Assembly (NCBI GenBank): GCA_002632355.1
Contig: NSJJ01000006.1
Coordinates: 1 to 64,000 of the forward strand
Source of the DNA: Sulfuricella denitrificans
GTDB taxonomy: Bacteria; Pseudomonadota; Gammaproteobacteria; Burkholderiales; Sulfuricellaceae
DNA: 64,000 nucleotides
Direction of reading: 5' to 3'
The position numbers were made by a program, and so were the translations under genes. Positions 1 through 64,000 of this stretch are shown in pieces; the first letter of the stretch is position 1, and each line of letters begins with the position of its first letter. A model generated the notes under the pieces. The model did no database searches, was not told where the DNA came from, and was given only the letters and a program-made list of their open reading frames with translations.

Positions 1-1
1 T

Positions 2-40
2 GGCGACCTGATTGCATTCCTGGATGAAGTCATGCGTTAG
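2..40 (+). CDS. C-terminal end of a protein cut by the window edge
   Basis: An open frame enters from the left edge and stops at TAG 38-40, giving the tail GDLIAFLDEVMR. An amphipathic helix of this kind (xLIAFLxxxxx-stop) is common at the C terminus of class I cytochromes c, but twelve residues cannot establish a family. It would be convergent with the hydrolase that follows. Existence of the gene is inferred only from the sensible peptide and codon use. Confidence 0.35.
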   Translation, partial: GDLIAFLDEVMR

Positions 41-92
41 AGGACTTGGGCTGCGTTTCGATGGGTAACATGTGATCATAAACGTGCCAGTA

Positions 93-725
93 TCAACGGT
101 TGCCGATTACATATTGCACGTATTGCAGGACATACCAGCCGAAAGGCACATAAGGCACGTGCCAGGCAGCAAGCAAGCGGCGCATGACCGTCTTCGGGTG
201 CATGAAAGCGGCGATGCTGACCACGGCAGCAAGATCGCTCCTCTGCGATGCAGCGAGCATGGCTGCTGCCGCACCAACGGAATGCCCCACCACCCCGACC
301 CGCGCCGGATCAACCCCTGGCTGAGATTTGAGCCAGTTCAAAGCATGGTCAAGATCCTCCGCAAAACGCGGCATGGATGAGAAAGTATCCACATCGCTGC
401 GACCATGACTGCGAGCGTCGAAAAACAGCAGGGTATAGCCGGCACGGTGCAGGGGTCGGGCAAGGGGAAGCATCGTCCCGGCATTACCACCCCATCCATG
501 CAACACAGCCAGCGCCGGTGCATTTTCTGCTCCCGCGGCTGGAATCAACCATGCAAAGAGTTTCTTGCCGTTGGCAGTCAGGATTTCAATTTCCGAATAC
601 TGCAGATCCAACTCACCCGGGGTAGATTGTTCCACCACTTTCGGCGCTCGCAGGCTCCAGCGGATCAGAAAATTGAAAACCAGGATGACCAGGCCGCATG
701 TCACCAAAATCAGCAGAAAATTCAT
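93..725 (-). CDS. alpha/beta hydrolase, membrane-anchored, C-terminally truncated
   Basis: Serine hydrolase of the alpha/beta fold (COG1073-like). From the ATG at 725 the product has 210 residues; a TTG at 764 would add 13 but the ATG begins exactly at the hydrophobic anchor (residues 1-22). The oxyanion loop HGWGG lies near residues 76-80 and the nucleophile elbow GHSVG near 147-151 (Ser149). Family members usually run 270-320 residues, with the catalytic Asp and His in the last third. Here the frame stops just after that region should begin (VIGNR-stop), and the 90 bases beyond do not restore an obvious hydrolase tail. The protein may therefore be inactive or the gene may be decaying. Substrate unknown. 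Confidence 0.7.
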   Translation of the reverse strand: MNFLLILVTCGLVILVFNFLIRWSLRAPKVVEQSTPGELDLQYSEIEILTANGKKLFAWLIPAAGAENAPALAVLHGWGGNAGTMLPLARPLHRAGYTLLFFDARSHGRSDVDTFSSMPRFAEDLDHALNWLKSQPGVDPARVGVVGHSVGAAAAMLAASQRSDLAAVVSIAAFMHPKTVMRRLLAAWHVPYVPFGWYVLQYVQYVIGNR

Positions 726-828
726 CACAATGAAAATTTCATCCGGGACAAACACCAGCTTCAATTGTAGACCGGTGCTGAAACAGTTTCATTTTTCCTT
801 AAGTCGCTCAGTCATGGACAGTACAGGC

Positions 829-859
829 AAAAAAAAACCTGTGGCGCTGACGCCACAGG
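829..859 (-). terminator. Rho-independent terminator (leftward)
   Basis: Perfect 9-bp stem CCTGTGGCG/CGCCACAGG with a 4-nt loop (838-859), followed on the minus strand by nine Ts (837-829). It points leftward, yet no protein gene lies upstream of it on that strand for over 1.5 kb; the only transcript it can end is the proposed small RNA. Confidence 0.88.
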
Positions 860-933
860 AGAGACTGACGGTTGGGGTGTCCGCCAGGGAGGAGTTAACC
901 TGCACCGCATCATGCGTACTGGCTAATCAGCGA
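832..933 (-). ncRNA. candidate sigma-54-dependent small regulatory RNA, about 100 nt
   Basis: The interval is bounded on the minus strand by a good -24/-12 promoter (943-958) and a strong intrinsic terminator (829-859), giving a predicted transcript of about 100 nt. It has no ribosome-binding site and no plausible short ORF that stops before the terminator. It contains an unpaired-looking C-rich stretch CUCCUCCC (plus coordinates 887-894), complementary to Shine-Dalgarno sequences, and more C-rich segments at 874-878 and 859-866. Seen: promoter, terminator and motif. Inferred: that it is a base-pairing RNA controlled by the neighbouring activator. No known RNA family is recognised. Confidence 0.6.
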
Positions 934-942
934 TTACTACAA

Positions 943-958
943 AGCAATCCCCATGCCA
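943..958 (-). promoter_or_regulatory. sigma-54 (-24/-12) promoter
   Basis: On the minus strand TGGCAT-GGGGA-TTGCT: the invariant GG and GC are exactly 12 bp apart, as required for RpoN promoters, and match the consensus TGGCAC-N5-TTGCW except for one base. The start of transcription would be near 932-933, just upstream of the small RNA. The gene for a sigma-54 activator starts 140 bp away on the other strand. Confidence 0.72.
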
Positions 959-1030
959 CCTATCATACATCAAACAAACAGTGTCTTATATCAATAGGTT
1001 ATCAAATCATTAGAGAAAAACAAGACAAAA

Positions 1031-1058
1031 TTGACCTGGTTAATATACGTCATATATG
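1031..1058 (+). promoter_or_regulatory. candidate sigma-70 promoter of the activator gene
   Basis: TTGACC (1031-1036), 16-bp spacer, TATATG (1053-1058). The -10 element runs directly into the palindrome at 1056-1072, so a protein bound there would block this promoter. Transcription from it would begin near 1065, which makes the ATG at 1099 rather than any earlier start the likely initiation codon. Confidence 0.45.
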
Positions 1059-1105
1059 GCATACTATGCCATTCCATACAGCCATACATGGCATAGCAAT
1101 GCCTT
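1056..1105. promoter_or_regulatory. paired palindromes, likely enhancer/operator sites
   Basis: Site 1 is ATGGCATA-C-TATGCCAT (1056-1072), a perfect 8-bp inverted repeat. Site 2 is ATGGCATA-GC-AATGCCTT (1088-1105), with an identical left half and a degenerate right half. The sites start 32 bp apart, about three helical turns, so they lie on one face of the DNA. They sit about 130 and 160 bp upstream of the predicted small-RNA start, the usual place for sigma-54 enhancers, and also overlap the -10 region and start codon of the activator gene, which suggests autoregulation. Confidence 0.6.
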
Positions 1106-2418
1106 CCTCCAGAATTCCGCCCGAACTCGTTACGCTGCTTGACAGCTTCCCTGAGCCCAAAATCCTGCTGAATGAGGACTACCGCATCCTTGCCTCAAAC
1201 TCGTCCTACCGCCGCGAATTTGGCACCAACGGGAAAATCGAGGGGCGTTATTGCTACGAGCTTTCGCATCATTACGACAAACCCTGCGACCAGGCGGGTG
1301 AAAACTGCCCCTTACTGGGCGCCAGAGAGAGCGGAGAACCGAGGCGTGTACTCCACGTCCACTACACCTCGGCTGGAAGGGAACATGTGGAAGTAGAGGT
1401 CGTTCCGGTCAAGAACAAGGCGGGAAATACGACCTACTTCATGGAAACCATGCACGCCCTGCGCCATGCCCAGGGCGGCGCCCAGGATCGCAAGCTGGTG
1501 GGCTACTCCCAGCCTTTCATTCGCATGCTCGAACTTGCCAGGCGGGTTGCCGCACGGGAAAGTTCGGTGCTGCTGCTGGGCGAATCGGGTACTGGCAAGG
1601 AACTGGTGGCGCAGGCCATCCACGACATGAGCCCGAGGGCCGATGCGCCATTTGTGACAGTGGAATGTTCCGGCCTGACCGAAACCCTGTTCGAAAGCGA
1701 AATGTTCGGCTACGAAAAAGGCGCCTTCACCGGCGCGGTTGGACGCAAGATCGGGCTGGTAGAAGCTGCGCACGGCGGCACCCTGTTCCTTGACGAGGTG
1801 GGCGACATCCCGCTCTCGCTGCAGGTCAAGTTGCTGCGCCTGCTGGAAGCCGGCACCTATCGCCGCATCGGAGGCGTCGAGCCGCTGAGCGCGGACTTCA
1901 GGCTGGTCGCCGCCACTCACCGCGATCTGGCGGAAATGGTTATGGAAGGCAGCTTCCGGCAGGACCTCTACTTCCGTCTCAATGTATTTCCCATTGAACT
2001 CCCGCCGCTCAGGCAAAGGCTGGAAGATCTGCCGATGCTGGTGGAGCGACTGCTATCCCGACTGGAGCCGGGAAGCAAAACCATGCTCTCGGATGAAGCA
2101 ATACTCATCCTGAAGCAACACAGCTTTCCCGGAAACGTTCGGGAATTGCGCAACATCCTTGAGCGCGCACTGATCATGGTCGACGGCAATACCATCCTGC
2201 CTCGTCACCTCCACTTCGGCACCATGAAAAGCGGCAAAGAGGCCAGTTCCGCCGCCACAGCTTTTGATGAACTGATTTCCCTGGCAGACATGGAAAAACG
2301 CTACCTTTCGTGGGCAGCAAAAAATTTTTCCGGCGACCGAAAATCTCTCGCCGAAAAACTGGGAATGAGCGAACGCACTCTTTACCGCAAGCTTAATGAA
2401 GCAAGGCAGGAAAGCTGA
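1099..2418 (+). CDS. sigma-54-dependent transcriptional activator with PAS sensor domain
   Basis: Bacterial enhancer-binding protein, 439 residues. An N-terminal PAS-like domain (about 8-120) holds Cys52, Cys63 and Cys70 and two adjacent His (57-58), a possible redox or metal sensor. The AAA+ domain (about 135-365) has Walker A GESGTGKE (161-168), the sigma-54-contacting loop GAFTGA (208-213) and Walker [11 protein letters not shown] (226-235). A Fis-type helix-turn-helix ends the protein (about 400-435, [19 protein letters not shown]). There is no receiver domain, so it should sense a signal directly. The open frame extends much further upstream but the promoter and palindromes lie there; ATG 1099 has only a weak ribosome-binding site. 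Its probable target is the divergent sigma-54 promoter at 943-958. Confidence 0.85.
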
Positions 2419-2496
2419 AGCGCTTAGTCTAAGGCAACATTGCACGAAAGTACTCGCAGGTTTCAGTATTCAATGAAACCGAACAAGGCCGCATCA

Positions 2497-4365
2497 CTAC
2501 TTGTACAATACTTGTTCCTTCAGGTTGTCCATTACTTTCTCAGCTATTTTCTTATACTCTGCAAACATTTTTGGAGAGCAAACATTACCTTTCGTTCGGT
2601 CGTCAAATGTGCGTTTTACGGTCAAAATATTTCCCTTCAATTTGTAAGTTGCGCCGTAAGAAAGGAAATTATTTACAACCTTCATGTCATCCGGGATGGA
2701 CAGAATTTTGACCCTCTTTGGAAGCTCAATGACGAAATCCTCGACTGCTACAATATTCCCGCAGGCAACGTCGGCCTCATTCTCAGATTCCATTGTAGAT
2801 TGCAGGATGCTAATAATCGGCATTCCAAAGCTGAGCGGCGAATAAACGTAAAAGGCCCCTGAGCCTGGGAGTTTTAAGAATTTTTTAGCGTTAAATCGGG
2901 CCTTCATGTGATATACGCCTATTAGCTCAGCGGGGTCGTCCTTCTCGATTTTTCCGCTGCCTATCAAGCCTTGTCCACGGAACATATTTTTTACCATATC
3001 ATCTTCAAAGTCCTTGGTGGTTTTGCGTGCCCATGCACGAGTTTCCGCAGCACCTTGCCCATTCTGGAAAATTTCAGCACTACCAGAAATTGACCCGTCC
3101 GGCTCGATCTTTATCACATTAATCACGTGTTGCCGGTTGCTCCCAATTGGAGGCACCGGGGTTTTTGCGCCATCCCTAAAGCCCTCGACCAATAACACCG
3201 GCTTATCCTGATCATTAAACGGCAACATGCCAAATGGAGTTGAATCTGAAGTGGAATCAACATATAGATCAAATTCTGGCAAGTAATTGATAACATGATT
3301 GACCATGGATACGACTGGAATTTTTGGCAGCTTATATGCAGAACCCGCATTTACCAACGCCTGAGTGCTCTTGATGTTCCGCGCTGCGAGCAAAGCCTGA
3401 AGTAGCGTCGCGTGATCCTTGCAATCCCCCATTTTATTATCTAGGACAAAAGACAAATCGCGCGGCACAACAGCTCCGATGCCAATACAGTTGCCAGCAT
3501 AAGTAATATTAGTGGCGACCCAATCATACAGAGCGCGTGCCTGATCCTTTTGTGTTGTTTTACCCTTGACGATTTCCGATGCAAGCTTTGTTATGCGCTC
3601 AGTTACTACCGCCTTTGGAAGTGCACGCTCGCCATACGCAGATGCAATATCTGCATAAGTTTTGAAAGTAGAGAAAGAATATCCCGCCTCCTTGCTTGAA
3701 TCAAAGACAGAAAAATCACGGCGTTCAGTCTTGACTGGATGAGGATTCGCATAGCTCCAAGCGACAATCTTGCGGTTGTCCTTTTCCTGGCTTTCAGTTT
3801 CCTTCATGCCGCGAGCCTCATACTGAGCTACAAGTGAACTGGGGTAATCGAAGCGAACACGCACGTCTTCATATGCGATTTGGTTGTAAAATATTTGCTC
3901 TGTCGAATAATGTTTTGGAAACATCGGTTCAGTTTGTGTGATTTTGTAGGCGAATACGACCGAGTCGCCAACCGCAACATCGGGAAAGACGACTGTAAGA
4001 TTCGTCCAATCCGAATAGACAGGAGAATCCTTTCCTTTGCCTTTGTTCACTTCAACCTGGTAGTTGTCCTTGGGAACATCGATGCGCCGACCATCCACTT
4101 TTAAGGTATAGGCTGCAATGACGTCGGCTTTCTGAGCACTGGTGCTAAAACCGACTGAGGCTCGTTTGGACTGCTCTAATGCAGATTCCTTCAGTACTGT
4201 TTGAGACCATTCGTGTGACTCGACAGCAGTACCGTCTTCATTAATCAAATATGTCACATAGTATCTGCCAAAACGAGTTTGCAGATCGAGCGGATCGCCT
4301 GATGCGGCTTGTGCCGGGCCGCACAACACCAGTGCGAGAATAAATGATGCAAAAACTATGTTCAT
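2497..4365 (-). CDS. secreted DUF3857 / transglutaminase-like protein
   Basis: 622 residues with a clear signal peptide (cut after about residue 20, AQA-A). The first half (about 45-230) matches DUF3857, a beta-rich domain. A transglutaminase-like core follows, with a plausible Cys315 (GDCKDHA), His357 (NHVIN) and Asp370 (YVDST) catalytic triad, and a C-terminal beta domain to the end. Such proteins act in the periplasm or at the outer membrane, often as cysteine peptidase-like enzymes, but the substrate is unknown. It stands alone, convergent with the sigma-54 activator (78-bp gap with a short hairpin at 2459-2480) and divergent from the apr region. G+C is visibly lower than in the neighbours, which may indicate transfer. 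Confidence 0.8.
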   Translation of the reverse strand: MNIVFASFILALVLCGPAQAASGDPLDLQTRFGRYYVTYLINEDGTAVESHEWSQTVLKESALEQSKRASVGFSTSAQKADVIAAYTLKVDGRRIDVPKDNYQVEVNKGKGKDSPVYSDWTNLTVVFPDVAVGDSVVFAYKITQTEPMFPKHYSTEQIFYNQIAYEDVRVRFDYPSSLVAQYEARGMKETESQEKDNRKIVAWSYANPHPVKTERRDFSVFDSSKEAGYSFSTFKTYADIASAYGERALPKAVVTERITKLASEIVKGKTTQKDQARALYDWVATNITYAGNCIGIGAVVPRDLSFVLDNKMGDCKDHATLLQALLAARNIKSTQALVNAGSAYKLPKIPVVSMVNHVINYLPEFDLYVDSTSDSTPFGMLPFNDQDKPVLLVEGFRDGAKTPVPPIGSNRQHVINVIKIEPDGSISGSAEIFQNGQGAAETRAWARKTTKDFEDDMVKNMFRGQGLIGSGKIEKDDPAELIGVYHMKARFNAKKFLKLPGSGAFYVYSPLSFGMPIISILQSTMESENEADVACGNIVAVEDFVIELPKRVKILSIPDDMKVVNNFLSYGATYKLKGNILTVKRTFDDRTKGNVCSPKMFAEYKKIAEKVMDNLKEQVLYK

Positions 4366-4525
4366 ATTGCTCCCTCTGGTTCTTATTTAATTTCAAAAGC
4401 ATACTTAATGCATTGTTATTGCCAAGTGATGGAATTCGCCATTCTTCATCAACTTACAATTGTAGTATATGACATGTGCAAAAACATGCCCAATTTGCCA
4501 ATTTATTGTATATATCTGATTTTCA

Positions 4526-4573
4526 GAATCAATGGGGTCATACTCGATAAGAATCAATGGGGTCAGACTCGAT
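4526..4573. repeat. tandem REP-like repeat, two 23-bp copies
   Basis: Copies at 4526-4548 and 4551-4573 differ at one base. Each reads GAATCAATGGGGTCA followed by T or G and ACTCGAT; the second copy plus flanking bases carries the inverted ends ATCAAT/ATTGAT. Sequences of this type accompany REP-associated tyrosine transposases, and a fragment of such a gene begins 55 bp downstream. Confidence 0.65.
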
Positions 4574-4628
4574 TGATATTTAGCTAAGTGCGCTGTATAT
4601 TGCCACTTTCCAAATCAGTGGTGAAAAA

Positions 4629-4688
4629 ATGGCGCGCTTACCCCGATTCGTCATACCCGGTCAGCCGCAGCACGTCATCCTGCATGGC
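4629..4688 (+). pseudogene. remnant of REP-associated tyrosine transposase (RAYT)
   Basis: The first 20 codons from ATG 4629 read MARLPRFVIPGQPQHVILHG, the hallmark N terminus of Y1 transposases of the TnpA-REP family. After this the expected HxN/RxN and catalytic Tyr regions are absent: the frame goes on with unrelated residues and soon stops. The rest of the gap (about 4366-5008) holds no other gene that I can support; it must contain the promoter of aprM and that of the divergent DUF3857 gene. A weak -35/-10 pair TTTAAT-N16-TATAAG at 4755-4782 is the best rightward candidate. Confidence 0.6.
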
Positions 4689-5008
4689 CAGGCTACCTCT
4701 ACAAGGCAGACAGGCGGAAGCTTTTTTACAATCGGTGCATGGCGGCTGTTTATCTTTAATCTCTGCTTGATTTTTTTATAAGACATCAGTGATTTTGGGA
4801 TGCCGAACTGGGGGTTTCTATGAATTGACCTGGTTTTGATTCATGTGCTTCCATTACCAACAAGCCCGGGCAGCTCTTTAACTTGTGCCTCAAGTAGTGC
4901 ATGGCGCCCGGCTAAGCGCAGCGCCGCAACATCCGGATGCAGGTTTCGCCTGCAAGACAATGGGCCTCCGCCATTCCAGGAGGACGCCAGCTGGCATTGG
5001 GAGGTCAC

Positions 5009-5779
5009 ATGTTCACCACCAATCCGTTCACCCCGCTCACCGTTTTTGTGTCTCCTGGCGCCATGCAGGGCTATATCGTTTTGATGGTGCTCGCGGTTGT
5101 CATTGGAACGCTATTCGATCTTTTTCATGAGAAAAAGCTCAAATTCTTCTTGCAAGACAGGCAACGCGCAAAGGCTGCGGCAAAGCGGCAACTCAATGCT
5201 GCTGCCATGGCCGCCATCGTATCCAGAACCATTGTGACCGACATTGCCACCTTCGGTGAATTCTGCAACAGGAGCCGCAGGATTTCACACGCGCTGATGT
5301 TTTATGGCTTCGTGCTCTACCTGGCTACAACCCTGACGATGATTTTCGTCTATCCGGACGATATGCGTGTGCCGGCAGCCTTTCCGCTTCTGTGGAACAT
5401 CGGTGTCCTGATGACGCTGTTCGGCGGTTACTGGTTTTTTTTCTTCCTCAGGGTGAACGTCGTTCACGATGGCCACCCAGCCTGGCGTCTGGTGCGCGCC
5501 GATCTGTTCATCGTTACGCTCCTCGCCAGCTTGACGTTCGCACTCCTGTTTGAATTGGCGGCAATACTGGAAAACACGGCTGCGACCATGGTGTTCGCCA
5601 GCCTCTATATCTTTTTCACGACGCTGCTGTGCATTTCCGTTCCATGGTCCAAGTTCGCCCACATGTTTTACAAGCCCATAGCTGCCTTTCAGCGAAGAGT
5701 GGAGGAAGCCGACGGTTCGTCCGACCTGCCAGCGCCGACAACGGAAGGAGACAGGCGATGCCCACTTTCACATACATGA
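5009..5779 (+). CDS. aprM: APS reductase-associated membrane anchor AprM
   Basis: Integral membrane protein thought to link adenylylsulfate (APS) reductase to the quinone pool in sulfur oxidisers that lack the Qmo complex. From the ATG at 5009, preceded by GGGAGG at a good distance, it has 256 residues and about five hydrophobic segments (21-38, 93-114, 124-147, 165-186, 193-211). It resembles NarI/DsrM-type cytochrome b subunits. His94 at the start of the second segment and His218 after the last are possible haem ligands. The identity rests mainly on its position as first gene of an aprMBA operon; its stop overlaps the aprB start by 22 bp, implying coupled translation. Confidence 0.85.
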   Translation: MFTTNPFTPLTVFVSPGAMQGYIVLMVLAVVIGTLFDLFHEKKLKFFLQDRQRAKAAAKRQLNAAAMAAIVSRTIVTDIATFGEFCNRSRRISHALMFYGFVLYLATTLTMIFVYPDDMRVPAAFPLLWNIGVLMTLFGGYWFFFFLRVNVVHDGHPAWRLVRADLFIVTLLASLTFALLFELAAILENTAATMVFASLYIFFTTLLCISVPWSKFAHMFYKPIAAFQRRVEEADGSSDLPAPTTEGDRRCPLSHT

Positions 5780-6213
5780 CACGCTGCGACGGCTGCGGCG
5801 AGTGCGTGGATATCTGCCCTTCGGACATCATGCACATCGACCCGGTTTATCGCAGATCCTACAACATCGAACCCAATTTCTGCTGGGAATGCTACTCGTG
5901 CGTGAAGGCTTGCCCGCAGCATGCGATAGACGTCAGGGGTTATGCGGACTTCGCGCCGCTGGGACATAGCGTCAGGGTGCTCAGGGAAGAGGCAAGCGGC
6001 ACTATCTCATGGAAGATCAGATACCGTGACGGGCGGGAGAAGGCGTTCAGCTTTCCGATCCGGACCACGCCATGGGGTTCCATCAAGCCGCCAACCGAGT
6101 ACGAAGCGCCTGATGCAGATGCCCTGAATTCCCCGCTGCTCGCGCACGAACCTACGGCACTCATGGTGGCGGCGTTGCCTACTTTGTTACCTTTCGAGAC
6201 AAAACAGGAGTAA
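5758..6213 (+). CDS. aprB: adenylylsulfate (APS) reductase beta subunit
   Basis: Iron-sulfur subunit of dissimilatory APS reductase, which in sulfur oxidisers works in reverse, making APS from sulfite and AMP. It carries electrons between the FAD of AprA and the membrane partner. 151 residues, typical for AprB. Two [4Fe-4S] motifs lie in the first third: Cys10, 13, 16, 20 (CDGCGECVDICP) and Cys42, 45, 48, 52 (CWECYSCVKACP). The start ATG is preceded by GGAAGGAG and lies inside the end of aprM; aprA begins 4 bp after the stop. Confidence 0.96.
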   Translation: MPTFTYMTRCDGCGECVDICPSDIMHIDPVYRRSYNIEPNFCWECYSCVKACPQHAIDVRGYADFAPLGHSVRVLREEASGTISWKIRYRDGREKAFSFPIRTTPWGSIKPPTEYEAPDADALNSPLLAHEPTALMVAALPTLLPFETKQE

Positions 6214-6217
6214 TGCC

Positions 6218-8062
6218 ATGGGTCTGTTCTCATCCAGAAAAACCCGCTTCGTCGATACCGACATTCTCGTCATCGGTGGCGGCTTCGGCGGCTGCGGCGC
6301 GACTTATGAGTCCAGATACTGGGGACGCAATCTCAAGGTCACTCTGGTCGAAAAGGCCAACATCGAGCGCAGCGGGGCCGTTGCCCACGGTCTGTCGGCG
6401 ATCAATTGCTACATGGGCATGCGCTGGGGCGAGAACCAGCCGGAAGACTTTGTCCGCTACGCCCGCGACGACCTGATGGGCCTGGTAAGGGAAGACCTGG
6501 TCTTCGACATTGCCCGGCATGTCGACGCCACGGTCCACATGTTCGAGGAATGGGGCCTTCCGATCATGAAAGACCCTGAGACCGGCCGCTATCTGAGAGA
6601 AGGAAGGTGGCAGGTCATGATCCACGGCGAGAGTTACAAGCCGATTATCGCCGAAGCGGCCAGAAAGGCTGCCAGCGAAGTGCACAACCGGATCATGGTG
6701 ACCCATCTGCTGATGGATCAGACACATCCCAACCGAATCGCCGGCGCTGTCGGGTTCAACGTCCGGGATGGAAGTTTCCTTGTCTTCAGGGCGAAAGCGG
6801 TCATCGTCGCGGCTGGCGGCGCATCGCACATTTTCAAGCCGCGATCGGCGGGTGAAGGCGCGGGCAGGACCTGGTATGCACCATGGAGCAGTGCCTCGGC
6901 CTATGGCCTGGTCCTGCGCGCTGGCGCCAGAATGGTCCAGATGGAAAACCGGGTCGTGCTTGCCCGCTTCAAGGATGGCTACGGCCCGGTCGGTGCCTGG
7001 TTCCTGCTGCTCGGGGCGACCGACACCAATGCCAATGGCGACAACTACATCGCCGCCCGTTTCGAGGAAATGAAATCCATGGTCGGCAAATATGCCGAAA
7101 CCAGGCCCATGCCGACCTGTCTGCGAAACCATGCCATGCTGCAGGAGCTCAAGGACGGCAAGGGTCCCATCTACATGCATACCCAGCCGGTGCTCGACAC
7201 CAAAGAAAAGGAGGCGATCGGCTGGGAGGATTTTCTCGACATGACGGTCGGCCAGGCGGTGGTCTGGGCTTCACAGAACATCGACCCCAGGGAGAAGCCA
7301 TCCGAGCTTATTACCTCCGAGCCCTACATCATGGGTTCTCACGCCACCTGCTCCGGCGCATGGGCCAGCGGGCCGGAAGATTGTGCCCCTGCGGACTATC
7401 AGTGGGGATACAACAGGATGACGACGGTCGAAGGGCTGTTCGGCGCTGGCGACACCATAGGCGGTTCCGCCCACAAGTTTTCCTCCGGCTCCTTCACCGA
7501 GGGCAGGATCGCGGGCAAGGCGGCGGTCAGGTATGTCATGGCCATGGCCGGAAAAACGCCACAGGTGGACGAAACACAGATCAGCGTGCTCCGTGAAGAA
7601 ATCTTCAGGCCGCTGGAAAACCATGAAACTGGCAGGAACGAGATAGTCGCCGGGAGCGTGGCTCCGGGCTACATCTCGCCTCTTCAGGGCCTTCAGAGGC
7701 TGGAAAAGATCATGGATGAGTACGGTGGCGGCATCAGTACCTTATATGTCACCAGCGAACCGATGCTCAATCGCGGACTGGAACTACTTGGCATGCTGAA
7801 GGAGGATCTCGCCCATATCGGCGCCGAGGATTTGCACCAGCTGCAGAGAGCCTGGGAACTCAATCACCGGGTCTGGACCTCGGAGGCCGTGCTCAGGCAC
7901 ACGCTATTCAGGCAGGAAACCCGCTGGCCGGGGTACTACTACCGCGGCGACTATCCAAAGTTGAACGATGCCGACTGGCATGCCTTCACCGCTTCCCAAT
8001 ATGACGTCAGGACTGGTGAATGGCAAATGAGCAAGCTCCCCGTACATCACATCATCGCGTGA
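6218..8062 (+). CDS. aprA: adenylylsulfate (APS) reductase alpha subunit
   Basis: Catalytic flavoprotein of APS reductase, 614 residues, a member of the fumarate reductase/succinate dehydrogenase flavoprotein family. The dinucleotide-binding motif VIGGGFGGCG lies near residues 13-22 and binds FAD; the conserved AprA segments around RSGAVAHGLSAINCYMG, GSHATCSGAWASG and GGSAHKFSSGSFTEGR are present. In the oxidative direction it joins sulfite to AMP, and ATP sulfurylase or APAT (not in this window) then yields ATP or ADP. The ribosome-binding site AGGAG is 7 bp before the ATG. The gene closes the aprMBA operon; no intrinsic terminator is evident in the 36 bp before the convergent rhodanese gene. 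Confidence 0.97.
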   Translation: MGLFSSRKTRFVDTDILVIGGGFGGCGATYESRYWGRNLKVTLVEKANIERSGAVAHGLSAINCYMGMRWGENQPEDFVRYARDDLMGLVREDLVFDIARHVDATVHMFEEWGLPIMKDPETGRYLREGRWQVMIHGESYKPIIAEAARKAASEVHNRIMVTHLLMDQTHPNRIAGAVGFNVRDGSFLVFRAKAVIVAAGGASHIFKPRSAGEGAGRTWYAPWSSASAYGLVLRAGARMVQMENRVVLARFKDGYGPVGAWFLLLGATDTNANGDNYIAARFEEMKSMVGKYAETRPMPTCLRNHAMLQELKDGKGPIYMHTQPVLDTKEKEAIGWEDFLDMTVGQAVVWASQNIDPREKPSELITSEPYIMGSHATCSGAWASGPEDCAPADYQWGYNRMTTVEGLFGAGDTIGGSAHKFSSGSFTEGRIAGKAAVRYVMAMAGKTPQVDETQISVLREEIFRPLENHETGRNEIVAGSVAPGYISPLQGLQRLEKIMDEYGGGISTLYVTSEPMLNRGLELLGMLKEDLAHIGAEDLHQLQRAWELNHRVWTSEAVLRHTLFRQETRWPGYYYRGDYPKLNDADWHAFTASQYDVRTGEWQMSKLPVHHIIA

Positions 8063-8098
8063 TCGGGGCAGCTCTCTTCATATGCCGCCAGTTTCGTG

Positions 8099-9307
8099 TC
8101 ATTTCTTGCCGTGTGACAGGGCGCACTGGTTCCGGCCGAGTTCCAGTTCGCTGGCTTTCACTTCATTCACCTCGATCAGGCCAGTGTTTACCCGCCGGAT
8201 TTCATCGTAGGACGGCGGATGCTCCGGCAGGTTGCTCAGGATATATGCGCTGAATACAGCCAGCCCCTGGCCTAACATGCGCAAACCTTCATTGTGGCTA
8301 CGCAGAGCACCGATGCTGGCACGATAGCAGCCCTGGGCGTCGGCTTCGCGCATTTGGCTGAAGTGGGCCGGAAGCACGACTGCAGCGTCAGGCAAGGTCA
8401 GAAGCCGTTGCAGCGAGCGATAAAGCAGGGGTGCCCAGCTCTCCGCCCGACCGCCCAGATCGGGACGACCGACCGTGTCGATGAACAGGGTATCGCTGGT
8501 CAGCAGATAACGCCCATCCACCAGCGGATTGACCATGCCAAGAGTATGACCGGGAAGATGAAGTGCGCGAAGGTTCACCTCGCCCAGCTTCAGTTCCATT
8601 TCATCCTCCAGATAACGGAAGGAAAAAGTCGCGGGCAGCAAGTCGTCTGGGTGAATGCTGTCATAGGGATGGAGCCAGTAATCCGCCCCCAGTTCCCTTG
8701 CCAGGGCCACTCCACCGCTGAGATGGTCGGCCTGGAGGTGGGTGTCAAATACATTCGTGATATGCCAACCGTGCTCGCTGGCAATCCGGGTATAGACCTC
8801 GGTGTGGCGCGCGGCGTCAACTACCATGGCCTCATCCCCGCTGGCCAGCAAATAACTGAGGCAGCCCCGCGCCGGACGGCTGATCTGGAGAACGGTGAGC
8901 CGGCGGCTTTCCTCCACGACCCGCATTTCGTAATGGTTGCCCCAGGCCGCCATCCCGCCTTCCAGATTAAGTGCCTGATAGCCGAGCCGACGCAGGCCTT
9001 CGGCGACATGGGCAGAGGTGTCGCCCTTGGCGCACACCGCCAGAATAAGCCCGCTCCGGGGTAATTTATCTCCTAGCCGGTCAGGAACTGCGCGTGCAAC
9101 CGCTGCGGCGATTTCTTCGTCTTCTTCCTCCAGTTCCAGGAGATCGAAGTAGGGCAAGTTGATTGTCTGGATCGCATCCCTGCCCTCGATTTTCCAGGCA
9201 TTGAAGTCCTCCTCGTTTCGCACATCCAGGATGAAGAACTGACTGCCCTCATTCAGGTGACGGTACAGTTCCGATGGACTCCAAACAGGAGTCTTGAGCA
9301 TAACCAT
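8099..9307 (-). CDS. rhodanese / metallo-beta-lactamase (persulfide dioxygenase-like) fusion
   Basis: 402 residues in two parts. The N-terminal rhodanese domain (about 8-130) has the active cysteine Cys92 in the loop VCAKGD and could carry a persulfide. The second part (about 135-360) is a metallo-beta-lactamase fold of the ETHE1/persulfide dioxygenase type: THLQADH (189-195), His254 (HLPGHTLG), Asp272 (SDTLF) and His315 (LPAHF). The second His of the usual HxHxDH motif is Gln192. ETHE1 enzymes bind a single iron through the first His, the later His and the Asp, all present here, so activity is still possible. Beside apr, a role in oxidising sulfane sulfur to sulfite is likely. The ATG follows GGAGG by 5 nt. 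The 194 bp beyond it hold only upstream signals. Confidence 0.82.
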   Translation of the reverse strand: MVMLKTPVWSPSELYRHLNEGSQFFILDVRNEEDFNAWKIEGRDAIQTINLPYFDLLELEEEDEEIAAAVARAVPDRLGDKLPRSGLILAVCAKGDTSAHVAEGLRRLGYQALNLEGGMAAWGNHYEMRVVEESRRLTVLQISRPARGCLSYLLASGDEAMVVDAARHTEVYTRIASEHGWHITNVFDTHLQADHLSGGVALARELGADYWLHPYDSIHPDDLLPATFSFRYLEDEMELKLGEVNLRALHLPGHTLGMVNPLVDGRYLLTSDTLFIDTVGRPDLGGRAESWAPLLYRSLQRLLTLPDAAVVLPAHFSQMREADAQGCYRASIGALRSHNEGLRMLGQGLAVFSAYILSNLPEHPPSYDEIRRVNTGLIEVNEVKASELELGRNQCALSHGKK

Positions 9308-9501
9308 ATCATCCTCCTTTCATGAAAGAGAAACGTTCCCACCATAGAAGCTTGTTAAGACAGCAAGTACGCCTTTCCTGCATACTGCGTCCAGCAATCA
9401 CCAGCCAGTGCCAGACAAATATCAGGTATTGATGCAGATGAATCTGGGGTTGTTATCCATGGGAATCAAGAAGCCGTGCCCGGTTTATACAATACGGCAC
9501 A

Positions 9502-10812
9502 TCAGAATCCGGCATCGTGGTCATCTGCCGACACAGCCGCTTTCCGCCCGCGCTCGGCATCAACTCCCCTGAGCAGCGCCAGGCCGACAAGAAAATAGCT
9601 GCCAGTCATCAGCATGGCGAGGCGGTGATCCCCGCCCGACATCCAGCTGACAACCCCATAGGTCATCGGCCCGAGAATGGATGACAGCTTCACCGCCAGC
9701 CCCCACAAGCCGAAGAACTCCGCGCTGCGTTCAGGCGGACTCATGTAGCCGACCAGCGCCCGCCCCGCCGACTGGGATGCGCCGAGGCATAGCCCGGTAA
9801 TATTGGCGGCAAGCCAGAACTGACCGGTTGTATCGGACCGGTAAGCGATCAGGATCATGAGTATCCATCCAGCCAGCGTCAGTGCAATGGTGCGGATATG
9901 GCCCAGCCGGTCCTGTATCTGGCCGAACAGGAAAGCACCTGCCGCTGCGGTCACATTCACCAGCAGCACCAGCATGATGGTTTCACTCGTGCCGAAATGC
10001 ATGGCCTGCTGGGCGTAGATGGCCGCCAGGGCGATGACTGCCTGAATACCGGCCTGATAGAACACCAGGCAAACCAGAAATCGCCCTAAATCACGGAAAC
10101 GTCGAGCATGATGCAACGTATCGCCCAGCCGGGAGAATGCCTCGCTGATCACGCCGCGTCCCTGCAAATGAGGCTGGGGAACAGCACGCTCCCTGAGGAT
10201 CAGAAAGGTAGGCAGAGCGGCCAGCGCAAACAGCCCTGCGGTGATCAGCATGGTGACAGGTACATACCTGGCCGCAGGCAGCCCCTGCCCTTCGGCCCAG
10301 GTCACGTAGGCCAGCGACGCGCCCAGGCTGAGTAACCCGCCGACAAAGCCGATGCTCCAGCCCCAACCGGATACCTTGCCCATGGCCTCGCCTTTGGCCA
10401 GTTCTGGCAGGAAGGCGGCAATCAGGTTTTCCCCCACACCGAAGAAAAAATTACTCAGGATAACCAGTGAAATCGCGAGCATGAGGTCGCCCTCTCCGAC
10501 CAGCGCCAGAGCGGCGGTGAACAACACGCAGCCGATGGTACTGGCCAGCAGCAGGTGCTTCTTGCGGGCCCAGGCATCAGCGTAGGCACCCAGCGCCGGC
10601 GCCGTCACCATGACCAGAAAATAGGACAGCGCCAGCGCCGATGACCAGGCAAATGTGCCCCAGTCCCTTCCTTCCGCCACCACCGAAACGAAATAGGCAT
10701 TGAAAATGGCGGTAATCACCACCGTGGTATAGCCTGAATTGGCAAAATCGTACATTGCCCAGGCCCATACCTCGCGCGGGCGAACGTCATCTGCCAGATT
10801 TTTTGAACTCAT
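9502..10812 (-). CDS. MFS transporter, UMF1/Atg22-like family
   Basis: 436-residue permease with about twelve hydrophobic segments. The opening segment WAMYDFANSGYTTVV, soon followed by an inter-helix A-x-x-D-x-x-x-x-K/R loop (AYADAWARKKH), is the signature of the COG2270 (UMF1, Atg22-like) group, several members of which export amino acids; the substrate here is unknown. A GTG one codon earlier (10815) is possible, but ATG 10812 is preferred. The gene is single and divergent from fbaB, with 94 bp between the starts. Confidence 0.85.
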   Translation of the reverse strand: MSSKNLADDVRPREVWAWAMYDFANSGYTTVVITAIFNAYFVSVVAEGRDWGTFAWSSALALSYFLVMVTAPALGAYADAWARKKHLLLASTIGCVLFTAALALVGEGDLMLAISLVILSNFFFGVGENLIAAFLPELAKGEAMGKVSGWGWSIGFVGGLLSLGASLAYVTWAEGQGLPAARYVPVTMLITAGLFALAALPTFLILRERAVPQPHLQGRGVISEAFSRLGDTLHHARRFRDLGRFLVCLVFYQAGIQAVIALAAIYAQQAMHFGTSETIMLVLLVNVTAAAGAFLFGQIQDRLGHIRTIALTLAGWILMILIAYRSDTTGQFWLAANITGLCLGASQSAGRALVGYMSPPERSAEFFGLWGLAVKLSSILGPMTYGVVSWMSGGDHRLAMLMTGSYFLVGLALLRGVDAERGRKAAVSADDHDAGF

Positions 10813-10844
10813 CACGCATCCAGTTGTTCGTCATGCAAAATGGG

Positions 10845-10873
10845 TTGAAGGATAGCAGACATGGGCCTATATT
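10845..10873 (+). promoter_or_regulatory. candidate sigma-70 promoter of fbaB
   Basis: TTGAAG (10845-10850), 17-bp spacer, TATATT (10868-10873), 34 bp before the fbaB start codon. Four of six bases match at each box and the spacing is ideal. Confidence 0.45.
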
Positions 10874-10906
10874 TAATGTCTTCCAACGCAAGCGAAGGAG
10901 AACCGC

Positions 10907-11959
10907 ATGACCGACATTACCGCCCTGCTTGGCGCCGAAGCCGAAAGCCTGCTGAGCCATCAATGCACTGGAATTCCTGCTTCCGTGCTGCACTTGCCGG
11001 GTCCGGACTACGTGGACCGGGTCGTCTCCCACAAGGATGTCAAACCGGGCGTCATGCGCGCCCTGCAATGTCTCTTCGGCCATGGCCGGCTGGCAAATAC
11101 CGGCTACCTTTCCATCCTGCCGGTGGATCAGGGCGTGGAACATTCGGGCGGCGCCTCGTTCGCTCCCAACCCGATCTATTTCGACCCGGAAAATATCGTC
11201 CGCCTGGCTATCGAGGGCGGCGCCAATGCAGTCGCCTCAACTTATGGCGTGCTCGGTTCCATTGCACGCAAATACGCGCACCGCATCCCCTTCATCGTCA
11301 AGATCAATCACAACGAAATGCTCACCTACCCCACCATCTACGACCAGACGCTGTTCGCCAGTGTTGATCAGGCCTTCGATATGGGTGCGGTAGCCGTGGG
11401 CGCGACGGTTTATTACGGATCGCTCGAATCGCGGCGCCAGATACAGGAAATTTCCGAGGCTTTCCAGCATGCCCATGAACTGGGCATGGCCACGGTGCTG
11501 TGGGCCTACCTGCGCAACCCGGCCTTCAAGAAAGAGGGGGTGGATTACCACACCAGCGCCGATTTAAGCGGCCAGGCCAACCACCTCGCCGCCACCATCG
11601 GTGCCGATATCATCAAGCAGAAGCAGGCCGAAAACAACGGCGGCTACACCGCCATCAAGTTCGGCAAGACCCATCCCAAAGTCTACAGCGAGCTCACCAG
11701 CGAGCACCCCATCGACTTGACCCGCTATCAGGTAGCAAACTGCTATATGGGCCGAGCCGGCATGATCAACTCCGGCGGCGCTTCAGGTGGAGAAAGCGAT
11801 CTCGCACAGGCGGTGCGCACTGCCGTGATCAACAAGCGTGCCGGCGGCATGGGCATGATCTCCGGACGCAAGGCCTTCCAGAAGCCCATGGAGGATGGAG
11901 TGACGCTGCTGAATGCGATTCAGGATGTGTACCTGTCAAAGGATGTCACGATCGCCTGA
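10907..11959 (+). CDS. fbaB: class I fructose-bisphosphate aldolase, DhnA/FbaB type
   Basis: Schiff-base aldolase interconverting fructose 1,6-bisphosphate with dihydroxyacetone phosphate and glyceraldehyde 3-phosphate, in the cytoplasm (glycolysis, gluconeogenesis, Calvin cycle). 350 residues, normal for the DhnA-type family. Conserved pieces are [10 protein letters not shown] near residue 70, FIVKINHNE near 130, the Lys-containing strand GADIIKQKQ near 235, and the phosphate-binding end [12 protein letters not shown] near 315. The ribosome-binding site AAGGAG lies 6 nt before the ATG. Monocistronic, between the divergent permease and the convergent metal efflux operon. Confidence 0.94.
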
Positions 11960-12009
11960 GCTGCCAGAGGCAGAGACATCCCGGTGGCCAGCCACACCGA
12001 AGCAGACCA

Positions 12010-13278
12010 CTAGTGATGACCTTCCCCTCCTTCGTCCCCCAGCGGCCACAACTGGTGCGTGTCCAGCAGCAGACGGTAATGCGCTTCCGCCGCCTCAAAA
12101 TGGGCCAGCGTAGCCGCCAGACGGGCTTCCATCCCCTGCCTGCGCGCCAGCAGCACGTCGTTCAGCCCCATCTCGCCGAGTTCATAGGCGCGTGCCATTT
12201 TCGCCTCATTGCGCTGTATCAGCTCGCTTGCACCTTGCGCACTCTGCCAGCTTGCATAAGCCGATTTTGCGCTGTTGTATGCGACGCTGATTTCCGCCTC
12301 GACCCGGCGCTGCACCAGCGCTTCGCGCTGCGCGGCCATCTCGGCATGCGCCTGGGATTCGGCGCTGGCGGCACGGCGCGCCCCGCCCGGCAGCGGCAGG
12401 GTGACATACAACCCGGTCACGTTCTCGCTGCCGTTGCGCTCGGAAAGGTAGTGCAACCCCAGACTGGGGTCGGGAACGCGGTCGGCATCGGCGCGCTGGG
12501 CCGTGAGCTGGGCAACTTTCGACGCGGCTCGGGCGAGCATCAGTTCATGGTTGTGGTCCATCCCCAGGTCCAGCCAGTAGGCAAGATCCTGCTCCGGAGG
12601 CGGCATCTGTGCCATCGCAGGCGCCTGCGCCGGCAGGACCAGCGAGGGGAAATAGCGATTCAGGCCGGATTTTGCATTTTCAGCGCGCAGTTTTGCCTGT
12701 TGCAGCGAAATGTCGGCCTGCATCAGCGCTGCCTGCGCCAGTTCCTCTTCCAGCCGGGCAGCATCGCCCGCCTTGACGCGGCGCGTCACAACATCGTGCT
12801 GCTGCTTCAGAACTTCCACCTGCTGCCGCCACTGTTCGAGCTGGGCGCGTTCGCGCTGCCAGACGAACCATCCCGACAACAGGCTGCGACCTGCCTCGTG
12901 CATGGCGTCGCCATAGGCATTCTGCGTCAGCACCAGCTCCTGCTGACCGAGCGCGCTATCCAGTTCTGCCTTGCGCGGCAGACGCACGGCACGCTCCAGG
13001 CCGACACTCCAGTCGCGCAATCTTTCGCCGCTGTCGACCACACGCCTGCGCGCCACACCTGCAGTGACACTGAATTCATGGCTACCCGCCTCGAGCCGGT
13101 CGCGCACAGCTTCACCCGCCCGGATGCCGGAACGGGCTGCCAGGACCGACGGGTAGTTTTGCAACACCTGCTGCGCCATGGCCTGCGGCGGCAAATCCGG
13201 GTATTCCCTGAATTCCGCAGACCAGGCGGGAACAGCAATCATGGCCGCCAGTACGGCGGCAATTCTTGTCAATTTCAT
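12010..13278 (-). CDS. outer-membrane efflux channel, TolC/CzcC family
   Basis: 422 residues starting at ATG 13278 (GGGAG upstream); the frame extends further but the signal peptide (MKLTRIAAVLAAMIAVPAWSA) begins here. Rich in long amphipathic helices and repeated about its middle, as in outer-membrane efflux proteins (two OEP repeats). It forms the outer-membrane tunnel for the RND pump encoded upstream. The start overlaps the DUF3240 stop by 4 bp (ATGA). Last gene of the efflux operon. The substrate cannot be read from the sequence; heavy-metal cations are likely from the pump type. Confidence 0.88.
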   Translation of the reverse strand: MKLTRIAAVLAAMIAVPAWSAEFREYPDLPPQAMAQQVLQNYPSVLAARSGIRAGEAVRDRLEAGSHEFSVTAGVARRRVVDSGERLRDWSVGLERAVRLPRKAELDSALGQQELVLTQNAYGDAMHEAGRSLLSGWFVWQRERAQLEQWRQQVEVLKQQHDVVTRRVKAGDAARLEEELAQAALMQADISLQQAKLRAENAKSGLNRYFPSLVLPAQAPAMAQMPPPEQDLAYWLDLGMDHNHELMLARAASKVAQLTAQRADADRVPDPSLGLHYLSERNGSENVTGLYVTLPLPGGARRAASAESQAHAEMAAQREALVQRRVEAEISVAYNSAKSAYASWQSAQGASELIQRNEAKMARAYELGEMGLNDVLLARRQGMEARLAATLAHFEAAEAHYRLLLDTHQLWPLGDEGGEGHH

Positions 13279-13586
13279 GCGAATCTCCCGAACTCGTTGA
13301 TCGGCGCAATCCAGTAGGCAATATCCCGGCTCGGCAATGATTCCTTGAAATGGCAAATCAGCGTCTGGGCATCCTCGTGATCCATCACTACTTCCATCTT
13401 GACTCGCCATGCCCGGCCCCGCACCTGCTCATTGGCACTGTGGTAGACAGCAGCTTGCCCGTGACCTTCTACCTCGTAAGTCGTAAAACCACTGGCCAGC
13501 TCGGGGTGTTCGAGCAAGTGGTCGATCATATTTTCTTCCAGCCCTTTGGGGAAGACGATGGTCAGACAGCAATCCGGTTTTTTCAT
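13275..13586 (-). CDS. DUF3240 family protein of metal-efflux operon
   Basis: 103 residues, no signal peptide, ferredoxin-like/PII-like pattern. DUF3240 genes recur between the pump and channel genes of CzcABC-like operons in betaproteobacteria, as here: it shares one base with the pump stop and four with the channel start. It has paired Cys (CC at 6-7) and several His, so a cytoplasmic metal-binding or PII-like regulatory role is plausible, but no function is established. Confidence 0.8.
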   Translation of the reverse strand: MKKPDCCLTIVFPKGLEENMIDHLLEHPELASGFTTYEVEGHGQAAVYHSANEQVRGRAWRVKMEVVMDHEDAQTLICHFKESLPSRDIAYWIAPINEFGRFA

Positions 13587-16500
13587 TATTTAGTCCTCCC
13601 GCTCACCCCAAACCGCTGGTAAAGCAACGGCAGGATGATGAGTGTCAACAGCGTCGAACTCAGCAATCCACCGATGACCACGATGGCCAGCGGCTTTTGA
13701 ATCTCCGATCCTGGCCCGCTGGCGAACAGCAACGGAACCAGGCCAAAGGCGGTTATGCTGGCGGTCATCATTACCGGCCGCAAACGCCTTCGCGCGCCCT
13801 CCACCACCACTTCGGCCAGAGCCATGCCCTGATCCCGCAACTGGTTGAAATAACTCACCATCACCACGCCATTTAATACAGCAATACCGAGCAGCGCGAT
13901 GAAGCCAACCGAGGCCGGCACCGACAGGTATTCACCAGAAAACCACAGCGCCCATACTCCGCCGATCAGGGCGAAGGGGATGTTGGCGAACACCAGCCAT
14001 GCCTGGCGCATTGAACCGAAAGTGGCGAACAGCAGCAGATGGATCAGGCCCAACGCGACCGGCACCACGATAGCAAGCCTCCCCGCAGCACGCTGCTGGT
14101 TCTCGAACTGACCGCCCCAGGTCAGGCTGTATCCGGATGGCGATGGTGCCTGTTGCGCCACTGCCTGCTTCGCCTCCTCGACAAAGCCGACCAGGTCGCG
14201 GCCACGGACGTTGGTTTGCACCACGGCGTAGCGCTGAGAGTTCTCCCGTTCGATCTTGACCGGGCCGTCGACGCGCTTGAGGCTGGCAATGCTCTCCAAT
14301 GGCACACTCTGGCCGGAAGGCAAGGTCAAGCGCAAGTTGGCAAACACTGCGGGGATGTCGCGCACATTATCGCTGCCTCTCAGCAGCACCGGCGTGCGCC
14401 GCACACCCTCAAGGACAACGCCAAGCACCTGGCCTTCGAGCTGAAAGCGCAAAGTGTTGCCAATCTCATCCACCGACAGCCCCATGCGTCCGGCTGCGAG
14501 CCGGTCGATGTCAATTTTCAGGTATTGAACCCCCTCGTTCATCACCCGGTAGACATCCTCGCTGCCCTTGATACCCTTGAGTACGGTTTCGATCTTCTCA
14601 GCTTGCTGATTGAGAGTGGCGAGGTCGGGGCCAAAGATTTTCACCGCCACGTCGCCACGCACACCGATAACCATCTCGGAGACACGCATGTCGATTGGCT
14701 GGGTGAAGCTGTGGGCGATGCCAGGAAAATCCTTCAGCACTTCGCGCAACTGGTCAGTGAGCCATTCCTTGTCCGGCTTGCGCCATTGGTCGCGCGGTTT
14801 GAGGATCAGGAAAGTATCCGTCTGGTTGAATCCCATTGGATCCAGGCCGAGTTCGTCCGACCCGACTCGCGCCACAATGCCTTTCACCTCCGGCACTTTA
14901 TCCATGATGGCGCGCTGAATCTTCATATCGAGATCGAAACTGTTTTTCAGGTTGATAGAAGGCAACTTCTCGAGGCCGATGATAATATCGCCTTCATCCA
15001 TCACCGGCATGAAGGTCTTGCCGATCAGGGGGTACACCGCCATGGTCAGAACCAGCGCCGCCACGGCCCCGATCGCCACCAGCTTGCCGTGCTTGAGCGC
15101 CCATTCGAGTGCGGGCATGTAGGCTGCAGTGAGCTTGCTCACCAGCCACGGATCATCGTGACCGCTTGGCCTCAGCAAATATGAAGCCAGCACGGGAATC
15201 ACAGTAAGCGAAAGGATCAGCGAACCAGCCAGCGCGAACACGATGGTCAGCGCAACCGGAATGAACAGCTTGCCCTCCAGCCCCTGCAGGGTCAGCAACG
15301 GCAGGAAAACGACAATAATGATCACCACGCCCGAGGCCACCGGCATCACCACTTCCTTGACTGCCCGGTAAATCACGTGCAGGTGCGGAATGTTTTTTGC
15401 GCTTCGATCATGGGCAAGATGTGAGACCACGTTTTCTACCACCACCACGGCCGCGTCCACCAGCATGCCGATGGCAATCGCCAGGCCGCCCAGACTCATC
15501 AGATTGGCCGACATGCCGAACTGGCGCATCAGGATAAATGTAAACAGGGCCGCCAGCGGCAATGTCACCGCCACCACAATGGCGGCGCGCAGATTGCCGA
15601 GAAACAGTAACAGCAGGATCACCACCAGCACGATCGCTTCCAGCAGCGCCTTGGAAACCGTGCCGACGGCGCGCTCCACGAGACTGCCGCGGTCATAGAA
15701 TATTTCGGTCTTGACACCCGGCGGGAGTGAGGGCGCGATTTCCTTCAGGCGAGCCTTTACGCCCTCAACCACCGTTTGCGCATTAGCGCCTCGCAGGCCA
15801 AGCACCAGCCCCTGCACCGCCTCGCCCTTGCCGTCCTTGGTCACCGTGCCATAACGGCTCAGGTGGCCGATACGAACCGTGGCCACGTCACCCACCCGCA
15901 CCACCTGACCCTCTCGGCTGGTAATGACGATGGCACGCAGGTCGTCAAGGGTTTTAATCGACCCCTCACTGCGAACCAGCAGCACTTCCTCGCCGTCCTT
16001 GAGGCGGCCAGCACCATCGTTGCGGTTGTTGGATTCGAGCACCTTCTGCAACTGCTCGAGCGAAACCCCGCGCGCCTGCAATGCCGCGTTGTCAGGCATT
16101 ACCTCGAAGCTCCGCACCAGTCCGCCCAGGACGTTAACATCCGCCACACCGGGCAGGGTACGCAAGGCCGGGCGGATTACCCAGTCCAGTAAAGAACGCC
16201 GCTCCAGCGGGGAAAGATCACCGCCTTCGATAGTGAACATCAGCATCTCACCTAGCGGAGTAGTGATCGGCGCCAGGCCGCCGCTGACACCCGAGGGCAG
16301 ATCTTTCATCACGCCGGTGAGACGCTCCGTGACCTGGTTACGCGCCCAGTAGATGTCAGTGCCATCTTCGAAATCAATGGTGATATCGGTGAGCGCGTAC
16401 TTTGACACCGAGCGCAGCATCTTCTTGTTCGGGATACCCAGCAGTTCGACCTCGATCAACGCCACAATGCGTGATTCCACTTCTTCCGGCGTCATGCCCG

Positions 16501-16660
16501 GCGCCTTGATGATGACCTTGACCTGGGTCGAAGCCACATCGGGGAAAGCATCGATCGGTAGCTGCTTGAACGCAAAGGCACCGGCACCAATCAGAACCAG
16601 GGTGGTGATGACAACCGCCAGCCGCTGGGTCAGTGCTAATTCAATCAGGCGGGTGAGCAT
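13586..16660 (-). CDS. heavy-metal efflux RND pump, CzcA/CusA family
   Basis: 1024-residue inner-membrane proton antiporter. It has the RND arrangement: one N-terminal helix, large periplasmic loop (about 35-335), six helices, second loop (about 555-860), five helices. The fourth-helix motif AIGMLVDAAVVVVEN carries the proton-relay Asp and is of HME-RND type, though it lacks the DFG element typical of Zn/Co CzcA, so copper, silver or another cation is equally possible. It pumps metal from periplasm or cytoplasm through the TolC-type channel. The start overlaps the adaptor stop by one base. Confidence 0.93.
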   Translation of the reverse strand: MLTRLIELALTQRLAVVITTLVLIGAGAFAFKQLPIDAFPDVASTQVKVIIKAPGMTPEEVESRIVALIEVELLGIPNKKMLRSVSKYALTDITIDFEDGTDIYWARNQVTERLTGVMKDLPSGVSGGLAPITTPLGEMLMFTIEGGDLSPLERRSLLDWVIRPALRTLPGVADVNVLGGLVRSFEVMPDNAALQARGVSLEQLQKVLESNNRNDGAGRLKDGEEVLLVRSEGSIKTLDDLRAIVITSREGQVVRVGDVATVRIGHLSRYGTVTKDGKGEAVQGLVLGLRGANAQTVVEGVKARLKEIAPSLPPGVKTEIFYDRGSLVERAVGTVSKALLEAIVLVVILLLLFLGNLRAAIVVAVTLPLAALFTFILMRQFGMSANLMSLGGLAIAIGMLVDAAVVVVENVVSHLAHDRSAKNIPHLHVIYRAVKEVVMPVASGVVIIIVVFLPLLTLQGLEGKLFIPVALTIVFALAGSLILSLTVIPVLASYLLRPSGHDDPWLVSKLTAAYMPALEWALKHGKLVAIGAVAALVLTMAVYPLIGKTFMPVMDEGDIIIGLEKLPSINLKNSFDLDMKIQRAIMDKVPEVKGIVARVGSDELGLDPMGFNQTDTFLILKPRDQWRKPDKEWLTDQLREVLKDFPGIAHSFTQPIDMRVSEMVIGVRGDVAVKIFGPDLATLNQQAEKIETVLKGIKGSEDVYRVMNEGVQYLKIDIDRLAAGRMGLSVDEIGNTLRFQLEGQVLGVVLEGVRRTPVLLRGSDNVRDIPAVFANLRLTLPSGQSVPLESIASLKRVDGPVKIERENSQRYAVVQTNVRGRDLVGFVEEAKQAVAQQAPSPSGYSLTWGGQFENQQRAAGRLAIVVPVALGLIHLLLFATFGSMRQAWLVFANIPFALIGGVWALWFSGEYLSVPASVGFIALLGIAVLNGVVMVSYFNQLRDQGMALAEVVVEGARRRLRPVMMTASITAFGLVPLLFASGPGSEIQKPLAIVVIGGLLSSTLLTLIILPLLYQRFGVSGRTK

Positions 16661-17757
16661 TATTCACCTCCTTTGCCAAGTCCTTGCCAAGCCGCTTTGA
16701 GCGCCACCGTTCCCTTGGTCACCACTTTCTCGTCGCCCTTGAAATCACCCCCAAAGGTTGCCGAAGATATGGTTTGCGACAGCACCTGCACCACCTGCAG
16801 GTGGTAACCGGACGGGGTCTGCACAAAGACATAGGTCTCCCCCCCATCGCGCATCAGGGCGCCATTGCCTACCACCCACTGCTTCGCTCCCGAGGCCATG
16901 CCCAGTACAGCCTCGACATATTGGCCGGGGCGCAAATTGTCCGCGCCCTCGGTAATCTCGGCACGCACCATAACGGTCTGATTCGCTTCTGCAATCCCCC
17001 GCCCGATGGAAATCACCTTGCCGCTGGCCTGCAAAGCCGGCACACGCGCCGAGGCACCCGCCTGCAGGGCGCTCACCTGGGAAAGCGGCACCTGGATTTC
17101 GAGCCACAACGGAGAAAGACGGGCCACCTTGAACAGGGGTGCGGCAACTTCCACGCGCTGCCCCGGGGCAAGCATTTGCTCCATGACAACCCCTTCGATG
17201 GGGGAAACCACATCCAGCGCGCTGCCAACCGACTGGCCGGACTGCAGCTTCAGTATCGCTGCTTCGCCCATACCTGCCAGTCGCAGTGCCTGTTTTTTCT
17301 CGCTGGCCGCTGCCACCGAAGTCAGCGCGCTGTTGCGGGTCGCAAGAAAGCGGCTTTCGGCCACAATGCCATCCTTGAACAACTTCTCATCACGGCTCAA
17401 TGAGTTCTGCGCCAGTTGAGATTGCAGTGCCGCCTGCAAATAATCGCGCTGCAACTCGGCTAGACCGGGACTCTGCAGGCGTGCCAGCACCTGCCCTTTC
17501 CTCACCGTCTGGTTGACGGCTACCGCCATGCTTTCGACCATGCCCGGCAGAGGCGCGCTGACGATCCGGATCTGCTGGTTGGGGATCACCACCTGGGCTG
17601 GCAGGGCATTGCCCGCAAGTATCGATGACGAGGCGATGGGCTGGGTCTCGATACCCAGCGCCTGGGATTGTCTGGCTGTCATGGGTACGTCATTGCCGGC
17701 AACGGCCAGACCCACCCAGCAAAGATTCAGGGCGACAAGAAAACGCTTCAATTGCAT
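16660..17757 (-). CDS. periplasmic adaptor of RND metal efflux, CzcB-like
   Basis: 365-residue membrane fusion protein with signal peptide (cut after about residue 21, AVAG). Barrel-sandwich hybrid (about 55-90 and 165-210), a helical hairpin between (about 95-160), then beta-barrel and membrane-proximal domains. It bridges the inner-membrane pump and the outer channel. It lacks the N-terminal His-rich extension of classical CzcB. Second gene of the operon, 98 bp after the small exported protein. Confidence 0.88.
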   Translation of the reverse strand: MQLKRFLVALNLCWVGLAVAGNDVPMTARQSQALGIETQPIASSSILAGNALPAQVVIPNQQIRIVSAPLPGMVESMAVAVNQTVRKGQVLARLQSPGLAELQRDYLQAALQSQLAQNSLSRDEKLFKDGIVAESRFLATRNSALTSVAAASEKKQALRLAGMGEAAILKLQSGQSVGSALDVVSPIEGVVMEQMLAPGQRVEVAAPLFKVARLSPLWLEIQVPLSQVSALQAGASARVPALQASGKVISIGRGIAEANQTVMVRAEITEGADNLRPGQYVEAVLGMASGAKQWVVGNGALMRDGGETYVFVQTPSGYHLQVVQVLSQTISSATFGGDFKGDEKVVTKGTVALKAAWQGLGKGGE

Positions 17758-17855
17758 ATGAACTCCCTCCCCCGGAACAGTGGTGCAGGGGAAAATCAGG
17801 TTTGGTAAAAAACTCGGCTATGGCTGTAACTGCGGGCCATAGTTAAAACCGGGAA

Positions 17856-18254
17856 TTAAATCAGCGCGGGAGGAGGCGCCTGAGAGAAGGGGATGAAATG
17901 GCCGCTGCTGCCGCCGGGCAGCGCAGCATCGTGCGAAACGAGCGGGAATTGTTCATGACAGGCAGAAACAGGGGGGGACTGAAGCAGCAGAGGCTGAGCC
18001 ACATCGGAGAGCAGCATCGCGCTGTCCTGACGGTACTCATGTGCCATGCCGATCGCCGGAGACTCATCGTCAAAGGCGCTCATCACCTGGGTGTGAACAG
18101 CATCCATGCCGCCGACATGAGACCTGGATACATCGTAAAGATGCACCCCGCCACCCTGGCCGGCGCCAAGCGTGTGGGCGTGCAGTAGCGGCGCGAAGCA
18201 CTGCAGCAGGGTCAGCAGAATGATCAGAACAAAAGTGTTCCGGTTCGGGGTCAT
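17856..18254 (-). CDS. small exported protein heading the metal-efflux operon
   Basis: 132 residues. A hydrophobic N terminus (about 8-26) ending in LLHAHT looks like a signal peptide, followed by a Gly/His/Asp/Met-bearing tail with nine scattered His. Short exported proteins with HAH motifs often precede czc- or cus-like operons and are thought to bind metal in the periplasm. No named family is recognised. It is the first gene of the set that runs through adaptor, pump, DUF3240 and channel. Confidence 0.65.
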   Translation of the reverse strand: MTPNRNTFVLIILLTLLQCFAPLLHAHTLGAGQGGGVHLYDVSRSHVGGMDAVHTQVMSAFDDESPAIGMAHEYRQDSAMLLSDVAQPLLLQSPPVSACHEQFPLVSHDAALPGGSSGHFIPFSQAPPPALI

Positions 18255-18275
18255 GGCCGGGATATTAAACTCGAT

Positions 18276-18842
18276 CTAAATTTTAGGCAAGGTGACGCCG
18301 ACCTGGCCCTGATACTTGCCGCCGCGATCCTTGTAGGAGGTTTCGCACACTTCGTCGGACTCGAAGAACAAAACCTGGGCCACGCCCTCGTTGGCGTAAA
18401 TCTTCGCCGGCAGCGGCGTGGTGTTGGAAAATTCCAGCGTCACATAGCCTTCCCACTCGGGCTCGAAAGGCGTGACATTGACGATGATGCCGCAGCGGGC
18501 ATACGTCGATTTACCCAGGCAGATGGTGAGCACATTACGCGGAATGCGAAAGTATTCGACCGTACGAGCCAGCGCAAAGGAATTGGGCGGGATGATGCAA
18601 TAATCCGCATGCACCTCGACGAAGGAATTGGGGTCGAAGTTTTTCGGATCGACAATGGTGCTATTGATGTTGGTGAAGAGCTTGAATTCGTTGGAGCAGC
18701 GAATATCGTAGCCATAGCTTGATGTCCCGTAGGAAACGATCTTGTGGCCGTTTGCCTCTCTCACCTGACCCGCCTCGAAAGGGTCAATCATGCCGTGCTG
18801 TTCCGCCATCCTGCGGATCCACTTGTCCGATTTGATGCTCAT
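18276..18842 (-). CDS. dcd: dCTP deaminase
   Basis: Converts dCTP to dUTP plus ammonia, feeding dTTP synthesis. 188 residues, close to the enterobacterial length. The characteristic segments are present: the N terminus [36 protein letters not shown] in the middle, and the active-site strand [14 protein letters not shown] with its catalytic Glu near residue 135. Cytoplasmic homotrimer. Same strand as apbC, separated by 103 bp containing an inverted repeat. Confidence 0.95.
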
Positions 18843-18853
18843 GTTTTCTCCGT

Positions 18854-18940
18854 GAAAATGTGAAGCGTGAAACGTGGAGTGTAAATGAAAGGGGGCTTCC
18901 CTTCACTATTCACCATTCACATTTCACGCTTCACCCTTCA
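18854..18940. repeat. imperfect inverted repeat built from TGAAGCGTGAAA-type words
   Basis: The left arm (about 18854-18888) and right arm (about 18901-18940) are imperfect reverse complements; GTGAAGCGTGAAA occurs in the left arm and its exact complement TTTCACGCTTCAC in the right. Each arm is itself a run of near-repeated 7-8-mers. It lies between apbC and dcd and could fold into a long hairpin in their shared transcript. Confidence 0.65.
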
Positions 18941-18945
18941 CTACA

Positions 18946-20034
18946 TTACGTATTTTGAATCACGATACTCGGGAAGCGCGCACTGAAGTCCTGCGCCTGT
19001 TCGGCCACGCGGATCGCCACTTTACGGGCGATGTCGCGATAAATCATGGAAATGCGCGAATCCGGCTCGGCCACCACGGTCGGCTTGCCGGAGTCGGTTT
19101 CCACGCGAATGCGCATATCCAGCGGCAGCGAGCCGAGGAATTCCACTTCGTAGTCCTGACACATTTTCTCGCCGCCGCCAGCACCGAAGATACGCTCTTC
19201 GTGACCGCAGTTGGAACAGATGTGCAGGCTCATATTTTCCACGATGCCGAGAATGGGGATGCCCACCTTCTCGAACATTTTCAGACCCTTGCGCGCGTCG
19301 ATCAGGGCAATATCCTGTGGCGTGGTGACGATCACGGCACCGGTGACCGGCACGCGTTGCGCCAGGGTGAGCTGGATGTCGCCGGTGCCGGGCGGCAGGT
19401 CGACCACCAGATAGTCGAGGTCTTTCCACTTGGTGTCGTTGAGCAGCTGTTCCAGCGCCTGGGTGACCATCGGGCCGCGCCATACCATGGGCTGCTCCAC
19501 GTCCACCAGGAAGCCGATAGACATGGCCTGAATGCCGTGGCCCATCATGGGTTCCATGCTCTGCCCGTCGGCCGAATCGGGGCGGCCTTCGATGCCCAGC
19601 ATGGTGGGCTGGGACGGGCCGTAAATATCGGCATCCATGATGCCGACGGTAGCGCCCTCGGCAGCCAGCGCCAGCGCCAGGTTGACTGCGGTGGTGGATT
19701 TGCCCACGCCGCCCTTGCCCGAAGCCACTGCGATCACGTTCTTCACACCGGGGATTAGCTTCACACCTTTTTGCACGGCATGCGAAACAATTTTCTGGCT
19801 CATGTTGACGGTCACGTCACCCACGCCGGAAATGGTTTTCAGCTTGTCCATCACCAGTTTCTGGATGTCGCCCATCACGCCCTTGGCAGGGTAGCCAAGG
19901 ACGATGTCCACACTCACGTTGTTGCCGTCCACCTTGATGCTCTTGGCGGACTTGCTGGACATGTAATCCTTTTTGGTATGCGGATCGATCAATTCCTTCA
20001 GCGCGGTTTGCACCTGCAGTTCTGAAACAGCCAT
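18946..20034 (-). CDS. apbC: iron-sulfur carrier protein, Mrp/ApbC (NBP35 family)
   Basis: Cytoplasmic P-loop ATPase that carries [4Fe-4S] clusters to apoproteins. From ATG 20034 (GGAG 7 nt upstream) it has 362 residues; a longer frame exists but lacks the ribosome-binding site. An N-terminal DUF59/MIP18-like domain (about 5-85) is followed by the deviant Walker A GKGGVGKS (106-113) and a C-terminal CxxC (ICSNCG, near 285) that binds the bridging cluster. Divergent from metG, 134 bp apart, a common betaproteobacterial arrangement. Confidence 0.94.
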   Translation of the reverse strand: MAVSELQVQTALKELIDPHTKKDYMSSKSAKSIKVDGNNVSVDIVLGYPAKGVMGDIQKLVMDKLKTISGVGDVTVNMSQKIVSHAVQKGVKLIPGVKNVIAVASGKGGVGKSTTAVNLALALAAEGATVGIMDADIYGPSQPTMLGIEGRPDSADGQSMEPMMGHGIQAMSIGFLVDVEQPMVWRGPMVTQALEQLLNDTKWKDLDYLVVDLPPGTGDIQLTLAQRVPVTGAVIVTTPQDIALIDARKGLKMFEKVGIPILGIVENMSLHICSNCGHEERIFGAGGGEKMCQDYEVEFLGSLPLDMRIRVETDSGKPTVVAEPDSRISMIYRDIARKVAIRVAEQAQDFSARFPSIVIQNT

Positions 20035-20168
20035 GCTTGCTCCTAAATAATTCGGGCTACTGATAAAATAGCGAAGTTTAAACAATAAAAATCGGCGCGC
20101 CTACTAGCTTAGCAATCCTGTCGGCAGCCGACTTTGTTACAATTTCATTTTTCCGTTCCGAGCTTCCC

Positions 20169-22265
20169 ATGACACGCAAAATTCTGGTCACGTCCGCCCT
20201 GCCCTATGCTAACGGCAGCATCCACCTCGGGCACCTGGTGGAATATATACAGACCGATATCTGGGTACGGTTTCATAAAATGCAAGCGGACACGCAATGT
20301 TTCTATGTCTGCGCCGACGATACCCACGGCACGCCCATCATGCTGCGCGCAGAAAAGGAAGACATCTCCCCGGAACAGCTAATCGACCGCGTGTGGAACG
20401 AGCATACGAGCGACTTCAGCGGCTTTCATATCGAATTCGACAACTATTACTCAACTAACTCCGACGAAAACAAGGAACTCGCACAGTCGATTTACCGCAA
20501 GCTGCGCGATGAAGCAAAACTGATCGATACCAGAATCATCGAGCAGTTCTACGACCCGGAAAAGGAAATGTTCCTGCCGGACCGCTTCATCAAGGGCGAG
20601 TGTCCCAAGTGCCACGCCCTGGACCAGTATGGCGATTCCTGCGAGGCCTGCGGCGCCACCTATTCACCCACCGACCTGATCAACCCGGTGTCCGCCGTTT
20701 CCGGCGCAACACCAGTGCGCAAGGAATCCGAGCATTATTTCTTCAAACTCGGCGACGACAGATGCAAGGCTTTCCTCACTAGCTGGACACAAGCACAGGG
20801 CCATTTGCAGGCCGAAGCCTCCAACAAGATGCAGGAATGGCTCGAATCCGGCCTGAACAACTGGGACATCTCACGCGATGCGCCCTACTTCGGCTTCGAA
20901 ATTCCAGACGCGCCAGGCAAATATTTCTACGTCTGGCTGGACGCGCCCATCGGCTACATGGCCAGCTTCATGAACCTGGCAAAACGCGAAGGACTGAACT
21001 TCGACGAATTCTGGAAGGAAGGCTCCGATACCGAGCTTTATCACTTCATCGGCAAGGATATTCTCTACTTCCATGCCCTGTTCTGGCCGGCCACGCTGAA
21101 GTTTTCCGGCCACCGCACGCCTACCAGCGTCTTTGCCCACGGTTTCCTCACCGTGAACGGCCAGAAAATGTCCAAGTCGCGCGGCACCTTCATCACCGCC
21201 GAGAGCTACCTGCAGCACCTCAACCCGGAATACCTGCGCTACTACTACGCTGCCAAGCTGAACGGCAGCATGGAGGACATCGACCTCAGCCTGGAAGACT
21301 TCACTGCCCGCGTCAACAGCGACCTGGTGGGCAAGTACGTCAATATCGCCAGCCGCGCTGCCGGTTTTATCCACAAGCGCTTCGAGGGCCGTCTTATCTC
21401 AGCTGAAGAACGCCGGCAACCGGAGGAGGAAGAACTCGAAACCCAGCTACTCGGCTCTGAAGAAATGATTGCGCGCGCCTATGCCGAACGCGATTTCAGC
21501 AAGGCGATTCGCGAAATCATGCGTCTTACCGACCTGGTGAACCAGTTCGTCGACCAGAACAAACCCTGGGAACTGGCCAAGAAGCCCGAGATGGAAAAGC
21601 GCCTGCACCAGGTTTGCAGCGAAAGCCTGAACGCTTTCCGCATCCTCACCATTTACCTCAAGCCGGTGTTGCCTCAGCTCGCAACCAGGGTGGAGCAGTT
21701 CCTGAACCTGGAGGGAAAAATGGGTTGGCAGGACCTCACGACCTACCCCACCAACGCCATCAACACCTATGAACACCTCATGACCCGGATCGACCCGAAA
21801 CAGGTAGAAGCCATGATCGAAGCCAACAAAGCCACGCTCGCACCAGCCACCGAGCCGCATTCTCAGGCACGCCATGCCGAAAAACAGGCTCACGAAACTC
21901 AGCCCGCATCCGGGACAAGCATCGCGCCCATCGCCGAAACCATTTCCATCGACGATTTCAGCAAGATCGACCTGCGCATCGCCAGGATTGTTAACGCCGA
22001 ACATGTCGAAGGCGCGGACAAGCTGCTGCAGCTCACGCTGGATATCGGCGAAGGCAAGACCCGCAATGTGTTCGCCGGGATCAAATCGGCCTATGCCCCG
22101 GAAAAGCTGATCGGCCGCATGACCGTGATGGTCGCCAACCTCGCCCCGCGCAAGATGAAGTTCGGCCTGTCCGAAGGCATGGTGCTGGCGGCTTCGGGCG
22201 ACACGCCGGGTCTTTTCATCCTCAGTCCGGATGATGGCGCGCAACCGGGGATGCGGGTCAAGTAG
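20169..22265 (+). CDS. metG: methionyl-tRNA synthetase
   Basis: Attaches methionine to initiator and elongator tRNA-Met. 698 residues, the long dimeric form. Class I motifs HLGH (19-22) and KMSKS (near 333-337); a four-Cys zinc knuckle CPKC...CEAC (near 144-162); and a C-terminal EMAP-like tRNA-binding domain from about residue 594, joined by an Ala/Glu/His-rich linker. The SRPBCC protein follows 15 bp downstream and may be cotranscribed. Confidence 0.97.
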
Positions 22266-22280
22266 TTCGGCGAAGCAGCC

Positions 22281-22889
22281 ATGCGCGCCAGACTGGCTCT
22301 TTTTCTTGTCGCCTCAAGCCCGTGCATCGCTCAAGCACTCATCCTGCCTGAGCAGGATATCAACGTTCACACCGAACGTGACGGCGACACACTGCACGTC
22401 ACTGTGGACATGCGGGTGGCGGTAAAGCCCAGAAGAGCCTGGGAAGTCATGACCGACTTTGACCGCATGGCGGAGTTTATTCCCAATCTTTCCAGCAGCA
22501 AGATCGCCTCTCGCAAGGGCAATCTTCTCAAGGTGGAGCAGAAAGGAAGCTATAGCCTGGGGTTGTGGAACTTCCCCTTTGAATCCATGCGCGATGTAGC
22601 GCTTTTCCCCTATTCCAGAATCACTTCCCACGCGACCAGTGGCAGCATGAAAAACATGGATAGCATCACCTATCTGGAGGCTGACGGCCAGAACACCCGG
22701 ATCAACTACAACGCAACCCTGACACCATCCGTCTCGATTCCATCGCTGATCGGGGCAACTCTGGTCAGCAACGAAGTTCGCGAACGGTTTCATGGCATGC
22801 GTGATGAGATGGTGCGGCGCGAACAATCCGCCAGACTATCCAGTCCGAATATGGCGGCAATACGAAAGAAAACGCAGAGAGGCACATAA
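22281..22889 (+). CDS. exported SRPBCC (START/COQ10-like) domain protein
   Basis: 202 residues; the first 18-20 form a signal peptide (ALFLVASSPCIAQA). The body (about 28-180) has the polyketide cyclase/COQ10 helix-grip pattern: VAVKPRRAWEVMTDFDRMAEFIPNL is the usual opening. Such folds bind hydrophobic ligands; a periplasmic version in betaproteobacteria is common but has no known role. Close behind metG. Confidence 0.75.
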   Translation: MRARLALFLVASSPCIAQALILPEQDINVHTERDGDTLHVTVDMRVAVKPRRAWEVMTDFDRMAEFIPNLSSSKIASRKGNLLKVEQKGSYSLGLWNFPFESMRDVALFPYSRITSHATSGSMKNMDSITYLEADGQNTRINYNATLTPSVSIPSLIGATLVSNEVRERFHGMRDEMVRREQSARLSSPNMAAIRKKTQRGT

Positions 22890-22902
22890 AGCGCCTGATG
22901 GC

Positions 22903-23340
22903 TCAGGTCAGTAGCGGGTGCATCCACACGAACATGACCTGTCCCTGTGAATCTGCAAGCCGGGCCAGCTCCGCGAGCTCTTCCACCAGGGAACGTACCT
23001 CTTCCGAGGGCCAGCCGCTCATCTCGAATTCTTCCGTAGCAGCCAGCTCATCACCCACAGCCTCCGCCGCCTCTTCTTCGAGGGCAGCCAGTTTCTCCAT
23101 CGCCTCGTCCGGAATTCGCAACACAATTGGGCCTTCGTCACCCGCCACATAAACCGGTTCATAGGCGTAGAAGGCATCTTCCAGACCGTCGCCGGTCAGC
23201 AGGCAATGCAGCGTTACGATTTTGGCGGTATCGATATCTCTGGCCTCGATGCCGCTCCACTCGACGACAGGGTGCTGCGACTCGCCGATCGCCTCGGCTT
23301 CGTCCTCGTCCGCACTAACGATGTTTACCAGAATGCCCAT
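22903..23340 (-). CDS. hypothetical acidic protein
   Basis: 145 residues, strongly acidic (more than a quarter Asp plus Glu), no signal peptide or membrane segment. The middle (about 75-125) is Glu/Ala-rich and probably helical. No family recognised. Convergent with the SRPBCC gene, 13 bp apart, and divergent from the FapA-type gene. Codon use is like that of its neighbours, so it is probably a real gene. Confidence 0.6.
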   Translation of the reverse strand: MGILVNIVSADEDEAEAIGESQHPVVEWSGIEARDIDTAKIVTLHCLLTGDGLEDAFYAYEPVYVAGDEGPIVLRIPDEAMEKLAALEEEAAEAVGDELAATEEFEMSGWPSEEVRSLVEELAELARLADSQGQVMFVWMHPLLT

Positions 23341-23468
23341 TGCCTGCTCTCATGATTTGCCTGATGAACAGGCATTTTACCTTTTTATGCGCATGTCAGT
23401 AACACAGCCGAATATCAGGCCGCTATCATAAAAACCTGATACCCTTCTCAAAACAAGGGGAGTGCCAG

Positions 23469-25112
23469 ATGGGCGAAGCGCAGGACGCACAGGATCAGGC
23501 TTTAACACTTTCTGTATCCGACGACGGCCGCAAACTGTTGGCCAGCGTTTCGCCAGCAGAAAACCTGTCCCCGATCGATCTTGACTGGCTACGGGAAAAA
23601 ATTTCCGCTGCGGGCCATGCGCAAATTTTTCTCTTCGAGCCAGCACTGGCTCAGCTGATCAAGCAGTTTTCCACTGCCCGCGAGCCATTCAGCCTGGAGA
23701 TCGGTGAGGTGCGCGATGCCCGCGCGGCCGTCGAAGTTGCAACTGACAAAATGACAGCCTGGCTCACCGTGACGCCTCCCTGCGGTGGCGCAGCCATCAC
23801 CCGGGAGCAAATTGACCGTGCGCTGGCTGAAAACAATATCACCACCGGCATTATTGAGAGCGAATTCGAACGCGTACTGGAAAGCGGTGCTTCAGACAAA
23901 GTCCTGATCGCACAGGGCCGCGAGCCCGTCCATGGCGAGGATGGCCGCCTGCAATGCCTGATCGCCATGGTCAAGGACCGCCATCCCCACCTTGATGAAC
24001 ATGACATCGCCAACTACCGCGACCTGGGCGGCATCCTCACGGTGCACCAGGGTGATCGCCTGATGCAAAAACATCCGCCCACGCCAGGCGAAGCCGGGGA
24101 AAATGTGCTGGGGCAGGTCATCCCGGCCAAGCCCGGCAAGGAAGCCATGTATTCGCCCCAACTCAATGGCGCATTGGTTGATCCGGAAGATCCCGCTTTC
24201 CTGATTGCGGAAATTTCCGGCCAGCCGGTGGAAGTCAGCCATGGCATGACCGTGGAACCGACCGTTACACTTCAGACGGTAGATTTATCCACCGGCAACG
24301 TGGATTTTGACGGCACCATCCACATCGCCCGCGACGTACATTCCGGCATGACGATCCGCGCTACCGGTGATATCCATGTGGACGGCACAGTCGAGGCAGC
24401 CACGCTTGATGCCGGAGGCGATATCATCGTCAAGGGCGGTATCATCGGCCACGGCGAGGTCCTTGGACACCCGGACGAAAAGCAACAAGCGGATATCGCC
24501 CGCATACGCTGCAAAGGCTCTTGCTCTGCACACTTCATCGAGAATGCCAGCGTCGAAACCGGCGACAGCATACTGGTGGCCAATCTGGTGATGCAAAGTG
24601 AACTGGCTGCGCTCAACCAGATCATGGTCGGCAAGCCCGGCTCGGGCACGGGGCGCATCGTGGGGGGTCTGACAGAAGCCACCCTGCTGGTGCAGGCCGC
24701 AACGATCGGCTCGCCCTCTGGTGTAAAAACCCGGGTAATGGTGGGTTCCAACCCATATTTGCATGAAAAATTGAAGCGCGCAAACCAGTTCCTGGATGCA
24801 AAAGCCACGGAAATGATCGAAGTCGTCAAGCTGCTGAACTTTATCGGAAGCCACCCGGAGCGTATACCGGCCGGCATTCTCGCCAAGGCGGAAAACACGC
24901 AAATGGCCTTGATGCTGGATATTGAAACGCTACAGGAAGAGAGGGAACAGATCGAACTCGAACTTGTGCTTTCCATGGACGCCAAGGTGGTAATAGAAAA
25001 AACGATTTTCGGCGGTGTTCAGATCGAGATCGGCGGAAAAATCCACCAGGCCGACATACAACGCAGCGGCGGGACCTTTACCCTCGGAGAAGAGGGCATT
25101 GTTTTTCAGTAA
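23469..25112 (+). CDS. FapA family protein (DUF342)
   Basis: 547 residues. The C-terminal two thirds form a right-handed beta-helix of the DUF342/FapA type (about 170-420, with segments such as GNVDFDGTIHIARDVHSGMTIRATGDIHVDGTVEAATLDAGGDIIVKGGI, here given only by position 277-325), then a coiled-coil region (about 440-505) and a short beta end. FapA proteins are linked to polar flagella, surface motility and cell polarity but the mechanism is unclear. No flagellar gene is nearby. Ribosome-binding site GGGGAG lies 8 nt before the ATG. Monocistronic. Confidence 0.8.
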   Translation: MGEAQDAQDQALTLSVSDDGRKLLASVSPAENLSPIDLDWLREKISAAGHAQIFLFEPALAQLIKQFSTAREPFSLEIGEVRDARAAVEVATDKMTAWLTVTPPCGGAAITREQIDRALAENNITTGIIESEFERVLESGASDKVLIAQGREPVHGEDGRLQCLIAMVKDRHPHLDEHDIANYRDLGGILTVHQGDRLMQKHPPTPGEAGENVLGQVIPAKPGKEAMYSPQLNGALVDPEDPAFLIAEISGQPVEVSHGMTVEPTVTLQTVDLSTGNVDFDGTIHIARDVHSGMTIRATGDIHVDGTVEAATLDAGGDIIVKGGIIGHGEVLGHPDEKQQADIARIRCKGSCSAHFIENASVETGDSILVANLVMQSELAALNQIMVGKPGSGTGRIVGGLTEATLLVQAATIGSPSGVKTRVMVGSNPYLHEKLKRANQFLDAKATEMIEVVKLLNFIGSHPERIPAGILAKAENTQMALMLDIETLQEEREQIELELVLSMDAKVVIEKTIFGGVQIEIGGKIHQADIQRSGGTFTLGEEGIVFQ

Positions 25113-25167
25113 TCACCGGATCGACCCCCCCCCCGTCGAACAATATTAGAAGGGTTGAAACCCGGCC

Positions 25168-26694
25168 CTATCCTGCCACAACCGGGATTTTTCCTATCCT
25201 GCCCCGCCACTCTGCCGGGCCGGTCTCATGCACCGACGTACCCTCGGCATCCACCGCCACCGTGACAGGCATATCCTGAACCACGAATTCATAGATTGCT
25301 TCCATTCCCATTTCCTCGAAGGCGATGACCTTGGCTGACCTGACCGCCTTGGCAACCAGGTAAGCCGCGCCACCCACAGCCATGAGATAGACCGCCTTGT
25401 GTTTGCGAATGCTCTCGATGGCCTGCGGTCCACGCTCGGCCTTTCCGATCATGCCGATCAGGCCGGTCTTGTCCAGCATCATGTCGGTAAATTTGTCCAT
25501 GCGCGTTGCCGTAGTGGGCCCTGCGGGTCCCACCACTTCGTCGCGCACCGGATCAACCGGGCCAACGTAATAAATAAAGCGGTTGGTAAAATCCACGCCG
25601 GGAGGCAAGCCCTCTCCCCTGGCGAACAGGTCGGCGATGCGCTTGTGAGCGGCATCCCGTCCAGTGAGTAGCTTGCCCGACAATAACAGGGCTTCACCCG
25701 GTTTCCAGGTCACGACATCCTCGCGCGTAATAGTATCCAGATTGACGCGACGCGCATCGGGCGAGGGCTGCCAGTCCACCTTCGGCCATGCGTCAAGGTC
25801 TGGCGGAACCAGCACCGCAGGACCGCTGCCATCAAGGGTGAAATGAATGTGACGGGTAGCGGCGCAATTGGGAATCATCCCGACCGGAAGGCCGGCAGCA
25901 TGGGTGGGGTAATCCCTGATTTTGACATCCACCACCGTGGTCAGCCCGCCCAGTCCCTGTGCTCCGATGCCCAGTGCGTTGACCTTCTCATATAGTTCCA
26001 GGCGCAGTTCCTCGACCCGGTTGTGCGGCCCTTTCGCCAGCAGTTCGTGCATATTCACTGGCTCCATCAGGGCCTCCTTGGCCAGCAGCATGGCTTTTTC
26101 CGCTGTACCACCGATACCGATGCCCAGTATCCCGGGCGGGCACCAGCCTGCCCCCATGGTGGGAACGGTTTTCAGTACCCAGTCAACCAGGCTGTCAGAT
26201 GGGTTGAGAATAACGAATTTCGACTTGTTCTCCGAGCCGCCCCCCTTGGCCGCAAGCGTGATTTCCACCTTGTCGCCGGGAACGATTTCGTAATGAATCA
26301 CTGCGGGGGTGTTATCACGCGTGTTCCTGCGAGTTCCGGCCGGATCTTCCATGATCGAAGCACGCAGGATGTTGTCCGGATTGCTATAGGCGCGCCTCAC
26401 CCCTTCGTTCACCATGTCGCTCACACCCAGGCCTTTCGTCTCCCAGCGCACTTCCATGCCCACTCTGACAAAGGCCACCACGATGCCGGTATCCTGACAG
26501 ATAGGACGACGCCCCTCTGCACTCATGCGCGAATTGGTAAGAATCTGGGCAATGGCATCGCGCGCAGCGGGTGACGCTTCGCGATGATAAGCCTCGCCTA
26601 GCGCCTGGATATAATCAAGCGGATGGTAATAGGAAATATATTGCAGGGCATCTGCAATGCTGGAGATGAAATCTTCCTGTTTGATAGTAGCCAT
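25168..26694 (-). CDS. fumA: fumarate hydratase, class I
   Basis: Oxygen-sensitive [4Fe-4S] enzyme converting fumarate and malate in the TCA cycle. 508 residues with both alpha and beta parts in one chain. Cluster cysteines are likely those in ICQDTG (near 105), GWCPPG (near 194) and NCAATRH (near 283). The beta part begins near 330 (TGRDAAHKR). The next gene upstream on the same strand (HPt/HD-GYP) ends only 15 bp before its start codon's upstream region, so the two may be cotranscribed. fumA/fumB cannot be told apart from sequence. Confidence 0.93.
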   Translation of the reverse strand: MATIKQEDFISSIADALQYISYYHPLDYIQALGEAYHREASPAARDAIAQILTNSRMSAEGRRPICQDTGIVVAFVRVGMEVRWETKGLGVSDMVNEGVRRAYSNPDNILRASIMEDPAGTRRNTRDNTPAVIHYEIVPGDKVEITLAAKGGGSENKSKFVILNPSDSLVDWVLKTVPTMGAGWCPPGILGIGIGGTAEKAMLLAKEALMEPVNMHELLAKGPHNRVEELRLELYEKVNALGIGAQGLGGLTTVVDVKIRDYPTHAAGLPVGMIPNCAATRHIHFTLDGSGPAVLVPPDLDAWPKVDWQPSPDARRVNLDTITREDVVTWKPGEALLLSGKLLTGRDAAHKRIADLFARGEGLPPGVDFTNRFIYYVGPVDPVRDEVVGPAGPTTATRMDKFTDMMLDKTGLIGMIGKAERGPQAIESIRKHKAVYLMAVGGAAYLVAKAVRSAKVIAFEEMGMEAIYEFVVQDMPVTVAVDAEGTSVHETGPAEWRGRIGKIPVVAG

Positions 26695-26709
26695 TTTATT
26701 TAAACTTTT

Positions 26710-27813
26710 TTATTGTTCCAGCATACGCCGGACTACGGTATTGAATGGTTCGATCCATTCCGGAGCGAACTGTTTGTCACATGCATTGACTTCAGCGATG
26801 GCACGCAACACTGAAATTTTGTGCTTGCGAGCGCTATGCTTGAGCGTGACTGCCTCGAAAGCGTCCACGATGGCAAGAATTTTGGCTCCGGCACATATTT
26901 TATCTCCCCTGGTTCCATCGGGATAACCCGCGCCATCTGGCATTTCGTGGTGCTGCTGGACCATTTCTGCTGCCGCCTGCCAGCCTGTCATGCGAGCCAG
27001 AAGGCCGGCGCCAAATCCGCAATGTGTTTGCAGCGCCTGGCGATCTGCCACACTCAGTTTGCCCGTTTTGAGCCAGAGGGGTTCGGGCAGAAACATCATG
27101 CCGACATCGTGCATATAAATTGCGGCTTCAAGTTGCGTGGCATCCACAGGTGAACCCGCGACCTGGTTGGTTTCAATTGCCAGAGCCAGAATACGTTCGG
27201 TTCGTCCCTGGAACAAGGAAGAACGCGTCTCGAACTGCAAGGCCAGGGAGCGAAAGAACTGCAGGTCCGGGACAACCTGTTTCTGCACCACAGATTTCTC
27301 AGGCAGTTTACTGGCTGCAGTTTTGAGCATCCCTTGCGGACGAAAACCCGTTACGGTCTGAATCACCTGTGCCGCCAGGTGATCCAGCTCCGCCTGCTGA
27401 GCCTGGCTCAATATATCCAGGCCTTCCACCAACTCGACCAGCTTCAGGTGACTCAATGGCTTCTTCGCCACCAAAGCTTCAATCGCCAATTCAAGCCTGT
27501 CCACCGCCAGCAGGATGACCTCTCCCATCATCCTTGAATAACGCAGCTCCCCTGAGCGCAGTCGCGTGAGCAGTGATTCGATTGGATGAGCAATCTGGGC
27601 TGCCATTTCCACCTTGCACATGGCGGCATCGCCCTTGATATTGTGCATGGCGCGAAAGATATCGGCGATCACGACCCGGTCCGCAGGCGCCAGCGCCAGT
27701 CGTGCCATGTCACGCTCGATCTCCGGCGCACGATCAGTCAGGGCTTCGGCGAATTCCAGCAAGGTTTCGCGGTCATATACCCGAGGGTTGATAAGTGCCT
27801 CAATATTCACCAT
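26710..27813 (-). CDS. HPt / HD-GYP-like domain protein
   Basis: 367 residues from ATG 27813 (a GTG at 27852 is possible; GGAAAG precedes the ATG). The N-terminal half has a histidine-phosphotransfer domain (about 5-110) with the phospho-accepting His in AMHNIKGDA (near 57). The C-terminal half is an HD-GYP domain: MHDVGMM (near 236), the second His in QTHCGFGAGLL (near 266), and HHEMPDGAGYPDG (near 291), including the GYP signature. The Lys of HDxGK is Met. HD-GYP enzymes break down cyclic di-GMP; here phosphorelay input through HPt is inferred. Confidence 0.78.
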   Translation of the reverse strand: MVNIEALINPRVYDRETLLEFAEALTDRAPEIERDMARLALAPADRVVIADIFRAMHNIKGDAAMCKVEMAAQIAHPIESLLTRLRSGELRYSRMMGEVILLAVDRLELAIEALVAKKPLSHLKLVELVEGLDILSQAQQAELDHLAAQVIQTVTGFRPQGMLKTAASKLPEKSVVQKQVVPDLQFFRSLALQFETRSSLFQGRTERILALAIETNQVAGSPVDATQLEAAIYMHDVGMMFLPEPLWLKTGKLSVADRQALQTHCGFGAGLLARMTGWQAAAEMVQQHHEMPDGAGYPDGTRGDKICAGAKILAIVDAFEAVTLKHSARKHKISVLRAIAEVNACDKQFAPEWIEPFNTVVRRMLEQ

Positions 27814-27940
27814 GTTGGTTTCTTTCCGGACAGTAATCCGTTTACTTTGCACTGCAGAGTCCGCAAGGTCAACACTGCCTGGACAGACTCACCCTCTTTT
27901 GCTAGTTTCACATGCTGAGCCCCCTCACGGAACACTTTCA

Positions 27941-28909
27941 ATGAACGATCCATATCAGGATTTCGATCATGGCATCACCGCTATCGACTCACATTTCATC
28001 CGCCCGGGGCTGGCCGCCATTCACCTGATCAGGGAAATAAATCGTGCCGCCGTCATCGACACTGGCACCAATGATTCCGTTCCCGGCGTATTGGAGGTAC
28101 TGCACAGCAAAGGACTTACACCACAGGATATTACTTATGTCGTCGTCACCCATGTGCACCTGGATCACGCAGGTGCCGCAGGGCTGATGATGCAACAGTT
28201 CCCCAATGCCCGTCTTGTAGTGCACCCGCGCGGGGCACGCCACATGATCGATCCGGCAAAGCTGGTTGCGGGTGCTTCAGCGGTGTATGGAGAAGCCGCT
28301 GTCAGACGGACCTATGGCGAAATCATTCCTGTGGCTGCAAATCGCGTTATCGAAGCACCAGACAATTTTGAAGTCGATCTTAATGGTCGCAGACTTCGAT
28401 TCCTCGACACGCCAGGACATGCGCGGCACCATTTTTGCATCTGGGACGAACGCAGCCGTTCGGTATTCAGCGGCGATACGTTCGGGATTTCCTATCGCGA
28501 ATTCAATGTTGGAGGCCGCGAATTCATCTTCCCGACCTGCACGCCGGTACAGTTCGAGCCCGATGAGGCGCATGCCTCGATCGATCGCATCATGGCCTTG
28601 CAGCCCTCCTGCATTTACCTCACTCACTACAGCCGTATCACCCAGCTGGAGCGGCTTGCAGCCGATCTGCACCGCATGCTGAATGCCTTTGTCGCACTGG
28701 GAGTCCAACTTCGCGACATGGGAGAAAAACGCCATGAAAGCCTCAAGTCAGGCGTGGAAAAAATCCTGCTCAAGGAATTGCGGGCGCATGGCTGCAATTT
28801 GCCTCAGGAAATGATCGGCAGACTGCTGGGCATGGATTATGAGCTCAACGCCCAAGGGATCGGGGTGTGGCTTGACAAAATGCTACAAAGAAACATCCAG
28901 GGCTCGTAA
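27941..28909 (+). CDS. metallo-beta-lactamase fold hydrolase
   Basis: 322 residues starting at MNDPYQDFD. The metal motif THVHLDHAG (near 63-71) is a complete HxHxDH; further ligands are in DTPGHARHH (near 155), the Asp in SGDTFG (near 178) and THYS (near 228). The C-terminal hundred residues are helical. Such proteins hydrolyse thioesters, lactones or phosphodiesters; the substrate cannot be assigned. Its end overlaps the convergent pabB by 27 bp. A weak ribosome-binding site precedes the start. Confidence 0.78.
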   Translation: MNDPYQDFDHGITAIDSHFIRPGLAAIHLIREINRAAVIDTGTNDSVPGVLEVLHSKGLTPQDITYVVVTHVHLDHAGAAGLMMQQFPNARLVVHPRGARHMIDPAKLVAGASAVYGEAAVRRTYGEIIPVAANRVIEAPDNFEVDLNGRRLRFLDTPGHARHHFCIWDERSRSVFSGDTFGISYREFNVGGREFIFPTCTPVQFEPDEAHASIDRIMALQPSCIYLTHYSRITQLERLAADLHRMLNAFVALGVQLRDMGEKRHESLKSGVEKILLKELRAHGCNLPQEMIGRLLGMDYELNAQGIGVWLDKMLQRNIQGS

Positions 28910-30208
28910 CAGGCCTTTCGCCTTGGCCCGCGTTTCCGCCAGTTCCCGCTCCGGCTCGGAGTCGGCTACGATGCCGGCGCCCGCCTTGAAACCGAGTTTT
29001 TGTCCGCTCAGCATGAAAGTCCGAATGAGAATATTCAGGTCCATGCTGCCGTCGTGGTTCAGATAACCCATGCTGCCGGTATATGCCTGACGGGAACTGG
29101 CTTCCAGTTCGGAGATAATCTGCATGGTGCGGACCTTGGGGCAGCCGGTGATGGTCCCGCCGGGAAACAGGGCGCGCAACACTTGTCCGGGCGTGGAGCC
29201 TGACCGAAGTCGTCCATGCACGCTGGATTCAATATGGTGAACATGAGCATAGCTGCGGACCACCATCAGTTCATCCACACTCACGCTGCCGGTCTGGCAG
29301 ATGCGCCCAAGATCATTGCGCTCAAGATCCACCAGCATGATATGTTCGGCACGTTCCTTTGAACTGGAGATCAGCGCCTGGCGAAGCAGGTCATCCTCTG
29401 CCCGTGAAGAAGCGCGGGGATGTGTACCCGCAATCGGGCGCGTCTCGATTGTGCCATCATGAATACGAGCCAGCCGTTCTGGAGAGGAACTGATGATCTG
29501 GCAGGAGCCGAAATCGGCAATTCCGGCAAATGGCGCCGGATTGCGTTCACGTAAAATCGCATACAGGTCGGCAGCGCGGCCCTCTGCAAGCGCCGCTTCC
29601 CAGCGCCGTGCCAGATTGACCTGAAAGATATCCCCATCCAGGATATACCGCTTGATGCGCGCAACCCCGCGCAGGAAATGATCGGGATCTTCCTCGATCA
29701 GTCCGGAGACTGATATCGGAGCGGCTTCAAAAGAAGCCGCGCTGGAAAGATCATCCCGCAATTGAGTGAAATGGCTCTCGTAACCCGCCTCGGATACCCA
29801 CCAACTCTTTCCCTTTTCACGATCCACCAGCACCGCGGCAGGAATACGCGTCAGCCAGGCCAGTGGAAAGTCATCCCTCGCACCCCTGACGTCGACTGAC
29901 GGTTCAATCTCATGCAGTAATTCATAACCGCAAAACAGGAACCAGCCGCCGCGAAAAGGCAACTTGAGTGCCGAGACTTCCGGCTCGGTCCGTGCCGATG
30001 CTTCTTTCCACAAGCGGTCCAGGGATGGAAGGAAAGCATCTGAGGAGCCATCAGCATAGAAGGGATAATGCAGTTGCGGAAAAGCAAAGAGAATATCCCA
30101 GCGTCCGGAATCACCGAGGCTCTGTAACAGATAGGGATAGCGCTGCCGGTTCAGGACATGCAACGCCAGAAGATCAGGCAGCGCACCGGGTAAGGCAATA
30201 GCCGGCAC
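28883..30208 (-). CDS. pabB: aminodeoxychorismate synthase component I
   Basis: Makes 4-amino-4-deoxychorismate from chorismate with ammonia from PabA, towards p-aminobenzoate and folate. 441 residues; chorismate-binding domain in the C-terminal half with KRYILDGDIFQVNLARRW, the segment SSKERAEHIMLVDLERNDLGR and PGGTITGCPKVRTMQ. The Lys of PIAGT in anthranilate synthase is matched by ETRPIAGTHPR, normal for PabB. It follows fabF by 21 bp and is probably the last gene of the fatty-acid operon; the closest relatives in this place are PabB rather than TrpE. Confidence 0.88.
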   Translation of the reverse strand: MPAIALPGALPDLLALHVLNRQRYPYLLQSLGDSGRWDILFAFPQLHYPFYADGSSDAFLPSLDRLWKEASARTEPEVSALKLPFRGGWFLFCGYELLHEIEPSVDVRGARDDFPLAWLTRIPAAVLVDREKGKSWWVSEAGYESHFTQLRDDLSSAASFEAAPISVSGLIEEDPDHFLRGVARIKRYILDGDIFQVNLARRWEAALAEGRAADLYAILRERNPAPFAGIADFGSCQIISSSPERLARIHDGTIETRPIAGTHPRASSRAEDDLLRQALISSSKERAEHIMLVDLERNDLGRICQTGSVSVDELMVVRSYAHVHHIESSVHGRLRSGSTPGQVLRALFPGGTITGCPKVRTMQIISELEASSRQAYTGSMGYLNHDGSMDLNILIRTFMLSGQKLGFKAGAGIVADSEPERELAETRAKAKGLLRALDVSL

Positions 30209-30229
30209 GCTTAGCGCCCAGAATAATTG

Positions 30230-31462
30230 TTAGACGCGGCGAAAAACCAGCGAACCGTTGGTTCCGCCAAAACCGAAGTTGTTCTTCAGCGCCACATCGA
30301 TCTTCATTTCCCTTGCGGTATTGGCGCAGTAGTCAAGATCGCACTCAGGATCCTGCTCAAAGATGTTGATGGTCGGCGGAGAAATCTGATTATGCACGGC
30401 AAGAACGGTCAGCACCGATTCCAGACCACCTGCTCCACCCAGCAGATGGCCAGTCATGGACTTGGTGGAGTTGACCACCAGCTTGTGCGCCGCATCGCCG
30501 AAGGCCAGCTTGATGGCTTCGGTTTCGTTCTTGTCACCCAGTGGCGTGGAAGTGCCATGGGCATTGACGTATTGGATTTCATCCGGATTGACGCCCGCAT
30601 CACGCAAGGCATTGACCATGGAACGTCTCGGGCCGTCAGTATCGGGTGCTGTCATGTGGTAGGCATCACCACTCATACCGAACCCAGCCAGTTCAGCGTA
30701 AATCTTTGCACCACGGGCCTTGGCGTGCTCATACTCTTCCAGCACCAGCACACCGGCACCTTCACCCAGCACAAAACCGTCCCGCCCCTTGTCCCAGGGA
30801 CGGCTTGCCGTCGCGGGGTCATCGTTGCGCGACGACAGGGCCTTGGCGGAAGCAAACCCCCCGACGGCCAAAGGTGATACGGTCGATTCTGCGCCACCGC
30901 AAACCATCACGTCAGCATCACCATAGGCGATGGTACGCGCACTGATACCTATCGCGTGCAGGCCGGTTGTGCAGGCTGTGACCACGGCAATATTCGGTCC
31001 TTTCAAACCAAACATGATCGACAGGTTGCCCGAAATCATATTGATGATCGTACCCGGAATGAAGAATGGCGAAATCTTGCGCGGACCGCTTTCCAGGTAA
31101 GTGGTATGCGTATCTTCAATCATCGGCAATCCGCCAATGCCCGAGCCGATATTGACTCCGATGCGTTCGGCGTTTTCCGGCGTCACTTCCAGGCCGCAAT
31201 CCCTGAACGCTTCCATGCCAGCCACCATGCCGTAATGGATAAAGATATCCATGCGGCGCGCTTCCTTGGCGGAAAGGAACTGGGTGACGTCGAAATTCTT
31301 TACTTCACCCGCGACCTGGGAAGCAAAAGCGGAAGCGTCGAAGCGGGTAATCCGTGTGATGCCGGATTTTCCTGCGATGATATTGGCCCATGTCTCGCCG
31401 ACACCGATACCGACAGGGGATACAGCCCCCAGGCCGGTAATGACAACTCTGCGTTTGGTCAA
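30230..31462 (-). CDS. fabF: 3-oxoacyl-[acyl-carrier-protein] synthase II
   Basis: Condensing enzyme of fatty acid elongation, which joins malonyl-ACP to acyl-ACP and helps set the ratio of unsaturated chains. 410 residues. Catalytic Cys in [11 protein letters not shown] (near 163), His in [11 protein letters not shown] (near 303) and His in [11 protein letters not shown] (near 340). Cytoplasmic homodimer. It lies 30 bp after acpP. Confidence 0.97.
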
Positions 31463-31492
31463 GATGACTCCGTTACCGGGTTAAAACAGAAA

Positions 31493-31729
31493 TTACTTGG
31501 GGTGGGCGTTGATGTAGTCAACCGCCTGTTTCACAGTGGTGATCTTTTCTGCTTCTTCGTCAGGAATTTCGCAGTCGAACTCTTCTTCCAGCGCCATCAC
31601 CAGTTCCACGGTGTCGAGGGAATCCGCACCCAGATCGTCGACGAAGGAAGAATCGATCTTGACTTCAGCTTCGTTCACGCCCAGTTGCTCGGCCACAATT
31701 TTCTTAACGCGCAGTTCGATGTCGCTCAT
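31493..31729 (-). CDS. acpP: acyl carrier protein
   Basis: Carries growing fatty acyl chains on a 4'-phosphopantetheine attached to Ser37 ([12 protein letters not shown]). 78 residues from ATG 31729, with AGGAAA upstream; a longer frame begins at 31765 but the ribosome-binding site fixes the shorter start. Small, acidic and helical, as expected. Placed between fabG and fabF. Confidence 0.97.
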
Positions 31730-31823
31730 CTTTATTTCCTTTGTGTTGATGTTAGCTTCTTGCAAAAAATTCGCAGTATTTTAGCAGACTTTACCCGCCA
31801 TACCAATGGCGTGAAAAGCCGCG

Positions 31824-32564
31824 TCAATCCATGTACATGCCGCCATTGACATGCAGCGTGGTGCCTGTGACATAACCCGCCTGAGGCGATGCCAGAAAAC
31901 TCACTGCAGCGGCAATATCATCAACCTGGCCGAGGCGGCCCAGCGGAATGTGCGCCAGCAAACCGTTACGCTGGTCTTCCGACAAGGCGCGCGTCATATC
32001 GGTATCGATGAAACCGGGAGCCACGCAATTCACCGTAATGTTGCGACTGCCGACCTCGCGTGCCAGCGATTTGGAAAAACCGATGATGCCGGCCTTGGCA
32101 GCAGCATAGTTGGTCTGGCCTGCATTGCCCATGGTACCGACTACAGAGGCGATGCTGATGATGCGCCCATAGCGTGCCTTCATCATGGCTCGCAGCACTG
32201 CCTGGCTCATGCGGAACACCGATTTCAGGTTGGTCTCCATGATCGCATCCCACTCGTCTTCCTTCATGCGCATCAGCAGGTTGTCGCGGGTGATGCCGGC
32301 ATTGTTGACCAGGATGGCGATTTCTCCGAACTGCTTCTGAACGGCATCCAGAACAGCAGCAACCTGATCTTTGTCATTCACATCCAGAGCAAAACCCGCG
32401 CCCTTGATGTCCGCCTCTTTCAGATAGGCCGTTATTTTTTCCGCGCCACTGGCGCTGGTGGCGGTGCCGATCACGGTTGCGCCCTTGCGCCCCAGATCCA
32501 GCGCCACGGCCTGGCCGATACCCCGGCTGGCGCCCGTAATCAGCGCGACTTGTCCTTCCAGCAT
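31824..32564 (-). CDS. fabG: 3-oxoacyl-[acyl-carrier-protein] reductase
   Basis: NADPH-dependent short-chain dehydrogenase that reduces 3-oxoacyl-ACP. 246 residues. Cofactor loop TGASRGIGQ (near 11-19), NNAG (near 88), catalytic Ser in SIASVVG (near 138), and YAAAK (Tyr near 152, Lys near 156). Eleven bases separate it from fabD. Confidence 0.97.
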   Translation of the reverse strand: MLEGQVALITGASRGIGQAVALDLGRKGATVIGTATSASGAEKITAYLKEADIKGAGFALDVNDKDQVAAVLDAVQKQFGEIAILVNNAGITRDNLLMRMKEDEWDAIMETNLKSVFRMSQAVLRAMMKARYGRIISIASVVGTMGNAGQTNYAAAKAGIIGFSKSLAREVGSRNITVNCVAPGFIDTDMTRALSEDQRNGLLAHIPLGRLGQVDDIAAAVSFLASPQAGYVTGTTLHVNGGMYMD

Positions 32565-32575
32565 ATTCTCTCCTC

Positions 32576-33499
32576 TCAGATTGACTTGGCCTGCTCCAGC
32601 GCTGCCGCATCGGTCAGCGCCAGTCCCTGCAGTTCAGCGACAATGCGTTTGTTCAGCCCAGCCAGAACCTTGCCCGGCCCGCACTCGGCGACATGCGTCA
32701 CACCGGCGGCGGCAAGCGCCTGCACCGTCTCGACCCAGCGCACCGGCATGTAGAGCTGGCGCACCAACGCATCCTTGATTTCTGCCGCATCGTTATAGCT
32801 TTTGACATCGGCGTTGTGCAATACCGGAACTTGAGGTGCTTGCATGGCAACGGACTGCATATAGATAGCAAGTTTTTCAGCCGCAGGCTTCATCAGGCTG
32901 CAGTGCGAAGGCACCGAAACCGGCAGGGGCAATGCGCGCTTTGCGCCTCTGGTTTTGGCCAGTTCCATACCGCGTTCCACGGCAGCCTTGCTGCCGGCAA
33001 TGACCACCTGGCCGGGCGAATTGAAATTGACTGCCTCGACCACTTCGCCCTGGGCCGCTTCGGCGCAGACTGCGCGCACGGCATCATCGTCGAGCCCGAG
33101 AATGGCCGCCATGCCCCCCGCGCCTTCGGCCACCGCCTCCTGCATCACTTGCGCCCGGTAGCGCACCAGCGGCAATGCATCCGCGAACGACAATGCGCCA
33201 GCAGCCACCAGCGCGGTATATTCGCCCAGGCTGTGACCCGCCATGAATGCCGGCTGGCTGCCGCCCAATTCCTGCCAGGCGCGATAAACCGCCACACCGG
33301 CAGTCAGCATGACGGGCTGAGTGTTAATGGTCTGATTGATCACCTCTGCCGGGCCTGCGCTTACCATCTGCCATAAGTCCAGCTTGAGGACATCGCCGGC
33401 TTCTTCAAAGGTCTTGCGTACCACCGGCAGCGCATCGAAGCCCTGCATCATCCCCACTGACTGGGAGCCCTGACCGGGAAAAACGAATGCCAATTTCAT
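32576..33499 (-). CDS. fabD: malonyl-CoA:ACP transacylase
   Basis: Moves malonyl from CoA to ACP. 307 residues; oxyanion motif FPGQGSQ (7-13), nucleophile Ser90 in GHSLGEYTA, conserved Arg in the segment near 115, and the catalytic His in PSHCSLM near 200. The 74-bp gap before it, after fabH, holds an inverted repeat. Confidence 0.96.
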   Translation of the reverse strand: MKLAFVFPGQGSQSVGMMQGFDALPVVRKTFEEAGDVLKLDLWQMVSAGPAEVINQTINTQPVMLTAGVAVYRAWQELGGSQPAFMAGHSLGEYTALVAAGALSFADALPLVRYRAQVMQEAVAEGAGGMAAILGLDDDAVRAVCAEAAQGEVVEAVNFNSPGQVVIAGSKAAVERGMELAKTRGAKRALPLPVSVPSHCSLMKPAAEKLAIYMQSVAMQAPQVPVLHNADVKSYNDAAEIKDALVRQLYMPVRWVETVQALAAAGVTHVAECGPGKVLAGLNKRIVAELQGLALTDAAALEQAKSI

Positions 33500-33512
33500 A
33501 TAAATCCTTTAG

Positions 33513-33569
33513 TAGCTGTCAGCCGTCAGTTTTTTCGGTAAGGTTGTTTTTGCTGATAGCTGACAGCTA
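33513..33569. repeat. inverted repeat between fabH and fabD
   Basis: Arms of 17 bases (33513-33529 and 33553-33569) pair with two mismatches; they start TAGCTGTCAGC and end GCTGACAGCTA. The loop is 23 nt. The hairpin would form in the operon mRNA between the two genes and could limit read-through or be a cleavage site. Confidence 0.6.
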
Positions 33570-33573
33570 TCCA

Positions 33574-34533
33574 TCACCAGCGCACCAGCGCCGAACCCCA
33601 GGTAAATCCGCCGCCAACACCTTCCATCAAAAGGGTTTCGCCAGGCTTGATCTTTCCCTCGCGCACCGCAGTATCCAACGCCAGGGGAATGGAAGCTGCA
33701 GAGGTATTGCCATGGCGCTCCACCGTCAGCACAACGCGCTCCATGGGCAGGCCCAGTTTTTTTGCCGTGGCCTGAATGATGCGGATGTTGGCCTGATGCG
33801 GCACCAGCCAGTCGATATCCGATTTCTGCATATTGTTGGCGCTGAGGGTTTCTTCCACAATGGAATCCAGCACCCCCACGGCAAACTTGAATACCCCGCT
33901 GCCGTCCATGATCACGCGCGGATCGCCTTCCCGCTTCACGCCACAGCCGCCGCCATCTACCGACAGCAGATCCTTGTAGGCACCATCCGCATGCAGATGG
34001 GTGGAAATGATACCCTCCGTTTCGCTCGCCTGCAGAATCACCGCCCCGGCACCATCGCCGAACAGCACGCAGGTATTGCGATCCGTCCAGTCGACAATGC
34101 GCGACATGGTTTCGGCGCCAACGATCAGCGCACACTTGCTCTGCCCGCTGCGGATGAATTGATCGGCAGTGGAAAGCGCATAGACAAAACCGCTGCACAC
34201 CGCCTGAATATCGAACGCCGGCCCGCCGCTCCTGATACCCAGTTTGTTTTGCAACAGGCAGGCTGTGCTGGGGAAAACCTGGTCTGGTGTCGTCGTTCCT
34301 ACAATAATCAGGTCGATCTGCTGCGGGTCGATGCCGGCAGCCTCGATAGCACGCCGGCTGGCATGCAGCGCCAGGTCGCTGGTGGATTCGTCGTCTGCCG
34401 CAATATGACGCTGACTGATGCCGGTGCGGCTGAATATCCAGTCATGCGAAGTTTCCACCATGCGTTCCAGATCCTGATTGGTCAGCACCTTTTTTGGCAG
34501 ATAGCTGCCGGTACCGGTGATCCGGGAAAACAT
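33574..34533 (-). CDS. fabH: 3-oxoacyl-[acyl-carrier-protein] synthase III
   Basis: Starts fatty acid synthesis by condensing acetyl-CoA with malonyl-ACP. 319 residues. Catalytic triad Cys113 (AVCSGFVYA), His in VPHQANIRI (near 246) and Asn in GNTSAASIP (near 276). Directly abuts plsX (stop and start contiguous). Confidence 0.97.
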
Positions 34534-35556
34534 TCAGACTGCTCCTTGTTCTTGATGTAACAACGAAGTTTGTTCGGTAATCCGTCGCAACACGCCGTTG
34601 CGCACTTCTTCCACTGCAGCCTCAATGGCGAACTGAAAAGCGAAGCTGTCTGCCGAACCATGACTCTTCACCACGATGCCGCGCAAACCAAGCAAACTCG
34701 CGCCATTATAACGGCGATGATCCATACGTTTCTTGAATGCGCTCAGGACGGGCAAGGCAAGCAGGCCGAGGAATTTGGTAAACAGGTTACGCCGGAACTC
34801 CTGACGCAGAAAAATGCCCATCATCTGGGCCAGGCCTTCAGACGTTTTCAGCGCCACATTGCCGACAAACCCGTCGCACACCACCACATCGGTCGTGCCC
34901 TTGTATATGTCGTCGCCTTCCACGTTGCCGTAGAAATTGAGGTGGCTGTTGCGCAGCAGTTCTCCCGCCTGCTTCACCACGTCGTTGCCTTTGATATCTT
35001 CTTCGCCAATATTCAACAGGCCGACGGACGGATTTTCCTTGTGTTCCAGAGCCGATGCCAGCATCGCACCCATGATGCCGAACTGCAAGAGATGCTCTGC
35101 GGTGCAATCCACATTCGCCCCCAGGTCCAGCACATGCACATGCCCCTTGAGGCTGGGCAGCATGCTGGCAATGGCAGGGCGGTCGATACCGGGCAGAGTT
35201 TTCAGCACGAAACGGGAAATAGCCATCAGCGCGCCGGTATTCCCCGCAGAAACGCAGGCGTTGGCCTCGCCGCTTTTGACCAGATTGATTGCGACGCGCA
35301 TGGATGAGTCTTTTTTGCTGCGCAATGCCTGCGCGGGCGGATCGTCCATGGTCACCACTTCGCTGGCATGGTGAATGCGCAGGCGTGGACCGACCTCTGC
35401 GCGACACGCGCGCAGTTCGAACTCGATCGCCTCGGTCAGGCCAACCAGTACGATGTTGACATCCGTGTCACGACGCAGAATTTCGAGCGCAGCGGGCACG
35501 GTGACATGCGCGCCATGGTCGCCGCCCATGGCATCAATCGCAACGGTAATATCCAT
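34534..35556 (-). CDS. plsX: phosphate acyltransferase
   Basis: Makes acyl-phosphate from acyl-ACP for PlsY in phospholipid synthesis; peripheral membrane protein. 340 residues. Typical start [13 protein letters not shown], and GNTGALMA and [17 protein letters not shown] further on. Order rpmF-plsX-fabH-fabD-fabG-acpP-fabF is the classic proteobacterial one. Confidence 0.96.
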
Positions 35557-35578
35557 AAGAACAGCTAATCAGCTGCAT

Positions 35579-35600
35579 GCGACCGGAGGAACCCGGTCGC
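35579..35600. other. RNA hairpin between rpmF and plsX
   Basis: Perfect 8-bp stem GCGACCGG/CCGGTCGC with a 6-nt loop, 17 bp after the rpmF stop, not followed by Ts. It may protect or process the mRNA between the very highly expressed rpmF and plsX, or act as a weak attenuator. Function inferred. Confidence 0.5.
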
Positions 35601-35616
35601 GGATGGGATAAACTTC

Positions 35617-35796
35617 TTATTCGCCTTTGGCGCGCGTCACTTTGCGCCCACGGTAGAAACCACTGGGGCTGACATGGTGACGCAAGTGTGCCTCACCCGT
35701 GGTAGGCTCTACAGCCAGCGGCGGGTTGGTAAGAAAATCATGCGCACGGTGCATACCACGCTTGGACGGGGATTTTTTGTTTTGCTGAACGGCCAT
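35617..35796 (-). CDS. rpmF: 50S ribosomal protein L32
   Basis: 59 residues beginning [20 protein letters not shown], basic, the standard opening of L32; ends in TRAKGE. The zinc-binding Cys of some L32 proteins are absent, so this is the C-minus form. Located between yceD and plsX, as in most proteobacteria; 18 bp separate it from yceD. The ribosome-binding site AGGAG is upstream of the ATG. Confidence 0.96.
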
Positions 35797-35814
35797 TTCA
35801 AACTCCTTAAATAA

Positions 35815-36315
35815 TTACTTAACCTTCAGTGCCGCCAAGGCACCAAACGGATTGTTTCTTTTTTCATCTGCCGCACCCTGCGCCCTCTTTCCAGAGCAAA
35901 GCTCCGGAGGATGCAGGGGCGAAATCGGCAAACTCAATAAAATTTCATCCTCAACCAGTTCCAGCACGTCCATTTCCGCACTGACCGGTATCGAATCCTC
36001 TTCTTCATCGCCATGATCGAGATCATCAAACTGCGTGGCGCCCTGAACCAGTCGCAACCGGGACTCGATATGAAGCGGAAACACCATCGCCTCAAGACAA
36101 CGCTGACACTGCAACAAAAGTTCGCCTTCTACAACACAGATCAAAAGCGGCTCGCCTTTTGCCCCAATATCTCCCGACAAGGTATAATTCACGACGCCCC
36201 GATCGGAAATAAGCAGATCCTGCAATCTGGCAAACCCAGCCAGTTGCGCTTCTCCACGCATTACCCGCCCATTCCGGGCAAAGTCAAGGTTATCGATTAC
36301 AGCCTGTTCAGACAT
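35815..36315 (-). CDS. yceD: YceD/DUF177 family protein, 23S rRNA accumulation
   Basis: 166 residues from ATG 36315. The DUF177 core has the CxxC pair in LLQCQRCLEA (near 80) and the acidic VEDEILLSLPISPLH segment; it ends FGALAALKVK, the usual tail. Family members affect 23S rRNA levels and are nearly always next to rpmF. It leads the operon towards pabB. A strong promoter ends only about 3 nt before this ATG, which would make the message leaderless (see promoter entry). Confidence 0.9.
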   Translation of the reverse strand: MSEQAVIDNLDFARNGRVMRGEAQLAGFARLQDLLISDRGVVNYTLSGDIGAKGEPLLICVVEGELLLQCQRCLEAMVFPLHIESRLRLVQGATQFDDLDHGDEEEDSIPVSAEMDVLELVEDEILLSLPISPLHPPELCSGKRAQGAADEKRNNPFGALAALKVK

Positions 36316-36324
36316 AAGCCGCGC

Positions 36325-36353
36325 ATGATATAATTTTTCGGCTTTTGTGTCAA
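36325..36353 (-). promoter_or_regulatory. strong sigma-70 promoter of the yceD-rpmF-plsX-fab operon
   Basis: On the minus strand TTGACA (36353-36348, perfect), 17-bp spacer, TATCAT (36330-36325, five of six). Transcription should start near 36318, leaving about 3 nt before the yceD ATG at 36315. No other start codon with a ribosome-binding site is close, so yceD would be read from a leaderless end. Confidence 0.7.
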
Positions 36354-36472
36354 AAAGCCTTTTAAGGATTTTATCTTTAAATAGCCAAGGTGCCACTACC
36401 TGTTGTTCACGATTGAAACTGGACTGCCGCTACCAGGATCAGCAAAATACAAATTAAGATTCGGGTTGACAC

Positions 36473-37891
36473 GTGATCAAAAAAATTCTTATTGCCAACC
36501 GTGGCGAAATTGCCGTCCGTATTGTGCGCGCCTGCTCCGAAATGGGCATCAAATCTGTGGCTATCTATACCGATGCCGACCGCCACGCGCTGCATGTAAA
36601 AAAAGCGGACGAATCCTACAATATTGGTTCCGATCCGGTTATCGGTTACCTCAATGCTCACAATATCGTCAATCTGGCCGTCGCTGCCGGTTGTGACGCG
36701 CTTCACCCCGGTTACGGCTTTCTCTCGGAAAATCCGGTGCTGGCGGAAATCTGCGCCAAACGCGGCATTGCCTTCATCGGACCTTCATCCAGAGTCATCC
36801 ACCAGATGGGCGACAAGATTCAGGCCCGCAAGGCCATGATTGCTGCCGGTGTACCTGTCGTACCGGGTAGCGATGGCAACCTTGGCGACGTGGAAGAAGC
36901 CCGCCATCTGGCCGCAAAGATCGGCTACCCGGTCATGCTCAAGGCGACCAACGGTGGCGGCGGGCGGGGAATCCGGCGCTGCAACAGTGAAGAAGAACTG
37001 CTCAAGAACTATGATCGCGTGGTTTCCGAAGCCACCAAGGCTTTTGGCAAGCCGGAAGTGTTTCTCGAAAAATGCGTGGTCAACCCGCGCCACATCGAGG
37101 TTCAGGTGATGGGTGACAGCTTTGGCAACGTCATTCACCTGTTCGAGCGTGACTGCTCGATCCAGCGCCGCAACCAGAAACTGATCGAGATCGCTCCTTC
37201 CCCCCAGATTACCGAAGCGCAACGCCGCCATATTGGCGATCTGGCGGTCAGTGCGGCAAAGTCCGTGGGCTATGTCAACGCAGGCACGGTGGAATTCCTG
37301 CTCGACTCGAACGATACCTTCTATTTCATGGAAATGAATACCCGCCTGCAGGTGGAACATACCGTCACTGAAACCATCACCGGTATTGACATCGTGCAGG
37401 AGCAGATCCGCATTGCCAGTGGCCTGCCGTTGCAATACCAGCAGAGTGAGGTGAATTACCGCGGCTTTGCCATGGAATTCCGCATCAACGCTGAAGACCC
37501 GAAGAACGGATTCCTGCCGAGCTTCGGCCGTATCACGCGCTATTACGCCCCGGGTGGCCCAGGCGTGCGCACCGACGCTGCCATGTACTCGGGCTATGTC
37601 ATCCCGCCCTATTACGACTCCATGTGCGCAAAACTGACGGTATGGAACCTGAGCTGGGATGGCGTGGTGGCGCGGGGTCAGCGCGCGCTCAACGACATGG
37701 TGGTGTATGGCGTAAAAACGACCATTCCCTACTATCAGGAAATTCTTCAGCATCCAGATTTCCGTAACGCCAAATTTGATACCAGCTTTGTCGAATCCAA
37801 TCCCGATCTGGTGAATTATTCTGTTCGCCCGCCCAGGGATGCAATCGCGGCAGCCATTTCCGCGGCAATCGCGGCCCATATGGGCCTGTAG
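36473..37891 (+). CDS. pycA: pyruvate carboxylase subunit A (biotin carboxylase)
   Basis: ATP-dependent carboxylation of biotin, 472 residues, AccC-like. ATP-grasp fold: MIKKILIANRGEIA start, the Gly-rich loop NGGGGRGIRR (near 163), catalytic MNTRLQVEHTVTE (near 287). Initiates with GTG at 36473; no strong ribosome-binding site. It lies 34 bp before an OadA-like biotin carboxyl-carrier/carboxyltransferase gene, so the pair is a two-subunit pyruvate carboxylase making oxaloacetate; accB is absent, which argues against a role in acetyl-CoA carboxylase. Confidence 0.9.
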   Translation: MIKKILIANRGEIAVRIVRACSEMGIKSVAIYTDADRHALHVKKADESYNIGSDPVIGYLNAHNIVNLAVAAGCDALHPGYGFLSENPVLAEICAKRGIAFIGPSSRVIHQMGDKIQARKAMIAAGVPVVPGSDGNLGDVEEARHLAAKIGYPVMLKATNGGGGRGIRRCNSEEELLKNYDRVVSEATKAFGKPEVFLEKCVVNPRHIEVQVMGDSFGNVIHLFERDCSIQRRNQKLIEIAPSPQITEAQRRHIGDLAVSAAKSVGYVNAGTVEFLLDSNDTFYFMEMNTRLQVEHTVTETITGIDIVQEQIRIASGLPLQYQQSEVNYRGFAMEFRINAEDPKNGFLPSFGRITRYYAPGGPGVRTDAAMYSGYVIPPYYDSMCAKLTVWNLSWDGVVARGQRALNDMVVYGVKTTIPYYQEILQHPDFRNAKFDTSFVESNPDLVNYSVRPPRDAIAAAISAAIAAHMGL

Positions 37892-37925
37892 CACACCGTG
37901 AAATCCAAAATTTAGGATATACAGC

Positions 37926-39791
37926 ATGGCTAAAGTTTTCATCAGCGAACTCGTTTTACGTGACGGCCACCAGTCCCTGATCGCAACCCGCATGCGTACC
38001 AAGGACATGCTGCCGATCTGCAAGAAACTCGACAACGTCGGGTTCTGGTCGCTCGAAGCCTGGGGCGGTGCCACCTTCGACGCCTGCGTGCGTTTCCTGC
38101 GCGAAGATCCGTGGGACCGCCTCAAGAGCCTGCGCAAGGCACTGCCCAATACCCGCATCCAGATGCTGCTGCGTGGGCAGAACCTGCTCGGCTACCGGCA
38201 TTATTCCGACGACGTGGTGCGCGCCTTCGTGCAGAAATCTGCCGACAACGGCGTAGATGTATTCCGCGTCTTCGATGCCATGAACGACCTGCGCAACATG
38301 CAGGTTTCCATCGAGGCCGTGAAAAAAGCCGGCAAGACCGCCGAGGGCGCCATCAGCTACACCACCAGCCCGGTGCATGACATCCCCTATTTCGTCCAGA
38401 TGGCCAGGGAACTGGAAGCCCTGGGGTGTGACACGCTGGCGATCAAGGACATGGCCGGCCTGCTGACGCCTTATCACACCGGAGAACTGGTAAAGGCGCT
38501 GAAATCCGCCATTTCCCTGCCGATCCACCTGCACAGCCACGCCACCTCGGGCCTGTCTGCCATGTGCTTTCTCAAGGCGGTCGAAAACGGCGCCACCATC
38601 CTCGACACCTGCAACTCTTCCTTTGGCGAGGGAGCCAGCCATCCCTCCACCGAAAGCGTGGTAGCCGCGCTGGCCGGCACGGAATTCGACACCGGCCTGG
38701 ATCTGGGCGCATTGCAGGAAATCACCGCCTATTTCCGCGAAGTGCGCAAACAGTACTGGCAATTCGAAAGCGACTTCACCGGCGTGGACACGCGCGTACT
38801 GGTCAACCAGGTGCCGGGCGGCATGATCTCCAACCTCTCAAACCAGCTGAAGGAACAGGACGCGCTCAACCGCATGGATGAAGTGCTGGCGGAAATCCCC
38901 CGGGTGCGCGAAGACCTCGGCTACCCGCCGCTGGTCACCCCCACCTCGCAGATTGTCGGCACGCAATCGGTGCTCAACGTGCTCACCGGCGAGCGCTACA
39001 AGTCGGTCACTACCGAAGTCAAAAACTACCTGCAGGGCCGCTATGGCAAGGCCCCGGGAAGCGTCAACTCGGAAGTGCGCAGCATTGCCATCGGCAACCA
39101 GGAAGTCATCACCTGCCGCCCGGCCGATCTTTTGCAGGACGAAATGGACAAGTTGCGCGGCGAGATCGAAAGCCTGGCCAAGAGCGAGGAAGACGTGCTG
39201 ACCTACGCCATGTTCCCCGAGCTGGGACGCAACTTTTTGCAGGAACGCGCCGCTGGCGCCCTGAAGCCGGAGCAACTTCTGCCGCCTGACACGAACCTGG
39301 CCTGCGGCCCGTTCTATGCCGCCAACGAGTTCAATGTCACCCTGCACGGCGAAACCTATCACATTCACGTCACCGGATCGGGACAGCATGGCGCCGACAC
39401 CCGCCCCTTCTATGTCTCTGTGGATGGCGTGCCGGAAGAAGTGCTGGTGGAAGCCTTGAGCGAAATCGAAGTCTACGGCGGACCGTCAGGAGTTGCGACA
39501 GGCGGCGGAAAAACCCGTGAATCGGGCAGCGAGAAAAAAGCCTCCTCCGGCAAGCGCCCGCGCCCTACCCGCCCGGGTCATGTCACCACTGCAATGCCCG
39601 GCACTATCGTCGAAGTGCTGGCGCAAAAAGGCGCCACGGTCAAAGCTGGCGACCCGGTGCTGGTAATCGAGGCCATGAAGATGGAAAACGAGGTTCAGGC
39701 GCCGATCAGCGGCACGGTCGTTGCAGTATTTGTGGCCAAGGGAGACGCCGTCACCCCGGATGAAGCCCTGATCGAGATCCAGCCCGAATGA
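37926..39791 (+). CDS. pycB: pyruvate carboxylase subunit B (OadA-like)
   Basis: 621 residues. An HMGL-like carboxyltransferase TIM barrel (about 5-270, opening with [14 protein letters not shown]), a conserved PYC/OADA domain (to about 470), an Ala/Gly/Lys/Pro-rich linker (about 525-550), and a biotinyl domain with the biotinylated Lys in EAMKMENEV (near 586). With PycA it carboxylates pyruvate, refilling the TCA cycle. It could instead be oxaloacetate decarboxylase alpha, but the membrane beta and gamma genes are missing here. Its stop overlaps the maf start. Confidence 0.88.
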
Positions 39792-40366
39792 TGGAACTCG
39801 TCCTTGCCTCCACCTCGCCTTACCGCCGCGACCTGCTGAACCGTCTGCAAGTCCCGTTCACCACCTTCGCGCCGGAACTGGATGAAACGCCCCTGCCGGG
39901 CGAAACCGCCATTGAAACCGCAACGCGCCTGGCCGAGGCCAAGGCGCGGGTGGCGGGAACGCATTTTCAGAATGCCCTGATCATTGGTTCGGATCAGGTC
40001 GCCACCCTCGATGGCGAACAGATTGGCAAGCCTCATACCCACGAAAATGCCACCCTTCAACTCCGCCGTATGCGCGGCAGGCAGGTGGTATTCAATACCG
40101 CCCTTTGCCTTTTCAACAGCAAGACCGGCTGCGTACAGAATCGCCTGGTCCCCTTCACCGTCAGCTTCCGCAACCTCAGCGACGCCCAGATCGAGCATTA
40201 CCTTCTCAAGGAACAGCCTTACAACTGTGCCGGCAGCGCCAAATCCGAAGGACTGGGCATCGCCCTGATCGCACGGATGGAAGGTGAAGACCCCAATTCC
40301 CTCATCGGGCTGCCGCTGATTGCCCTGATCGACATGCTCAATAACGAAGAATTCACGATTATCTGA
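39788..40366 (+). CDS. Maf-like nucleotide pyrophosphatase, YceF type
   Basis: 192 residues, hydrolysing modified nucleoside triphosphates; the YceF subgroup prefers 7-methyl-GTP. Begins [14 protein letters not shown], the signature of the family, and has [11 protein letters not shown] with the metal-contacting Asp. Start overlaps the pycB stop (ATGATG). In many proteobacteria yceF lies beside the yceD-rpmF cluster; here it is one operon away. Confidence 0.88.
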
Positions 40367-40376
40367 ACCGGACCCC

Positions 40377-41135
40377 ATGACCCTGGGCACTTTATTTCTG
40401 ATTCCGGCCACGCTCGGTGAAGGCAGCGATCTGTCAGCCATTCTCCCCGAACAGGCCAGGCGCATTGCAGCTTCGCTGCGTACTTTCGTCACCGAACACC
40501 CCAAGACCGCACGCCAGTTTCTGAAGCAGACCGGAACAGCCGTTGCGTTGCAGGAAATCCAAATGTCCACACTGGACGAGCACACCCGCCCGGATGAACT
40601 GGAAGGCCTGCTGCAACCCCTGCTCGCCGGGGAAGATGTCGGATTGTTGTCGGAAGCAGGCTGTCCCGCAGTGGCAGACCCCGGGGCAAACCTGGTGCGC
40701 CTTGCCCATGCACGCAACATCCGGGTGGTTCCGCTGGTGGGCCCATCCTCCATCCTGCTGGCGCTGATGGGATCGGGCCTCAATGGGCAGAGTTTCGCCT
40801 TCCTCGGCTATTTACCGGCAGAAAAATCCGAACGGATAAAGAAAATCCAGGAAATCGAGCAGCTTTCGCTACGCCTGAACCAGACCCAGATTTTTATCGA
40901 GACGCCCTACCGCAACCAGCAAATGCTGCAGGACCTGGTTACCACCTGCGCCAGCGAAACGGAGCTATGCATCGCCACGGACCTGACCCTGGCAAGCGAG
41001 CGCATCGGCACAAAAAGCATTGCGGAATGGAAACGAAAACTGCCGGATTGCGACAAACATCCTACGGTATTTGTGCTTTATCGCAGGCCGGCAGCCAGAA
41101 CGTTTAGCAGGCCGGTTTCTCGGCAAAGAAAATAA
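40377..41135 (+). CDS. RsmI-like SAM-dependent methyltransferase
   Basis: 252 residues of the tetrapyrrole-methylase (SAM-MT class III) fold. It shares features of 16S rRNA 2'-O-methyltransferase RsmI: LIPATLGEG in place of the usual ATPIGNL, LLSEAGCPAVADPGANLV, and VPLVGPSSILLALMGSG with FLGYLP. The changed first motif and shorter length mark a paralogue group found near maf in betaproteobacteria; the target is not known. It overlaps the convergent Rof-like gene by 32 bp. Confidence 0.8.
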   Translation: MTLGTLFLIPATLGEGSDLSAILPEQARRIAASLRTFVTEHPKTARQFLKQTGTAVALQEIQMSTLDEHTRPDELEGLLQPLLAGEDVGLLSEAGCPAVADPGANLVRLAHARNIRVVPLVGPSSILLALMGSGLNGQSFAFLGYLPAEKSERIKKIQEIEQLSLRLNQTQIFIETPYRNQQMLQDLVTTCASETELCIATDLTLASERIGTKSIAEWKRKLPDCDKHPTVFVLYRRPAARTFSRPVSRQRK

Positions 41136-41349
41136 TACTGTCGAGACGAATTTCGGCAACCTCATCAGTCCCGGCCACTTTAAACTTCAACCACTCTGCA
41201 CCACCGCGTGTAGCCACATCGAGCGGCATCACGAGTTGACAGAGTATTTCCTCACCCCGCCGATATTCGAGTTGCAGGGGGATCTTCCTTAACACACTGA
41301 ATTCGAGGCGTTCGTGCTGAACGCAGGAGATGGGCTGGTATCCGGTCAC
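41104..41349 (-). CDS. Rof-like Rho-binding antiterminator
   Basis: 81 residues. The pattern YQPISCVQHERLEFSVLR followed by a Gly-rich strand and a final RLDSIIFFAE matches the Rof/Rho-binding antiterminator family, Sm-like small proteins that inhibit Rho. The match is by pattern memory, with weaker conservation in the middle. Convergent with the RsmI-like gene. Confidence 0.6.
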   Translation of the reverse strand: MTGYQPISCVQHERLEFSVLRKIPLQLEYRRGEEILCQLVMPLDVATRGGAEWLKFKVAGTDEVAEIRLDSIIFFAEKPAC

Positions 41350-41358
41350 ACAGGAAAA

Positions 41359-41496
41359 TCAGAGAAAAATGACTGCCGGAAATACTGCGGCCGCCAGCAC
41401 CAGAACCAGCCATTCCACATTATGGCGTGCCAGCCAACCGGTAAAATGCGCGACCAGAATGGCGATGGCAACGATGTAGAATACGATAAAAGCCAT
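41359..41496 (-). CDS. small single-pass or double-pass membrane protein
   Basis: 45 residues from ATG 41496 (AAGGAA 9 nt upstream). Two hydrophobic stretches (about 3-19 and 27-45) around a short polar turn ARHNVEW. No family recognised. A longer frame exists but lacks a ribosome-binding site. The Rof-like start codon lies 10 bp beyond its stop, so the pair could be cotranscribed. Confidence 0.5.
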   Translation of the reverse strand: MAFIVFYIVAIAILVAHFTGWLARHNVEWLVLVLAAAVFPAVIFL

Positions 41497-41577
41497 GAAG
41501 CGATTCCTTGTACATGTATTGGGGCAAGAATATCCAGTTTCGGCTGACAAGACAATCAGGGTTTCCCCTAGTCGCTG

Positions 41578-42066
41578 TCAATGCAGGGATTGGCTCTGAT
41601 CGAAAGGAAGCCCGTTGACGATCTCATCCATACTGGCATCACGGATATTGGCTACATTCACTACGAACTTGACCGTCTGGCCCGCGAGTGCATGATTGGC
41701 ATCTACAGTAAGCTTGCCATCAGCGATTCGGCTGACCCGGAACATCATGCTCTCGCCCTGTTCGTTCTGCAACTCGACTTCAGCACCGAGACGGCGAAAT
41801 TCAAGTGGCACATTCTCAATTTCATCCGTGAATGTCAGATTAGGGTCGTGCGGGCCGAAACCTTCAGTTGGGTCAAGTGAAACCTCAACCTGATCCCCGA
41901 CCTTGTGGCCATCCAGTGCCATCTCTATCTTCTCGAACAGGGGGCTGTTACCACCATGGACATACCCCACCGGCACGTCGGACTGTTCAAAAACATTCCC
42001 CGACTGGTCGATGATCGAGTAGGTCACATAGACAACCTTGTTCCTGGCAACTTTTTCTTCAGTCAT
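41578..42066 (-). CDS. FKBP-type peptidyl-prolyl isomerase, SlyD-like
   Basis: 162 residues. FKBP fold interrupted by an IF (insert-in-flap) domain: GYVHGGNSPLFEKIEMALDGHKVGD and the following VSLDPTEGFGPHDP are SlyD hallmarks. It accelerates proline isomerisation and acts as a chaperone. The His/Cys-rich C-terminal metal-binding tail of E. coli SlyD is missing, so a nickel role is unlikely. Cytoplasmic. Confidence 0.88.
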   Translation of the reverse strand: MTEEKVARNKVVYVTYSIIDQSGNVFEQSDVPVGYVHGGNSPLFEKIEMALDGHKVGDQVEVSLDPTEGFGPHDPNLTFTDEIENVPLEFRRLGAEVELQNEQGESMMFRVSRIADGKLTVDANHALAGQTVKFVVNVANIRDASMDEIVNGLPFDQSQSLH

Positions 42067-42118
42067 GGCGCATCATCTTTATTAATTACGAAAGAGCAGA
42101 ATTGTATCCCTGACGGCA

Positions 42119-44140
42119 TCAAGCACCAAGCTTGCGCACCTCGATATCCACACTCAACTCCTTCATATCAGGCGAAAGCGGCCAGATCAACGTCAAGCTT
42201 ACCGCCTGCATGATTTTCTCGAAACCCGCTTCGGACTGGGAGACAGAAAAATGGGGCTGGCTTTGAATCAGGGCGGGCGAATTGAGGTGCAGGGAAAGGA
42301 CGCCACCCAGCACCTCATCCTGCAAATCCAGTTTCCTGGCTTTTTCAAACTGCAAGAGCTGGCCGAAGCCCCCCGGTATCTGATCATTGAAAACAAAGCG
42401 ACCCGCCGGGCCATCACAACTTGGCATGGCCAGATTGATCTCGGTCTGAAACTGACCCTGGATATTGCCGTTGAAACGGTAGCTCATTCGCAGACGTTTT
42501 CCGGAAACAGAAATCCGCTTGTCGATCAGCATATTCCCCTGTTCGCAGCTGAATGTCGCATGAGAAGCGTGATCATCGGCTGGGCGCAGGATGTAGCTGC
42601 GCAAGGGAGTCACACTTTCTCCATCCAGCAAACTATCGAGGAAAAGCATGCGCGGGTCATCGTCCAGCACCAGATCTGCCGGCGTAATATGATGTTTGAA
42701 ACTGACCCGTTCATGCGGATTGGCAATCCCCTCCCCAGAGTGCTGCGCATCATGATCAAGATGCATCTTGCGGTAATAGTGCTCGGATTGGCGCGCCAGC
42801 GTGTCGCCGAAATTATGTCTCAGGAGATAAGCATCCAGTTCGCACACCGCAGCACTGCCATCCTGACGCGCTACCGCCTGAATCTCGTCGTTGTGAAGGA
42901 ATATCTCATACTTGCCATCGAAATCCAGATCCTCCATAACCATCGGAGGGCGTGCGGCGACCTTGTCCAGCATGCCTTCCAGTGCCACGATGGCGTTGTA
43001 GATTGCGCGACGCAGATGGGGCAGATAAAGGCCGCCGAACAATCCATGCCAATAGGCATCATTGGCCTGGGACTGATAAAGCAACGCAAGCATCTCCCGG
43101 GTTTTCTTGCGCTCAGGCAGGGCATGGTAACGCTGCGACAGCTGCAGCATGCGCTTATGCATCCAGTTCGACTCAGGGTAACGGGTGATGAAGTTTTTCC
43201 AGATACCCCCGCGCAGGAATGCCTTGTCGCGATCGAACGAACCCTTAGCCTTTGCCTCGTGAACCATATCTGCATAGGTATTGGCGGCCTGCGCAGGCAA
43301 AGTCCATTCATTCATCTCGATATAGGAAGTTGTCGGCAGATAGACAATACCGCGGGTATGTGCCTCGGCATGATAATCGCTGAACTTCATAGGCCGGATC
43401 AATGACGAAGCCAGAACGCCCCGAATGAACGCTTCGAGCCAGCCTTTTTCGTAAACCCACTCGTAAGTTTCCGGCCAGATACCGAATTTTTCGATGTCAT
43501 CGAAATAAACCGCGGCTTCCTGCGACTCCCCAGCCAGGGTCTCCAGATACTGAACGGCCTCGTGTGCGGGAGAAAACGGGAAGCGGTAGCGCAATGCTTC
43601 TGAAATCGGGAACAGATCCAGACGACGGCCATCTTCTTCTGTTGTATAAAAACCGCTAAGTTCGGATGCCTCTTTGCCGGTGCACAAAAAATGGTAGTCA
43701 TCCACGGTGACATAACGTATACCGGCGTCCGCAAGGGCCGGCACGACCGTCGCCTCCCACACGCGCTCAGTCAGCCAGGCACCTTTGGGGCGCTGGCCAA
43801 ATTTATTTTCCAGCTTGTCAGAAAGCGCCACGACCTGACCGATGCGGTCGCAATTGGGTATCACCGCAAGAACCGGTTCGGTTTCTCCTGCGCCGACCAG
43901 TTCCACCTGACCACGCTGCACCATTTCCTTCAGCATTGCCATGTCTTCAGGATAGTGCTTCAACAGGTAATCCAGCAGCCAGCCGGAAAAATGCAGCGCA
44001 AATGGAAAATCCGGATAACGGTAAAGCGTGCGGATGAAGGGCCCATAACAGCGCGCATGGGCATCCTGCAGCACTTCAGGAAAATTCCCCACTGGTTGAT
44101 GAGCATGGACCCCAAGCAGGAGTGCAACCGATTTTGTCAT
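42119..44140 (-). CDS. GH57 4-alpha-glucanotransferase/amylase
   Basis: 673 residues. Glycoside hydrolase family 57 catalytic barrel (about 5-290) with HAHQPVGN near 12, GAGETEPVLAVIP (nucleophile Glu near 117), LTERVWE near 165 and TVDDYHF near 185; then DUF1925 and DUF1926 domains to the end, as in the thermococcal 4-alpha-glucanotransferase. It transfers or shortens alpha-1,4-glucan chains in the cytoplasm. No signal peptide. Lies 47 bp from a second GH57 gene and near glgC/glgB, so glycogen is the likely substrate. Confidence 0.86.
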   Translation of the reverse strand: MTKSVALLLGVHAHQPVGNFPEVLQDAHARCYGPFIRTLYRYPDFPFALHFSGWLLDYLLKHYPEDMAMLKEMVQRGQVELVGAGETEPVLAVIPNCDRIGQVVALSDKLENKFGQRPKGAWLTERVWEATVVPALADAGIRYVTVDDYHFLCTGKEASELSGFYTTEEDGRRLDLFPISEALRYRFPFSPAHEAVQYLETLAGESQEAAVYFDDIEKFGIWPETYEWVYEKGWLEAFIRGVLASSLIRPMKFSDYHAEAHTRGIVYLPTTSYIEMNEWTLPAQAANTYADMVHEAKAKGSFDRDKAFLRGGIWKNFITRYPESNWMHKRMLQLSQRYHALPERKKTREMLALLYQSQANDAYWHGLFGGLYLPHLRRAIYNAIVALEGMLDKVAARPPMVMEDLDFDGKYEIFLHNDEIQAVARQDGSAAVCELDAYLLRHNFGDTLARQSEHYYRKMHLDHDAQHSGEGIANPHERVSFKHHITPADLVLDDDPRMLFLDSLLDGESVTPLRSYILRPADDHASHATFSCEQGNMLIDKRISVSGKRLRMSYRFNGNIQGQFQTEINLAMPSCDGPAGRFVFNDQIPGGFGQLLQFEKARKLDLQDEVLGGVLSLHLNSPALIQSQPHFSVSQSEAGFEKIMQAVSLTLIWPLSPDMKELSVDIEVRKLGA

Positions 44141-44186
44141 AATTCTAGAATTCTCAATTTAAGTTTATGGCTTATTTGCAACGATC

Positions 44187-45932
44187 TCAGGAGCCCCGCC
44201 TCATGGTTCCACCTGCTTCGGCATGTCCGCCACCCTGGCTCAGGGGAACATCGAGTTCCTGTGGAGGTTCCAGCATCAGCATGCGATACAGGTCGGACAG
44301 ATTTTCCCGGTACAGCTTGTCAAAACTCCTGACGCTATCACCCGGATTGTAATCACCAAACCACCAGAACCAGTCCGATCCCTCACAAACAGCAAGCTGA
44401 CGCGAAGCCTTATCCTGCTGCTGCGCGCTCAGGCGCCCACTCGCAATGACGAGATCATAACTTTGCTTGGCCTGACACAGCAAATCCCAGGCATGATTTT
44501 TTTCCGGGCAACCGATCCAGGTCGTAAAATCACCATAGACCCAGCTTCCCGCCACAAGATGCGGCAGATTTCGGCTTTCCGCACAGTGATAGGCTGGTTG
44601 TGGCTCGCCCACATACTCGCCCGAACAGTCATCCAGATAATCACTGAATGTGGTCATCTCGATATGCGGATGATCCTGCAGCATTTCATACAATTCCGAG
44701 AGAAAATAATAACCGTTGTAGGGATAATATTCCCAGGCGTTCTCGCCATCCAGAATGATACTGACTACTGGGTTCTCGTGCCCCCGGCTGCGGTGCCAGA
44801 TATCCTCCAGAATCTGGGCAAAGTCGAGCACCGCATCGCGTCCAAACCATTTCGCATACTCGAAACCGATCTTGTCGGACAAATTGTCATCACGGAAAAA
44901 ACAGGAGATTTCCTGCTCCCCATCTGTAATACGATAAGGGCGATAGAGATAATTGACCGGGTTTTTCAGCACCTCTTCCTGTTTTGCCTGCCTCAGGCTG
45001 TTACTCAGAACAGCCTGACCTGTCGCGATCCAGCGGCATCCACACTTTGCCAGCAGAAGCGCCGTCGCCTGAGAAACGCCGCCTTCGGCTGGCCACATAC
45101 CCACTGGATGCTGGCCGAAATAATACTCATGTTTGGCAAAGGCTTCCGATACGTGGAACGATACCCGCTGCGCTCCTCCCGGATAGGTCTGCGATACGGG
45201 TAGTGCGATGCCGGGCACGCTTTCGCCGGCACTGTTCAAGTCCAGCATGAGAGGTGCGATCGGATGATAATAGGGCGTCGTGGACAACTCGATCTGCCCA
45301 TCTTCAGCCAGTTTCCGGTAACGCGGAATAATGTTCTGGATCAGATCGCCGATCAGGGTCATCAGCTGCTGGCGTTCCCTGAAAGTAAACATGCATCCCT
45401 TGGACATCATGGCCACCAGCAGTTCGTTCTCACGACGCACGCTCTCTCCGGTCCAGGCAAGGTGATACCACACCAGCAGATCAGCCAGATACTGGCTGGA
45501 AAGATAATGGTAGTTCTCCGTCTCCTGCGCCTCATGCATCTTGAACAGGTCATACAAGCGTTTATAAGCGGGATAAGGTTCAATCATTTTGCTGTGATTG
45601 CTGCGGAAACAGCTATCCAGAATCAGCTTCCGCTGTTCCAGTGTCACATGTTCCAGATCCTTGGCCGCAAGCAGACGCAACAACGGGTCACGTAGTTTTC
45701 CGCTACGAAACTGGTCGCTGTAATCTTCAAGCTGGTCGAGCAGTATGGGAACAAAATTCACCACTGCACGCGCGCCTGGAGTCTGCTCCAGATGATAAGC
45801 CATGTCGGTGTAATCCTTGATGGCATGGAGATAAGTCCAGGGCAAGGCAAACTCACCCGTGACATGGTGTCGGTAATCCGGCTGGTGCATGTGCCAGCAT
45901 AAAACAAGCTTCAGTTTTTTGTGGGTGCTCAT
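44187..45932 (-). CDS. GH57 alpha-amylase-like protein
   Basis: 581 residues from ATG 45932. N-terminal barrel with CWHMHQPDYR (near 11), PWTYLHAIKDY (near 26) and TTPYYHPIAPLML; in the second half ILDGENAWEYYPYNGYYF holds the likely acid/base Asp. This is the COG1449 amylase group, common beside glycogen genes. It may degrade or trim glycogen. Same strand and 71 bp from glgC. The precise activity is not inferable. Confidence 0.85.
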   Translation of the reverse strand: MSTHKKLKLVLCWHMHQPDYRHHVTGEFALPWTYLHAIKDYTDMAYHLEQTPGARAVVNFVPILLDQLEDYSDQFRSGKLRDPLLRLLAAKDLEHVTLEQRKLILDSCFRSNHSKMIEPYPAYKRLYDLFKMHEAQETENYHYLSSQYLADLLVWYHLAWTGESVRRENELLVAMMSKGCMFTFRERQQLMTLIGDLIQNIIPRYRKLAEDGQIELSTTPYYHPIAPLMLDLNSAGESVPGIALPVSQTYPGGAQRVSFHVSEAFAKHEYYFGQHPVGMWPAEGGVSQATALLLAKCGCRWIATGQAVLSNSLRQAKQEEVLKNPVNYLYRPYRITDGEQEISCFFRDDNLSDKIGFEYAKWFGRDAVLDFAQILEDIWHRSRGHENPVVSIILDGENAWEYYPYNGYYFLSELYEMLQDHPHIEMTTFSDYLDDCSGEYVGEPQPAYHCAESRNLPHLVAGSWVYGDFTTWIGCPEKNHAWDLLCQAKQSYDLVIASGRLSAQQQDKASRQLAVCEGSDWFWWFGDYNPGDSVRSFDKLYRENLSDLYRMLMLEPPQELDVPLSQGGGHAEAGGTMRRGS

Positions 45933-46003
45933 AAGCGACAAAACCTGCACTCCCGCCACGAGGCAGGAGCTTGATGATCAGGAGAAAGAAACAGGGGGAA
46001 AGT

Positions 46004-47281
46004 TCAACGGACTTGATGAACCTCTTGGCCAAGCATCTCGGGTGTTACCAGGGTTATGCCCTTTTCCGTAACATAAAAACGCTTGGCATCTTCCACCGGG
46101 TCGAGACCAATCGTCATGCCTTCCGGAATGATGCAACCCTTGTCCAGCACCACTTTCTTGAGACGGACATAACGTCCGATATCCACATTTGGCAGGATGA
46201 CCGAATCCTCGATCTCGGCATAACTGTGGACGCTGACGCTAGAAAACAGCAGGGAACGGCGCACCGAAGCACCGCTGATAATACACCCTCCCGACACCAG
46301 GGAATCCACAGCATACCCGCGCCGGGATTCGTCATCGAAAACAAACTTGGCAGGCGGCAACTGCTCCTGATAGGTCCAGATCGGCCATTCCTTGTCATAG
46401 AGATTGAGGAAAGGCGTAATCTTGGTCATTTCCATATTGGCTTCCCAGTAGGCATCGATCGTTCCCACGTCGCGCCAATAGGGTTCTCCGTTCTGCAGGC
46501 CGACGCAGCTATCCTCGAATGGATGGGCGAAAACCCGGTAACGATTGACCAGATAGGGGATGATGTCCTTGCCGAAATCATGACTGGAATGGGAGTCATC
46601 GGCATCCCTGATCAACTGTTCAAAAAGGAATGAAGTGTTGAATATGTAAATCCCCATGCTGACCAGAACCCTGCCCGGTTTTCCGGGAATCTCATCAGGG
46701 TGCTCGGGCTTCTCGGTAAACTTAACTACCCGCTGATGATCGTCCACGGTAATGACGCCAAATGCCGAGGCTTCCTCGCGCGAGACCTCCATACAGGCCA
46801 CGGTCAGATCCGCCGCATGAGCGGAATGAAAGGCCAGCATTTCGCCATAATCCTGTTTGTATATATGGTCGCCAGCCAGGATCAGCATGTATTCCGACTT
46901 GTAGCCCCGCAGGATGTCCAGATTCTGAAAGACCGCATCGGCGGTGCCCTTGTACCAGGACTCCTGAATACGCTGCTGTGCAGGCAGCAACTCGACAAAT
47001 TCATTGAATTCGCCGCGCAGAAAACTCCAGCCCCGGTGCAGGTGCTGCAACAGGCTGTGCGCCTTGTACTGGGTGACAACGCCAATGCGGCGAATGCCCG
47101 AGTTGACACAATTGGAGAGTGGGAAATCGATAATCCGGAACTTGCCGCCGAAGGGAACAGCCGGCTTCGCACGCCAGTCGGTAAGCGCGTGGAGGCGGCT
47201 ACCACGGCCGCCTGCAAGAATCAGCGCCACCGTATTTTTGGTCAACAGACTGATGAAACGAGGAGTAGTGGACGAATACAA
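46004..47281 (-). CDS. glgC: glucose-1-phosphate adenylyltransferase
   Basis: Makes ADP-glucose, the committed and regulated step of glycogen synthesis. 425 residues, TTG start with a very good ribosome-binding site (AAGGGAG, 6 nt). Gly-rich nucleotide loop LAGGRGSRL (near 23-31), [42 protein letters not shown], and a left-handed beta-helix at the end. The allosteric site Lys of KPAVPFGGK is conserved. Divergent from glgB, 123 bp apart. Confidence 0.96.
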
Positions 47282-47296
47282 GAAGCTCTCCCTTGC

Positions 47297-47324
47297 TTGA
47301 AATATATGGTGATTGAATTATACC
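47297..47324 (+). promoter_or_regulatory. candidate sigma-70 promoter of glgB-pgi
   Basis: TTGAAA (47297-47302), 16-bp spacer, TATACC (47319-47324), about 80 bp before the glgB start. The whole 123-bp gap between glgC and glgB is A/T-rich. Confidence 0.45.
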
Positions 47325-47404
47325 CTTTTGCGCGGCATCGGCGTTTGCCTAAAGCCACCTTCTGGCATATTCTTCTTACATTATCCTGCTGAAATGACAC
47401 CCCC

Positions 47405-49597
47405 ATGAAACCCAACATCAGCGCCAAAGTCAACACAAATCTGAAGGCTCTGCTCAAAGCCCGGCATCATGATCCATTCGCATTTCTGGGTTTGCATGAA
47501 GAACAAAATGCGTGGTCGGTTCGAACCTTTCTTCCGTTCGAGCAGCAAGTGGAAATTCTGCTGGATGGAAGTTGGCATCTGCTCGAAAAAATTCATCCTG
47601 ATGGTGTGTTTTTCTGGCATGGCATTGAAAAACCGGTGGTCCCTTACCGCCTGAGAGTGCCACGCAGCATGGGATATCATGAGTTTTTCGACCCCTACGC
47701 CTTCCCGCAGCAGATCAGTGAGATGGATATCTATCTGCTGGGCGAGGGACGTTTGCACCAGGGATACCGCATTTTGGGCGCACAGCAAACCAGCCTCCTG
47801 GGCGTTGCAGGCATTCGCTTTGCTGTCTGGGCGCCCAACGCAGAACGGGTCAGCGTCATCGGCGATTTCAATGGCTGGGACGGGCGCGTGCACCCTATGC
47901 GCAGCCTGGGCTCCAGCGGCGTCTGGGAGCTGTTCATACCAGAGCTTCCGGCAGGCAGCCTGTACAAGCTTGAAATTCGCAACCGCCACGGCGGCCAGAT
48001 CCTGACCAAGACCGACCCCTATGGCCAGGAATTTGAGATGCGCCCCGGTACCGCCGCAAAAGTACCGACCCTGACACAGCACAGCTGGGGCGATCAGGCC
48101 TGGATGAAACAGCGCCAGGAACTCGACTGGCTGCATGCACCGTTCAATGTCTACGAAATTCATGCCGGATCGTGGAAACGCCATCCAGACGGGAGCTTCT
48201 ACAACTGGCGCGAACTGGCGGAACACCTGGTACCCTACGTCAACGATATGGGGTACACCCATATCGAACTCATGCCAGTATCCGAGCACCCTCTGGACGA
48301 ATCCTGGGGCTACCAGACTACAGGTTATTTCGGTCCGACCTCACGGTTCGGCACGCCTGATGATTTCCGTTTCTTCGTGGATGCCTGCCATCAGGCGAAT
48401 ATCGGGATCATTCTGGACTGGGTGCCGGCGCATTTTCCCCAGGACAACTGGGCACTGGCGCGCTTTGACGGCACCGCCCTATATGAACACGAAGACCCGC
48501 GCCTCGGCTATCACCATGACTGGGGCACCCATATCTTCAATTACGGCCGCCATGAAGTGCAGAGCTTTCTGCTTTCCAGCGCCCACTACTGGCTTTCTGA
48601 ATTTCACATCGACGGCCTGCGTGTCGACGCCGTGGCATCCATGCTTTACCTCGACTATTCGCGCAAGGCAGATGAGTGGATTCCCAACAAATTCGGCGGA
48701 CGCGAGAACCTGGACGCCATCGAGTTCCTGCGCAGCCTCAACGTCATGGTGCACGACAATTTCCCCGGCGCCCTGACTTTTGCCGAGGAATCCACATCAT
48801 GGCCCATGGTCTCAAGGCCAGTCTATCTTGGGGGTCTGGGGTTTTCCATGAAATGGAACATGGGGTGGATGAACGACACCCTGCGCTACATGCTGCACGA
48901 ACCGGTGCACCGCCGTTTCCATCACAATGAGCTGACCTTTGGCCAACTCTATGCGTACACCGAAAATTTCATGCTGCCTTTCTCGCACGATGAGGTCGTG
49001 CATGGAAAAGGCTCGCTGCTGGACAAAATGCCCGGTGATGCCTGGCAGAAATTTGCCAATCTTCGCCTGCTTCTCACCTATCAGATGACTTATCCCGGCA
49101 AGAAACTCAACTTCATGGGTAACGAGATTGGCCAGGGACGGGAATGGCGAGTTGGCGGAGAGATAGACTGGGGTCTGCTGCAATACCACTGGCACAAAGG
49201 GGTAAAGGACCTTAGCCGCGATCTCAACCGCCTCTATCGAGACACGCCGGCCCTGCATCAACAGGATTTTGATGTTTCCGGCTTTTCCTGGGTGGATTGC
49301 CATGATGCCGACCACTCCATCCTGTCCTTTCTGCGCTGGGGTCTGGATGGCAGCGTAGTCGTGGTAGTCCTCAATTTTACTCCGGTACCGCGTCAGGGCT
49401 ACCGCATCGGTGTGCCCCGGAATGCGCTTTACCATGAAATATTCAACAGTGATTCCACTTACTATGGCGGCAGCAATACAGGCAACGGTGTCGGGCTGGA
49501 AGCCCAGAACCAGCCCTGGATGGGATTCGAGCAGTCCCTGGTAATTACCATACCGCCCCTTTCAGGAATTATTTTAAGCCCGGCAATATCGCTTTAA
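47405..49597 (+). CDS. glgB: 1,4-alpha-glucan branching enzyme
   Basis: GH13 enzyme creating alpha-1,6 branches in glycogen. 730 residues: N-terminal CBM48-like modules (about 15-225), GH13 barrel (about 240-600), C-terminal beta domain. Nucleophile Asp in [10 protein letters not shown] (near 408) and acid Glu in FAEESTSWP (near 461), the usual branching enzyme sequences. Long N-terminal form, as in E. coli. pgi follows by 12 bp. Confidence 0.96.
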
Positions 49598-49609
49598 GAG
49601 TTCGAAATC

Positions 49610-51256
49610 ATGTCTTCCCTCACCCGTCGCCCCAGCTGGCAAGCTTTAAAACTGCATCAGAAGAAAATTGCGGCGCTACATATGCGCGACCTGTTCCAGC
49701 AGGATTCACAGCGCTTTGCCAGATTCTCGCTCGATCAGGGCAATATCCTTCTCGATTATTCCAAGAACCTGATCACCGATGAAACCTTCACCCTGCTCAT
49801 GCAACTGGCGAGGGAAACCGGCCTGAACCAGTGGATCGAGAAAATGTTCTCGGGCGAGGCCATCAATTTCACCGAAGGCCGCGCTGTTCTCCATACCGCC
49901 CTGCGCAATCGCTCCGGCAAGCCGGTTATCGTGGATGGCAAGGATGTCATGCCCGAAGTAAAGCGAGTTCTGGCCCACATGCGCGAATTTTCGGAACAGG
50001 TCCGCAGCGGCCAGTGGCTGGGTTATTCGGGCAAGGCCATTACCGACATTGTGAATATCGGCATCGGCGGCTCCGATCTCGGCCCGGTGATGGTGACCGA
50101 GGCTCTGAAACATTACGAGAAACCCGGGCTCAACGTCCACTTCGTGTCCAACGTTGACGGCACGCATCTGACCGAGACGCTCAAGCATATTGATCCCGAA
50201 TCCACGCTGTTCGTGATCGCATCCAAGACCTTCACCACCCAGGAGACGCTGACCAACGCCCGTTCTGCACGCGCGTGGTTTCTGCGCAAGGCCAGAGAGG
50301 AAACAGCGGTCGCCCGGCATTTCGTCGCCGTTTCGACCAACGCTGTGGAAGTATCGAAGTTCGGCATCGACACCGCCAACATGTTTGAATTCTGGGACTG
50401 GGTGGGTGGCCGTTATTCACTCTGGTCCGCCATCGGGCTGCCCATAGCGCTGTATCTCGGCATGGATCATTTCGAAGCCCTGCTCGAAGGCGCGTTCGAG
50501 ATGGATGAGCATTTCCGCCATGCCCCGTTCGAGCAGAACATGCCGGTCATTCTTGGCCTGCTGGGCATCTGGTACAACAATTTCTTTGACGCACAGAGCC
50601 ATGCTGTCCTGCCCTACGACCAGTATCTGCACCGTCTTCCGGCCTACCTGCAACAACTGGACATGGAAAGCAACGGCAAACGCGTTTCACGCAACTCAAA
50701 GGCGGTGGATTACCAGACCGGGCCGGTGATATGGGGCGAACCCGGCACCAACGGCCAGCATGCCTTCTACCAGCTCATCCACCAGGGCAAAAAACTGATC
50801 CCGGCAGATTTCCTGGCCCCCATCGACAGCCATAATCCCATCGGCGACCACCACCGCATCCTGCTGGCCAATTTCTTCGCCCAGACGCAGGCCCTGATGC
50901 AGGGTAAGACCGAAAGCGAAGCGCGCGAAGAGCTCGAACGGGCAGGCATCAGTGGCAACAAACTAAAGCAATTACTGCTTCACAAGGTTTTCCCCGGCAA
51001 CAAACCGACCAATTCCATCCTGGTGCGAAAAATGACGCCACATACCCTGGGCTCGCTGATCGCGCTCTACGAACACAAGGTATTCGTGCAGGGCATCATC
51101 TGGAATCTCAACTCATTCGACCAGTGGGGCGTGGAACTGGGCAAGCAACTGGCCAACAACATCCTGCCCGAGCTGGGTAACGACAAGCCGGCAACCCGCT
51201 TTGACGCCTCCACCAACGGGCTGATCAATCACTTCAAGAAATTCCGGCATTCTTAA
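49610..51256 (+). CDS. pgi: glucose-6-phosphate isomerase
   Basis: Interconverts glucose 6-phosphate and fructose 6-phosphate. 548 residues. SIS-domain motifs [18 protein letters not shown] (near 147), [17 protein letters not shown] (near 204), [18 protein letters not shown] (near 265) and active-site Glu in [18 protein letters not shown] (near 380). Shares an operon with glgB, so the two link the glycolytic hexose pool to glycogen. Overall typical. Confidence 0.97.
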
Positions 51257-51281
51257 GCGTCTTAAAGGACCTACCAAAAGC

Positions 51282-52730
51282 CTACAGTTTCACCCGCACC
51301 CGATAGTCCAGCACCGTCCTGCCTCGTGCTGGCACCTGCACCTGCCAGACTGCTGTGTTGCTAGCCGGCTTGTGGTGAGGAAGGCTTTCTGACAGCACTT
51401 CCCAGTCACCCGGCACGGGTTCCATCACTTTGACTGTCACCGCCTCATCCTTGGCATTCTTCAGCTCAAGCTGGTAAGCACTTTCGAAAATCGCACTGTA
51501 GCGACCAGAAGCACTGATCTTCTGGAAGCTGATCTGTTTTTTGTCCGCCGTCACATCGAAAGCCTCCCCGAGCTTGAGCCGAACCTTTTCACCTCGCGGC
51601 GTATGATCGATACGGTCTTCGCCCACAAACTGGGCATTGCCCGCAGAATCCTTTTTGTACACCCGGATCACCCCCTTGGGTAAAGGCACGCCCAGGCCGC
51701 TGCCCTTGTTTTCGAATTCGACAAAGACGCCCACTTTCATTTTCTGCCCAAGATCGCCATAACTGCTGCGGTAGTAATAATCCCTGCCATATAACATAAG
51801 CTCCTTGTGCACGGGAACCCGGCTCGCGGACAGCAGCGCCACCTGTTTGGTTTGCTGCTCGGCAATGGTCGTTGGGCGCTCCAGCGAGTAAAGGTGATAT
51901 TCGAACAGGCTCTCTTCCGCCATTGCAGGAGCCGCCATCGCAGCCGCCTTCATGGCCCGCCCTTCCTGAGCAAAATTCATCTCCTGGCGCACCCGGTTTA
52001 CATCTCCCGCCACCAGTTGCAGCTTCGCATCGGGATAACTGCTTCCGCTGACATTGGTCAGCGTCACCCAGCCGTTCAGGTCAAGGCGTTCATCCGCTGG
52101 ACTCAGCTCGGCCACATAATCCGCGCGCCAGGATAGCCCCCCGGTAAGGTAACTCAACTCCATCTGGCGATGATCCGTTGCTGGTGCCAGGAAACTGATC
52201 ACCAACGTCGGCCGATCGCGCAGATTGTCCGGCACAGACCGGAAGGCCAGGCGTCCCGGGAGCCCGGTTTCAATGCGGTCTGCGAACTTAAGCACCACGC
52301 CCCCATTGGTGCTGAGCACCGTGGCAGTCTCGCTGCTTTCCACACCGGTCGCGGGGTTGGTGCGAATCACCGTCACGCTCTGACCGACATATTTTTCCAG
52401 CATTTTCTGCGGCGTCAGCAGGTCGAAGTCGAAATTCTGCTCCAGCAGGGCGATGCCCTCACCACCGGCCAGACTGCGCAGCAAGGCCGTCTCAGGCATG
52501 ATGCGCGCACTGACATCTCGCCAGGCCAGGCGATTCATCCCCTTGTCCAGGGAAATCCGGCGCTGGTCTTTGACCAAAGCAAGATTTTCGTTGTAAATGG
52601 TGACCGCCACCTGTTGCTGATCCCGGAGCGAACTCATTTTCTCCGGCACTGGGGAGGACTGTACCGGTGCCGCCAACAGCAGGACAAATGCAGCCAGAGC
52701 GTAAGCATGTGCATGTGCATTCAGAACCAT
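51282..52730 (-). CDS. secreted DUF4139 domain protein
   Basis: 482 residues. Signal peptide with hydrophobic core near 12-24, cut about residue 25. A DUF4139 region with beta sandwich pattern makes up most of the protein (about 190-480), with LSYLTGGLSWRADYVAEL near 208 as its usual signature. Family of periplasmic or surface proteins of unknown function. Upstream mltB is on the same strand, 12 bp away, so the two could form a small cell-envelope unit. Confidence 0.8.
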   Translation of the reverse strand: MVLNAHAHAYALAAFVLLLAAPVQSSPVPEKMSSLRDQQQVAVTIYNENLALVKDQRRISLDKGMNRLAWRDVSARIMPETALLRSLAGGEGIALLEQNFDFDLLTPQKMLEKYVGQSVTVIRTNPATGVESSETATVLSTNGGVVLKFADRIETGLPGRLAFRSVPDNLRDRPTLVISFLAPATDHRQMELSYLTGGLSWRADYVAELSPADERLDLNGWVTLTNVSGSSYPDAKLQLVAGDVNRVRQEMNFAQEGRAMKAAAMAAPAMAEESLFEYHLYSLERPTTIAEQQTKQVALLSASRVPVHKELMLYGRDYYYRSSYGDLGQKMKVGVFVEFENKGSGLGVPLPKGVIRVYKKDSAGNAQFVGEDRIDHTPRGEKVRLKLGEAFDVTADKKQISFQKISASGRYSAIFESAYQLELKNAKDEAVTVKVMEPVPGDWEVLSESLPHHKPASNTAVWQVQVPARGRTVLDYRVRVKL

Positions 52731-52741
52731 GCGATTGCTCC

Positions 52742-53758
52742 TTAATTGAGAGAAGAACGACGCGCCAGACGGATTTCCTGGCTTAACTGAAATACTGCGA
52801 GTGCATAGAACAGATTACGGTTGTAGCGGGTGATTACATAAAAATTATTCAGTCCGAGCCAGTATTCCTGCCCATCCTCAACCTCCACGGAAAGCAGGGC
52901 CACCGGCGTCTCTGGCGCCAGAGGCTCGGTAGTCATGACCCCCTGGGAACGCAGCTTCTCCATGCTATAAAGCGGCTTCAGGCCGCCGCTAAGCAATTCA
53001 CTGGATGCAGCATCCTGCTGCAGGGAGGCCCGCATTGCCACCGGCAGATCCGATTCCCAGCCATGGGCCTTGAGATAATTGGCAACACTGCCGATTGCAT
53101 CCGTGGGATTACGCCAGAGATCGCGCTGCCCATCTCCATCAAAGTCCACCGCGTAGGTCCGGTAGCTGCTGGGCATGAACTGCGGAATCCCCATCGCTCC
53201 GGCAAATGAACCCCGAATCGAAAGCGGATCCCTGCCCTCTTCCCGCATCAGCAGCAAGAACTGCTCCAGTTCTCCACGGAAAAATTCGCCACGCCGCGGG
53301 TAATCAAAAGCCAGCGTGGCCAGGGTATCGAGCACAGGATGAGTCAGGGGGTATGTGCCATAACGGGTTTCCACCCCGATAATGGCCACAATCACCTCTT
53401 CGGGCACGCCATACAACTGGTGCGCACGCTTCAGCGCTGCCTCATTTTCATTCCAGAAACCGACCCCGCGTTCGATGCGCCAAGGATTCACAAAATTGGA
53501 ACGGTAACGAGCCCATGAAGGTGGTTTAACTACCTTGCTGGTCATGGTTTTTGCCACACTGGGGCGAAGCGTCACCTGAGCAAACAAATCATCCAAAGCA
53601 CTTCCATCGAAACCGTGCTTACGGACCATTTCGGCTACGAACTGCTGTACGTCTGAACGCTCTGAAAATGACGTGGCGTCTGCCACCGGTTGCGTCCAGA
53701 GGAGTAACTGGACGAACAGGAATAGGGAAAGCAGAAAAAGATGATTCTTGAGCGACAT
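52742..53758 (-). CDS. mltB: membrane-bound lytic murein transglycosylase B
   Basis: Cleaves the beta-1,4 bond of peptidoglycan to yield 1,6-anhydromuropeptides. 338 residues with a signal sequence (first 27 residues, no lipobox Cys visible, so it may be soluble). The catalytic Glu is in IIGVETRYGTY (near 125); GAMGIPQFMPSSYRTYAVDFDGDGQRDLW (near 195-223) is diagnostic. Compare NagZ farther right, which recycles the products. Confidence 0.92.
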   Translation of the reverse strand: MSLKNHLFLLSLFLFVQLLLWTQPVADATSFSERSDVQQFVAEMVRKHGFDGSALDDLFAQVTLRPSVAKTMTSKVVKPPSWARYRSNFVNPWRIERGVGFWNENEAALKRAHQLYGVPEEVIVAIIGVETRYGTYPLTHPVLDTLATLAFDYPRRGEFFRGELEQFLLLMREEGRDPLSIRGSFAGAMGIPQFMPSSYRTYAVDFDGDGQRDLWRNPTDAIGSVANYLKAHGWESDLPVAMRASLQQDAASSELLSGGLKPLYSMEKLRSQGVMTTEPLAPETPVALLSVEVEDGQEYWLGLNNFYVITRYNRNLFYALAVFQLSQEIRLARRSSLN

Positions 53759-53905
53759 AATATGTAGGTTTACTGCAAACCGGTACGCTTGGCAAGTCTA
53801 AGCAGATTCATTCCGGCAACTGGCTATGCAAGACGATGCCTTGAAATTGGGATTATAATAAATTCAGTTTTTGTCACGAAAGCTAACGGCGAGGAGACAT
53901 CAACA

Positions 53906-54175
53906 ATGACTGAACATGCACATACCCCCGAGGCAGGCCAGGGCCGCATCATCGAACGACCCGATGGCTTTTACTGGCAGGAAACCATCACTGAAAAGAT
54001 GTTCGGCCCCTTCCAGACATTGCTGGAAGCCGCGCAGGACATGGAATACAACGATGAAAGCGATTATGAGCCGGGAGAAACACTGGAAGAAGCCGAATCC
54101 GAGTTGGGCATTGCAGACTGGATCGACCCTGAAACCGGATTGCCGGGTGAGGAATCGCATCATCTTGGCGACTGA
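53906..54175 (+). CDS. small acidic hypothetical protein
   Basis: 89 residues, about one third acidic, starting at ATG 53906 with GAGGAG 9 nt upstream. Contains FYWQETITEKMFGPFQTLLEAAQDM near residue 22 and an acidic tail. No signal peptide. Similar small acidic proteins occur in other betaproteobacteria, in my recollection without known role. Convergent with the tRNA group; single gene. Confidence 0.7.
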   Translation: MTEHAHTPEAGQGRIIERPDGFYWQETITEKMFGPFQTLLEAAQDMEYNDESDYEPGETLEEAESELGIADWIDPETGLPGEESHHLGD

Positions 54176-54191
54176 TAGCATCCAGTCTGGG

Positions 54192-54280
54192 TGGTGCCCG
54201 GAACCGGAATCGAACCGGTACGCCGTTTTCACAGCGACGGATTTTAAGTCCGTTGCGTCTACCAGTTTCGCCACCCGGGC
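54192..54280 (-). tRNA. tRNA-Leu (TAA)
   Basis: 89 nt including an encoded CCA. Acceptor stem GCCCGGG/CCCGGGC with discriminator A before CCA; long variable arm; anticodon loop CTTAAAA gives anticodon TAA; T-loop GGTTCGATTCC is intact. Confidence 0.95.
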
Positions 54281-54288
54281 TGGGAATT

Positions 54289-54362
54289 TGGAGGCGGGGG
54301 TCGGAATCGAACCGGCGTAGACGGCTTTGCAGGCCGCTGCATAACCACTTTGCTACCCCGCC
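54289..54362 (-). tRNA. tRNA-Cys (GCA)
   Basis: 74 nt with encoded CCA. Anticodon loop CTGCAAA gives GCA. Acceptor stem GGCGGGG/CCCCGCC and T-loop GGTTCGATTCC are standard. Eight bases from the Leu tRNA; the two form one transcript. Confidence 0.96.
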
Positions 54363-54414
54363 AGTGTGACCTGGCTTATGAAGCATTTTAGTCCAGCGAT
54401 CTGAATACTGGAAC

Positions 54415-54440
54415 TAAAAAGGGAAAGCTTACGCTTTCCC
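54415..54440 (-). terminator. intrinsic terminator between tRNA-Gly and tRNA-Cys
   Basis: Hairpin GGGAAAGC/GCTTTCCC (54421-54440) followed on the minus strand by five Ts (54420-54416). It lies just after tRNA-Gly and separates it from the Cys-Leu pair, which must have its own promoter or arise by read-through. Confidence 0.75.
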
Positions 54441-54447
54441 TTGAATC

Positions 54448-54523
54448 TGGAGCGGGAAACGAGATTCGAACTCGCGACCTATACCTTGGCAAGGTATCGC
54501 TCTACCAACTGAGCTATTCCCGC
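54448..54523 (-). tRNA. tRNA-Gly (GCC)
   Basis: 76 nt with encoded CCA. Anticodon loop TTGCCAA gives GCC; acceptor stem GCGGGAA/TTCCCGC; T-loop GAGTTCGAATC standard. It follows pgsA by 56 bp on the same strand. Confidence 0.97.
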
Positions 54524-54579
54524 GTTTGAGAAGCCGCCATTTTAATGATTTGGCCTTTGATGTCAAGCATCTCTCACCT

Positions 54580-55152
54580 TCAATTTTGTCCTGCAATCTG
54601 CGGCCAGGCCTTCTTCAGATAATAACCCATTGACCACAAAGTCAAAACTGCAGCGATATAAATCAGAAATGTTCCTGCGACATGTGGATCAAATCCACTC
54701 GCAACGGGATCGTGATACAGCAATAGCAGGATGGCGGCCATCTGCGCGGTGGTTTTAAGTTTGCCGATGAAGGAGACAGCGACGTTCTTGCTTTGTCCGA
54801 GTCCAGCCATCCACTCGCGCAGTGCAGAAATCGCAATCTCGCGTCCGATGATGATCAAAGCGATGCCGGCATCCACGCGTTGCAACTTGACCAACACGAC
54901 CAGCGCCGCAGCTACCATGAGCTTGTCGGCAACAGGATCAAGAAAGGCACCGAAAGCGGACATCTGGTTCAGCGCACGCGCCAGATAGCCATCGAGCCAG
55001 TCGGTCACGGCCGCCGCAACAAAAATTGCTGTAGCGTAGAAATTGACGGCATGCGGATCGATCCATGATGCCGGCAGATAGAAAACCGCGACGAAAACCG
55101 GGATCAGGACAATCCTGAGCCAGGTCAGAAAGTTCGGTATATTGAGTGGCAC
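54580..55152 (-). CDS. pgsA: CDP-diacylglycerol-glycerol-3-phosphate phosphatidyltransferase
   Basis: Makes phosphatidylglycerol-phosphate from CDP-diacylglycerol. 190 residues, about four to five hydrophobic helices. Contains the CDP-alcohol phosphotransferase motif DGYLARALNQMSAFGAFLDPVAD (given 47-69), with all three Asp. The gene starts with GTG directly after the uvrC stop, so translation is probably coupled; uvrC-pgsA-tRNA order is well known in proteobacteria. Confidence 0.94.
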   Translation of the reverse strand: MPLNIPNFLTWLRIVLIPVFVAVFYLPASWIDPHAVNFYATAIFVAAAVTDWLDGYLARALNQMSAFGAFLDPVADKLMVAAALVVLVKLQRVDAGIALIIIGREIAISALREWMAGLGQSKNVAVSFIGKLKTTAQMAAILLLLYHDPVASGFDPHVAGTFLIYIAAVLTLWSMGYYLKKAWPQIAGQN

Positions 55153-56952
55153 TTAATGCAGTTCCTGATAAATTTTTTCCGCCAGTGCGCGGCTGATGCC
55201 TTCCACCTGGGCCAGTTCATCCACGTTTGCCTCGGCCACCCCTTTCAGGCCGCCAAAACGCGCCAGCAGACGCTGCCGCCTTTTGGCGCCAATACCGCCA
55301 ATATCCTCCAGCGATGAATGGGTGCGCGCCTTGCCGCGCCGGGCGCGATGCCCGCTGATAGCAAAACGGTGCGCCTCATCCCGCACTTGCTGAATCAGGT
55401 GCAGCGCAGGGCTGTCCTTGGGCAATTGTAACGCTTTGTCGCGATTGGGGAAAATAAGCTGTTCCAGCCCCGGTTTGCGCGCCTCGCCCTTGGCCACGCC
55501 GATCACCGCCACGTCGTTCAGCCCCAGCTCGCTGAGTATCTCCATTGCGCTGCTAAGCTGCCCCTTGCCGCCATCGATCAGGATCAGGTCAGGCATCTTG
55601 CCCTCACCTGCCGCAATTTTTCGGTAACGCCTGTCGAGTACGGAGCGCATCGCGGCATAATCGTCACCCGGCGTGATACCTGTGATGTTATAGCGCCGAT
55701 ACTCGCCGTTGCGCATGTCGCCCTGATCGAACACCACGCACGAAGCCACCGTTGCCTCCCCCATGGTGTGGCTGATGTCGAAACACTCGATGCGCTGCAA
55801 GCCATCAGATAAATCCAGCGCCTGCTGCAAGGCCTGCAGACGCGCTTCCTGATTGGCCTGCTGGCTAAGGCGCTGCTCCACCGCCAGGCGCGCATTGGTG
55901 AGCGCCATTTCCACCCACACCCGGCGCTCACCCGTGGGTCGGCTATTGATCTGCACCTTGTGCTGCGCCTGCTCGCTCAGCAGCGTTTCCAGTGCTTCGC
56001 TGTCGATCGCTTCGCTGACAAGAATCTGGCGTGGCACGAACTGGTTGAGATAATGCTGGCCCAGAAAGGCCTCCAGCGCTGTTGCGGTATCGCACTGGTC
56101 GGCGTGGCTGGGGAAAAAACTCTTGTCGCCCAGATGCCGGCCGCCGCGCACCATGACCAGATTGACGCACACCATGCCCTGTTTTTCGCAGCAAGCAACG
56201 ATGTCGGCATCCGCGCCGCTGCCGCTGCTGACATATTGCTTCTCCTGCACCCGGCGCAGGGCACCGATCTGGTCGCGGTACAGCGCGGCCTCTTCATAAC
56301 GCATCTGCTCCGCTGCCGCCTGCATCTTGTCCATCAAGGCTGCCATGACCTGCTGGTCCTTGCCCTGCATGAACAGGGCCGCGTTGTGCACGTCAGCGCG
56401 GTAGCTTTCGTCATCGATCAGATCGACACAGGGTGCGGTACAGCGCTGGATCTGGTGCAACAGGCAGGGGCGCGAGCGGTTTCTGAACACGCTGTCCTCG
56501 CATGTACGCAGGCGGAATACCTTCTGCAGCAACTGGATGCTCTCCTTGACCGCCCCGACATTGGGGAAAGGCCCGAAATACTGGTTGCCCTTGTGCTGCA
56601 CGCCACGATAGTAGGCGAGGCGCGGAAAGCGGTGGCCGCTGAGCAGGATATAGGGGTAGGATTTGTCGTCGCGGAACAGGATATTGAAGCGTGGCGCCAG
56701 CGACTTGATCAGGTTGTTTTCCAGCAGCAGCGCTTCCGCCTCGCTGCGCGTCACCGTGGTTTCGATGGCCGCGATCTGCGACACCATCAGGCGCGTGCGC
56801 GGCACATGGTCGGTCTTCTGAAAATACGACGAAACGCGTTTTTTCAGGTCGCGCGCCTTGCCGACATAAATCACCTCCCCCGCCGCATTGAGCATGCGGT
56901 AGACCCCCGGCAGATGGGTCAGGCTGGCGAGAAACGGCTTGCTGTCGAACAT
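55153..56952 (-). CDS. uvrC: excinuclease ABC subunit C
   Basis: Makes both nicks in nucleotide excision repair. 599 residues from ATG 56952. GIY-YIG nuclease domain at the start ([21 protein letters not shown]), UVR motif (near 200), RNase H-like second nuclease domain (near 380-530), and a C-terminal helix-hairpin-helix pair (near 550-595). All domains present. The ATG is preferred to an upstream start by homology. Confidence 0.96.
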
Positions 56953-56962
56953 GAACGAGCCC

Positions 56963-57148
56963 TTAGTCCTCGTCGAGCAGCTTCCCGGCGATTGCCCAGT
57001 TCTCATCCGGCAGCTCGTCAAAAGCAATATAGTTATAGGACTTGGGCTTCAGCGCAATGCGCTCCAGCGTATCGGTGATTTCCTCGGCGATTTTCTGCTT
57101 CTGCTCGCGGCTCAGGCTGCCGGCGATACGGATATTGACGTAGGGCAT
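56963..57148 (-). CDS. 4-oxalocrotonate tautomerase-family protein
   Basis: 61 residues with the sequence [18 protein letters not shown]; the Met is removed so that Pro1 is the catalytic amine. The small size, Arg near 7 and [10 protein letters not shown] are usual. These act on keto-enol substrates; the native substrate is unknown. Overlaps the uracil-DNA glycosylase end by 37 bp in another frame and ends 10 bp before uvrC. Confidence 0.85.
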
Positions 57149-57780
57149 GGGGGAACTCCATCAAGATATGTACGGATATCGGCGAACACCGCCTCGAACA
57201 TCTCGGTGGTAAGCCGTCTGGTCTGGGTATTGTAGCGGCTGCAATGATAGCTGGAATACAGGCTCAGCCCGCTGGGCAGATCATATCGGGTCGCATGTCC
57301 GAAAGGATAATCCTTGGCCTTCAACCCTTGCGCCCACAGCACCGCCTGATGCGCCACATTGCCCAGCGCCAGCACTGCCGTGCCCTTGGGCAAGGCAGCC
57401 AGTTCTTCGCGCAGGAAAGCATTACATTGCCGGATCTCGGCCGTTTCCGGCTTGTTCTGTGGCGGCAGGCACTTCACCGCGTTGGTGATACGGCAGTCAA
57501 TCAGGCGCAAGTCGTCGTCTGCGCTGATGGATTCCGGCCCGGAGGCGAAACCGAAACGATGCAGGGTCTGGTACAGCAGAATCCCGGCATGATCGCCGGT
57601 AAAGGGGCGCCCGGTGCGGTTGGCGCCGTGCATGCCGGGCGCAAGGCCGACAATCAGCAGACGCGGATTATCGTCGCCAAAGGGCAGCACCGGGCGGGCG
57701 TAATAAGCGGGATTCGCCACTTTGACTTCATCGAGGAAAGTGGCAAGACGCGGACACTGGCGGCAGGAAGCAAGGCTCAT
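57112..57780 (-). CDS. uracil-DNA glycosylase, family 5 (UDGb)
   Basis: 222 residues. Removes uracil and other deaminated bases from DNA. Four Cys likely bind a [4Fe-4S] cluster (CRQCP near 6-10, CRITNAVKC near 99-107). Motif 1 [18 protein letters not shown] (near 47-64) is of family 5 type, without the catalytic Asp of family 1, and motif 2 is [12 protein letters not shown] near 179. Same operon as nagZ, with which it overlaps by 4 bp. Confidence 0.88.
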
Positions 57781-58856
57781 CCACTATGTCCACAAGAATT
57801 AGTCTGATCGTCCAGTGGCAGATTCCCTTCATGGATGCCGATGCTGCCCACGGCTCGCACCGCCTTCATGAATTCGGCATCCTCGTGCAGCTTCGCCATG
57901 GAAAGCGGATGGGGCTTGCCATGCATGCGCAGCAGCCGCGCCATGCTCACTGCAGGCATGGTGTAGCGCAGGTTGGCCAGCAGTTCGTCCGCATCATCCG
58001 GCTTGTTGCACAGCAGCACCATATCGCAACCGGCCTTAAGCGCCGCTTCCGCCCGCTGCGCCGGGCCGCCGGCCACATGCGCGCCAGCCATGGAAAGATC
58101 ATCGCTGAAAATCACACCATCGAAGCCCAGTCGCTTGCGCAGGATGTCTTTCAGCCACACGCTGGAAAAACCCGCCGGACTGGCATCCACCCTGGGATAG
58201 ATCACGTGAGCAGGCATAATGGCGGCCATGCCGAAGTTGATCATCTGCTGAAACGGCAGCAGGTCTTCCATTTCGATATCGGTGAAGGGGCGCTCATCCA
58301 CCGGAACTTCGTGGTGCGAATCGGCGCGCACATAGCCGTGGCCGGGAAAATGCTTACCCACCGCCACCATACCGCCCTGCTTCAGGCCCAGCATCAGGTG
58401 ATGCGCCAGATCGGCAATGACCTGCGGCTTGCGGTGAAAAGCACGACTGCCGATCACACTGCTGGCGCCGAAGTCGATATCCAGCACCGGAGTAAAGCTT
58501 AAATCCACCCCGTAGGCACGCAGCTCGGCAGCCAGCACATAGCCGGTCTGCTGGGCGAGCGTCTTGGCGCGGCTGCGGTGATCATCCCAGATCATGCCCA
58601 ACTCGCGCATCGGCGGCAGGCGGGTGAACCCTTCCTTGAAGCGCTGCACCCTCCCCCCTTCATGGTCCACCGCAATCAGCAGGTGCGGGGTGCGCAGCGC
58701 ATGGATCTCAGTGGTGAGCTGGCGCAGTTGCTCGGGGGATTCATAATTGCGGCTGAACAGGATCACCCCGCCCACCAGTGGATGCTTCAGCCGCCGCCGG
58801 TCGTCGTCATTAAGTTGCGTCCCCACCACATCCAGCATTACCGGGCCTAGCGACAT
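57777..58856 (-). CDS. nagZ: beta-N-acetylhexosaminidase
   Basis: Family GH3 cytoplasmic enzyme that removes GlcNAc from anhydromuropeptides in peptidoglycan recycling. 359 residues. [18 protein letters not shown] (near 170-187) carries the catalytic His-Asp pair on its mobile loop, and [11 protein letters not shown] near 250 carries the nucleophile Asp. Ends four bases into the next gene, so translation is coupled. Place: acpS-nagZ is common in betaproteobacteria. Confidence 0.95.
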
Positions 58857-58857
58857 T

Positions 58858-59235
58858 TCAACACTCCAGAATCACAAAAGCCGCCGCCAATTCCTTTTCA
58901 TCGCTGATGGAAAGGTGATGGCTGCGAATGGCATGGCGTGCCAGCAAGGCCGCCAGCTCGGGGGCGAAATCCAGCATGGGCTTGCCCAGCGCATCGTGGG
59001 TCACGCGGATATTGTGCCAGGTGGCCGGCACGCGAATTCCTGTGCCCAGCGCCTTGGCAAAAGCCTCCTTGGCAGCAAAGCGCTTGGCGAGAAAACGCGC
59101 GGGCTGGCTGGCTTTGGCAAACCCATTCAACTCCTGCGGCGCCAGGATGCGCTGCACAAAGGCCTCGCCGTGCCGCGCCCATGCTGCCGCAATGCGGCTG
59201 GTGGAGACGATATCGGTGCCGATCCCGAAGATCAC
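58858..59235 (-). CDS. acpS: holo-[acyl-carrier-protein] synthase
   Basis: Attaches 4'-phosphopantetheine from CoA to ACP Ser37. 125 residues: [14 protein letters not shown] at the start with the metal-binding Asp8, and [13 protein letters not shown] near 47-59 with the second metal Glu. Overlaps pdxJ by 4 bp; this acpS-pdxJ pairing is classic. Confidence 0.96.
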
Positions 59236-59957
59236 TTCGCCGCTGCCACCATCAGGGATTTCATCTCACGCACCGCGTTTTCCCAGCCTACGAAGATCGC
59301 CTGGGCAACGATGGCGTGGCCGATATTGAGCTCACGCATGCCGGGCAAGGCAGCGATAGGCTGCACATTGTGGTAATGCAGGCCATGCCCGGCATTGACC
59401 TGCAGGCCAATGGACTGGCCATAAGCCACAGCATCGGCAATGCGCTCGAATTCCTTTTGCTGCCCGGCTCGGCTGGCGGCATCGGCATAATGGCCGGTAT
59501 GGATTTCCACCACCGGCGCACCGGCAGCCTTCGAAGCATCGAGCTGCTTGCGGTCTGCGTCGATGAACAGCGAGACGCGAATGCCCGCTGCGCCCAGGGC
59601 GGCGCAGGCTGCCTGCACCTTGTCGAAATGTCCTGCCACATCGAGGCCACCCTCGGTGGTCAATTCCTCACGCTTTTCCGGCACCAGGCACACGTCCTGC
59701 GGTTTGATGCGCAGCGCGATCTTCACCATCTCATCGGTCACCGCCATTTCCAGATTCATGCGCGTCTGCAGCGCCTGGCGCAGGATTTCCACGTCTGCAT
59801 CCTGAATATGGCGCCGGTCCTCGCGCAGATGCAGCGTGATCACGTCCGCCCCGGCGGATTCCGCCATCAGCGCCGCCTGCACCGGGCTGGGATAAAGCGT
59901 GCCGCGCGCCTGGCGCAGGGTGGCAACGTGATCGATATTGACGCCAAGCTGAATCAT
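59232..59957 (-). CDS. pdxJ: pyridoxine 5'-phosphate synthase
   Basis: Joins 1-deoxy-xylulose 5-phosphate and 3-amino-1-hydroxyacetone phosphate to form pyridoxine phosphate. 241 residues, TIM barrel. Opens [17 protein letters not shown]; catalytic Glu in HLREDRRHI (near 48) and [10 protein letters not shown] (near 192) present. Overlaps recO by 4 bp. Confidence 0.97.
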
Positions 59958-60682
59958 AATTGCTGTAAATCCTTCAATAATTGCCGCGTATGCAGCGGCT
60001 GGTCGCCCAGATAGTGATTGATCAGGGTGCGCATTAGCGCCTTGCCCTGCTGCAGCGTCACCGGGTCAGTGTAATCGTCGACAGCCAGATCGAGCAGGGT
60101 TTTGCCGCGCAATTCTACACCGTTTTGCCCTGCGGATTGCCGCACCGGGCCGTGCTCGATCACGTAGCGATACCCCTCCTCCGCGACTACTTGCTGGCCT
60201 GTTCCGGCCTCGCGGTCCAGCATCAGCGCATAACCCAGCTCCTGCAGCAGGCGCTTCTCGAAACGGCGCAGAATGGCCGCATGATCGGTGCGCCGCGCCA
60301 GCTCCTGCAAGGTCTGCTGGTAATAGAGAAAAAGCTGCTCGTGCGGATCGTCGCGGTGCAGCAATTTAAGCAGCAGCTCGTTGAGATAAAAGCCGCAGAT
60401 CAGCGCCTTGCCCTGCAGCAGCGGCTGGCCGCCCTGCCACTCGGCGCTGTGCAGCGTGCGCAATTCGTTCTTGCCAAACCAGCTCAGCGCAAGCGGCTGA
60501 AAGGAAAGCAGCAAGCCACGCACCGCCGATTTTGGCCGGCGCGCACCCCGCGCCACCAGCGGCAGACGGCCGTGCTCCTGGCTGAACACCTCGACGATCA
60601 GGCTGGTCTCACGGTAAGGATAAGTATGCAGGACATACGCAGGCTGGTCTTCCAGCCGGGTTTTATTCGCGTTCACCATCAC
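59954..60682 (-). CDS. recO: DNA repair protein RecO
   Basis: 242 residues. Loads RecA with RecR. OB-fold N terminus ([28 protein letters not shown] given as 14-41), central helical region, no zinc-finger Cys, as in many betaproteobacteria. Usually preceded by era and rnc; here it is preceded at 11 bp by an integron integrase, so the integron has entered between recO and whatever was upstream, or the operon starts here. Confidence 0.93.
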
Positions 60683-60693
60683 TCAAATTCGGA

Positions 60694-61692
60694 TCAAAGA
60701 CGGTCGAGCGGGCTTTCCACGCCCCTGCCGCCACGGTTGAGGACGTGAGTATAAATCATCGTGGTGGAGACATCCGAATGGCCGAGCAATTCCTGCACAG
60801 TACGGATGTCGTAGCCCGATTGCAGCAAATGCGTGGCGAAGGAATGACGCAAAGTATGCGGCGTGGCCGGCTTCACCAACCCCAGATCACGCACCGCCTG
60901 CTTGATCGCACGCTGCAGACCTTTTTCATCCAGATGATGGCGGCGGGTCTTGCCAGAGCGCGGATCAAGCGACAATTTCACAGATGGGAAGCAATATTGC
61001 CACCCCCATTCATGCCCGGCATTCGGATATTTCCTGTCCAGCGCGTAAGGCAGACAGACTTCACCAAAGCTCTGTGCCAAGTCCTCTTCATGCAGTGTTT
61101 TGACCTTGACCAGATGCGCCTTGAGCGGCGCGACCAGCGCTTCCGGCAGCATCGTCACCCGATCCTTGAAACCCTTGCCTTCACGCACCAGAATTTCATG
61201 GCGCTCAAAATCCACATCCTTCACCCGCAACCGAATCGCCTCCATCAAGCGCATCCCCGTGCCATAAAGCAAACTGGCGATCAAGGCATGTGTGCCGGAA
61301 AGCCGGGATAACACGGCCTGCACCTCGCTGACCGTCAGCACAACCGGCAAACGTTTGGGCGCTTTTGCCTGGGTGACTTTGTCCAGCCAGCGCAATTCCA
61401 TTTCCATGACTTCGCGGTACAAAAACAGAATTGCAGATTTAGCCTGATTCTGAGTAGAAGCCGACACTTTTCCATTCACCGCCAAATGGGTCAAAAAGCG
61501 CTCTATATCTTCCGCCCCAAGATTTTTAGGATGCTGCTTGTCATGAAAGAAAATATATCGTTTAATCCAATCCAGATAAGCTTGCTCGGTACGAATACTG
61601 TAATGCTTCACGCGTATGCGATCTCGAACCTGATCAAGCAATTTAGGCGGAGAATTTGAGGTGCTATTGCCGGAATAATTAGGGGGTTCCAA
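60694..61692 (-). CDS. intI: integron integrase
   Basis: Tyrosine recombinase that moves cassettes by attI x attC recombination. 332 residues. The catalytic Arg is in TGMRLMEA (near 155), then [12 protein letters not shown] (near 277-288), GHSD and the nucleophile Tyr in MIYTHV (near 313). The IntI-specific insertion [21 protein letters not shown] (given 214-234) distinguishes it from XerC/D. Start chosen: TTG 61692, preceded by AAGGA at 7 nt, since the predicted promoter places the transcript start near 61731, after the more upstream GTG (61746). The N-terminal sequence then fits the length of IntI1. Confidence 0.93.
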
Positions 61693-61737
61693 AATTTCAT
61701 CCTTAATGAAAACATGGAATTGCAAAACAGAAACCAG

Positions 61738-61765
61738 ATTATACACCTCGAAGGTGCTTTTTCAG
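61738..61765 (-). promoter_or_regulatory. promoter of intI
   Basis: On the minus strand CTGAAA (61765-61760), 16-bp spacer, perfect TATAAT (61743-61738). The transcript would begin near 61731 and include the AAGGA ribosome-binding site of the TTG start. I see no LexA-type box over it. Confidence 0.55.
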
Positions 61766-61790
61766 GCGCTTTTTAGGGTGTCTACTTTAC

Positions 61791-61797
61791 GTTAGAC
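61791..61797 (+). other. attI core recombination site
   Basis: GTTAGAC fits GTTRRRY. Recombination occurs between G61791 and T61792. The first cassette begins TTAGAC, and its own attC begins GTCTAAC, exact reverse complement, as the circular form requires. The rest of attI (about 61735-61790) has no clear repeats. Confidence 0.8.
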
Positions 61798-61807
61798 GGA
61801 TACCGAA

Positions 61808-62314
61808 ATGAGCGATAAGCGCGATCTGTTGATCCACTTCGACGAAGAGAACCAGCAGTTCATCTTCTATATGGTGGACACAAACAAAACTGCGGCACTT
61901 CGTGCAGAAGCGTTTGATGGTGTTCGTCCGGACGTAGCATTTTTCAAAGAAAAAACACCCGATGAAGCCGAGAAAACAATGGGCAGCATGGTCTTCTCCG
62001 GGCTAGATCACGGAAGCGTCCACCGAGTAAATATTCGCGATTACAAAGCAGAGTCTGAAGCTGCAATGAAGGAGCATATTGCGGAGTTAGAGGTCGCTTC
62101 GAGAAACAATGACCCTGAGGCTCAATACAACCTATTCATGGAATATCACTCACGCACGTTACGCTTCGGGCAGCGCAGTGATCTTCAACGCGCCGAGGAA
62201 CTGTTACTTGCCTCTGCAAATGCTGGGTGTACTGATGCAAAAATGGCTCTCGAAGATTGGCCGCTTCTCAAAGCTGCGGCAGAAAGGCGTATCAATCGTG
62301 AGCCATCCGTCTAA
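61808..62314 (+). CDS. cassette 1 protein, Sel1-like repeat
   Basis: 168 residues. N-terminal half without recognised domain (LIHFDEENQQFIFYMVDTNK start); C-terminal half from about 95 (ASRNNDPEAQYNLFMEYH, AEELLLASANAGCTDAKMALEDW) follows the Sel1/TPR-like pattern, usual in protein-protein contact. The TAA stop is inside the R'' box of attC1. Upstream only TTAGACGGATACCGAA separates the start from attI; expression depends on an integron promoter. No homologue recognised. Confidence 0.75.
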   Translation: MSDKRDLLIHFDEENQQFIFYMVDTNKTAALRAEAFDGVRPDVAFFKEKTPDEAEKTMGSMVFSGLDHGSVHRVNIRDYKAESEAAMKEHIAELEVASRNNDPEAQYNLFMEYHSRTLRFGQRSDLQRAEELLLASANAGCTDAKMALEDWPLLKAAAERRINREPSV

Positions 62315-62389
62315 CCCTGCGCTCAAGCGGGACTGGCTTACAGCGGGCTTTCGCCCGCTTCCAGCCAGCCCCTTAGCTCCACGTTGGGC
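62309..62389 (+). repeat. attC site 1
   Basis: R'' GTCTAAC (62309-62315), R' GTTGGGC (62383-62389), length 81. Central stem GCGGGC/GCCCGC around TTTC, flanked by CTGGCT/AGCCAG. Confidence 0.92.
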
Positions 62390-62392
62390 ATC

Positions 62393-62857
62393 ATGAAAAC
62401 CCTCCTACGCATCACCTCATATCTTTTGGTCCTAGCTGTTGGTCTTGGCGCTGGCTTTTACTTTGGCACCGGAATCAACCAAGCAACCGCCGAGGCATTT
62501 GATATGGCCGAATTTGGCTACTTCGCAGCGCATGTGGATACACAACTATCCGAGGGCACAGATGCCACTCGTGAAGAGGCAATTCATACTTTCCTAGCCT
62601 TAATCGAAAAGAGAAAAACTCGCCCCAATGAGCTTTTGAATGAAAAAATCATCGCCACCGACTCTGCGCTCTCATACGCTCGGCTTGCTGCCATGGCTCA
62701 AAAACGCGGCGCCATTCAAGAAGCGCAGCAGCATCTCAAACGCGCAGAATCCTTCTGCCCACAGATCGGGTGGCAAGATTGCTCGGCTGAGAAAATCACT
62801 TATATGGTTCAACGCCTAGACAAACAGGGCATTTTTAAAACAGGGGCAAATAAATGA
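62393..62857 (+). CDS. cassette 2 membrane-anchored protein
   Basis: 154 residues with ATG 62393 only 9 nt after the cassette junction and no ribosome-binding site. One N-terminal membrane segment (about 6-26), then a soluble helical body predicted to lie outside the cytoplasm with two Cys (CPQIGWQDC near 128-136). The tail QQHLKRAESFCP resembles TPR-like helices. No known family. Confidence 0.75.
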   Translation: MKTLLRITSYLLVLAVGLGAGFYFGTGINQATAEAFDMAEFGYFAAHVDTQLSEGTDATREEAIHTFLALIEKRKTRPNELLNEKIIATDSALSYARLAAMAQKRGAIQEAQQHLKRAESFCPQIGWQDCSAEKITYMVQRLDKQGIFKTGANK

Positions 62858-62864
62858 GCCGCAT

Positions 62865-62960
62865 GCCCAACCCGGCAGTCGAGAGGGACGGCCAAACAGC
62901 TGCGCTGTTTGGTTCCCTCCGCGCTACGCGCTCCGGCCGCCCCTCACTTCTACGTTAGAT
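62865..62960 (+). repeat. attC site 2
   Basis: R'' GCCCAAC (62865-62871), complementary to the first bases TTGGGC of cassette 2; R' GTTAGAT (62954-62960). Length 96. Central stem CCAAACAG/CTGTTTGG. Confidence 0.92.
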
Positions 62961-62966
62961 TTCCCA

Positions 62967-63353
62967 ATGGCAACGCTTACTCGCAGAACCGCCGGTTACT
63001 TGTTCGTAGCTCTTGCCGTTGGGGCGGCATGCGGTTACTGGTTGCACGCGTACCTATACCAACCCATTCAGGTTACGTTGGCTGTCGATGCATTTACCGG
63101 GCGGCTGATGGAAAACACTGCTGACCTTGCACAACTCAAACGTGGAAGCACATCCTGCGTGATGTCGGAGCTTGCGTCACGCATTCGCACCGACCTGGAT
63201 CAAGTCGCCTTTTACAGAACATATGCTGCTGGCGATCCGCGGCACGTCGATGACCACATCAAGACAATTGACGGCGCAAGGGAGTTGGCAGTGGAGGTAC
63301 TGTCATCTTCTAGTGCACCTGAAGCGGCTGCCAACAAACCAATATGCCGCTAA
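62967..63353 (+). CDS. cassette 3 membrane-anchored protein
   Basis: 128 residues. Membrane segment about 8-27 (FVALAVGAACGYWLHAYL), soluble remainder with SCVMSELASRIRTDLDQVAFYRTY and final PICR. Shares layout with cassette 2 (one N-terminal helix, helical domain, Cys) though not clear sequence identity. Starts 12 nt after the junction, no ribosome-binding site. No known family. Confidence 0.72.
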   Translation: MATLTRRTAGYLFVALAVGAACGYWLHAYLYQPIQVTLAVDAFTGRLMENTADLAQLKRGSTSCVMSELASRIRTDLDQVAFYRTYAAGDPRHVDDHIKTIDGARELAVEVLSSSSAPEAAANKPICR

Positions 63354-63357
63354 GGAA

Positions 63358-63439
63358 ATCTAACCCTGCGCTCAACCCGGACCGCCTGCAAGCTGCGCTT
63401 GCAGGTTCCCTCCGGCGGCCGGTTAGCTCCACGTTAGGC
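63358..63439 (+). repeat. attC site 3
   Basis: R'' ATCTAAC (63358-63364), R' GTTAGGC (63433-63439). Length 82. Central stem CCTGCAAG/CTTGCAGG. The left part TAACCCTGCGCTCAA and the right part TTAGCTCCACGTT are nearly the same as in attC1. Confidence 0.92.
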
Positions 63440-63456
63440 GGCTCACAGTCAGCGCG

Positions 63457-63855
63457 ATGATTTCCCTTCTACTCCTACTCTGGCTACTACCAATCGTCGT
63501 TGCCATCGTTTCGCGCCGATATGCCCGCTCCCATCTCTGGCGCAATACCGGCATCGCATTTGGCGTAGTGGTCTCGCCTGCCACTCTCGGCATCTACGCG
63601 CTCTACTTCCTGGGCCCAATAGCCGCGCTTCTTGGCATAGTTGGCTTGCCTCTCCACCTCCTGCACGGAATGCCCGGATACGAATTGGCAGTTCATTTTG
63701 GGCTTGTCCCTTCTCACACAGTTGTGGAAGGGCTCATGCATCTTCCAATTGAGGCAATCAACGGCGCAATATGGTCGGTCGTATACGGCTTGGTTGGCTG
63801 GAGCGTAGATACATTTCGCAGATCAAAACATCATGGCCAATCTTCCGCCGCCTAA
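63457..63855 (+). CDS. cassette 4 polytopic membrane protein
   Basis: 132 residues. About three hydrophobic segments: 1-18, 32-66 (possibly two) and 105-118. MISLLLLLWLLPIVVAIV start and GLVGWSVDTFRR near the end. No family recognised. The TAA stop is part of the R'' box of attC4. The start lies 23 nt after the junction. Confidence 0.72.
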   Translation: MISLLLLLWLLPIVVAIVSRRYARSHLWRNTGIAFGVVVSPATLGIYALYFLGPIAALLGIVGLPLHLLHGMPGYELAVHFGLVPSHTVVEGLMHLPIEAINGAIWSVVYGLVGWSVDTFRRSKHHGQSSAA

Positions 63856-63936
63856 CCCATCGGTCAAGTTCGCTCCGGCCTCCGGCCTCCACGGGACGCG
63901 CCGCAAGCGGCGCGCCCCTTACCTCAAACGTTAGGC
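63850..63936 (+). repeat. attC site 4
   Basis: R'' GCCTAAC (63850-63856), R' GTTAGGC (63930-63936). Length 87. Central stem GCGCCGC/GCGGCGC with AAGC loop. Shares TAACCCATCGGTCAA start form with the others. Confidence 0.92.
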
Positions 63937-63958
63937 CACAATAAAACCATATTCAAAA

Positions 63959-64000
63959 ATGAAAAACTTAGACCAACTCGACCGCATCCGATCTGAATTC
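63959..64000 (+). CDS. cassette 5 protein, start only
   Basis: ATG 63959, 28 nt after the cassette junction, opens 14 codons (MKNLDQLDRIRSEF) to the window edge. Too short for any assignment, but its place right after attC4, in the array direction, supports a real gene. Confidence 0.55.
   Translation, partial: MKNLDQLDRIRSEF

Follow-up and report, generated by a model that had tools for sequence, protein, structure and literature searches.

Small RNAs (sRNAs) made from sigma-54 promoters under the control of an enhancer-binding protein (EBP) are known from the Qrr RNAs of Vibrio, which are activated by LuxO, and from GlmY, which is activated by GlrR; some of them lie next to the EBP gene, and some occur in several copies per genome. 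The alpha-r14 or cuckoo RNAs (NfeR1 of Sinorhizobium and CcsR1 to CcsR4 of Rhodobacter) are described as having a sigma-70 promoter and three hairpins, with CCUCCUCCC in every hairpin (PMC10746234). In Betaproteobacteria, the CU-rich RNAs bdhR1 and ncS27 (Rfam family RF02278) set a precedent for blocking of ribosome-binding sites (PMC5688073), and pairing of the RNA S17 with a ribosome-binding site has been demonstrated (PMC11722255); for each of these RNAs, this mode of action has been either tested or proposed. The C-rich loops of sX13 of Xanthomonas act on G-rich mRNA motifs (PMC3771888).

Sulfane sulfur is sensed in Cupriavidus pinatubonensis by the EBP FisR, in which it causes formation of a Cys53-Cys64 tetrasulfide (PMC9495516). 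The tetrasulfide switches on the ATPase of FisR and sigma-54 transcription of sulfide oxidation genes (PMC12170894, PMC9495516). FisR of Acinetobacter baumannii lacks the conserved cysteines yet still responds to sulfide (PMC7315123); the cysteine rule therefore does not hold for every FisR. In the openly available literature that was searched, no description was found of an sRNA under FisR or another sensor of polysulfide, persulfide, or sulfane sulfur.

The locus described here lies in the window (the whole 64,000-nucleotide stretch of DNA that was analyzed) and pairs a candidate sRNA of ~105 nt on the minus strand (about 933 to 829) with a divergent plus-strand gene for a FisR-like sigma-54 EBP (1099 to 2418). 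The sigma-54 promoter and the FisR-like sulfur-sensing regulator are the most informative features of the locus. The promoter, TGGCATGGGGATTGCT (943 to 958, minus strand), is a near-consensus -24/-12 element; such an element, with the correct GG-N10-GC spacing, was present in 20/20 EBP-linked loci. The predicted start preceded CUCCC by 38 to 42 nt in most of these loci, by 35 nt in three, and by 21 nt in two. Two dyads, neither of which has a strand, lie farther upstream: GTCATATATGGC (1049 to 1060), which precedes the -24 element by 91 bp, is a probable first activator site, and GCCATACATGGC (1081 to 1092) is a probable second one. The dyad pattern GYCRN4TGRC was found in 19 of the 20 EBP-linked loci, window counted, while dinucleotide shuffles gave a mean of 0.38, a contrast that is inflated because the pattern was derived from the same loci. 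Its constant position was no part of that derivation: in most loci, 88 to 91 bp separate the dyad from the -24 element downstream of it (one locus has 123 bp), and several loci have a second copy at 110 to 123 bp.

The EBP has PAS, AAA+, and Fis-type helix-turn-helix domains by Pfam, and GAFTGA is intact in its translation. With a -24/-12 promoter, an upstream dyad, and a GAFTGA EBP, the predicted arrangement resembles that of the Qrr RNAs; the EBP, however, is of another class than those of Qrr and GlmY (a PAS domain with cysteines and no receiver domain), the RNA is unrelated, and the signal is likely sulfur. The RNA-adjacent EBPs form one clade with support of 100/100. Three cysteines of the PAS domain (Cys52, Cys63, and Cys70) are invariant in 40 homologues, and the homologue from Cupriavidus metallidurans, at 52% identity, has them too. 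The spacing of Cys52 and Cys63, 11 residues, equals that of Cys53 and Cys64 in FisR (reference positions from PMC9495516). More distant EBP relatives, at 52 to 56% identity, face genes whose products, as judged from their translations, are persulfide dioxygenase-like (L045 and L046), SQR-like (L041), and cydA-like (L037); others face genes for NifX-like proteins or a molybdopterin oxidoreductase, and a sigma-54 element accompanies each of these operons at a comparable distance. The divergent EBP is thus probably a polysulfide-sensing activator, a reading that draws on sequence comparison. The FisR regulons of Cupriavidus and Acinetobacter share with this locus the EBP family and a divergent sigma-54 promoter and, in Cupriavidus, the cysteine spacing, but their described outputs are sulfide oxidation operons whereas the predicted output here is an RNA.

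The predicted 5' end of the RNA is at ~933, 12 nt past the -12 GC, and its 3' end lies in the T-run at 837 to 829. The intrinsic terminator (859 to 829, minus strand; CCTGTGGCG-TCAG-CGCCACAGG-T9) consists of a hairpin of nine pairs, seven of them GC, and a T9 tail, with compensatory changes in five pairs. Hairpin 2, CUGGCGG-loop-CCGUCAG (865 to 887), is indicated by pair counts and compensatory changes, and its loop (880 to 872) carries CCCC, a second anti-Shine-Dalgarno (anti-SD)-like segment with an unpaired probability of 0.99. The 5' hairpin (892 to 928) comes from the minimum free energy fold, in which its last pairs can take in 893 to 892; it is poorly alignable, and its sequence differs among homologues. 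For hairpin 2 and the terminator together, seven pairs showed two-sided changes (shuffle mean 2.0, with 0/500 shuffles as high). Paired cells amounted to 92%, compared to 26 to 43% in slid controls, percentages that favor this structure because the alignment was fitted to it. RNAalifold on MAFFT alignments did not include hairpin 2, owing to a one-base offset; the hairpin was recovered with the given structure and covariance model. These results support a genuine RNA that is structured and conserved, in which one anti-SD segment is accessible and a loop holds another C-rich element.

The earlier note, which mentions neither the sigma-54 promoter nor the FisR-like regulator, had placed an anti-SD octamer in an apparently unpaired region flanked by a 5' stem and the terminator of a candidate RNA. 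The plus strand at 887 to 894 reads GGGAGGAG, and the minus strand therefore reads CTCCTCCC, so that the octamer, CUCCUCCC, is indeed present on the minus strand, within the conserved ~105-nt RNA with its strong terminator. By prediction, the proposed single-strandedness held for seven of its eight bases: the first seven (894 to 888) had a mean unpaired probability of 0.80 in the window, while C887, at 0.03, forms the first pair of hairpin 2 (887 to 865), and this hairpin separates the motif from the terminator. The C-G pair opening hairpin 2 is kept in 21/21 aligned loci. The equivalent seven bases averaged 0.72 unpaired across 19 members, and the C-rich loop averaged 0.92 in the 14 members having one. 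As for the other C-rich segments listed in the note, 874 to 878 belongs to the loop of hairpin 2, and 859 to 866 is mainly the linker ahead of the terminator.

The octamer is not overrepresented in the genome (47 copies versus 49 for the reversed control pattern); what gives it weight is its position within a conserved RNA. It is present in exact form in 5 of the 21 aligned loci, including 4/4 RNA-bearing loci of the window's own genus, and CUCCUCUC occurs in five more. The remaining members have UCCUCCC, ACCUCCC, ACUCCC, or UCUCCC, and one (L019) has CACCC. The loop of hairpin 2 carries CUCCC in 11 members and a CCCC-type sequence in 5, and 5/21 lack a C-rich loop. Pairing of the motif or its absence from homologues had been named as grounds for rejecting it; what was found goes half that way, since the motif is mostly unpaired and the exact octamer is confined to 5/21 loci, yet the C/U-rich stretch is kept more widely. 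The octamer varies, while the C/U-rich stretch preceding hairpin 2 persists, as does, in most members, the C-rich loop; by this comparison, the selected feature looks like a C/U-rich, anti-SD-like surface at two places, not a single invariant octamer.

When 100 related genomes were searched at the DNA level, the stretch turned up in three congeneric species and in a single genome from a different family within the order. A search with the regulator, followed by examination of upstream regions, gave 19 further loci with the RNA opposite a homologous EBP. In all, the RNA is present in 20 loci besides that in the window, in Sulfuricellaceae and Gallionellaceae; the records carrying it include those labeled Sulfurimicrobium, Sulfuricella, Sideroxydans, Sideroxyarcus, Gallionella, and other Nitrosomonadales. 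A covariance model built on the 78-nt core (R1) scored 64.7 bits in the window and 71 to 95 bits in other members, except for L019 (only 32.3 bits), which nevertheless has the promoter and the EBP. Across 399 sampled genomes of the order, no nonmember scored above 35.6 bits. Weak R1 matches in other families (35.6 bits or less) were rejected as members, as a pattern scan showed no sigma-54 promoter at them. Of 120 Gallionellaceae genomes, 15 encode an EBP with 73% identity or more, and the RNA lies next to it in all 15; three more genomes of this family carry the RNA but gave no such EBP match.

The reading that we favor, and hold to be somewhat more probable than all others taken together, is that the RNA is an independent, trans-acting, sulfane-sulfur-responsive, sigma-54-driven anti-SD sRNA. 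A rise in sulfane sulfur (polysulfide or persulfide) would switch on the FisR-like activator through the cysteines of its PAS domain, a step proposed because of the homology to FisR. The activator would bind the predicted dyad sites ~90 bp upstream, and sigma-54 RNA polymerase would then fire at TGGCAT-N5-TTGCT to give the ~105-nt RNA, as the promoter and dyads imply. The unpaired CUCCUCC and the C-rich loop may pair with G-rich ribosome-binding sites and thereby lower translation, a step that follows the logic of the sequence and the cases of S17 and bdhR1/ncS27. Hfq, which is encoded in the genome, would probably help at the U-rich 3' tail, which has nine U. The arrangement suggests that sulfur status could be passed on to mRNA control via an RNA. 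A broader version, in which a polysulfide-sensing sigma-54 activator and its anti-SD sRNA (in two copies in some genomes) make up the RNA arm of a sulfane-sulfur response and dampen a set of mRNAs at the level of translation in sulfur- and iron-oxidizing bacteria, is put forward tentatively, at slightly less than even confidence.

If the sigma-54 transcript instead served chiefly as the 5' portion of the operon behind it, with the terminator limiting readthrough, the RNA would be a cis leader. The gene downstream of it in the window, in the same orientation, encodes an alpha/beta hydrolase (93 to 764, minus strand) and is a possible readthrough gene; in Gallionellaceae, the corresponding operon comprises ferredoxin, CcoG, and NifX-like genes. 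Downstream genes are codirectional in many loci, so some readthrough is likely, and relatives of the EBP have a sigma-54 promoter directly before operons, both of which agree with a leader. However, the strong terminator is preserved by compensatory changes, no alternative antiterminator fold came to light, and the downstream genes differ between Sulfuricellaceae and Gallionellaceae. In addition, two Gallionellaceae genomes have a second RNA copy elsewhere (L141 and L172), away from the EBP and with no such operon directly behind it. L141 is flanked by rplQ and a D-Ala-D-Ala carboxypeptidase-like gene and has a degenerate -24 element (TAGCAC), while L172 lies beside a tRNA-like sequence and has an intact promoter. 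ATGGC-type repeats lie upstream of both, and L183 to L185 likewise keep promoter and repeats. Orphan copies with promoter and repeats point to a self-contained unit rather than just an operon leader. We therefore regard a cis leader as unlikely, at somewhat under one chance in five.

Relationships of the favored trans-acting sRNA to described RNA families were also assessed. Across the RNA, Rfam searches at the gathering threshold and at an E value of ≤10 gave only a weak match to anti-hemB and chance-level matches. The octamer had been likened in the earlier note to that of the alpha-r14 RNAs, which are likewise small RNAs with an anti-SD element of the CUCCUCCC type left unpaired. As a sign of kinship, the likeness failed: no alpha-r14 match was found in Rfam at gathering or at an E value of ≤10, and both promoter and architecture differ. 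In place of three hairpins with CCUCCUCCC, the window RNA, which is betaproteobacterial, has one unpaired CUCCUCCC outside the loop and one C-rich loop holding CCCC, and the octamer is not ultraconserved in its family. It has a sigma-54 promoter; the only sigma-70-like match to the alpha-r14 promoter pattern CTTAGAC-N17-CTATAT lies downstream of the RNA. Membership in alpha-r14/cuckoo was accordingly rejected. The best Rfam match, Burkholderia anti-hemB RNA (RF02837), was weak (18.2 bits against a cutoff of 49.5); CUCCUCCCUG and the terminator are in common, but the first hairpin of RF02837, with the motif in its loop, is absent from the window RNA. The RNA also differs from sX13, in which C-rich motifs lie in the loops of three stem-loops and action is Hfq independent; no sigma-54 control of sX13 was noted in that source (PMC3771888).

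RF02278 and Bordetella S17 have a like plan, and the RNA could be a diverged double-hairpin RNA of this betaproteobacterial kind, also called toxic small RNAs, that was brought under sigma-54. The window RNA shows the common plan, with a CU-rich unpaired stretch, a short hairpin with a C-rich (in RF02278, CU-rich) loop, and a terminator. Nevertheless, RF02278 gave no match at the window RNA at an E value of ≤0.001 genome-wide and none in an E-value scan of the region, whereas other loci of the genome match it below the cutoff, and membership by Rfam was rejected. S17 further differs in being made from a sigma-A promoter with RNase E processing, while the window RNA has a sigma-54 promoter and a dedicated activator. 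Descent from the double-hairpin RNAs is thus improbable, at about one chance in ten. The best reading is that the RNA works like the cuckoo and double-hairpin RNAs yet belongs to neither family. The genome's best RF02278 copy is a separate locus (L121; G000:C4:215192-215259), which scored 46.3 bits, just under the cutoff, and has UCUCCUCC ahead of its hairpin.

CrcZ and CsrB carry repeated protein-binding motifs. The RNA might similarly titrate Hfq, ProQ, or a protein like CsrA, or act by another route, with the anti-SD look incidental to a C-rich binding site; in favor of this, its unpaired C/U-rich segments vary in exact sequence, and hairpin 2 contains GGA in many members. We give this slightly less credence than the double-hairpin origin, as the window RNA has no repeated motif of that kind and most members have a single GGA in hairpin 2. 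That there is no functional RNA at all, merely a terminator with C-rich surroundings, agrees with the chance-level frequency of the octamer in the genome but is very improbable given the conserved promoter, spacing, and two hairpins, the orphan copies, and the co-occurrence with the EBP.

Candidate targets of the anti-SD sRNA were sought in the genome. GGGAGGAG lies near an ATG at ten sites, of which only that at narK precedes a long open frame; narK was rejected as a conserved target because the SD sequence differs in the G001 orthologue. A search for extended complementarity added five sites, and no convincing start codon lay at any of them. The EBP's own mRNA was rejected as a feedback target because no SD-like GGAGG precedes its start (1099). 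The lack of a convincingly conserved target among these candidates counts against the favored reading, as do the variable octamer and the five members without a C-rich loop.

If the proposed pathway is true, reactive sulfur signaling would extend to the level of translation. It would also provide a clean genetic handle in lithotrophs such as Sulfurimicrobium, Sideroxydans, and Gallionella (one activator, one promoter, and one RNA, with two copies in some genomes), and would add a further case of anti-SD RNAs that apparently arose separately across lineages.

Several other features of the window and of related genomes were recorded. The genes aprB and aprA (5758 to 8062, plus strand) encode adenylylsulfate reductase, with NCBIfam matches above cutoff; the organism thus has genes of dissimilatory sulfur oxidation, which lie near the RNA and fit the favored reading. 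A rhodanese-like protein with a metallo-beta-lactamase fold, possibly persulfide dioxygenase-like, is encoded at 8102 to 9319 (minus strand) and has only weak NCBIfam matches. A FisR-like paralogue with 58% identity (L160; G000:C19:192091-193389) is divergent to a molybdopterin oxidoreductase gene, with hydrogenase-like genes behind. A conserved, apparently membrane-anchored protein of ~150 residues adjoins sRNA-linked or other FisR-like loci (L014 at 562 to 1014, minus strand, and also L018, L035, and L043); its L014 copy had no Pfam match, and it is a candidate for an unknown sulfur gene. Another possible anti-SD RNA was seen in L132 (~1480 to 1590), where GGCCUCUCCUCCCGGUC precedes a terminator in the probable 3' untranslated region of an amtB-like gene and scored 30.9 bits with R1. 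Finally, a repeated element with CCTCCCCTTGTCAGGGGAGGAG lies upstream of short open frames at two loci (L154 and L156; G000:C31:48341 and G000:C33:110913).
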